DNA of 32,091 bases, from the NCBI GenBank assembly GCA_021809545.1, contig JAKAYL010000018.1, forward strand, positions 1-32,091, given 5' to 3'. Each line of letters begins with the position of its first letter. Positions within the stretch are counted from its first letter, which is position 1. A program made the position numbers and the translations under genes. Origin of the DNA: Thermoplasmata archaeon (GTDB taxonomy: Archaea; Thermoplasmatota; Thermoplasmata; Lutacidiplasmatales; UBA184). Positions 1 to 32,091 of the stretch are shown in pieces. The notes under the pieces were generated by a model, which saw only the letters and a list, made by a program, of their open reading frames with translations, searched no databases and was not told the DNA's origin.

Positions 1-33
1 GTTTGGGTCTTAGAATTGAGAATGAAGCCATCC

Positions 34-42
34 CCTAAATAC
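34..42 (+). promoter_or_regulatory. Candidate TATA box upstream of structured leader
   Basis: CCTAAATAC lies in the only AT-rich stretch of the first 220 bases. A start about 27 bases downstream (near 65) would produce an RNA that begins just before the inverted repeat at 75-143. A second TATA-like site, CCTATACTG, lies at 54-62. No experimental support; inferred from spacing seen at other genes in this window. Confidence 0.35.
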
Positions 43-74
43 CCTCGTTTGCCCCTATACTGATGTAAGAACAT

Positions 75-193
75 GGAGGCAGCAGGGTCGAAGAATCCCA
101 ACATTCTCTGTGCCCGAATGGACGGGGTTGTCCCGCTGCCTCCTCCAAGTGTTCTTGGGTGCGATTCGAGCGAGGGCGGACCCTTTCTGTCCG
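75..193 (+). ncRNA. Candidate structured RNA or folded 5' leader
   Basis: A 9-bp perfect stem (GGAGGCAGC 75-83 with GCTGCCTCC 135-143), extended by GGG/CCC across a bulged A, encloses two small hairpins: AGAAT 92-96 with ATTCT 103-107, and CCCG 113-116 with CGGG 123-126. This would be a three-way junction. Two more hairpins follow: CCAAG/CTTGG (145-158) and CGGAC/GTCCG (177-193). It sits between a TATA-like box and a winged-helix regulator gene, so it could be a small RNA or a long leader of that gene. GC-rich DNA forms hairpins easily, so this is tentative and matches no RNA family I recognise. Confidence 0.3.
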
Positions 194-222
194 GTGGACG
201 GCTTCGATGGGGATCGTAGGAA

Positions 223-573
223 ATGAAGCATATGGTCCCGAAGAGGGTCTCCCGCGAGCAGCGCACGAAGTGCCTGCGGGCCGCCCTCGGTGACGACACC
301 TCCTCCCAGCTTCTCCTGGCACTCGACCCTGCCCCGCGAACGGTGCACGAGCTCGTGCGCCTCCTGGACCTGCCGCAGAGCACGGTCTACTACAAGCTCG
401 GGAGGCTCCAGCATTGTGGCCTCGTCTCCGTCGTGTATTCGTCTGGCCCCAACCTGAAACGGGTCGAGATGTTCAAGAGCATGGTCAGCACGGTCGAGAT
501 CGAGTTCCACCAGGGCAAGATCGATGTGATCGCCCACTACCGCCGGCGCGGGCGGGCCCCTGCCCCCAGCTGA
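223..573 (+). CDS. Winged-helix (ArsR/TrmB-like) transcriptional regulator
   Basis: A 116-residue protein with one predicted winged helix-turn-helix. Residues about 28-66 (QLLLALDPAPRTVHELVRLL, then PQSTVYYKLGRLQHCGLV) match the pattern of ArsR/TrmB-like repressors: a helix pair, a recognition helix with STVYYKLGRL, then a beta wing to about residue 85. The tail 86-116 is short and basic, with no sensing domain or metal-binding cysteine pair visible (C17 and C65 only). An in-frame stop at 217-219 makes the ATG at 223 the first possible one. It precedes the glycosyltransferase gene, which has its own TATA box at 619-626, so it may control that set or itself, but this is inference. The 5' region is unusually long and foldable for an archaeal gene. 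Confidence 0.75.
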   Translation: MKHMVPKRVSREQRTKCLRAALGDDTSSQLLLALDPAPRTVHELVRLLDLPQSTVYYKLGRLQHCGLVSVVYSSGPNLKRVEMFKSMVSTVEIEFHQGKIDVIAHYRRRGRAPAPS

Positions 574-618
574 GCCTCCGTCCCCCATGCCCCGACGGAA
601 CATGGCCCGGTTGGCTAG

Positions 619-626
619 CTTATCTA
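619..626 (+). promoter_or_regulatory. TATA box for the GT2 gene
   Basis: CTTATCTA lies 51-58 bases before the ATG at 677, giving a predicted start near 649 and a leader of roughly 28 bases that contains a GGAGG (655-659). It suggests that the glycosyltransferase is transcribed separately from the upstream regulator. Confidence 0.45.
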
Positions 627-676
627 CCCGCGCTTTCTGCTCATCCTACCTCACGGAGGCCGCACCAGACTAACGC

Positions 677-2674
677 ATGAGCTGGGACGTCGTCGGGGCG
701 ATCCTGCCCATTGCAGAAAAGCTCCCCTTCCCGCTCGGTCTCGTACCGATCGCCATCCTGTGCGGAGGCGGCCTCTATCTCTGGATCGAACACCTCCGGA
801 AGATGGCCCATCGGGGGCCCCGGATCCAGCCCATCCGACCCGAGGATCCCTCGACGGTGACCCGCCTGCACGGAGGAGTGGTCTCGGTGAAACCCCCGGC
901 GTACTCCCAGGGGTTCGGGGTCCGTCTCGGGATCGCCTTCCTTGCGCTCCTCGTCCCTCTGGTGTTCTTCGCCCGCTACTTCTTCTCCGCCTACGATCTC
1001 GGCGTGCAGACGGTCGGCCGGGTGCTTTTCTGGCCCCAGCCCTGGCCGGGATGGCAGGAGGTGCCGACCGTCGACCAGCTCGCCTCCGACTTCACGTTCA
1101 TGATCTTCCTGTGCTTCATGCTCGCCTACCTCGTCGCGAGCGGGCTGGCGTGGGCCCGGGGGAGGTTCACCTCGACCCAGCGCACGTCGGCCGGGATCAT
1201 CGTGATGGCCTACGTCCTGACCGCCATGCTCACGGATGCGTTCCTCTTCACCGTGCCCTCGACCTTCTTCGAGTCGATGAGCATCATCTTCCGCGCCTTC
1301 CTCGGAGGGGTGTTCTTCACCTTCCTGCTCTTCACGACACTGCTGAAGCCTCCGCCCCTCCGGCTGGACACCCGTCCCCCGCGGGCCGCGGGGGCCTTCC
1401 TCACGTTCCTGGCGAGCCTGATGGTGAGCTTCGCCCTCGCGCTCGGGATGCTCTACTTCCTCTGGGAGAAGCTGGGGCTCGGCCGCGGGAACGTCGTCGA
1501 CGTCCAGTTCCGTCTCATCGTGATCCTCCCGCTCATCACCTACACGATCTGGGTCATCCTCGGACGCGTGCTGTACTCCCTCGAGCTTCGGCGCCATCCC
1601 CCCGCTCCCCTCTCCGACTACCACCCGGATGTCTCCGTCATCATCCCCGCGTACAACGAGCAGGTCGGGATCCACCACTGCATCCGGGCGGCGGACGCCG
1701 CCTCCCGCTTCTATCCGGGCCGGGTCGAGATCCTGGTGGGGAACGACGGTTCCACCGACCGGACCTCGGAGCTCGCCCACGCGGAGATGCGGCGTCTCAA
1801 GTATGCCAAGGGACGGTGCCTCGACCTTCCCCACGGCGGGAAGTCGAGCGCCTTGAACGGTGCGCTGCTCCAGGCGACCGGGGAGATCGTCATCCGGGTG
1901 GACGCCGACACGATCATCCACCCCGGGGTCGGCTTCGCGAAGCTCATCGGGCATCTCGCCGACCGGCGGGTGGGGGGCGTTCAGGGGATGATCCTGCCCC
2001 TGCAGCGCACGGGATGGATCCGGAAGATGCGGATGATGGAGATCGTCTGGCGGCACATGTTCCTCTTCCGTTCCCTGATGGGGACCCGCACGATCCAAGT
2101 GGTGGCCGGGGGGTTCTCTGGCTTCCGCCGCCAAGACCTTCTCGACCTGGGCGGATGGGTCCCCTGGAACGGGGAGGACTGCGAGATCACGCTCCGGTTC
2201 CAGCGGGCGGGCTACCTGATGCGCTACGAGCCCGGCTCCCGGGCCCTCGAGGATGTCCCGGCCACGTACGCCGCCTTGAAGAAACAGCGGGTGCGCTGGA
2301 ACCGGGGCGGCTTCTTCTCCCACGCCCGCCACTACGAGGCCCTCGTTTCCGGAGCCCCGGAGTGGGGGGGCCTCGCAATGCTCTACTGGTTCGTGCTCTA
2401 CGCCCGGGGCGGCCTCCGGTACCTCGGCTTTGTCTACACGTTCGTGGTGGCGGTCTTCTTCCACCTCCTCACCTTCGAGACCGCCCTCCTCATGGTCGGG
2501 ATCATCCTCCTGCCGAAGAGCATCGCCATGCTCTACTACCTCGTCAAAGAGGGGTTCTACCGCGACATCCCCTGGATCCTGACCTGGCCCATCACCTCCG
2601 CCATCAAGCAGTACTTCAGCGTGGAGGCCTGGGGAACGATCTTCCCCGGGGCCTTTGCCGAGTTCTCGGAGTGA
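677..2674 (+). CDS. Membrane family 2 glycosyltransferase (processive synthase type)
   Basis: This 665-residue protein has several N-terminal membrane segments (about residues 20-36, 85-105, 140-160, 175-195, 200-225, 245-265, 280-300), a cytosolic GT-A domain and C-terminal membrane helices after about 565. The GT2 hallmarks are in order: DVSVIIPAYNEQ from about 317, NDGSTDRT near 355, the metal-binding DAD at about D409 (RVDADT), the catalytic ED in NGEDCEI (E500, D501), and QRVRW at 537-541. The Q/RxxRW motif and flanking helices are typical of processive synthases of cellulose, hyaluronan or poly-GlcNAc type, so it likely polymerises or exports a cell-surface glycan from a nucleotide sugar. 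The product sugar cannot be told from sequence. The extended N-terminal membrane region is longer than in simple bacterial PgaC/HasA enzymes. Next gene begins 63 bases later with its own promoter. Confidence 0.88.
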   Translation: MSWDVVGAILPIAEKLPFPLGLVPIAILCGGGLYLWIEHLRKMAHRGPRIQPIRPEDPSTVTRLHGGVVSVKPPAYSQGFGVRLGIAFLALLVPLVFFARYFFSAYDLGVQTVGRVLFWPQPWPGWQEVPTVDQLASDFTFMIFLCFMLAYLVASGLAWARGRFTSTQRTSAGIIVMAYVLTAMLTDAFLFTVPSTFFESMSIIFRAFLGGVFFTFLLFTTLLKPPPLRLDTRPPRAAGAFLTFLASLMVSFALALGMLYFLWEKLGLGRGNVVDVQFRLIVILPLITYTIWVILGRVLYSLELRRHPPAPLSDYHPDVSVIIPAYNEQVGIHHCIRAADAASRFYPGRVEILVGNDGSTDRTSELAHAEMRRLKYAKGRCLDLPHGGKSSALNGALLQATGEIVIRVDADTIIHPGVGFAKLIGHLADRRVGGVQGMILPLQRTGWIRKMRMMEIVWRHMFLFRSLMGTRTIQVVAGGFSGFRRQDLLDLGGWVPWNGEDCEITLRFQRAGYLMRYEPGSRALEDVPATYAALKKQRVRWNRGGFFSHARHYEALVSGAPEWGGLAMLYWFVLYARGGLRYLGFVYTFVVAVFFHLLTFETALLMVGIILLPKSIAMLYYLVKEGFYRDIPWILTWPITSAIKQYFSVEAWGTIFPGAFAEFSE

Positions 2675-2693
2675 GCATGACCGCGGGGCGCTC

Positions 2694-2708
2694 CGAAAGG
2701 CTTAATGA
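2694..2708 (+). promoter_or_regulatory. BRE + TATA box for the FnIII gene
   Basis: CGAAAGG (2694-2700, purine-rich BRE) is followed at once by CTTAATGA (2701-2708). The predicted start is near 2732, a few bases before the ATG at 2738. The ATG embedded in the TATA box (2705) is therefore unlikely to be translated, which fixes the start codon choice for the next gene. Confidence 0.6.
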
Positions 2709-2737
2709 GGGTCCCTATCCTAACTTCCTTAGGCTCA

Positions 2738-3937
2738 ATGAGCAGGCTCCTCGGTCAGTTCTCGGGTCGCTGGCGTTCGCTCCTTCCTGGTCTCGCGGTG
2801 CTTTTGCTGCTGGTCCCCACATTTTCGGGGTCCGCCACTCCCACCCCTCCGCTCGCTTCGTTCGCGACCGCGTCCGCAGGCACGCCGCAGGCGGGAACCG
2901 TGCCCACCTCCCCCTCCATCCTCTCGGGCGTTCCGCACTCCTCGAGCATCGACCTGGCGTGGAGCGCTCCCATCTCCCAGGGAAGCTCCTTCGTCTCCAG
3001 CTACACCGTCGCCTGGTCGCTCGCGAACGGCACCGGGGGAAGCCGTCGCCTGGGCAACGTCACGAACACGACCGTCGGAAAGCTGGCGTTCAACACGTCC
3101 TACACCTTCACGGTCGCAGCCTGGAACGCGGTGGGCGAGAGCCCCCTCTCGATCCCCTGGGTGATCAGCACCGGGTTCGTGCCCGCGGCCCCGTCGAACC
3201 TCTCCGTCCTTCCCGGGAACAACAGCCTCACCGTCCAGTGGGCCGCTCCGGCCATCGCCAGCGTCTATCCCGTCACGGGGTACCTCCTCAACCTGACCCC
3301 CAAGAACGGTGTGCCCATCCTCGTGCCCAACGCCTCTTCCCCATGGCTCTTCACCGGTCTCACGGACGGCCAGGTCTACATCGTCACGGTGCGGGCCCAG
3401 AACGAGGTCGGCTGGAGCCCCACGGCTCCCCGGATCGAGGCCACCCCCGTCGGCCCTCCCTTCGCCCCGAGGAACTTCGCGGCCGTCTACAACGGCACGA
3501 CGGGGAACCTGGAGCTCTCGTGGGTCCCTCCCACGCAGGACGGAGGCACCGCCCTCGAGGGCTACACGCTCACCTGGTGGACCCCGAGCGGGGTCGTGGG
3601 GGATGCCTACCTCGACGCTTCGAAGCTCAACTACTCGCTCAAGGCCGTGGCCCACGGGGTCGAGTACGAGATCGCCCTGGCCGCGGTCAACCCGTTCGGG
3701 GAGAGCCCCGGAGCTCACGTCGCGGTCCAGGTCCCGTCCCTTTCCGCGCCCGCGAGCCCCGCCTCGGTCTGGACGAACGGCTACGTGGTGATCGCCTTCT
3801 TCACCGGGATCCTGATGGGGACCTTCGTCCTCCTCTTCCTCCGTCCCCGCAAGCCCGCGGAGGACGAGGCGAGCGAGACCTACCCCGAGGTGGCCCATGA
3901 CCGGGACGCCGCCGACCCGCCCTCCGCTCCGGGATAG
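2738..3937 (+). CDS. Membrane-anchored protein with three fibronectin type III domains
   Basis: From the ATG at 2738 the 399-residue product starts with a classic Sec signal (SRLLGQFSGRW, then a leucine-rich core to about residue 32). Three FnIII-like domains follow at roughly 47-135, 138-228 and 230-335; each has the conserved W in the B strand (LAWSAP, VQWAAP, LSWVPP) and the aromatic/N-x-x-G end (AAWNAVGESP, RAQNEVGWSP, AAVNPFGESP). A C-terminal membrane helix (about 350-372) and a basic stop-transfer RPRK come before an acidic tail. Many N-x-S/T sites suit an exposed, possibly N-glycosylated domain. An ATG 11 codons upstream falls inside the TATA box and was rejected. The gene overlaps the next by 41 bases. 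It probably acts in adhesion or as a surface scaffold; no enzyme domain is visible. Confidence 0.8.
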   Translation: MSRLLGQFSGRWRSLLPGLAVLLLLVPTFSGSATPTPPLASFATASAGTPQAGTVPTSPSILSGVPHSSSIDLAWSAPISQGSSFVSSYTVAWSLANGTGGSRRLGNVTNTTVGKLAFNTSYTFTVAAWNAVGESPLSIPWVISTGFVPAAPSNLSVLPGNNSLTVQWAAPAIASVYPVTGYLLNLTPKNGVPILVPNASSPWLFTGLTDGQVYIVTVRAQNEVGWSPTAPRIEATPVGPPFAPRNFAAVYNGTTGNLELSWVPPTQDGGTALEGYTLTWWTPSGVVGDAYLDASKLNYSLKAVAHGVEYEIALAAVNPFGESPGAHVAVQVPSLSAPASPASVWTNGYVVIAFFTGILMGTFVLLFLRPRKPAEDEASETYPEVAHDRDAADPPSAPG

Positions 3938-5360
3938 GATCGTCTTCGCGGTCCTCGCGATCTTCCTGGTCCTCGTGGTCCTCGCGGGGGTGGTGTTCAA
4001 CTATCCTTCGGGGGCGGGCCATCCCCCGTCCTCCTACGGGACCCCGGTCCTGGCCCAGCTCAATCTTTCGAGCGCGCCCCCGACCGTCCGCTCGCCGGGC
4101 TTCTTTGGCATCAATCTCCGCGCCGACGTCTACGGGGGCTCCGGGATGCTGGCGAAGGCCTCCCTGCCCGAACTGAAAACGGTCCGATGGCCCGGGGGGA
4201 ACCTGGCGGAGCGCTACGATCCCCTGGGGAACGGCGGCCAGGGGATCATCTACACGTCGAACGGGACGACCCAGGTCCCCGCCTGGACGACCGCGCAGTT
4301 CGTGAGCTGGTGCCGGTCCGTGGGGTGCGAGGCGATCTTCACGGTGCCGGCGGAGATCGACAATGCGTCCCTCGCCGCCGCCATCGTGCGCTACGTGGAG
4401 CAGACGCTGGACTTCTCCCCCGCCTACTGGGAGATCGGGAACGAACCCTCCCTCTGGCAGCACTTCGGGGTCGGGTGGACCTCGTGGACCTCCCTCCAGC
4501 AGCTCGCCGTTTCCCCGACCCAGTACGCCGACGTCGTCCACTCCTACATCGCCGCGATGCGGGCGGTCGACCCCACCCTCCGGATCCTTGGGATCGGGGG
4601 CGTGGGCGCGGGCGGAACCGTGAGCCAGGACACGTGGATCCGGGACACCGTCCAGGTCAACGGGCCGAACCTCTCGGCCATCGCACTGCACGTCTACCCG
4701 GCGGGGTCCGGGGTCTCCGGGGAGACGGCCGGCCAGGTCTACTCCTCCCTCCAGGGAAACAAGAGCCTCCCCGCGGTGGTGTCGAAGGCGATCGCCGCGA
4801 TCCACGAGGGATGCGCCACCTGCAACATCTCCCTCCTCGTGGACGAGTTCAACGCGGCGACCGGGACGAACCTCAACCCGTTCCTTTCGGGCCCGCTCCT
4901 CGTGCCCTACGTGGCGGGGGAGGTGACCCAGGGGCTCTCCCTCAACCTCACCACCATGGACCTCTGGGTCTTCCAGAGCGGCTACGCCGGCTCCCTCTTC
5001 ACCCCCTCGGGGAACGCCCGGCCCCTCTACTCGCTCTACAGCTCCCTCTTCAACCGCCTGGGCCCGGAGGTCTACCGGGTGAACGTCTCCTCGGCGCAGA
5101 CGGACGTCCTCGCCATCGCCACCGAGAACACCACCGGGGTCCCCGAGAGCACCCTCCTCATCGTCAACCTCAACACATCCGTTCCCGCCCAGGTCCTCCT
5201 CTCGAGCACCGGGTTCCCGCTCTCGGCGGTCCCCACGCTCACCCTGTGGAGCCTTGCGACGAGCGGCCCGGCCTCCTCCACGTACGCCCAGGGCTCGGAC
5301 ACCTGGACCCTTCCCCCCGAGAGCGTGGCCCTCCTCTCCTGGAACGCGCCCCTTCCCTGA
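3897..5360 (+). CDS. Membrane-anchored glycoside hydrolase, clan GH-A type
   Basis: A 487-residue protein with a single N-terminal membrane anchor (about residues 13-36) and a large outside domain. The GH-A signatures are present: YWEIGNEPSLW with the likely acid/base E183 just after N182, and LLVDEFNAATG with the likely nucleophile E317, each at the end of a beta strand of a TIM barrel. The WPGGN near residue 100 and the C-terminal beta-sandwich-like region (about 395-487) recall families such as GH79, GH39 and GH51, but I cannot assign one. It would cleave a glycan at the cell surface. The start lies inside the last 41 bases of the FnIII gene in another frame, so the two are translationally linked. 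With the GT2 gene upstream it suggests one glycan system: synthesis, display and trimming. Confidence 0.75.
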   Translation: MTGTPPTRPPLRDRIVFAVLAIFLVLVVLAGVVFNYPSGAGHPPSSYGTPVLAQLNLSSAPPTVRSPGFFGINLRADVYGGSGMLAKASLPELKTVRWPGGNLAERYDPLGNGGQGIIYTSNGTTQVPAWTTAQFVSWCRSVGCEAIFTVPAEIDNASLAAAIVRYVEQTLDFSPAYWEIGNEPSLWQHFGVGWTSWTSLQQLAVSPTQYADVVHSYIAAMRAVDPTLRILGIGGVGAGGTVSQDTWIRDTVQVNGPNLSAIALHVYPAGSGVSGETAGQVYSSLQGNKSLPAVVSKAIAAIHEGCATCNISLLVDEFNAATGTNLNPFLSGPLLVPYVAGEVTQGLSLNLTTMDLWVFQSGYAGSLFTPSGNARPLYSLYSSLFNRLGPEVYRVNVSSAQTDVLAIATENTTGVPESTLLIVNLNTSVPAQVLLSSTGFPLSAVPTLTLWSLATSGPASSTYAQGSDTWTLPPESVALLSWNAPLP

Positions 5361-5449
5361 GCGATCCGGAGTGGGAACGGGATCGCGAGACTCCGCGACC
5401 CCTGCGGCGCCGGAGGGTTCGGCGCGTGAAACAGTCGTTAAAGACCCTA

Positions 5450-5463
5450 CGAAATGGTTATAC
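5450..5463 (+). promoter_or_regulatory. BRE + TATA box for the GltD-like gene
   Basis: CGAAATGG (5450-5457) followed by TTATAC (5458-5463). The predicted start near 5487 leaves a leader of about 19 bases, with GGGGAG (5493-5498) as a possible ribosome site before the ATG at 5506. It rules out the longer reading frame starting upstream within the glycosidase gene. Confidence 0.55.
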
Positions 5464-5505
5464 TCCCATTTCCTGCTATACCTCATCGGAACGGGGAGAC
5501 CGCAG

Positions 5506-6939
5506 ATGGTGAGCAGGTATGTACGGGTCCCGATAGCCGAGTTGCCGAAGGAGGACCGCACCAAGGGGTTCCGCCTGATCGAGCACCCCTACACCCGTGG
5601 TGAGGCGGTCATCGAAGGCCAACGGTGCCTGCAGTGCGAGATGCCGTTCTGCGTCCAGGCGTGCCCGATCACCCAGGACTGCCGGGGCTATGCCGGCCTC
5701 GTCGGGGAGGGCAAGTTCACGGAGGCAGCGAAGCTCATCCTGAGCGACAACCCGTTCGCCACCGTGCTCTGCAAGACCTGCTACCACTACTGCGAGGAGG
5801 ACTGCGTCATGGGCTCCCGCGGTTCCCCCATCGCCATCCGCCACCTGAAGCGCGCCGCCCTCGACTACGGGGCGTCGGCCCTGACCTATGTCTCCCTCCC
5901 GCCGAAGCACGAGCGTATCGCGATCGTCGGTGCGGGGCCCGCGGGCCTGATGGCCGCCTGGGAACTCGCCCTGCGCGGCTACTCGGTCACGGTCTACGAG
6001 CGGGAACAGTTCCCCGGGGGCCAGATCCAGACGATCCCCCGTTACCACCTGGAGGAGCCCGACCTCTCGACCGATCTCGCGCGGTTCAAGAACCTCGACG
6101 TTCACTTCGTCTACGGCAAGCAGGCCGGGGTCGACTTCACCCCCGAGGGACTCCTCAAGGAGGGGTTCGACGCCGTCTACCTGGCGGTCGGAGCGAACAG
6201 CCCACGCCTGCTCGCCGTCCCGGGCGAGCACCTGCCCGGGGTCTTCTATGCGCTCCACTTCCTTCTGGACATGAACACGGGCACGTCCCCCACGGGCCTC
6301 TTTGGGAGGACCAACCGCCGGATCGTGGTGGTCGGCGGCGGGGACGTGGCGATGGATGCGGCCCGCACGAGCCGCCGCATCGCCAAGGACGGCCAGGTCC
6401 AGGTCATCTACCGGCGGAGCCGGGAGGAGATGCCCGCGAGCCGCGAGGAGGCCGAGGGGAGCGAGATCGAGGGCATCCACTTCCTCTTCAACAAGGTCCC
6501 CGTGCGGGTGCTCGGGACGGACCACGTGGAGGGGCTCGTGGTCCAGGACACCGCGCTCGGCGCCCCCGACGCCTCCGGTAAGCGCGCCTTCCAGATCGTC
6601 CCCGGCACGGAGCAGACCCTCGAGTGCGACACCCTCATCGTGGCGGCCGGCGAGGTCGCCGACACCAAGAACTTCGCCAAGGAGTACAATTTCAGCACCA
6701 AGAAGGGCTGGCCCGAGGGGCCGGCCCCCAGCGGGATGACCGGGATCGAGGGCGTCTTCGCCTCCGGTGGGAAGTCCGTCGTCTTCGCCATGGGCGCCGG
6801 GAGCAAGGCCGCGGAGGAGATCGATGCCTATCTCGCCCACAAGAAGGGCCGCCCCCCCACCCTTCGCCCCGACCCGTTCGGCGGACAGGGATCGCGCAAG
6901 CTCCCCGCCGGATACGGCGGACCGAGCTGGCACCTCTGA
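5506..6939 (+). CDS. GltD-like NAD(P)H oxidoreductase (glutamate synthase small subunit family)
   Basis: The 477-residue protein has the full plan of GltD/NfnB/SudA-type flavoproteins. Two N-terminal cysteine clusters, CLQCEMPFCVQACPITQDC (about 44-62) and CKTCYHYCEEDC (about 88-99), would hold two 4Fe-4S clusters. An FAD Rossmann motif IVGAGPAGLMAAWEL (about 145) and an NAD(P)H motif VVVGGGDVAMDAAR (about 270) follow, with the YRRSREEMPA loop typical of NADPH use. The family passes electrons from NAD(P)H to a partner subunit. No glutamate synthase large subunit, NfnA or sulfide dehydrogenase partner gene is in the window, so its partner and substrate are unknown. The ATG at 5506 was chosen because it lies downstream of the TATA box and just before the conserved domain. 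The stop codon is part of a long inverted repeat shared with the convergent gene. Confidence 0.85.
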   Translation: MVSRYVRVPIAELPKEDRTKGFRLIEHPYTRGEAVIEGQRCLQCEMPFCVQACPITQDCRGYAGLVGEGKFTEAAKLILSDNPFATVLCKTCYHYCEEDCVMGSRGSPIAIRHLKRAALDYGASALTYVSLPPKHERIAIVGAGPAGLMAAWELALRGYSVTVYEREQFPGGQIQTIPRYHLEEPDLSTDLARFKNLDVHFVYGKQAGVDFTPEGLLKEGFDAVYLAVGANSPRLLAVPGEHLPGVFYALHFLLDMNTGTSPTGLFGRTNRRIVVVGGGDVAMDAARTSRRIAKDGQVQVIYRRSREEMPASREEAEGSEIEGIHFLFNKVPVRVLGTDHVEGLVVQDTALGAPDASGKRAFQIVPGTEQTLECDTLIVAAGEVADTKNFAKEYNFSTKKGWPEGPAPSGMTGIEGVFASGGKSVVFAMGAGSKAAEEIDAYLAHKKGRPPTLRPDPFGGQGSRKLPAGYGGPSWHL

Positions 6940-6977
6940 GCCGGCGCAGCGCCGCCCGTCGGTGGGCCGCTCAGAGG
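6933..6977. terminator. Bidirectional dyad overlapping two stop codons
   Basis: CCTCTGAG (6933-6940) pairs perfectly with CTCAGAGG (6970-6977), with a second hairpin CGGCG/CGCCG (6942-6954) inside. The TGA of the plus-strand gene (6937-6939) and the TGA of the minus-strand gene (6971-6973) are in the two arms. It is likely to shape the 3' ends of both convergent transcripts. No U-tract follows, so intrinsic termination is uncertain. Confidence 0.45.
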
Positions 6978-7933
6978 CGTCCGCAGCGGCGGAGCACCCT
7001 GAGCGCCCGGAGCGTGATGATGCGGCTCGGCAGTCCGGCGTGCTCCAGCAGGACCGGATAGACGGGGGTCCCCGGGTGGTAGGGGTCGTTCGTCTCGAGG
7101 TCCGGATGGGGGATGGCGATGTTCCACGTCCCGTCCAGATTGCGCTGCGCCTCCAGCTCGTCGAGGGCCGGGGCCATCCGGGGGTCCTTCCCGTACCCGA
7201 GCCCGGAGAGCATCTCGAGCCCCACTAGGAGATCGTAGTAGTAGTGGAGGGGATAGTGCAGCCGGTGCCAGGGAGCATAGGAAGTGCCGTCGGATTCCGT
7301 GAGGAGCCCGCGAGAGAGGTAGAACTCCGCTCCGCGTTCGATGGCCCGCCGGACCGATGGGGACCGCTCTTCGGGCGGGATCGCCGCAAAGGCGGCCATC
7401 GCCTCCCAGCCGTCCAGGGTCCCGGCCTCGGATGGAAAGCAGTGCCAGCCCCCGTCCTTCTTCTGCGCCGTCACCAGCCACTCGAGCGCCGGGGCGATCC
7501 TGGCATCGGATCCGAACCCGAACCGGTACATCATCTTCACCGAGTTCCCAGTGACGCACACCTCGCTCCCGGGGGAACCGAGACAGCCGTCCTCTTTCGA
7601 CCAGGCCTCGAGCAGCAGTTCCCCCGCCCTCTCGATCCGGGGATCCTTCCGGGTCATCCCGAGGTCGGCCAGGATCAGGAGCGTCCAGTTCGTTGCGAGG
7701 TACTTGGGAAGGTAGAGATCGCCCCCCTGCCCATGGAAACTTTCCCAGTACCCTTCCTCCCGCTGCCGTTCGAGGAGCTTCGCGGCCCAGCCTTCCCGTC
7801 CGATGGCCTCGTGGGCCACCCGGAGAGTAGGGTCGTTCCCGTCCCGATCGAGAAGGTCGCGGAGGGTGAAGTAGCGGATGCTCGGGTCGGTGTCCTTCAG
7901 CAGGAATCCCTCGAGGTTCTCCGGAAGCGTCAT
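6971..7933 (-). CDS. Squalene cyclase/prenyltransferase-like alpha/alpha-toroid protein
   Basis: 320 residues with repeated helix pairs and QW-like repeats of the terpenoid-cyclase/prenyltransferase fold: QREEGYWESF (about 58), WSKEDGCLG (about 110), AQKKDGGWHCFPSE (about 150), and EAQRNLDGTWNIAIPHP (about 258). The canonical DxDD acid motif of squalene-hopene cyclases is not visible and the protein is about half their length, so cyclase activity is doubtful; short members of this fold may bind or modify other ligands. Start is ATG at 7933; a weak TATA-like AAATACC lies about 30 bases upstream. It follows trmG10 by 38 bases on the same strand and could be co-transcribed with it. The function is unknown. 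Confidence 0.65.
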   Translation of the reverse strand: MTLPENLEGFLLKDTDPSIRYFTLRDLLDRDGNDPTLRVAHEAIGREGWAAKLLERQREEGYWESFHGQGGDLYLPKYLATNWTLLILADLGMTRKDPRIERAGELLLEAWSKEDGCLGSPGSEVCVTGNSVKMMYRFGFGSDARIAPALEWLVTAQKKDGGWHCFPSEAGTLDGWEAMAAFAAIPPEERSPSVRRAIERGAEFYLSRGLLTESDGTSYAPWHRLHYPLHYYYDLLVGLEMLSGLGYGKDPRMAPALDELEAQRNLDGTWNIAIPHPDLETNDPYHPGTPVYPVLLEHAGLPSRIITLRALRVLRRCGRL

Positions 7934-7971
7934 CGGACCCGGGCTTCGAAGGCTCTTTCGGTATTTGCGTT

Positions 7972-9003
7972 CTAAGTTGCTCTGGACGGACTCGGGGTGA
8001 GCGCGAAGACCCATCGGGTGAGGCTTGCGTGGACCCGGAGAGGGATGGGGGGGAACTCGAGCGTCCACTCGGACAACGCGGCGCCCGGGAGATGATCCAC
8101 CGGGAGCATGAGCACCAGCCGGCCCCCGGGTCGCACGAGCGGGCGCAGGGCGAGGAACGCGCGTTCGACGACTTGCTCCGCCTCCTCTCCGTGCGTCGAG
8201 GAGGCCCGTCCGTACGGGGGATCGGTGACGATCGCATCCACGGGGAAGTGGTCCTCCAGCGCCGCGGCGAGCCCGTCGATGTCCGTCTGGGTGAGGGCCG
8301 TCGGGTCCAGCGAGAAGTGCGCGAGGTTGGTCAGGGTTCCCTTGACCATCCGGCTGTCCTTGTCGGCGGCGATCACCCGGTACCCGAGGTTTCCTGCCTC
8401 GATGAGGAGCGCTCCGGTCCCGCAGAAGGGGTCCAGGATCCGGCCCCCGGGCGGGCACGCGGCAAGATTGACCAACCCCCGGGCGAGGAGCGGGGTGAGC
8501 GTGACGGGTTTTCGGAAGGGGAGGTCCGCCGCTTTCCGACGGCAGAGGGAGAGTCGGGCCGTCCGGGCCACCTCCCGGGAGAGGGCGAGGCTTTCCGGAT
8601 CGGTCGACCCGCGGTGGAGCACGTACGCCCTCTCGGGATCCTCCAGGTCGACCCTGCCTCCCCCCTGCACGAAGCTGCGGCCGAGCGTGACGACCCACTC
8701 GTCAGGGATCCGATTTCCCGAAGCCGGGCGGAGGGCCCCCGTCCCCCCGGACTTCCCCTCCTCCTTGAGGGCGGCAGCGAGGTCCGCTAGGGTCCCGGTG
8801 GTGAGAGGAAGGAGCAGCCGGTGGGTGAAGGCAAGCCGTCGGGCGACCTCCTCGATGCGGTCGGTGTCGAAGGCCACCACCCTTTCCCCCCACGCGACCG
8901 GCCGGGGTTCTGGGGAGGTGGATCCCAGGGTCCGGAGGACGGCCTCCAGCTCCTGCCGGGCCAGTTCGACCGAGTACCCGGCGAGCTCCGCCCAGTACCT
9001 CAT
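7972..9003 (-). CDS. trmG10: tRNA (guanine(10)-N2)-dimethyltransferase (TrmG10 family)
   Basis: The 343-residue protein matches the archaeal Trm-G10 enzyme, which makes m2G/m2,2G at position 10 of tRNA with S-adenosylmethionine. The N-terminal half (MRYWAELAGYSVELARQELE..., to about 130) is the NTD/THUMP RNA-binding part. The Rossmann methylase half has motif I LDPFCGTGALLIEAG starting at about D191, the acidic loop AADKDSRM, and motif IV TDPPYGRASS at D261-G265, the DPPY typical of N2-guanine methylases. Its ATG (9003) overlaps the stop of the Mut7-C RNase gene in an ATGA, so the two are translationally coupled. The gene name is by family and not by proven substrate. Confidence 0.87.
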   Translation of the reverse strand: MRYWAELAGYSVELARQELEAVLRTLGSTSPEPRPVAWGERVVAFDTDRIEEVARRLAFTHRLLLPLTTGTLADLAAALKEEGKSGGTGALRPASGNRIPDEWVVTLGRSFVQGGGRVDLEDPERAYVLHRGSTDPESLALSREVARTARLSLCRRKAADLPFRKPVTLTPLLARGLVNLAACPPGGRILDPFCGTGALLIEAGNLGYRVIAADKDSRMVKGTLTNLAHFSLDPTALTQTDIDGLAAALEDHFPVDAIVTDPPYGRASSTHGEEAEQVVERAFLALRPLVRPGGRLVLMLPVDHLPGAALSEWTLEFPPIPLRVHASLTRWVFALTPSPSRAT

Positions 9004-9485
9004 GGGTGCGTCCCGAAGGCCCGCTCGAAGGTGGCCCGGATCTCGCTCGTGTGGCTGCCCTCCCAGTAGGCATGTCCGCAGAGGGAGCAGACCATGACCG
9101 GGTCGGGGCTCATCCAGATGTGCTCCGGGACCCCCTTGGGGGGGACGGGAGTGGAACGGTCGGCGGACTGGAGCCGTCCGTTGCACGACGTGCAGCGGGT
9201 GAACTCGACCTCCGTGCGGAGCTGGGGAAAGGCCCGGCGGACCTCGGTGAGCTGTGCCTCCACGAAGGGGGAGTGGAGCAGAAGCGCCCGCTGTTTTCCC
9301 CGGCGGGCGAGGAGCTCGTCGCGTGTGAGGATCGTCCGTCCTTCGGTGCGGGCCTGCTCGAGGATATCCCCGTCCTTCCTGTGGAGGGCGTAGACCACAT
9401 CGTAGCCGAGGAACCGGAGGTAGCGGGCCAGCTTCCCGAGCATCTCGTCCGCGATCCAGCGGAGCTCCTCTCCCGTCCCCTCCAT
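9000..9485 (-). CDS. Mut7-C RNase domain protein with zinc ribbon
   Basis: 161 residues of the Mut7-C family, a PIN-like nuclease fold joined to a zinc ribbon. The N-terminal signature is clear: IADEMLGKLARYLRFLGYDV (11-30), with acidic residues D13/E14, D38, D40 and D56 (TILTRDELLARR) as candidate metal ligands for RNA cleavage. The C-terminal ribbon uses C98/C101 (CTSC) and C133/C136 (CSLCGHAYW). Family members are presumed RNases; substrate is unknown. It is first in a unit with trmG10 through an ATGA overlap, which suggests a role in tRNA processing or quality control (inference). The start at 9485 lies 34 bases from the centre of a TATA box shared with the divergent mutase gene. Confidence 0.85.
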   Translation of the reverse strand: MEGTGEELRWIADEMLGKLARYLRFLGYDVVYALHRKDGDILEQARTEGRTILTRDELLARRGKQRALLLHSPFVEAQLTEVRRAFPQLRTEVEFTRCTSCNGRLQSADRSTPVPPKGVPEHIWMSPDPVMVCSLCGHAYWEGSHTSEIRATFERAFGTHP

Positions 9486-9514
9486 CCCGGTCCCTCCCCG
9501 TCCCCCAGTGATGG

Positions 9515-9523
9515 ATATATATT
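9515..9523. promoter_or_regulatory. Shared bidirectional TATA box
   Basis: ATATATATT is the only AT-rich block between two divergent genes. Its centre (9519) lies 34 bases from the minus-strand ATG (9485) and 35 bases from the plus-strand ATG (9554). It reads as a TATA box on both strands, so both genes likely use it, with leaders of about 8 bases. Flanks GATGG on the right and CCATC-complement on the left (ATGG...GATGG) may help set direction. Confidence 0.6.
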
Positions 9524-9553
9524 GATGGTTCTACTCTGACTCGAATCCTGGGC

Positions 9554-10927
9554 ATGTTCGGTACGAACGGCATCCGAGAAGTGGTCGGGCAGAAGCTCAC
9601 GGTCCGGTTTGTGACCGATCTGGCCTCTGCTGTGGCCTACGTGCATCCCGGGCCCGGTCCTGCCGTCGTGGGCACCGACGCCCGCACCTCCAGCCCTGCC
9701 CTCGGGAGGGTCGTCTCCGGAGCGCTGTCGATGGCCGGGCTCAAGGTCCTCGAGATCGGTGTCCTCCCGACCCCGGCCATCCAGTACAACGTCAAGGCCC
9801 TGCGGGCCACCTTCGGTCTCATCGTCACCGCCTCCCACAACCCCCCCGAATTCAACGGCCTGAAGGGCATAGCCCCCGACGGGCTCGAGTTCACCAAGGA
9901 GACCGAGCGGGCCGTGGAGGCGGCCTACGCCGGGGGCAAGTTCCTCGCCCAACCCTACGACCGGATCGGGGAGATCGGGCAGGACACCCAGGGCGCCTCC
10001 CGATACGTCGAGGGGATCCTTTCCCGGGTCTCCGGGGACGCCATCCGGAAGCGGAAGCTCCGGGTCGTCCTTGATTGCAGCAACGGGGCCTCCGTCGTCA
10101 CGAGCCCGATGCTCCTCGCCCGGCTGGGAGCACGCTACGTCACGCTCAACGCGAACCCCGACGGGACCTTCCCTGGGCACAACTCGGAGCCCACGGAGGA
10201 CAACCTGCAGGGCCTCGTGCAGTACGTCCGGACCGCGGGCGCGGATTTCGGTGTGGCCCACGACGGGGACGCCGACCGGGCGGTCTTCGTCGACGAGAGG
10301 GGGGTCTATGTTCCCGGGGAGAAGATCCTGACGCTCCTCGCACGCGAGACCATCAAGCTCAACGGCGGAGGGACCGTCGTCACCCCGGTCACCTCCTCGG
10401 ACGCCGTCGCCGAGGTCATCGCACCCTACGGGGGCAAGGTCCATTTCACCCGGGTCGGCTCCCCGGTCGTCTCCCGCGCGATGCAGGAGCAGAAGGGGGC
10501 CTTCGGTGGGGAGGAGAACGGCGGTCTCATCTTCGCCGACCACCAGCTGGCGAGGGACGGGGCGATGTCCCTCGCCCGGGTGATGGACGTCCTCGTCTCC
10601 TCCGGCCGGACCCTCTCCCAGCTCGTGGCCGATCTTCCGCCCTACCACCTCGTGAAGCGGAAGGTGCGCTGCCCGATCGCCCTCCGGGAGAAGGTGCTGG
10701 CCGAGATCCCGGCCCTCATGGACCGGGGCAACGCCTCCGAGGTATCGACGCTCGACGGTGTCAAGGTCCGCACCCCCGAGGGATGGGTCCTCGTGCGTCC
10801 CTCCGGCACGGAGCCCATCTACCGTATCTTCGCGGAATCCCGGGACCGTAAGACGGCCGAGGGGATCGCGGAGAAGATGGCGAAGGGCGTGGAATCGCTC
10901 GTCGCCTCGATGGAGGGCGCGGCCTGA
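9554..10927 (+). CDS. glmM: Phosphoglucosamine mutase / phosphohexomutase (GlmM/ManB family)
   Basis: 457 residues with all four domains of the alpha-D-phosphohexomutase family. The phosphoserine loop is TASHNPPEFNG with S94; the metal loop is DGDADR (D237, D239, D241); the sugar-specificity loop is GEENGG (E320-N322); the phosphate-binding loop is RPSGTEP (R415). GEENGG favours glucosamine-1-phosphate or glucose/mannose substrates; archaeal members often handle more than one sugar, so the name is provisional. It would supply sugar phosphates for UDP-GlcNAc or similar nucleotide sugars, consistent with glycan genes nearby. It shares a TATA box with the divergent RNase gene. The permease gene begins two bases after its stop. 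Confidence 0.85.
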   Translation: MFGTNGIREVVGQKLTVRFVTDLASAVAYVHPGPGPAVVGTDARTSSPALGRVVSGALSMAGLKVLEIGVLPTPAIQYNVKALRATFGLIVTASHNPPEFNGLKGIAPDGLEFTKETERAVEAAYAGGKFLAQPYDRIGEIGQDTQGASRYVEGILSRVSGDAIRKRKLRVVLDCSNGASVVTSPMLLARLGARYVTLNANPDGTFPGHNSEPTEDNLQGLVQYVRTAGADFGVAHDGDADRAVFVDERGVYVPGEKILTLLARETIKLNGGGTVVTPVTSSDAVAEVIAPYGGKVHFTRVGSPVVSRAMQEQKGAFGGEENGGLIFADHQLARDGAMSLARVMDVLVSSGRTLSQLVADLPPYHLVKRKVRCPIALREKVLAEIPALMDRGNASEVSTLDGVKVRTPEGWVLVRPSGTEPIYRIFAESRDRKTAEGIAEKMAKGVESLVASMEGAA

Positions 10928-10929
10928 CC

Positions 10930-12306
10930 GTGGCCGGAAAGACCCGAACTCCTCCACGACACATGGGGCTCTTTGAGCTCACGGCGGCGGGTGCCACGTT
11001 CATGGCTCCCGCCTTCTCCCTGGCCTTCATCTTCCCGCTGATCGCAGGGGAGGGCGGTGCCTACGCCCCGGTCGGTGTCGTCCTGGGGGCCCTGGCGGCC
11101 ATCCTCGTCGCCCTCTCCTTTGCCGAGATGTCGAAGTACTACACCCGGGCGGGTGGGGCCTATTCCATGGTCTCGGGCGAGATCTCCCCCCTGGCCGGAT
11201 TCACGGCCGGGTGGGGGCTCACCATTCTCTACCTCGTCGGCCCTGCGATCCCGCTCCTCCTCGTGGTGGACAGCCTGGTCTACCTCCTCTCGATCCCGGT
11301 AGCGATCGTGGTGCCCCTCACCCTGGGCATCGCCCTCGCGGTCTTCACGGTGAACGCCCTGGGCCTGCGCCCCTCGACCCGCATCGCCTTCCTCTTCTTC
11401 CTCGTCGAGGCCGTGATCCTGCTCGTCGTGGCCGCCATCCTCTTCACCAAGCCCGCGGTGAGCGCCCCGGTCGCGGGGAGCCCGCTGGGCATGGTGAGCG
11501 CCGTGGGCTACGCCGCGGTATGGACCGTCTTCCTCTTCCTGGGATTCGAGTCCGTGACGACCTTCTCGGAGGAGGCCCAGGTCCCGCTGCGGGACATCGG
11601 CCGGGGGACGGTCTTCGCGATCGGGATCGCCTCCGCGATCTACCTCGTCTGCTCTCTCGCCTTCACCCGGGCGGTCCCCGTGGCCGACTGGAACCTGGGA
11701 TTCGTGGGCGGGCTCTCGGGATTCATCGGCCCCACCGGCAACACACTCCTTACCCTCGTCGTCCTCACGAGCTCGATGGGGGCCCTCATCGCCGTGGAGA
11801 ACACGTGCGCCCGCCTCTTCTTCGCCATGGGCCGGGACCGGATGCTCCCTCCGCAACTTTCTGTGCTCCTCGGCCGGGGCAACGCCCCGCTCCTCACGCT
11901 CGGGGTATCGGCCATCGTCACCGCGGGACTCATCGCGTGGTTCGAGGGGACCACGGGGAGCCTGGCCGGGCCGGCCGACGTCATCATCGGGATCCTCCCG
12001 GGCATGCTGACCCTGGGGGCCCTCATCGCGTATTTCCTCGTGAGCGTGGCCGCGCTCCTCCGGTTGCGGAAGGAGAAGCGGGGCCCCTTCCTGCTCGTGC
12101 CTCTCGCCGGCACGCTGGTGACCGGCGCCCTCATCGCCATCCAGTTCCTTCCCTCCTCCATCTTCTTCTCCGCGGACACCCTGGTCGGCGTCCTCGTCTG
12201 GTTCCTGATCGGAGCCGTCCTCCTCCTGGGAAGCCGGCGGGTCTTCGGCCAGAAGGCCCGGACCCCGGAGGAGCCTCAGGTGGCGGTGCCTCCTAGTGTA
12301 AGTTAA
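10930..12306 (+). CDS. APC superfamily amino acid permease
   Basis: 458 residues that form about 12 membrane helices, with the APC opening GLFELTAAGATFMAPAFSLAF (residues 12-32) and the conserved glycine/serine break of helix 1. Helix 3 to 6 features such as GGAYSMVSGEISPLAGFTAGW and FLGFESVTTFSEEAQVPLRDIGRG, with the FE helix-6 motif typical of amino acid/polyamine transporters, are clear. It would carry an amino acid or amine across the membrane by ion symport or exchange; substrate is unknown. The GTG at 10930 is two bases after the mutase stop, so the genes share an mRNA. An ATG at 10963 is an alternative start that would trim 11 residues before helix 1. Confidence 0.85.
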   Translation: MAGKTRTPPRHMGLFELTAAGATFMAPAFSLAFIFPLIAGEGGAYAPVGVVLGALAAILVALSFAEMSKYYTRAGGAYSMVSGEISPLAGFTAGWGLTILYLVGPAIPLLLVVDSLVYLLSIPVAIVVPLTLGIALAVFTVNALGLRPSTRIAFLFFLVEAVILLVVAAILFTKPAVSAPVAGSPLGMVSAVGYAAVWTVFLFLGFESVTTFSEEAQVPLRDIGRGTVFAIGIASAIYLVCSLAFTRAVPVADWNLGFVGGLSGFIGPTGNTLLTLVVLTSSMGALIAVENTCARLFFAMGRDRMLPPQLSVLLGRGNAPLLTLGVSAIVTAGLIAWFEGTTGSLAGPADVIIGILPGMLTLGALIAYFLVSVAALLRLRKEKRGPFLLVPLAGTLVTGALIAIQFLPSSIFFSADTLVGVLVWFLIGAVLLLGSRRVFGQKARTPEEPQVAVPPSVS

Positions 12307-12307
12307 G

Positions 12308-12315
12308 CTTATTTA
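12308..12315 (+). promoter_or_regulatory. TATA box for the 12337 operon
   Basis: CTTATTTA, preceded by GTTAAG, is centred 26 bases before the ATG at 12337. The spacing implies a leaderless mRNA and rejects the ATG at 12316 that overlaps the expected start site. Confidence 0.6.
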
Positions 12316-12336
12316 GTGAGATATCTTATAACCGCC

Positions 12337-12921
12337 ATGGCCGCGGAGAACTACGTCATCCTGAAGTCCATCCATCCCACCTGGTGCACCACCCAACTTC
12401 CCGGAGAGGTCGCGGAGCTCCTGGGCAGCTCCGCCGAGGACTTGAAGGGACTGCACCGTCCGGCCCGCTCCCTGGCCTTCCTCGCCCGGGGGCAGGGCAC
12501 CCTGAGGGTCCTGAGCCTCTTCCGCTCCTCGGATCTCCTTCAGCGCGAGATGCGGGAGAACCGGGTGGTAGCGACCGCCCAATTGACGGACAAGCTCGTC
12601 TTCAACATCCCGGCGGCAGTGGAGGAGTACCTCGGGCTGGTCTCCTTCCCGCGGGAGACCCCGAGCACCCGGGGGACGGACGACATGATCGTCTGGTTCA
12701 TGCCCGAAGAGGAATACTATGAGTACCGGGACCTTACCCGGGACAAGTCCCCCTTCTCGGCGCTCTCCTCTGGGCAGACGCCTCGGGTGTATCTCACCAA
12801 GTCGATCTTCTCTGCCCTCCGTCCCTCGCTCTCGGAAGAGGAGGGTCTCAAGGTCCGGCCCGCCCGGAGCTCGGGTACCTCCGGCCGTAAAGCCTCCTCC
12901 GCTTCCGCCCGGGGAGGCTGA
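12337..12921 (+). CDS. Uncharacterised protein, possible AbrB-like repeats
   Basis: I do not recognise this 194-residue protein. The start at 12337 follows from the TATA spacing and excludes seven codons of a longer frame. Two segments look alike and resemble an AbrB/SpoVT swapped-hairpin pattern: TTQLPGEVAELLGSS (about 19-33) and LVFNIPAAVEEYLGLVSF (about 88-105), each with P-x-x-V-x-E-x-L-G. A third similar strand RVYLTKSIFSALRP occurs near residue 150. The C-terminal tail from about 165 is rich in S, R and G and looks disordered. There is no signal peptide or membrane segment. It heads an operon with the SLOG and Nudix genes (7- and 6-base gaps), so a DNA-binding or adaptor role in nucleotide handling is conceivable but unproven. 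Confidence 0.55.
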   Translation: MAAENYVILKSIHPTWCTTQLPGEVAELLGSSAEDLKGLHRPARSLAFLARGQGTLRVLSLFRSSDLLQREMRENRVVATAQLTDKLVFNIPAAVEEYLGLVSFPRETPSTRGTDDMIVWFMPEEEYYEYRDLTRDKSPFSALSSGQTPRVYLTKSIFSALRPSLSEEEGLKVRPARSSGTSGRKASSASARGG

Positions 12922-12928
12922 ACCTCGG

Positions 12929-13462
12929 ATGCCGCGGGCCACGAACTTGTTGAAGAAGGCGGAGTCGCTCATCCCACGTCCTCTGATCCTAGGGATCATC
13001 GGGGGCGGAGACCCTCCTCTTGAGGCGCTGCGCGCGGCAGAGCAGGTCGGCGAACTCGCCGCGAAGCGGGGGGCTATCATCCTCTGTGGGGGGCTGGGCG
13101 GGGTCATGGAGGCAGCCTGCAAGGGGGCCGCCAAGGCCGGCGGCCTCACCCTCGGGGTCCTTCCGGGCACCGACCGGGACACGGCCAATCCCTACGTTGC
13201 GATCCCCATCGTCACCGCGATGAGCACCGCCCGCAACGCGATCATCGTGCGGTCGGCCGACGCCCTCATCGCCATCGACGGGAGTTTCGGCACGCTCACA
13301 GAGATCGCCTATGCCTTGGACCTTGGGCGGAAGGTTCTCCTCCTCAACAGCTGGCCCGTGGACCGCCTGGGGGTCGACGGGGACCTCTTCGAGAAGGTCT
13401 CAACTCCCCAGGGAGCGGTCGACCGGGCCCTCGTCCTGGCCGAGGAAAACCGGAGGCGCTGA
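12929..13462 (+). CDS. SLOG-fold protein (TIGR00725-type, LOG/DprA-like)
   Basis: A 177-residue Rossmann-like protein with the SLOG pattern: LGIIGGGDPPLEALRAAEQV near the N-terminus, LCGGLGGVMEAACKGAAKAGG (about 52-72), the nucleotide-phosphate turn LPGTDRDTANPYVAIPIVT, and DALIAIDGSFGTLTEIAYAL (about 112-131). Members of this family include LOG phosphoribohydrolases, DprA and molybdenum cofactor carriers; the PGGxGTxxE signature of cytokinin-type LOG enzymes is replaced by DGSFGTLTE, which suits the TIGR00725/SLOG-cluster-4 group. It probably binds a nucleotide or nucleotide-derived cofactor. It lies 7 bases after the unknown gene and 6 bases before the Nudix gene, a pairing that suggests nucleotide or cofactor clean-up. 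Confidence 0.72.
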   Translation: MPRATNLLKKAESLIPRPLILGIIGGGDPPLEALRAAEQVGELAAKRGAIILCGGLGGVMEAACKGAAKAGGLTLGVLPGTDRDTANPYVAIPIVTAMSTARNAIIVRSADALIAIDGSFGTLTEIAYALDLGRKVLLLNSWPVDRLGVDGDLFEKVSTPQGAVDRALVLAEENRRR

Positions 13463-13468
13463 GACCCG

Positions 13469-13984
13469 ATGTCCGCGGAGCGCACGGCGGCCGTCCTCGT
13501 GGTCTTCCGGAAGGACGGGGACCTCCGCGAGGTGCTGCTCATCCGCCGGGCCGAACGGGAGGGAGATCCGTGGTCGGGCCAGCTCGCATTTCCGGGGGGA
13601 CATTTCGACCCGGGGGACATCGACCTCCGCGCGACCGCGCTCCGGGAAGCCACCGAGGAGGTCGGGCTGGATCCCCGCCGCTTGCGTGGGGAACCCCGGT
13701 TCGCGGGCTCTCGGAACCCCGGGAACCGGAGGGACCTTGTCGTCAGCGTTTACGTCTCGGAGATCGAAGACGGGGCCGGAACGGACCTGCATCCGGGTCC
13801 GGAAGCCTCCGAGGTCCTCTGGGTGCCCGTCCGGGGGCTGGAACGGGTGGTGCGGAAGGTCCCGCTCCCCGGCCGCGGCATGGACCTCGAGGTGGACGGT
13901 TTCGCCTCGGGGAAGCTCTTCATCTGGGGCCTGACGTACCGCATCCTCTCCGATCTCCTGGGTCAGGGCGTCGACACGCAGTGA
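13469..13984 (+). CDS. Nudix hydrolase, CoA-diphosphatase (NudL) like
   Basis: 171 residues with a Nudix box in GHFDPGDIDLRATALREATE followed by EVGLD (about 48-72; catalytic REATEEVG). The preceding LLIRRAEREGDPWSGQLAFPGG is the UPF0035 signature of the NudL/NUDT7 group, which cleaves coenzyme A and its esters to 3',5'-ADP and phosphopantetheine. The first glutamate of the box is replaced by D in the PGD stretch, as is common in that group. The call to CoA rests on this motif only. It is the last gene of a three-gene operon; a coaBC gene for CoA synthesis lies nearby on the opposite strand, which may or may not be meaningful. Confidence 0.78.
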   Translation: MSAERTAAVLVVFRKDGDLREVLLIRRAEREGDPWSGQLAFPGGHFDPGDIDLRATALREATEEVGLDPRRLRGEPRFAGSRNPGNRRDLVVSVYVSEIEDGAGTDLHPGPEASEVLWVPVRGLERVVRKVPLPGRGMDLEVDGFASGKLFIWGLTYRILSDLLGQGVDTQ

Positions 13985-14004
13985 CCCCGGACTCTGAGAG
14001 GGTA

Positions 14005-14022
14005 CTTGGGTGGATGCCCAGG
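14005..14022. terminator. Weak hairpin between convergent genes
   Basis: CTTGGG (14005-14010) and CCCAGG (14017-14022) form a 6-bp stem including one G-T pair, in the 107-base gap between the Nudix gene and hutU stops. There is no clear T-tract; a candidate only. Confidence 0.25.
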
Positions 14023-14091
14023 CCAGAACTTTGCGTGTCCCCTAGAGCCCCTGTCCGGTAACAGCAGGCCACTTCGCTTGGGCTTCGGCGG

Positions 14092-15774
14092 TTAGGCCGG
14101 ACCCTGCTTCGGGTTGGGAGGGCTGAGCAGGCGGAAGCGTCCGGACTTCGCGACCTCGAGGGAGGTGGCGTAGCCGGCGTCCGCGTGGCGGACGACCCCG
14201 ATGCCGGGGTCCGAGTTGAGGACCCGGGAGATCTTCCGGTCGGCCTCATCCGTTCCGTCGGCGACGATGACGAGACCCGCGTGGATGGAGTTCCCGATCC
14301 CGACGCCGCCCCCGTGGTGGACGGAGACCCAGGTGGCCCCGCTCGCGGTGTTGAGGAGCGCGTTCAGGATGGGCCAGTCGGCGATCGCGTCCGAACCGTC
14401 CTGCATGGCCTCGGTCTCCCGGTAGGGAGAGGCCACGGCCCCCGTGTCGTGGTGGTCCCGTCCGATGGCGATGGGGGCGGAGAGCTCCTCCCGGTGGACC
14501 ATTTCGTTGACCAGGTGCCCGAACCGTTCCCGGTCACCGTAGCGCATGTAGCAGATCCGGGCCGGGAGCCCTTGGAAGTGGACCGTCTTTCCGGCGAGAC
14601 GGATCCACCGGCAGAGGTCCGCCTCGTGAGCGAACTCCTTGAGGATCATCTCGTCGATCTTGTGGATGTCGGAAGGTTCCCCGCTCAGGGCGACCCAACG
14701 GAAGGGCCCGGAGCCGACGGCAAAGAGGGGACGGATGTACTGCGGGACGTAGCCGGGGATGTCGAAGGCGTTCTCGAGGCCGCCTTCCTTGGCCCGGGTC
14801 CGGAAATTGTTCCCATAGTCGAAGGCCCTTGCCCCGCGCCGGATCATCTCGAGGATCGCTTTCGCCTCGAGGACGATCGCGCGGTAGACCTCGCTCTTGT
14901 AGCGCTCGGGCTCCCGCTCGCGGAACCAACGGGCCTCACCGGGGCTGTAGCCGATCGGGAGGTAGCCCACGCTGAGGTCGTGGGCGGCCGTCTGGTCGCT
15001 CACGATGTCGGGCGTGATCTTGCGACGGATGAGCTCCGGGTAGACCTCGGCCGCGTTGGCGAGGAGGCCGATGGAGAGGGGCTTCCCCTTCTGGAGCGCT
15101 TCGTCCTTCATCGCGAGGGCCTCGTCAAGCGACGGAGCCTGGACGTCCAGGTACCGCTTGTCGAGCCGGCGCTCGATGGCCCGCTCGTCGACGTCGACGA
15201 AGAGGCCGACCCCCTCAAGGAGGGTGGTCGCGAGCGGCTGGGCCCCTCCCATCTCCCCGAGGCCGGAGGACAGGAACCACTTCCCCTTGAGGGTCTGCTG
15301 ATGGAACTCGATGCGGGCGAGGGACGCGAGGGTCTCGTAGGTGCCCTGGAGGATCCCCTGGCTGCCGATGTAGATCCAGCTTCCCGCGGTCATCTGTCCG
15401 AACATCGTGAGCCCCTTGCGCTCGAGCTCCCAGAAGATATCGTCGGTCGCCCAGTGGGGTACGACCATCGCGTTGGAAAGGAGGACCCGTGGGGCGTCCC
15501 GGTGGGTGGGGAAGACCCCGACGGGCTTCCCAGACTGGATGAGGAGGGTCTCGTCGTCGTGGAGGTCCTTGAGGGCGGCGACGATCCGGTCGAAATCGTC
15601 CCAGGACCGGGCCGCCTTCCCGCGGCCGCCGTAGACGATCAGGTGGTCCGGGTCCCGGGCCACCTCGGGGTCGAGGTTGTTCATGAGGAGCCGGAGCGCG
15701 GCCTCCTGTTGCCAGCCGCGGGCGTGGAGCTTCTTCCCTCGGGGCGCGGTGACGACCCTAGGCTCCGAGGTCAT
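14092..15774 (-). CDS. hutU: Urocanate hydratase
   Basis: The 560-residue length and motifs match urocanase, which converts urocanate to 4-imidazolone-5-propionate in histidine breakdown using tightly bound NAD+. Visible hallmarks are [10 protein letters not shown] near 50, [18 protein letters not shown] region near 130, [12 protein letters not shown] (about 170), SDQTAAHD (about 262), and the active-site [18 protein letters not shown] with C408, equivalent to the catalytic cysteine of Pseudomonas urocanase. [17 protein letters not shown] (about 498) is also conserved. The ATG overlaps the coaBC stop as ATGA, so it is translated from the coaBC message. No histidase, imidazolonepropionase or formiminoglutamate enzyme genes lie in the window, so the rest of the pathway must be elsewhere. 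Confidence 0.95.
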
Positions 15775-17000
15775 TTTCCCGTCTCCCCTAGGGCCTCAAG
15801 GAGCTTCTGGGAGACGCGGCTCTTGTCCCCGGAGAGCTTGAGCGATTTTCCCGACTTCAGGATCAGGTAGACGGTCGCCTCTTCCGCCCCCATGGTGACC
15901 GGGTTGTTGGCCACAACCCCGTCCAGCTTGGCCTCTTTGAGGAGCTTCTGCCCCGTTCCGACGAGCTCGTCGGTGGTCCGGGTGGACGCGAGCTTGAAAC
16001 CGATGATCCGCACCGAGGGCGGGAGACGGGTCCGGAGCTCCGGGAGGAGCTTCTTCGCTCGGACCAGCTTGACGGTGAGGGTGGGGGATGCTTCCGACTC
16101 GATCTTCCCCTCCTTGCGTCCCTCCACGGTGAAGTCCGCCAGGGCCGCCGGCATGAGGAGGAGGGAGGTCCCCTTCAACTGGGCGAGGTTCTTGTCGATG
16201 AGCTGCTCGAGCTCCTTGAGGGTCTTGAACCGCTGGACGGGAACGTAGGGGTGCGCGGGCACGCGGGATTCCCCGAGCCAGAGCGTCACCTTGGCTCCCA
16301 TCCGGAAGGCCCAGGAGGAGAGTTCCACGGCCATCCGGCCGCTCCCGCCGTTCGAGATCGTCCGCACATCGTCGATGGGTTCCGCGGTGGCTCCCCCGAT
16401 CACCATCACCTGCTTCCCGCGGAGGGGTCCCCGCGAGAGGGCATGCATGGCATAGGCGACGACCGTAGCGGGGGTGGCGAGCTTCGCTTCTCCCTCCTCC
16501 ATCAAGGGAGGGACGACGGTGACACCGGCCTGCTCCAACACCTTCAGTTTCGCGGCGACGAAGGGATTGCGGGTCATCTCGGAATGCATGGCCGGGGCCA
16601 CGACCACCGGGATCTCAGAACCCAGCGCCATGCAGGCGCAGGTGGTGACGGAGGTGTCGCTGATCCCGCCCGCGATCTTGGTGAGGGTGTTGGCACTGGC
16701 GGGGGCGATCAGGAGGAGATCGGCCCGTCCCTTGCCGGGGCCGAAGAGCTGGACGTGCTCGACCTGGCCCGTGAGGTCCACCACGGGTTCCTTCCCGCTC
16801 GCGAATTCTATCGCATCCGGTGTGATGATGCCGGTGGCCTCCCGGGACATCACGGGGAAGACCTCGGCCCCATGGCGGATGAGCTCCCGCAGGATCTTCA
16901 CGGACTCCACGGCGGCGATCGAACCGGTGATCCCGACCACGATACGCTTTCCCGACAGGTAGTCGGACTTGTCTCCCCGGATGGCTTCGCTAGGGTGCAT
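15771..17000 (-). CDS. coaBC: Bifunctional phosphopantothenoylcysteine decarboxylase / phosphopantothenate-cysteine ligase
   Basis: 409 residues with both halves of CoaBC, which makes 4'-phosphopantetheine for coenzyme A. The CoaC flavoprotein half (about 17-190) has [35 protein letters not shown] and [13 protein letters not shown]; the histidine in PAMHSEM stands where bacterial enzymes have asparagine (PxMNxxM), as is usual in archaea. A conserved catalytic cysteine may be in TTCACMALG. The CoaB half (about 195-409) has [20 protein letters not shown] and [12 protein letters not shown], then the ADF loop (ALADFTVEG) and the lysine motif [14 protein letters not shown] box CTTTAA lies about 35 bases upstream. 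It is the promoter-proximal gene of a pair with hutU. Confidence 0.93.
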
Positions 17001-17030
17001 TGGTCCTCCGCACCAACAGAGCGGGGGGCG

Positions 17031-17040
17031 GTTAAAGTGT
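17031..17040 (-). promoter_or_regulatory. TATA box for coaBC-hutU
   Basis: On the minus strand CGGAAACACTTTAACC contains a purine-rich BRE and CTTTAA centred 35 bases before the ATG at 17000, which leaves a leader of about 8 bases. Confidence 0.5.
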
Positions 17041-17111
17041 TTCCGAAGAGCCCCGCGGTCCGGGAAAGAACCCCACCCCCGCCCGTTCGGTAGGTTCTAA
17101 CCACAACCCTC

Positions 17112-17120
17112 ATTACTTTG
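17112..17120 (+). promoter_or_regulatory. Candidate TATA box for the first paralogue
   Basis: ATTACTTTG is the AT-richest stretch within 40 bases of the ATG at 17146 and is centred about 30 bases before it. Weak match to the consensus; a second option TTCTAACC is at 17094-17101. Confidence 0.35.
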
Positions 17121-17145
17121 CGGTCTCCTCCGGCCGCCCGAACCG

Positions 17146-17739
17146 ATGGGCGAGAACTCGGGAAGCGCGGAAGCCCTCCTATCCGCCGGTTTCCGGCGCG
17201 TGGGGGAGAACTTCCTCTCCTTCCATGCCACGCTGCTGAAGGGGGAAGCTACCGAGGAGCACCTGCACCTCGCGAGCACAGGGATCGCCCGTGCTGTGGG
17301 GGATCTCGGTCAGCTCCTGAGGGAACACGCCTCCCAGCTTCGGATCGGCATGCCCACCGACGGGTACAGCCGATCCGGCAACCACTCCCTCCACCAGGAA
17401 TTCGAGCTCCTCGCCAAGGCCGTCGAACTGACCGGCCGGAAGCTGTCCGAGATCCCTGCGAACGTTCCTTCCCTGGAGGAGTCGGACACCCTGCGCCCCC
17501 TGGCGTCCCTCCGGGAGCGGTTGGTCGAGGGGGGGCGGAAATTCATCGTGGTCTCCTCCCTGCTCGGGGAGTCCGACCTCATCCTCTCCGAGCTCCCCCT
17601 CGACCACGGCCACCTGAACCGGCTGGAGAAGCGTCTCGCCTACCAGGTGAAGGAACTGGACGACCTCCTGCTCATCACCCGGGAGCAGGTCTCCGTTGCG
17701 GTCGTGGAGCTCGGTCTGACCCTCAAGAAGAGTCCTTGA
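17146..17739 (+). CDS. Uncharacterised helical protein, paralogue A
   Basis: I do not recognise this 197-residue protein. It is predicted almost wholly helical, soluble and acidic, without cysteines, signal peptide or membrane segments. It is a clear paralogue of the next gene along its whole length. Shared positions include SAE at 7-9, L-x-S-x-GFR, LLxExASxLRxG, GYxRxxN, LTGRKL, RxRLVExGRxF, VV, GHxxLxRLExR, VKELDD and RE, in the same order. The clusters LTGRKL and LxRLExR...KELDD are the strongest conserved parts and may form the core of a helical bundle. It diverges from coaBC, with about 145 bases between the start codons. No function is offered. Confidence 0.72.
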   Translation: MGENSGSAEALLSAGFRRVGENFLSFHATLLKGEATEEHLHLASTGIARAVGDLGQLLREHASQLRIGMPTDGYSRSGNHSLHQEFELLAKAVELTGRKLSEIPANVPSLEESDTLRPLASLRERLVEGGRKFIVVSSLLGESDLILSELPLDHGHLNRLEKRLAYQVKELDDLLLITREQVSVAVVELGLTLKKSP

Positions 17740-17789
17740 CCTATCCGGTGCTCTGCTTCCGACCGTTTTCCTCCCAGAATATTCCCTAT

Positions 17790-17809
17790 TGCGGTCAATC
17801 ACTACCGCA
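17790..17809. promoter_or_regulatory. Inverted repeat between the paralogues, possible operator
   Basis: TGCGGT (17790-17795) and ACCGCA (17804-17809) flank an 8-base AT-rich spacer. The dyad lies about 30 bases upstream of the TATA-like box for the second paralogue, in a low-GC intergenic stretch, a place suited to an archaeal regulator. It could also be a short hairpin at the 3' end of the first gene's mRNA. Confidence 0.35.
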
Positions 17810-17837
17810 TATCGAGTAATTCCCCTGGGAACCAGAA

Positions 17838-17846
17838 CATTCATAC
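17838..17846 (+). promoter_or_regulatory. TATA-like box for paralogue B
   Basis: CATTCATAC is centred 27 bases before the ATG at 17870, matching the leaderless spacing seen elsewhere in the window. It argues against the earlier in-frame start at 17789. Confidence 0.45.
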
Positions 17847-17869
17847 GGTTTTTCCCACATTTTTCCTTC

Positions 17870-18502
17870 ATGCAAGCGCATGTGGAAAGCGCCGAGACCC
17901 TGATCTCCTCGGGATTCCGGACCACGGGAGAGAGACTCCTCTCTCTCCGCTACGCCTCCCTGAAGGGGGCGAACGAAGCCTACGAACTACGTCTCGTGGA
18001 ACCCGATCTCGCGGAGTCCTTCCACGACCTCTCGAACCTCCTTGAGGAGGACGCCTCCCATCTGCGCGTGGGAGCCACGGCCGAGGGGTACCCACGACCG
18101 GAGAACACCACCATCCCGCTCGAGATGGAGTTCCTGTCCCAGGGAATGGCGCTCACGGGACGGAAGCTGGCCGACCTGGCCGGGACCCCGATCCCGAAGC
18201 CTGGGGAAGGGCCCCGTCCTCCCAGTCCCTTCCTCCGGGACCGTCTGGTGGAAACGGGGCGAAGGTTCCTCGTGGTCGCGACCCAGTTGGAGGAGGCCCA
18301 TCGCCTCCTCTCCGACACCTCTGCGGGACACATCTATCTTCACCGGCTCGAGCACCGGATGTCGCACGAGCTGAAGGAACTCGACGACTTCCTCTTCGGG
18401 CTCCGGGAGCATATCGGGGTGACCTTGGCCGAACTTGCGATCTATGCGAAGAAGGGGTCCTCACCCGAGACCGTGCACACGAGCCGGTTCCTTCAACCCT
18501 AG
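17870..18502 (+). CDS. Uncharacterised helical protein, paralogue B
   Basis: 210 residues, of unknown family, homologous end to end with the preceding gene. The start at 17870 is chosen because it puts the conserved SAE at residues 7-9 exactly as in paralogue A and has a TATA-like box at the leaderless distance; a start at 17789 would add 27 residues with no counterpart. Compared with A it has a proline-rich loop in the middle (GTPIPKPGEGPRPPSP) and a 15-residue C-terminal extension. The conserved features ALTGRKL, RDRLVETGRRF, LHRLEHRMSHELKELDD and LREHIG are kept. The two probably arose by tandem duplication and may form a heteromer, but nothing in the sequence proves this. It ends 30 bases before the convergent argH. 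Confidence 0.7.
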   Translation: MQAHVESAETLISSGFRTTGERLLSLRYASLKGANEAYELRLVEPDLAESFHDLSNLLEEDASHLRVGATAEGYPRPENTTIPLEMEFLSQGMALTGRKLADLAGTPIPKPGEGPRPPSPFLRDRLVETGRRFLVVATQLEEAHRLLSDTSAGHIYLHRLEHRMSHELKELDDFLFGLREHIGVTLAELAIYAKKGSSPETVHTSRFLQP

Positions 18503-18509
18503 GGGACTG

Positions 18510-18524
18510 GGGAAAGGCGTTCCC
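18510..18524. terminator. Short hairpin between convergent genes
   Basis: GGGAA and TTCCC form a 5-bp stem with a 5-base loop in the 30-base gap between paralogue B and argH. Weak; may help separate the convergent transcripts. Confidence 0.25.
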
Positions 18525-18532
18525 TCGGCGGG

Positions 18533-19960
18533 TCACGCTCGAAGAAGCTCTTCGATGAGCCGCGCCTTGCGGTGACGTTCCCGAACCGTCTGTCGCTGCG
18601 CTCTAATCACGGCCGCGTGCAGGAGCTTCTGGTCCCGCGAGACCTGGGTCCAAGAACTGCCCCCGGAGGTCTTCCGCATCTCCGCCTCGTCCGCGCCCCC
18701 GGGCGGGTCCCACCCCTCGGGGCCGAGCTCGGGGAAGGCTCGGGTCCAATCGTCCTTCGTGGCGTCAGGCAGGGCCTTCCCCTTCTCTTCGAGCGACCGC
18801 ACGAAGTCCGCGACCCGGCCGTGGGCGGTGCGGAAGGGAACCCCATGGGTCACGAGTGCGTTGGCAAGCTCCACACTGGCGGTGGAAGCCCCTTTCCCAG
18901 TTCCCTGGGGAAGGAAGGTGGCCGAACGGATGAGCGGGACGAGGAGGCGAAGGGCCCGTGCGCTCCGGGCCATGCCTTCCAGCAGGACCCGCTTCCCCGT
19001 CTGGAGGTCCCGGTTGTAGGCCAGGGGAAGCCCCTTGAGGATGCCCACTTCGGAGTGGGCGAAGCCGGAGAGGACCCCCGCCTCGGCCCTCAGGAGCTCG
19101 GCCAGATCGGGGTTCCGTTTGTGGGGCATGAGGCTGGAGGTGGTGACGAAGTCGTCCCCGAACCGCACGCGGGCGAACTGGGACGTGGACCAGAGCACCC
19201 ATTCCTCCGCCAGCGAGCTGAGATGCACCCCGAGGAGCGCAGCGGCCTGGAGAGCCTCCACAGAGGCATCCCGGTCCGAGACCGCATCCATGGAGTTGGA
19301 GTACGGTCCTTGGAACCCGAGCAAGCGGGCGGTGTGCACCGGGTCCAAGGGAAGTGAACTGCCGGCCACGGCCCCCGCCCCGAGTGGACAGTAGCGGAGG
19401 GACGAACGGATGCCTTCCAACCGTTGGGCGTCCCGGAGGAAACGGTGCGCGTGGACCTGGAGGATCTGGGCGAGATAGACCTGCTGGGCGTCCTGAAGGT
19501 GGGTCGCCGAGGGATAGACGAACTTGCCCTCCGGACCCCGGGAATGTCGAAGAAGCTCTGCGACGGACGCGAGCAGCGCCTCCTCTTGCGAGAGAAGGTT
19601 CTCCCGGAGGAAGAGGACGAGGTCGGTCGCCACGAGGTCGTTGCGGCTCCGGCCCGTCGGGAGCTTGGCTCCCACCTCTCCGAGCTCTTTCGTGAGGGCC
19701 GCCTCCACGTTCATGTGCACGTCCTCCAGGGAGGGGTCAAGCGGGAACTTGTCCCGGAGGGCCCGCCCGTGGAGCCGGGCCAGCTCCCGGAGAAGGGCCC
19801 TTCCCTCCTTGGCGGGGAGGAGCTTCTGGCGGACAAGCATCCGGGCATGAGCGGCGCTCGCGAGAATGTCGTAGGGAAGGAGCGCCCGGTCCTCCTCTAC
19901 AGAGGAACCGAAGGCGGCCGCCTCAGGGTGTGGTGGGTTGCGAAAGCGCTGTCTTAGCAA
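18533..19960 (-). CDS. argH: Argininosuccinate lyase
   Basis: This fumarase/aspartase-superfamily enzyme splits argininosuccinate into arginine and fumarate, the last step of arginine synthesis. Visible motifs are LLPYDILASAAHARML near the N-terminus, DVHMNVEAALTKELGEVGAKL, TGRSRNDLVATDL, SATHLQDAQQVYL (catalytic-base region), GAGAVAGSSLPLDP, and the signature TTSSLMPHKRNPDLAELLR. I take the TTG at 19960 as start (475 residues): it follows a strong GGGGGAGGA and puts LRQRF where the family has WGGRF. An ATG at 20011 would add 17 residues and enlarge the overlap with argG from 38 to 89 bases. The C-terminal part beyond about 440 is more variable. Last gene of the arg operon. Confidence 0.92.
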   Translation of the reverse strand: MLRQRFRNPPHPEAAAFGSSVEEDRALLPYDILASAAHARMLVRQKLLPAKEGRALLRELARLHGRALRDKFPLDPSLEDVHMNVEAALTKELGEVGAKLPTGRSRNDLVATDLVLFLRENLLSQEEALLASVAELLRHSRGPEGKFVYPSATHLQDAQQVYLAQILQVHAHRFLRDAQRLEGIRSSLRYCPLGAGAVAGSSLPLDPVHTARLLGFQGPYSNSMDAVSDRDASVEALQAAALLGVHLSSLAEEWVLWSTSQFARVRFGDDFVTTSSLMPHKRNPDLAELLRAEAGVLSGFAHSEVGILKGLPLAYNRDLQTGKRVLLEGMARSARALRLLVPLIRSATFLPQGTGKGASTASVELANALVTHGVPFRTAHGRVADFVRSLEEKGKALPDATKDDWTRAFPELGPEGWDPPGGADEAEMRKTSGGSSWTQVSRDQKLLHAAVIRAQRQTVRERHRKARLIEELLRA

Positions 19961-21194
19961 CGGAATTTCCTCCCCCCACGGGGGCACCCGCCCCACTCCT
20001 GCGCCGCACATAAGCGAGGCTGTTCGCGAGCCCGTAGAGGTGGATGAACCCCTCCGCCGCGCCCTCCGGGAAGGTCGACTCGCGGCCGTAGGTCGCGAGC
20101 TCCTTCGCGAGGAGCGAGTAGGGCGAGCTCCGTCCGACGACCCGGGAGCCCCCTTGGAGGAGCCGGAGAGTGACCTCACCGGTCACGCTCTCTTGGGTCG
20201 AATCGAGGAACGCGGAGATCGCCTCGCGGACCTGGCTGAACCAGAAGCCGCCGTAGACGACCTCGCTGAACTTGGGCTCCAGCTGGGTCTTGAGCGAGCG
20301 GAGCTCGCGCGGGAGGACGAGCGCTTCCAGGGCCATGTGCGCCTGGATGAGGGCGATGGCGGCCGGGCACTCGTAGGTCTCGCGGGACTTGATGCCGACC
20401 ACGCGGTCCTCCACATGGTCGATACGGCCGACCCCGTGCTTTCCGGCCAGGGCGTTCATCTTCTGGATGAGCGCGACCGGGGGAAGGCGCTGGCCGTCCA
20501 GGGACACGGGGATCCCCTCCTCGAACCCGATCACGACCTCTTGGGGATCGGTGGGCCAGGTGTCCGGGTGCCCCGTCCAGTCGAAGACCTCCTCCGGGGG
20601 GGCCGCGGCGGCGTCCTCAAGGACCCCGCCCTCGACGGAGCGGCCCCAGAGGTTCTCGTCCACGGAGTAGGGAGACTCCGGCTTGACGTGGATCTTGAGC
20701 CCGTGGGCGCGGGCGTACTCGATCTCGTCGGGGCGATTCATGTTCCACTCCCGGACGGGAGCGATGATGTTGAGGTCGGGGGCCAGGGTGTGCACCCCGA
20801 CGTCGAAACGGACCTGGTCGTTCCCCTTCCCCGTGCAACCGTGGGCCACGGTGTCGGCACCGACCTCCCGGGCGGCGGAAACGAGCTTGCTGACGATCAG
20901 CGGCCGGGCCAGGGCCGTGGAGAGGGGGTAGATCCCCTGGTAGAGGGCGTTCGCCTTGAGGGCCGGGAAGAGGAACTCCTCCGCAAAGCTCGCCTTGGCA
21001 TCGACGGTGCGGGCGTCGTACGCCCCGTTGAGGAGCGCCCGTTCCATCGCGTCGCGTGTCTCGCCTTCCTGGCCGACGTCCACGAGGAGCGTCGTCACCT
21101 TGGCTCCGTAGTGCTCCTTGATCCAAGGGATCGCCACGGAAGTGTCCAGTCCGCCCGAATACGCCAATACCACGTGTTCACTCTGCTTCGCCAT
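19923..21194 (-). CDS. argG: Argininosuccinate synthase
   Basis: 423 residues with the N-type ATP pyrophosphatase loop AYSGGLDTSVAIPWI (11-25), which binds ATP; the enzyme joins citrulline and aspartate through a citrulline-AMP intermediate. Other family signatures are GCTGKGNDQVRFDVG (about 118-132), the aspartate/citrulline-binding region IIAPVREWNMNR and PYSVDENLWGRSVEGG. GRIDHVEDRVVGIKSRETYE is also conserved. The last 20 or so residues (GAGAPVGGGNSVAKTALSQPTTP) are poorly conserved and are encoded where argH begins in another frame. It lies 24 bases after argB, with a GAGGAAAC sequence ahead of the ATG as ribosome site. Confidence 0.95.
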   Translation of the reverse strand: MAKQSEHVVLAYSGGLDTSVAIPWIKEHYGAKVTTLLVDVGQEGETRDAMERALLNGAYDARTVDAKASFAEEFLFPALKANALYQGIYPLSTALARPLIVSKLVSAAREVGADTVAHGCTGKGNDQVRFDVGVHTLAPDLNIIAPVREWNMNRPDEIEYARAHGLKIHVKPESPYSVDENLWGRSVEGGVLEDAAAAPPEEVFDWTGHPDTWPTDPQEVVIGFEEGIPVSLDGQRLPPVALIQKMNALAGKHGVGRIDHVEDRVVGIKSRETYECPAAIALIQAHMALEALVLPRELRSLKTQLEPKFSEVVYGGFWFSQVREAISAFLDSTQESVTGEVTLRLLQGGSRVVGRSSPYSLLAKELATYGRESTFPEGAAEGFIHLYGLANSLAYVRRRSGAGAPVGGGNSVAKTALSQPTTP

Positions 21195-21218
21195 CTTCTG
21201 TTTCCTCGGTTATGCTCT

Positions 21219-22061
21219 CTAGGTCTCCTCCGTTCCAGGGGAGGGAGGAGAGGAAGCGAGGGAAACCGGATCGGACGGGGAGAAACATGTGCCCCCCGTG
21301 CAGTCGGCCAGGGAACCGGACGCAGAAGCGAGGGAGCCGATCCACACCCCCCGCGCACCCTTGTCGAGGGCGCGGAGCGCGGACCGGACCTTCGGTACCA
21401 TGCCGTCACGGACTGTGCCCTCGGCGATCAAGGACCGGGTCTCCAGCCCGGTGAGCTGGGGGAGCACCACGCCCCCCTTGTCCAGTACTCCGGGCACATC
21501 GGAGATGAGGAGGAGCTCGGAGCCCAGCGCGGAGGCGATGGCCGCGGCGAAGGCGTCCGCGTTGACATTCAGGACCTCGTTCCGGGGACCGAGGGCGAGG
21601 GGAGCGAGGACCGGGGTAAGGCCGTTGAGGAGCATCCACCAAAGGAGCCCGGAGCCCACACGGACGGGTTCGCCCACGAGCCCGAGGGCTCCTCCTTCCG
21701 CCACCCGGGCCCGTACGAGCTCTGCGGAGACGCCGCTCAGCCCCATCGGGGTCACTCCCGCGGCGAGGAGGTGCTGGACCAGGCGAAGATTGACCTCCCC
21801 GGCCAGAACGCCGGCGAGGATGGGGAGGGTCTCGGGGGTGGTGACCCGCTGGCCCGCGACCTTCTGGGTGGGAAGGCCCAGGGCCTCCGCCCTCCGGGAC
21901 ACCTCCTCGCCCCCGCCGTGGACGATGACCATCCGCCGTCCCTCACGGGCGCGGTCGGAGACCCAGCGGGCGAAGGCTTTCACACCCTCTCCGGGAGCGA
22001 TCTCCCGACCCCCCACCTTGACCACGAGTGCGCCCGCTCCTTCCATCGTTTCGCTCCTCAT
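21219..22061 (-). CDS. argB: Acetylglutamate kinase
   Basis: 280 residues of the amino-acid kinase family: VVKVGGREI with K15 and the glycine pair near the start, VIVHGGGEEVSRR (about 45-57), AGEVNLRLVQHLLAAGVTPMGLSG, LNGLTPVLAPLAL, the ATP site NVNADAFAAAIASALGSELL and SDVPGVLDKGG. It would phosphorylate N-acetylglutamate. LysZ-type kinases of the LysW carrier pathway are close relatives, but the adjacent argJ supports acetyl intermediates. The ATG at 22061 overlaps the argJ stop as ATGA; an ATG at 22046 is the alternative. The C-terminal 25 residues (SPSDPVSLASSPPSPGTEET) go beyond the usual end of the family and look disordered. Confidence 0.88.
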   Translation of the reverse strand: MRSETMEGAGALVVKVGGREIAPGEGVKAFARWVSDRAREGRRMVIVHGGGEEVSRRAEALGLPTQKVAGQRVTTPETLPILAGVLAGEVNLRLVQHLLAAGVTPMGLSGVSAELVRARVAEGGALGLVGEPVRVGSGLLWWMLLNGLTPVLAPLALGPRNEVLNVNADAFAAAIASALGSELLLISDVPGVLDKGGVVLPQLTGLETRSLIAEGTVRDGMVPKVRSALRALDKGARGVWIGSLASASGSLADCTGGTCFSPSDPVSLASSPPSPGTEET

Positions 22062-23317
22062 GTCCGGTAGTGGGCGTTGATGTGCACGTAGCCGTAGGAG
22101 AGGTCGCAGCCCCAGGCGGTCGCATCTGCCACTCCGTTCCCAAGCTCGACCTCGAGGACGACCTCGTCCATGCGGCGGAGGAGGGCGTGGAGCCGGTGTC
22201 CCATCCCGTTGTCGAGTCCGGGGACCGGCGTCCCGTTCTGGATGAGCGGCCAGCGGTTCCCTTTCTCGCGCAGATCGACACGGAGGCGGGAGGCATCGAA
22301 CCTCGCCCCTGAGTAGCCCAGCGCGCAGGCGATCCGCCCGACGTTGGGATCGGCCCCGAAGAGGGCGGTCTTCACAAGGACGGAGCGGGCGATAGCCTTG
22401 GCGGCCGAGCGGGCCTCCGCCGCATCCTCGGCCCCGGCCACATGGACGGTGAGCATCTTGGTGGCGCCCTCCCCATCCCGGGCCACGGCCTTGGCCAGCT
22501 GTTCGAGCACGGCGCCGACAGCCCGCACGAAAGCGGGGTCCTTCCCTGCCGAGCAGCCCCCGGCCGCGCCGTTGGCGAAGAGGAGGACGGTGTCGTTGGT
22601 GGAAGTGTCGCCGTCCACGCTCACCATGTTGAAAGTGCGGTCCGCCTCCTGGTTCAGCACCGTTTGCAGATCTTCGGAGTCCACCTTGGCATCCGTCGAA
22701 AGGAAGGCTAAGGTGGTGGCATGGGGAGGGGCGAGGGACGGGGCGATCATGCCGCTTCCCTTGGCCATCCCAGCGACGCGGACGCGGGTGCCGTCCGCCA
22801 GCTTCACCGCCACGGCCGCCTCCTTCGTGGTCGTGTCCGTGGTCAGGATGGCGGAGGCGGCCCGGAAACCTCCCTCCCGGGTGGGAGCGAGGGCCTCCAC
22901 CGCGGCGCCGATGTGACGCTCGATGGCTGGGAGCGGGATGCGGGGCCCGATGACCCCGGTCGCCGCGTGGAGAAGGGACCCGTGGGAGGCTCCGAGCGCT
23001 TGCTCTGCGAGCTCGATCACCCGGGCGCTGTCGGCGTACCCTTCCGGTCCCGTGAGCGCGTTGGCGACCCCGCTCACGACCACCACCCCGCGGCTCATTC
23101 CTCCCTGACGGGCAAGGATCTCCTCCGTGAGGAGGACGGGCGCCGCCCGGATGCGGTTCGTGGTGAACACGCCCGCGGCGGAGGCCTCGCGGTCGCTCAC
23201 GAGAAGCGCGAGATCGGGGCGCAGGGAGCGCTTGATCCCCGAGGCAACCCCGCTCGCGCGGAATCCCTTCGGGTAGGTGACCCCCTGCTCAGTGACGGAA
23301 AGGGTGGAGCCGTTCAT
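22058..23317 (-). CDS. argJ: Glutamate N-acetyltransferase (ornithine acetyltransferase)
   Basis: 419 residues of the ArgJ self-cleaving family, which moves the acetyl group from acetylornithine to glutamate. The precursor is predicted to split between A200 and T201 in PPHATTLAFL; T201 becomes the N-terminal nucleophile of the beta chain. Also conserved: AAGVFTTNRIRAAPV, TGVIGPRIPL, ILTTDTTTKEAAV, GMAKGSGMIAPS, SVDGDTSTNDTV, LVKTALFGADPNVGRI and a C-terminal GCDLSYGYVHINAHYRT. An oddity: the usual NSGNANACTG stretch reads VSGVANALTG at 81-90, losing both leading asparagines. Whether it also makes acetylglutamate from acetyl-CoA cannot be told. Both ends overlap neighbours as ATGA. Confidence 0.92.
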   Translation of the reverse strand: MNGSTLSVTEQGVTYPKGFRASGVASGIKRSLRPDLALLVSDREASAAGVFTTNRIRAAPVLLTEEILARQGGMSRGVVVVSGVANALTGPEGYADSARVIELAEQALGASHGSLLHAATGVIGPRIPLPAIERHIGAAVEALAPTREGGFRAASAILTTDTTTKEAAVAVKLADGTRVRVAGMAKGSGMIAPSLAPPHATTLAFLSTDAKVDSEDLQTVLNQEADRTFNMVSVDGDTSTNDTVLLFANGAAGGCSAGKDPAFVRAVGAVLEQLAKAVARDGEGATKMLTVHVAGAEDAAEARSAAKAIARSVLVKTALFGADPNVGRIACALGYSGARFDASRLRVDLREKGNRWPLIQNGTPVPGLDNGMGHRLHALLRRMDEVVLEVELGNGVADATAWGCDLSYGYVHINAHYRT

Positions 23318-24345
23318 GGGCCCAGTCCTCCCTGCGGAAGCCCGGCGGTTTCCGGGAGCCCCATCATCAGGTTGGCATTCTGGATCGCTTGACCCGCACC
23401 CCCCTTGACCAGGTTGTCGATGGCACTGAAGAGAACGACCGAGGGGGGAGCCGCTTGAGTGGCAAGCTGGCAGGCATTCGACCCTTGGACCCAGGGCAGC
23501 TTCGGAACCGGGCCCAGGCGGACGAAGGGACTGTTTGCGTAGGTCTGTGCGAGCGTTTGCGTCCAGGTCTCGACGGCCCCCGCCGGGACGCCCGGGGCAT
23601 AGATGGTGCAGAGGATCCCCCGAACGACGGGAACGATGTGAGGAACGAACGTGACCTGCGAGGCCTCTTCGCCCACCGCCCCGCCGAGCAGGGTGAGCGC
23701 CTCCCGGATCTCGGGACCGTGACGGTGCTTTCCCTCCCCGTAGGCATTGACCGAGGCCCCGGCCTGGGGATGGTGCGTGAGGGGCCCGGGGGTAGTCCCG
23801 GCCCCGGAGGTCCCGCTCTTGGCGTCGACGATGATGTGGGGAGGCAACAGTCTCTCCCGAGCCAGAGGGAGGAGCGCCAGGAGCGTGGCGGTGGGGTAAC
23901 AGCCCGGATTGGCGATGAGCCGTGCCTTGGCGACCTCTTCCCGCGCCAGTTCCGTGAGGCCGTAGACGGCCTCGGGGAGGTGGTCAAGGTCCGCGTGGGG
24001 GCGACCGTAGGTCGCCTGGTAGACCTCGGGGTCCTTGAGGCGGTAGTCGGGTCCCATGTCGACCACCCGGATGCCGCGTTCCAGGAGCCCGGGGACGAGG
24101 GCCGGAGCTTCCCCAGAGGGAAGCGCCAGGAGCGCCACATCCACATCCATGGCGCTCGCATCCGAAGTGAGGACTAGGTCTCTGCCCGAGGACAGCCAGG
24201 GGCAGAGGGAGCCCAGTTTCTCCCCGGCGTGATGAGAGGAGACCGCGTGGGTCAGCTTGAGATCCGGATGCTGGGCGAGAAGCCGGAGAGCCTCGCTACC
24301 GAGGTATCCGCTCGCTCCCACGACACCGACGGTGCCTTGTGCCAA
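23314..24345 (-). CDS. argC: N-acetyl-gamma-glutamyl-phosphate reductase
   Basis: 343 residues with a Rossmann NADPH site GVVGASGYLGSEALRLL at residues 7-23, the catalytic cysteine in IANPGCYPTATLLAL (about C150), the loop DAKSGTSGAGTTPGP, and a C-terminal SAIDNLVKGGAGQAIQNANL typical of ArgC type 1. It reduces acetylglutamyl phosphate to the semialdehyde. LysY homologues of the LysW pathway are similar, but the neighbours are arginine genes. The start is TTG at 24345: no ATG or GTG lies between it and the conserved GVVGASG. The stop overlaps the argJ ATG as ATGA. The gene lies 89 bases downstream of the ACT-domain gene. Confidence 0.92.
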   Translation of the reverse strand: MAQGTVGVVGASGYLGSEALRLLAQHPDLKLTHAVSSHHAGEKLGSLCPWLSSGRDLVLTSDASAMDVDVALLALPSGEAPALVPGLLERGIRVVDMGPDYRLKDPEVYQATYGRPHADLDHLPEAVYGLTELAREEVAKARLIANPGCYPTATLLALLPLARERLLPPHIIVDAKSGTSGAGTTPGPLTHHPQAGASVNAYGEGKHRHGPEIREALTLLGGAVGEEASQVTFVPHIVPVVRGILCTIYAPGVPAGAVETWTQTLAQTYANSPFVRLGPVPKLPWVQGSNACQLATQAAPPSVVLFSAIDNLVKGGAGQAIQNANLMMGLPETAGLPQGGLGP

Positions 24346-24434
24346 TCCTACGTTTCACCCGGGAAATACCTAGGGAGCAGCCTCCTATCAATCCGGTGTC
24401 GAGGAGAAAACGCGCGCGGGCCCGCCGAGTTCCG

Positions 24435-25163
24435 TCAGCGCGAAGAATGTCCCGTAGGAGACACAGGTTCCCCTGAATTGTCGTTCTCACCGGAATGGAT
24501 GAGTTCCCCGAGCACTTCGAAGGCGGAGAGGAGCGACTTCTCGTCGAGGACGAACGTGCTCTCGGTGTGCGAGCTCACGATCTCGAGGCTGTTGATCCCG
24601 CGACGGGCGAGCGTGCTCGCGAGGAAGGCGAGGACCCCGGGGGTCTCCACGATGGAGATGGGGGAGCGGATGGTGAGCGCCGCGAGTCCCCGGTGGATGC
24701 GGATCACGTTCTCCTTGCGGAGCCCCGAAAGGACGCTCTCGAGGAGATCATCCTCCAGGAGGACGGTGAGGGAGCCGGGGCCCTGGATGAGTTGGAGGAG
24801 GTGGCGGCGGTCTTTGAGGAGCTCCCCTGCGGCCTCGTCGACCCGGAGGAGCACCTCCCAGTCGTTCCGGGCCGCGATGATGGCCACGCGGGTGCGGACC
24901 TCGATGCGGCTCCCGCGGATGACCTTCATGAGGCGCTCGTCCGCGGTGGGATCCCCGGACATCTGCTTCTGGTACCTCCGGCAGGCGACGGTGACGGCCT
25001 CCTCGTTCTTGACCCCCTTTTCCTCGAGGATCTTGCGGGCGAGGGCCGTGAAGTTGATGACGTCCCATGCGAGGCAGTCCCGGATGGACGGATGCTCGTC
25101 GATGTACCTCCGGGTCACATCGGCGGCGGTGGGGCCGGTCGGTTTCTCAGGACGCTTGGCCAT
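24435..25163 (-). CDS. ACT-domain protein, putative amino-acid-responsive regulator
   Basis: The 242-residue protein has a helical N-terminal part (about 12-65) with RRYIDEHPSIRDCLAWDVIN and LARKILEEKG, which looks like a winged-helix or helix-turn-helix. A second part (85-160) has ACT-like pattern, LIQGPGSLTVLLEDDLLESVLSGLR. A clearer ACT domain runs from about 164 to 222: ISIVETPGVLAFLASTLARRGINSLEIV, then a T-F-V-L strand, with the glycine turn in ETPGVL that binds amino acids in aspartokinase-type ACT domains. The tail is disordered. As the first gene upstream of argCJBGH on the same strand, with an 89-base gap, it most likely senses arginine or lysine and controls the operon; that is inference. 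Confidence 0.7.
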   Translation of the reverse strand: MAKRPEKPTGPTAADVTRRYIDEHPSIRDCLAWDVINFTALARKILEEKGVKNEEAVTVACRRYQKQMSGDPTADERLMKVIRGSRIEVRTRVAIIAARNDWEVLLRVDEAAGELLKDRRHLLQLIQGPGSLTVLLEDDLLESVLSGLRKENVIRIHRGLAALTIRSPISIVETPGVLAFLASTLARRGINSLEIVSSHTESTFVLDEKSLLSAFEVLGELIHSGENDNSGEPVSPTGHSSR

Positions 25164-25220
25164 GCGGTGATCCTGTAACTCTCCGAGGCAATGAAGGTGT
25201 TGGAGGACCTGGGGTCTTCC

Positions 25221-25841
25221 CTACTGCACGACAACGGTCGTGGCGGCAGCACACCCTTGCTGCTGGGAATACTGAGGTTGCACCGTGAGCTGGACGACGA
25301 AGGTGCCGTTGGTGACGTAGGTGTAGTTCACGGGCGCCCCGTTCGTAGAATACGTTTGACTGGACCCCGCTCCAAAGTCCCACCACAGAGCATACGAACC
25401 ATCGGGAGGGGTCACCGACGAAGTGAACGTCACGATGAGGGGGGCATATCCGGATTGCGGGTTCGCGAAGATGGTCGCCTGGCAGGGAGAATTGGAAGAG
25501 GTGGTCGGCAGCTGAGGCGACGTGGGAAGCTGCGAGGCGTAGATCGTCATGCCCACGGCGATGATCAGAACGATCACCGTCCCGACGATCTGGGCCACGG
25601 CATGTGTGCCTCCCTGACTGTAGTTCAAGGGCGGTCCTGGCGGATATACGGGTAGAGGAGCGTATTGCGGGTACGCTGGCCTGGGAGGGGGAGGCGGGGC
25701 GGTCCTCACTTGGCTGCGGACCCCACAATAGGGACAGGTGACGCAACCGAACTCGTCGGGGAGCGGCAGGGGAGCACCACACGTGGGGCACTCCTCCGGT
25801 GTCTCACGGCCCGGAGAGTTCAAAGGTTGGCCGGGGAACAT
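25221..25841 (-). CDS. Zinc-ribbon membrane protein with outside PKD domain
   Basis: From the ATG at 25841 the 206-residue product has a zinc ribbon C18-P-T-C21 ... C36-P-Y-C39, a proline-rich linker (PPPPPRPAYPQYAPLPVYPP), one membrane helix at about 83-103 (AVAQIVGTVIVLIIAVGMTIYA) and a PKD-like beta-sandwich (about 118-206) with the ANPQSGYAPLIVTFTSS and LWWDFGAGSS turns. Thus the ribbon is cytosolic and the PKD domain outside. Two cysteines of the PKD part (about C117 and near the end) could form a disulfide. A TTG at 25922 in frame would add 27 low-complexity residues and has a TATA-like TTGTTAACC (25972-25980) about 50 bases upstream, so the start is uncertain. The function is not known. 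Confidence 0.65.
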   Translation of the reverse strand: MFPGQPLNSPGRETPEECPTCGAPLPLPDEFGCVTCPYCGVRSQVRTAPPPPPRPAYPQYAPLPVYPPGPPLNYSQGGTHAVAQIVGTVIVLIIAVGMTIYASQLPTSPQLPTTSSNSPCQATIFANPQSGYAPLIVTFTSSVTPPDGSYALWWDFGAGSSQTYSTNGAPVNYTYVTNGTFVVQLTVQPQYSQQQGCAAATTVVVQ

Positions 25842-26201
25842 CTCACCTCGCTGGGAGCCGGCTCTTGCTGGGCCCTCCCCGACCGGAGGGAGTCCGCCGG
25901 AGTCCTGGGACACCGGGACCAAGAGAAGAACGCCTTCTTGGGGGTCTCGATGGGACCGCGGGGTTGCATCAGGTTAACAACATAGCAAACGAGCACAAGA
26001 ATCTGTTGGTAAGGGACCTTTGGTGACCCGTTTCTGTGGGTAGCACAAAACTTGACTTCCGTATCGACCTTGAAGCATTCTCAACGACTTCCGAAGCCGT
26101 TCCCCCGGATTCGAAGGAGCGAGCGGAGGCTCGTCGCACCAGGAACAGGTGTCCCGAGTCACGCGAAAGCCAAGTAGGGCGCTTCGTATCCGAAGGAAGC
26201 T
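25842..26201. other. Divergent intergenic region, about 360 bases
   Basis: Between the minus-strand PKD gene and the plus-strand HAD gene. It holds a minus-strand TATA-like TTGTTAACCT (25971-25980) and no convincing gene; part (25842-25922) may be coding if the PKD gene starts at the TTG. Plus-strand promoter elements for the HAD gene are unclear (CTTCGTATCC at 26181-26190 is too close to the GTG). GC is lower than in the coding parts. I see no tRNA or repeat in it. Confidence 0.5.
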
Positions 26202-26909
26202 GTGACGGCGGAAACCAAGAGGCCTCGCGGGGTCATCGTCTTCGACATGGACGGTACGCTGGTCGACGACATGAAGGAGATCGGGGCGACCGCCGCGAAG
26301 GTGATGCACGAGGCCTTCGGCATTCCCGTCGAGGAGGCGATGGCCATGTACTACGCCACGACCGGGATGCCCTTCGAACGGCAACTGCTGGAGCTCTTCC
26401 CTGAGAAGCCCCGGGAACAGCTCCACCGGGTGGCCCTCCACTTCCACGAGGTGAAGGTCATGGAGGTCTACTCGAAGGTGAAGCTCTTCCCCGAGATCCC
26501 GCAGGTGCTGAAAGCCCTTGTCCGGGCCGGCTGGGTCCTGGTCGTGGCCACGGGCGCGGAACGGGAGGTCGCCGAGCTCATCTTGGAGCGGGAAGGGATC
26601 GCCTTCCTGCTGGACGGGGTGATGGGGGCGGGCCAGGGGACGAAGGATCTGCATATCCAGGAGTACAAGAAACGCTGGACAGGGGTGCCCTTCGTGCTGG
26701 TCGGGGACTCCCGGTTCGACATCGAAGTGGCGAAGCGGTTCCCGGAATTGGTCGTGGTGGGGAGGGCATGCAAACTGCCGGGGTGGGTCATCACCCCTCA
26801 GGACATGCTCAAGCTGGGCGCGGCCTGGTCGGAGTACACCCTGGAAGGTCTGCCGGCGGCGCTCGAGAAGCTCGCACCCGCCGGGGTCGTAGGAACCCCT
26901 GTCTCCTAG
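26202..26909 (+). CDS. HAD superfamily hydrolase (phosphatase-like)
   Basis: 235 residues with the four HAD motifs: VFDMDGTLVDD with nucleophile D15 and D17, VVATGAERE (motif II), a lysine in the GTKDLHIQEYKKR region (motif III), and VGDSRFDI with D169 (motif IV). The helical cap between residues 25 and 90 (AMAMYYATTGMPFERQLLELF) puts it in subfamily I, with phosphoglycolate phosphatase-like enzymes. It would hydrolyse a small phosphate ester; the substrate is not predictable. The start is GTG at 26202 preceded by AAGGAAG. An alternative start is the ATG at about 26247, but this would cut off the nucleophile and is rejected. It converges on the DnaJ-type zinc protein. Confidence 0.8.
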   Translation: MTAETKRPRGVIVFDMDGTLVDDMKEIGATAAKVMHEAFGIPVEEAMAMYYATTGMPFERQLLELFPEKPREQLHRVALHFHEVKVMEVYSKVKLFPEIPQVLKALVRAGWVLVVATGAEREVAELILEREGIAFLLDGVMGAGQGTKDLHIQEYKKRWTGVPFVLVGDSRFDIEVAKRFPELVVVGRACKLPGWVITPQDMLKLGAAWSEYTLEGLPAALEKLAPAGVVGTPVS

Positions 26910-26964
26910 GATGGACTGGATTACCCTGTCCTGTCCCCAGGCTTAGGGAAACGTTCCGAATCCG

Positions 26965-27429
26965 TCAGACGGGGGACTGGGGCTTCAACCCCGTCCCATT
27001 GCAGCTGTCGCACTTGTGTCCGCCAGGGCGGAATCCGAATCCCAGACAGTAAGGACACTTGGCCGCTTTCTCCTTGGCTCCCTTGGAGAGGTCGACCTCC
27101 TCCCCCTTCTCGTCCAATTCCAGGTACCCGCTCCCTCCGCAGTGCTTGCATCCGCCGCCGAGGGTCTTCCCGCTGCCCATGCAGTAGCGGCACGCCTTCC
27201 TCGGTTTGTCGACGGCGGCGCGCCATCCCTTTCCCTCGCATTTGGGACAGGGAGCCCCGTCCTTCTGGGCGAGCCCGGCGCAGTTCGGGCAGGGTTCCCG
27301 GGCGGTTCCCTTGAACGTCCGTCCGCTTCCGAGGCAGTGTTTGCAGATGCCCCCGAGGCCGGATCCTGAACCCAGGCAATACTTGCAGATCTCGCCGTCC
27401 TTCTCCCAGGGGAACTTCTGGCGGTACAC
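26965..27429 (-). CDS. Stand-alone DnaJ-type zinc-knuckle protein with eight CxxC motifs
   Basis: 154 residues that are almost wholly made of DnaJ-like CxxCxGxG knuckles. CxxC pairs are at 15/18, 29/32, 47/50, 61/64, 80/83, 94/97, 125/128 and 140/143; following residues are GSG, GSG, GLA, GKG, GSG, GSG, GFG and GTG. A DnaJ/Hsp40 core has four such motifs binding two zinc ions, so eight suggest two such modules and four zinc ions. There is no J domain (no HPD), no G/F linker and no C-terminal client-binding domain. The start is GTG at 27429, with TATA box CTTTTAGTAC centred 27 bases upstream. Functions of such proteins include thiol-disulfide or protein-folding help, but none is established here. 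Confidence 0.7.
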   Translation of the reverse strand: MYRQKFPWEKDGEICKYCLGSGSGLGGICKHCLGSGRTFKGTAREPCPNCAGLAQKDGAPCPKCEGKGWRAAVDKPRKACRYCMGSGKTLGGGCKHCGGSGYLELDEKGEEVDLSKGAKEKAAKCPYCLGFGFRPGGHKCDSCNGTGLKPQSPV

Positions 27430-27450
27430 GGGGGTGGGCAGCCCCCGGCG

Positions 27451-27460
27451 GTACTAAAAG
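27451..27460 (-). promoter_or_regulatory. TATA box for the DnaJ-type zinc protein
   Basis: Minus strand CTTTTAGTAC centred 27 bases from the GTG start at 27429, indicating a leaderless mRNA. It diverges from the tbp promoter about 150 bases away. Confidence 0.5.
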
Positions 27461-27596
27461 GAGATGTCCGGGCCAAAAATGTGGGGGTGAGCCCCCCTGA
27501 AGCTTCCGAAAACTGACCCAAAATGCATGGACCGGGAAATCCGAACTAAGCGGAGTGCGGGCCCTCATGGACCGGGCTATGGTCTGTGTCACAAAG

Positions 27597-27616
27597 CTTA
27601 TAAACCGTATATAAAT
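27597..27616 (+). promoter_or_regulatory. Two stacked TATA boxes before tbp
   Basis: CTTATAAA (27597-27604, after purine-rich CAAAG) is centred 29 bases before the ATG at 27629, the usual leaderless distance. A second, better TATA-like TATATAAAT (27608-27616) lies only 17 bases from the ATG, and CTTTAAAAC follows at 27618-27626. The second cannot serve the same start codon as a normal promoter, so it may be a TBP-binding site for self-control. Confidence 0.55.
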
Positions 27617-27628
27617 GCTTTAAAACCT

Positions 27629-28177
27629 ATGGCTAAGATACGCATCGAGAACGTCGTGGCCTCCACATCGCTGGGAGACGAACTGGACCTGCAATCGATC
27701 GCACTCTCCCTCGACGGGGCGGAATACGAGCCCGAGCAGTTCCCTGGGCTCATCTACCGCTTGAAGGAGCCGAAGACGGCGATCCTTCTCTTCCGCAGCG
27801 GAAAGGTGGTCTGCACAGGCGCGAAGAGCATGGTCGAGGTCGGCCGCTCCATCGAGAAGGTGGCGAAGGAGATCCGGAAGACCGGGCAGAAGATCCTCGC
27901 CAAGCCCAAGATCGATGTCCAGAACATCGTGGCCTCCTCGGACCTCGGCAGCGAGATCAACCTCAACGCCATCGCCGTGACCCTGGGTCTCGAGCGCGTG
28001 GAGTACGAGCCCGAGCAGTTCCCGGGTCTGGTGTGCCGCATCGAAGACCCTCGCGTGGTCATCCTCCTCTTCGGCAGCGGGAAGCTGGTGTGCACCGGCG
28101 CCCGGAAGCCCGCGGACGTCGACCGGGCCGTCAAGAAGATCACCGAAGAGCTCCGGGGCGCAGGACTCCTCCGGTAG
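27629..28177 (+). CDS. tbp: TATA-box-binding protein
   Basis: 182 residues made of the two direct repeats of the TBP saddle: IRIENVVASTSLGDELDLQSIA...YEPEQFPGLIYR and IDVQNIVASSDLGSEINLNAIA...YEPEQFPGLVCR. Each ends with the KVVCTGAK/KLVCTGAR strand, and the second contains the VEYEPEQFPGLVCRIEDPR loop. It binds TATA boxes, bends DNA and recruits TFB and RNA polymerase. The ATG at 27629 is chosen for TATA spacing and family length; a longer frame from 27527 runs through the promoter. It is separated from the convergent trm112-like gene by strong hairpins. Confidence 0.97.
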   Translation: MAKIRIENVVASTSLGDELDLQSIALSLDGAEYEPEQFPGLIYRLKEPKTAILLFRSGKVVCTGAKSMVEVGRSIEKVAKEIRKTGQKILAKPKIDVQNIVASSDLGSEINLNAIAVTLGLERVEYEPEQFPGLVCRIEDPRVVILLFGSGKLVCTGARKPADVDRAVKKITEELRGAGLLR

Positions 28178-28224
28178 GGGGATCCCTCCCCCAACTGCCC
28201 GCCCGCTAGCGCAGCTCGGGCGGG
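28177..28224. terminator. Two GC-rich hairpins between convergent genes
   Basis: GGGGGA (28177-28182) pairs with TCCCCC (28187-28192) over a 4-base loop, starting in the tbp stop codon. CCCGCCCG (28198-28205) pairs with CGGGCGGG (28217-28224) over an 11-base loop that itself has AGC/GCT, and includes the stop codon of the trm112-like gene. They are placed to end both transcripts; there is no long T-tract. Confidence 0.45.
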
Positions 28225-28385
28225 AGCATGTTGGGGATGCCGTCCTCGATCGGGAACTTGGCCGAGCACTTCGTGCACTGGATCGTCCCGTCGAGGATCT
28301 CTCCCTTGGCCTCCTTGCGGGCCTCCAGCGTGAGGTCCCCCCGGCACAACGGGCAGCAGAGGAGTTCCATCAGGTCCTTCTTCAT
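28206..28385 (-). CDS. Trm112-like zinc protein
   Basis: A 59-residue protein, MKKDLMELLCCPLCRGDLTL..., with the Trm112 pattern: a CPLC pair (C11, C14), a CTKC pair (C37, C40) and the ending FPIEDGIPNMLPPELR that occurs in almost all Trm112/YcaR family members. In archaea and eukaryotes Trm112 is a small partner that stabilises and activates several methyltransferases acting on tRNA, rRNA and release factor; free-standing small relatives exist in bacteria. The ATG at 28385 fits a TATA box GGTTAAG centred 28 bases away. It is too short to stand out among overlapping frames. Its partner enzyme is not adjacent; trmG10 in this window is a different methylase type. Confidence 0.85.
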   Translation of the reverse strand: MKKDLMELLCCPLCRGDLTLEARKEAKGEILDGTIQCTKCSAKFPIEDGIPNMLPPELR

Positions 28386-28408
28386 GCAACGGGAGCGAGG
28401 TCTCCCAG

Positions 28409-28418
28409 AACTTAACCA
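28409..28418 (-). promoter_or_regulatory. TATA box for the Trm112-like gene
   Basis: Minus strand TGGTTAAGTT, centred about 28 bases before the ATG at 28385, suggesting a leaderless mRNA. Confidence 0.5.
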
Positions 28419-28498
28419 TTGAGGGTCGGCTTCGGAACGCCACTTTTGCGCCGCGAAGGATGGTTCGCGACCCTCTGTCGGCCGTCGCTGTAGAACGA

Positions 28499-28507
28499 CT
28501 TTATCTA
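28499..28507 (+). promoter_or_regulatory. TATA box for purF
   Basis: CTTTATCTA, after AGAACGA, centred 27 bases before the GTG at 28530. It supports the GTG as start of a leaderless mRNA. Confidence 0.6.
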
Positions 28508-28529
28508 CCTTCCCCTCTGTTGGAAGTTC

Positions 28530-30050
28530 GTGGGGCCCGAGGAAAAGTGCGGTGTGACGGCCGTCTCCGTCCCCGGCAAGGGGGCCGCCCCCTATCTCTA
28601 TCTCGGCCTGCGGGCGCTCCAGCACCGGGGCCAGGAATCCGCGGGCATCGTGACCTCCTCCCACGGTCGCTTCTACAACCGCCGCCAGATGGGTCTCGTC
28701 CACGAGGTCTTCGACCGGGACGCCTTGGACGCGCTCCGGGGCAGTGCCGGTATCGGGCACGTCCGCTACTCCACCCGCGGCGCCTCTTCCGTCCAGAACG
28801 CGCAGCCCATCATCATCCCCACCCGTGACGGGGACCTCGCGCTCGGCCAGAACGGCGACATCGTCAACTACCAGCCCCTGCGCCGGCGGCTCCAGCAGGA
28901 GGGGATCGAATTCATCGGCAACGCCGACACCGAGGTCATCGGGAACTACCTGGCGACCGAGTACGAGAACTCCACCAGCATGGAGTTCGCCATCAAGCGC
29001 CTCATGGGCGAGGTCTCCGGAGGCTACGCCATCGTCATGCTCCACGGCCAGAAGATCTACGCCTTCCGGGACCCCCTCGGCATCCGCCCCCTCTCCTTGG
29101 GAAAGCTGGAGAACGGATTCGCCGTGGCCAGCGAATCGGTCGCCATCGAGCTCATGGGCGGCACCGACGTCCGGGACGTCCAGCCCGGCGAGATCATCGT
29201 CATCGAGGAACCCAAGGGGAAGAAGGAGGGCCAGCTCCCCCTCCAGGTAAAGTCCGTCAAGGGCACCACCCCGAGGCACACCGCCCACTGCATGTTCGAG
29301 TGGGTCTACTTCTCCCGCCCCGACTCCATCATCGATGCCCGCCTCGTCTACGAGGTCCGCTACCGGATCGGCGAGATGCTGGGCCGGGAGAGCCCCGCCC
29401 AGGCGGACGTCGTGATCCCGGTGCCCGACTCGAGCCGTCCCCAGGCCCTGGGCCTGTCCCATGTCTCCGGGATCCCCTACGCGGAGGGTCTCATCAAGAA
29501 CCGGTTCGTCGAGCGGACCTTCATCCTCCCTGACCAGCGGCGCCGGGAGGAGGAGGTGCGCGTGAAGCTCCACCCGGTGCCCGGGGTCATCAAGGGCAAG
29601 CGGATCGTCCTCATGGACGACAGCATCGTGCGGGGAACGACCCTGAAGGAGATCGTCGCCATGGTCCGCACCGCGGGGGCGACCGAGGTCCATGTCCGGG
29701 TAGGCTGTCCCCCTATCACCGCTCCCTGCTACTTCGGGATCGACATGAAGGACCGGCGGGACCTCATCGCCTACCAACGCACCGTCCAGGAGGTCGCCGG
29801 CCTCATCGGGGCGGACTCCGTCGCCTACCTTTCCATGCAGGGGCTCTTCGACGCCATCCAGATGAAGGAGAGCGAGCTCTGCGTGGGCTGCCTGACGGGC
29901 CGCTACCCGGTCAGCGTCCCCCAGGAGCACCGCCGCCTCCAGAAGTCCCTGGGCGACTTCTCGGCGGAACCCGGCCCCGTGCGGGCCACCCCGGCAGCGG
30001 CACGGGCCCGTGGGCTGCCCGAGAAGGTTGTTCGGAAAGCCCGGACTTAA
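28530..30050 (+). CDS. purF: Amidophosphoribosyltransferase
   Basis: 506 residues. It makes 5-phosphoribosylamine from PRPP and glutamine, the first committed step of purine synthesis. The glutaminase nucleophile is C7 in MGPEEKCGVTAV, so six residues must be removed to expose it, as in Bacillus-type PurF. GLRALQHRGQESAGI, GHVRYSTRGAS and GQNGDIVNY belong to the glutaminase domain. The PRPP loop is RIVLMDDSIVRGTT with D363/D364. Cysteines C254 (HCMFEWVYFSRPDS), C400 (APCYFGID), C451 and C454 (CVGCLTGRYP) match the four ligands of the structural 4Fe-4S cluster. The C-terminal 30 residues are variable and low complexity. The start is GTG, fixed by the TATA box and the propeptide. Confidence 0.96.
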   Translation: MGPEEKCGVTAVSVPGKGAAPYLYLGLRALQHRGQESAGIVTSSHGRFYNRRQMGLVHEVFDRDALDALRGSAGIGHVRYSTRGASSVQNAQPIIIPTRDGDLALGQNGDIVNYQPLRRRLQQEGIEFIGNADTEVIGNYLATEYENSTSMEFAIKRLMGEVSGGYAIVMLHGQKIYAFRDPLGIRPLSLGKLENGFAVASESVAIELMGGTDVRDVQPGEIIVIEEPKGKKEGQLPLQVKSVKGTTPRHTAHCMFEWVYFSRPDSIIDARLVYEVRYRIGEMLGRESPAQADVVIPVPDSSRPQALGLSHVSGIPYAEGLIKNRFVERTFILPDQRRREEEVRVKLHPVPGVIKGKRIVLMDDSIVRGTTLKEIVAMVRTAGATEVHVRVGCPPITAPCYFGIDMKDRRDLIAYQRTVQEVAGLIGADSVAYLSMQGLFDAIQMKESELCVGCLTGRYPVSVPQEHRRLQKSLGDFSAEPGPVRATPAAARARGLPEKVVRKART

Positions 30051-30054
30051 ACCT

Positions 30055-30091
30055 CTGACGAAGTCAACATCGACACTTGTCGGTGCGTCAG
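30055..30091. promoter_or_regulatory. Nested dyad between purF and the pilin promoter
   Basis: CTGACG (30055-30060) pairs with CGTCAG (30086-30091), and within it CGACA-CT-TGTCG (30071-30082) is a palindrome. The array ends 5 bases before the TATA box CTTATTAAA at 30097-30105, a place for an activator or repressor, or the folded 3' end of the purF mRNA. Confidence 0.4.
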
Positions 30092-30096
30092 GAACA

Positions 30097-30105
30097 CTTA
30101 TTAAA
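30097..30105 (+). promoter_or_regulatory. TATA box for pilin 1
   Basis: CTTATTAAA is a near-consensus archaeal TATA box. The predicted start near 30128 gives a leader of about 32 bases that contains AAGGAG (30131-30136) and TTGGAG (30143-30148) as possible ribosome sites; unlike most genes here, this one is not leaderless. Confidence 0.65.
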
Positions 30106-30159
30106 TACTACAACTAACACTTTGGTTCGTAAGGAGAAATCCTTGGAGAAAAGAACCGA

Positions 30160-30684
30160 ATGATGAAGAGAGGAATGCCTCCGCTGAAGCTCTCAGCGGG
30201 AAGGAAGAACAAGCGCGGAGTATCGCCGATCATCGCCACGATCCTGCTGGTCGCCATCACTGTGGTCATTGCCGCAGTGCTGTATGTGCTGGTGAGCGGG
30301 TATCTGAAGGGGACAGGCTCGGCTCCTCTCAGTATCAACCTGCAGAGCCTGACCACGGGCCACAATGGGCCGAAGACTGCCTACTACCTCAACTTTTCCA
30401 CCATCTCGGCATCTAACTCGATGACGACGAACGACTTCGGCTGGAAGATCGTCAATGTGAATGGCAATGCCGTAGTCGGTTGGAAGTGTTATCTCTACTG
30501 GGGAACCACGAACGTTACATCTTTTAGCGCGGGCGGCTCCAGTTGGGGTGCCACTGAGCCAGTGAACGCATCGGACTCGATGGTCTTCTGGACTGGTGGA
30601 ACAAACTTGGTCGGATCTGGTGACAGCATCCAGGCGGTCGGACTGAGCGGTGCTTCGGTCAGCGGCGGGTACCAGGGCCTCTAG
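30160..30684 (+). CDS. Type IV pilin-like protein 1
   Basis: 174 residues with an archaeal class III signal: basic leader ending NKRG, then VSPIIATILLVAITVVIAAV as the hydrophobic assembly helix. A prepilin peptidase would cut between G and V at about residue 20. The mature head (about 55-174) is rich in S, T, N and G, with WKIVNVNGNAVVGWKCYLYW and a C-terminal SGGYQGL shared with pilin 2. This is the Pilin_N/DUF1628 type found in archaeal adhesive pili. ATG 30160 is followed at once by another ATG; the ribosome site favours the first. No pilus ATPase or membrane platform genes are present in the window. A strong hairpin-plus-T terminator follows. Confidence 0.85.
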   Translation: MMKRGMPPLKLSAGRKNKRGVSPIIATILLVAITVVIAAVLYVLVSGYLKGTGSAPLSINLQSLTTGHNGPKTAYYLNFSTISASNSMTTNDFGWKIVNVNGNAVVGWKCYLYWGTTNVTSFSAGGSSWGATEPVNASDSMVFWTGGTNLVGSGDSIQAVGLSGASVSGGYQGL

Positions 30685-30705
30685 TCCCGAAACTGTTTTC
30701 CGAAA

Positions 30706-30757
30706 GAAGGGGCGCCCCCTCTGGGGACGTCCCTTCCAACCTTTTCCTTTTTTTCTT
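30706..30757 (+). terminator. Terminator after pilin 1
   Basis: GAAGGGGCG (30706-30714) pairs with CGTCCCTTC (30728-30736) with one G-T pair; an inner CCCC/GGGG extends the stem to a 3-base loop. The T-rich tract at 30742-30756 (CTTTTCCTTTTTTTCTT) follows at once. This is the clearest terminator in the window. Confidence 0.7.
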
Positions 30758-30797
30758 AACTGCTTTTTGGATGAGTGATATGCTATGACCACATGTG

Positions 30798-30852
30798 CGC
30801 TCCCAATCTCGGAGCGGTTGTTCGTAGATGCTTGTCAACCACAGCGCATGCG
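30798..30852. repeat. Short dyads in the pilin intergenic stretch
   Basis: CGCTCC/GGAGCG (30798-30803 and 30811-30816) and the palindrome CGCATGCG (30845-30852) lie 50-100 bases before the TATA box for pilin 2. They may be operator sites; otherwise the 30760-30897 stretch has no convincing gene. Confidence 0.3.
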
Positions 30853-30897
30853 GTGACGATGGACAAATCGGCTATTGACGATATTTGCCGTGGAATC

Positions 30898-30906
30898 CTA
30901 AAATAC
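30898..30906 (+). promoter_or_regulatory. TATA box for pilin 2
   Basis: CTAAAATAC, predicted start near 30929, leader about 18 bases with GAGGGG (30931-30936) before the ATG at 30947. It excludes the TTG at 30923. Confidence 0.5.
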
Positions 30907-30946
30907 CGTTCCCTACCAGTTATTGGTACAGAGGGGCTCGAGAGAC

Positions 30947-31456
30947 ATGAATGGAATCAGAAACACCCGCAGGCGTTTACCTCGTCGAGGGGTCTCACCG
31001 ATCATTGCCACGATTTTGCTGGTCGCCATCACCGTAGTTATCGCCGCGGTACTCTACGTGTTGGTCTCGGGCTATCTCAAGGGGACTTCGCCAGCTCCCT
31101 TGACTATTGAACTGCAGGGAGAAGCTCCAGGGCATAACGCCGCCAACACGATGCACTGGCTAAACTTCTCCGTGGTCACCTCCTCCAAGGGGCTCGATAC
31201 TGGGGTCTTCGCCTTCAAGATTGTGAACATCCAAGGCAATGCAGTGTCTGGTTGGAGCGTGAGCCTGATCTACAACCAGGCCGTGGTCTCCACCTATGTC
31301 CAGGGACAAGATTCGTGGTCAACGGTGGTCCCCGTCAACGCGTCTGAATTCCTTTCGTTCAATACGGGGGCGAATAGCCTCGTAGGTAGTGACGATACAA
31401 TCCAGGCTTATGGCCTCAGTAGCGAGGCCATTTCTGGGGGCTATCCGGCACTCTGA
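30947..31456 (+). CDS. Type IV pilin-like protein 2
   Basis: 169 residues, paralogue of pilin 1. The leader MNGIRNTRRRLPRRG precedes the same hydrophobic helix (VSPIIATILLVAITVVIAAV and on through LYVLVSGYLKGT), residue for residue, while the DNA differs mainly at third codon positions. The heads diverge (no cysteine here, one in pilin 1) but share FKIVNIQGNAVSGW, the PVNAS motif near 133, GDD/GDS-TIQAYGLS and the final SGGYPAL. The ATG at 30947 follows a likely ribosome site GAGGGG. Both pilins are separate units with their own promoters, so they may be used in turn or as major and minor subunits. Confidence 0.85.
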   Translation: MNGIRNTRRRLPRRGVSPIIATILLVAITVVIAAVLYVLVSGYLKGTSPAPLTIELQGEAPGHNAANTMHWLNFSVVTSSKGLDTGVFAFKIVNIQGNAVSGWSVSLIYNQAVVSTYVQGQDSWSTVVPVNASEFLSFNTGANSLVGSDDTIQAYGLSSEAISGGYPAL

Positions 31457-31497
31457 ATTCGGTAGCCGAAGTCCTCCTCGCCCGGGTGGCTTTCTCT

Positions 31498-31525
31498 GCC
31501 TGAGGCCCCCGGGATCAGGCTTTGT
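31498..31525. terminator. Hairpin with short T-run between convergent genes
   Basis: GCCTGA (31498-31503) pairs with TCAGGC (31515-31520), followed by TTTGTT on the plus strand. It lies between pilin 2 and the minus-strand membrane protein. Confidence 0.5.
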
Positions 31526-31942
31526 TCAATTGAAGTGCTGGCGGACCAGGAACAAGTAGACGAGAAGGAGTCCCCAGAGTATCGCTGTGAGGCTTCCTCC
31601 CAGCAGATCGAGGATGAATAGGATTCCAAAGACGATGATGCTCAGGACCAGCGCCCACTGCTCCAGGTGCCAGAGCCCGGTGGCGAGCGCCAGCATGATG
31701 ACGCCGAAGATCAAGAGGAAGAGCCCGGCGAGGAGTAAGCTGGACGTCAGGAGGTGAAATCCGAAGTCCAAGGTGGGGTGATAGACCCCCAGGAAGGCGG
31801 AGGCGAGCATGAGGAGGAGCCCCACGATGGTGAAGAGGGCGCCGAAGAGCCCGATGATCACGGCCAGCAGGGCGACCCCGAGGGGGCGCTCGTGCTTGAC
31901 CCGGACATAGTAGTAAGGTCCGCTGCCCTGGCCTGCCGACAT
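31526..31942 (-). CDS. Small four-helix membrane protein
   Basis: 138 residues from the ATG at 31942. A short cytosolic N-terminus (GPYYYVRVKHERP) leads to four membrane helices at roughly 20-45, 62-85, 88-105 and 110-130. The pattern ERPLGVALLAVIIGLFGAL is typical of archaeal DUF2127-like and similar small integral proteins; I cannot assign a function. A GTG at 31951 would add three residues; the TATA-like GAAATAGTG (31968-31976) is 30 bases from the ATG and favours it. It may pair with the pilins in time or place, but has its own promoter and converges on them. Confidence 0.65.
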   Translation of the reverse strand: MSAGQGSGPYYYVRVKHERPLGVALLAVIIGLFGALFTIVGLLLMLASAFLGVYHPTLDFGFHLLTSSLLLAGLFLLIFGVIMLALATGLWHLEQWALVLSIIVFGILFILDLLGGSLTAILWGLLLVYLFLVRQHFN

Positions 31943-32009
31943 GGTCCTCACCTCAACAGAGCCCGGGCACTATTTCACTTGGGAGGACCTTCCAACCGGA
32001 GGAAAATGC

Positions 32010-32016
32010 CTTATGG
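32010..32016 (+). promoter_or_regulatory. TATA-like box for tRNA-Ala
   Basis: CTTATGG, preceded by GAAAATGC, lies about 36 bases before the tRNA 5' end; transcription from near 32040 would leave a short 5' leader for RNase P. Confidence 0.4.
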
Positions 32017-32048
32017 CCCGGACCGTAACCCACCCCGGAACCGCGGGC

Positions 32049-32091
32049 GGGCGCGTAGATCAGCGGAAGATCGCCTGATTTGCAATCAGGA
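32049..32091 (+). tRNA. tRNA-Ala(TGC), 5' part, cut by the window end
   Basis: Acceptor strand GGGCGCG, T8-A9, D stem GATC/GATC with loop AGCGGAA (G18G19 present), anticodon stem CCTGA/TCAGG perfectly paired around the loop TTTGCAA give anticodon TGC at 32081-32083. The 3' half and thus the G3-U70 identity pair are out of view. Reading the anticodon as GCA (Cys) would break the stem, so alanine is preferred. Confidence 0.85.

Follow-up and report, generated by a model that had tools for sequence, protein, structure and literature searches.

The window, the whole 32,091-nt stretch of DNA analysed, carries two adjacent same-strand genes, g1 and g2, in the interval between the housekeeping genes coaBC and argH. 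The features of the locus are as follows.

15771..17000, minus strand: coaBC, phosphopantothenoylcysteine synthase/decarboxylase (Pfam DFP and Flavoprotein), a housekeeping gene divergent from g1.
17109..17119, plus strand: weak TATA-like stretch CTCATTACTTT, some 34 nt upstream of the g1 ATG.
17146..17739, plus strand: g1, 197 aa, an open reading frame with 42% identity to g2, a 55% identical orthologue in the congener G015 and an AlphaFold2 (AF2) model.
17740..17869, no strand: 130-bp spacer between g1 and g2, holding a dyad and the weak TATA-like stretch CATTCATA.
17870..18502, plus strand: g2, 210 aa, a paralogue of g1 identified from the open reading frame, the alignment and an AF2 model.
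18533..20179, minus strand: argH, argininosuccinate lyase (Pfam Lyase_1 and ASL_C2), a housekeeping gene convergent with g2.

The list of open reading frames starts g2 at a TTG at 17789; homology and alignment begin at the ATG at 17870. Over 190 aligned residues, g1 and g2 share 42% identity (bit score 132, E 7e-44 in a single comparison), and their alignment score of 345 compares with 35.4 +/- 5.8 in shuffled sequence. These values bear out the initial annotation, which described tandem paralogues of 197 and 210 aa that are alike throughout: lengths and coordinates agree, the end-to-end alignment lies far above shuffled sequence, and every motif it listed is found in both proteins (SAE, at residues 7-9 of each, GFR, LTGRKL, RLVExGRxF, RLExR and KELDD). 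Elsewhere in the window, positions 12316-12921 encode a protein of 201 aa that Pfam does not recognise but that is 68% identical to a G015 copy, and so is conserved but uncharacterised in the genus, and positions 30160-30684 and 30923-31456 hold pilin-like tandem paralogues with a common N-terminal segment, RGVSPIIATILLVAITVVIAAVLYVLVSGYLKG.

A third paralogue, g3, lies unlinked on contig C29 of the window's own genome (G000), between pyrB and the tRNA m1A methyltransferase gene (trmI), and is 41% identical to g1. The g1 orthologue in G015 (55% identity) runs to residue 148, where its contig ends; a second congener, G021, carries the same gene divided over two contig ends, with 164 of 165 nt identical to G015. 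End-to-end homology in a family alignment, A1, unites g1, g2, g3 and the G015/G021 orthologues in one new family. Its invariant positions, judged on the full-length members only (n = 3), are E9, F16, G20, K32, G33, L65, R66, G68, G73, E85, T96, R98, K99, R125, E128, G130 and E142. Because g1 is nearer to the G015 copy (55%) than to g2 (42%) or g3 (41%), the duplications appear, by this argument from distance, to predate the split of the present species of the genus. No further, more distant paralogues were found at E <= 10 in the five genus genomes.

The region between g1 and g2 had been proposed to hint at differing control of the two genes, through a dyad and separate TATA boxes. The dyad, TGCGGT-N8-ACCGCA at 17790-17809, has a geometry at chance level: a perfect 6-bp dyad with a spacer of 8 nt occurs 18 times in the 32-kb window, and allowing spacers of 0-20 nt gives 381. 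It is not seen upstream of g3 or the G015 orthologue, and we reject it both as an operator and as a hint of differing control. The TATA-like stretches fare somewhat better. Ahead of every family gene, at roughly 30-36 nt from the ATG, lies a weak, A/T-rich stretch of this kind, including CATTCATA about 32 nt ahead of g2 and the similar CTCATTAACT before the G015 orthologue, and this shared position lends mild support to separate promoters. Their scores (5.0-5.5, where 5.0 is the 90-95% level of random window positions) are found at roughly 5-10% of random positions, so that the proposed separate boxes are plausible but weak. No Rfam match to a structural RNA was found in positions 16900-18700.

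Profile and protein searches place the family in three of the five genomes of the genus and find it absent from the rest of the order (106 genomes), from 400 genomes of the class and from 390 of the phylum; two near-complete congeners (98% and 93%) are without it even at E <= 10. A pattern scan with A1 across 84,980 species genomes, which is sensitive to close relatives only, returned 'Thermoplasmata archaeon isolate FK3.bin56' (JAJYXQ010000020.1) as its sole match, and searches of viral contigs, phages and plasmids gave no family relatives. It is close to certain, as far as the searched collections reach, that the family is restricted to the genus. In this it resembles archaeal orphan (taxonomically restricted) families, which are likewise small, soluble, patchy in one genus and without an annotated homologue; it differs from such families in general by its three paralogues in one genome (G000) and its confidently predicted fold.

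The family genes occupy three intergenic sites, coaBC-argH and pyrB-trmI in G000 and an interval between a secreted protein and get3 in G015 and G021, and for each site one congener or more has a counterpart free of the gene. Between argH and coaBC, G009 and G021 have an interval of several kb with other genes instead, among them ABC transporter components, a NUDIX protein and an acetyltransferase, names read from sequence rather than from profiles. The interval (window 17000-18533; L035; L036) is a variable region of the genus with species-specific cargo. At the pyrB-trmI interval the family gene is absent in G009, and other ORFs take its place in G021 and G003. The G015/G021 copy is flanked on one side by a large secreted protein and a small CxxC zinc-ribbon-like ORF and on the other by a 106-aa ORF and a Get3/ArsA-type ATPase; on contig C27 of G000 these neighbours adjoin with the family gene missing between them, an empty site. 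Two small ORFs at this site lie as follows.

L008:7880-8060 and L071:5990-6229, minus strand: small conserved ORF MPRRKYGRLRKPIPPVPREKCRFCRLKRTCPIHGP (G015), CxxC...C zinc-ribbon-like, with the secreted protein on one side and the family gene or get3 on the other; it probably encodes a small zinc protein that has escaped annotation.
L010:143-463 and L071:6284-6547, minus strand: 106-aa ORF adjoining get3/arsA, with no Pfam family, kept in G021 and G000 at 45% identity.

At the get3-side site the contigs of both congeners stop within the family gene (L008:8629, L009:3832, L010:1), breaks that might reflect a tandem or strain-variable copy. Across the three sites no conserved partner gene accompanies the family, and the undescribed 'system' suggested by the initial annotation is accordingly not borne out.

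The distribution raises the question of whether these genes came as cargo with an archaeal virus or a mobile element, for instance as an immunity or host-takeover protein, and were stranded at several chromosomal sites. Patchy occurrence in three of five congeners, insertion sites that differ and an empty site in G000 flanked by syntenic genes would all fit, as would fairly fast divergence (55% identity, against 80-85% for the hutU and pyrB orthologues). Set against this are the absence of relatives from viral contigs, phages and plasmids, PHROG and PADLOC searches without an accepted match, and surroundings in which no convincing flanking repeats and no recombinase near the family genes were seen. 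Base composition also argues against it: GC3 is 0.86 in g1 and 0.81 in g2, inside the range of neighbouring genes (0.79-0.94), and thus gives no sign of recent foreign origin. On balance we regard a mobile or viral source as unlikely.

AlphaFold2, run on a four-row alignment, predicts g1 to be a five-helix bundle (mean pLDDT 81.3, pTM 0.83; H8-31, H37-64, H82-100, H113-147 and H154-195) whose least certain part is the H2-H3 loop, with a pLDDT of about 53. For g2 the same five helices are predicted (pLDDT 77.4, pTM 0.77), confidently only in the best of five models and with a poorly modelled C-terminal tail (197-210). Both models are all-helical, in keeping with the helical family first proposed. 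An internal duplication of N half and C half was considered and rejected (hhalign probability 0.2%). The family proteins are about 200 aa long, acidic (pI 5.5-5.8) and free of Cys and Trp; their highest 19-residue hydropathy is only 1.29, which argues against a membrane helix.

Such a protein invites comparison with PhoU/DUF47 (PF01865; SO_3770, 2iiu/2olt), likewise an all-helical bundle of about 200 residues, and g1 and g2 might be highly divergent PhoU/DUF47 (PhoU_div) members that regulate phosphate transport. Length and helical content are comparable, and PhoU-like SO_3770 (2iiu, 2olt; E 0.035-0.13, probability 0.94-0.98) accounts for six of the top seven PDB fold matches of the g1 model in Foldseek, with 1sum and 1t8b following; the g2 model matches 1xwm, 1sum and 4q25 at E about 0.35-0.4. 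The best of these, g1 to SO_3770 (E 0.035, probability 0.98, TM 0.42), is below significance, and we treat it as a lead only because long-helix bundles match one another non-specifically. The g1 fold matches have TM values of 0.36-0.43 and rmsd of 13-20 Å, none reaching E <= 0.001, and the top matches of g2 are the vinculin tail and designed bundles, with PhoU appearing from rank 8 down.

Comparisons of sequence profiles weigh further against PhoU membership. Hhalign gives a probability of 0.1-0.5% against DUF47, whereas DUF47 subfamilies reach 97-98% among themselves; the set comprised 21 collected DUF47 sequences, with one mis-framed and one doubtful sequence omitted, and the reference domains came from 26 genomes including G000. 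PF01865 itself has no match at E <= 10 for g1 and g2 or at E <= 5 for four members. PhoU proteins are characterised by the motif E(D)xxxD (PMC5686610), six helices and a link to phosphate transport, whereas the new family has no conserved [DE]xxxD or E(D)xxxD column pair, five predicted helices, and no phosphate transporter adjoining any copy at its three sites. A genuine PhoU_div domain is moreover encoded separately in G000 (G000:C27:101426-101932; L058), inside a 699-aa ORF, which suggests a transporter-regulator fusion; most relatives of the family show the same arrangement. Taken with the weak fold matches, these differences make descent from PhoU quite improbable.

Searches of Pfam, NCBIfam, PHROGs, PADLOC and PDB sequences returned no accepted family match, in agreement with the initial annotation that no known family has this pattern. 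Several weak hits were rejected. DUF5494 (PF17598) matches a single 47-residue stretch of g2 at E 0.045 and 14.3 bits, far below the curated cut-off of 27 bits, and as this similarity is seen in one of four family members we treat it as chance. TT_ORF2a (E 0.067), MTase_II (E 0.018) and phrog_13088 (E 0.15) each match one member at loose E-values; the TAL effector hits among PDB sequences (E 0.002-0.025) reach these values by summation over repeat units, with no single stretch passing; and SPAC4H3.06 (8j0h; E 0.03-0.2) matches one coiled stretch only, unsupported by g3 alone.

An all-helical protein of about 200 aa could also be a ferritin-like, haemerythrin-like or other metal-binding four-helix bundle, acting as a sensor or oxidoreductase. 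This is very unlikely: His is not conserved in any column of the family, ExxH and HxxxE pairs are likewise not conserved whatever the register, the alignment lacks a conserved His/Asp/Glu pattern of the metal-ligand or catalytic kind, Pfam and PDB sequence searches are without such a match, and the leading fold matches of g1 and g2 include no ferritin-like protein. Given unrelated profiles and the lack of conservation of both E(D)xxxD and His, we make no claim of PhoU/DUF47 or ferritin-like membership. A match to either had been named as what would overturn an unrecognised family; none was accepted, and the family remains unrecognised.

Codon-level comparisons show that g1 and g2 are real protein-coding genes under purifying selection. 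Differences between g1 and its G015 orthologue amount to 0.28, 0.23 and 0.56 at the first, second and third codon positions, and dN/dS (NG86) is 0.32 for this pair and 0.41-0.56 for the remaining pairs, values that are approximate at dS of about 1 or higher. The window's other frames are rich in long spurious ORFs, as a GC-rich genome would lead one to suspect of g1 and g2 too, but the third-position bias and dN/dS exclude this, four homologous copies keep the protein while third positions vary, and the g1 fold is predicted with confidence, so that a spurious origin is refuted and has a negligible chance of being right.

We propose that g1 and g2 represent a hitherto undescribed accessory family, restricted to one genus, of cytosolic five-helix-bundle adaptors that act by protein contact, a reading to which, taken in full, we assign a probability of about 0.45. 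On the strength of the predicted architecture, each protein would serve, without catalysis, as a scaffold or adaptor docking onto a second protein, and g1, g2 and g3 may assemble into homo- or hetero-oligomers. Surface conservation is expected to be highest, and contact likeliest, around the H2-H3 loop (LRIGxPT[DE]GY) and the conserved basic residues R66, R98/K99, R125 and R132. A small-molecule or nucleic-acid ligand is an equally good candidate for what these basic residues serve. Such a mode of action would loosely recall that of PhoU as a helical-bundle adaptor, without the PhoU metal motifs or evidence of PhoU descent. The genes would be stand-alone accessory genes, now found at intergenic sites that differ between species. 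A more far-reaching version, in which lineage-specific adaptors with no detectable relatives spread as single genes from one intergenic site to another among congeneric archaea, without a transposase or virus, and their hetero-oligomers control a genus-specific process, seems to us improbable.

Collectively, our analysis describes a family that is new and ordinary in kind, a genus-restricted orphan with a predicted helical bundle, and by itself it leaves the picture of known processes unchanged. It offers a clean, bounded case of an orphan family: there are three paralogues, selection is purifying, the fold is predicted with confidence and an empty site has been mapped. It is thereby useful for asking how orphan families originate and how single genes move between archaeal chromosomal sites.
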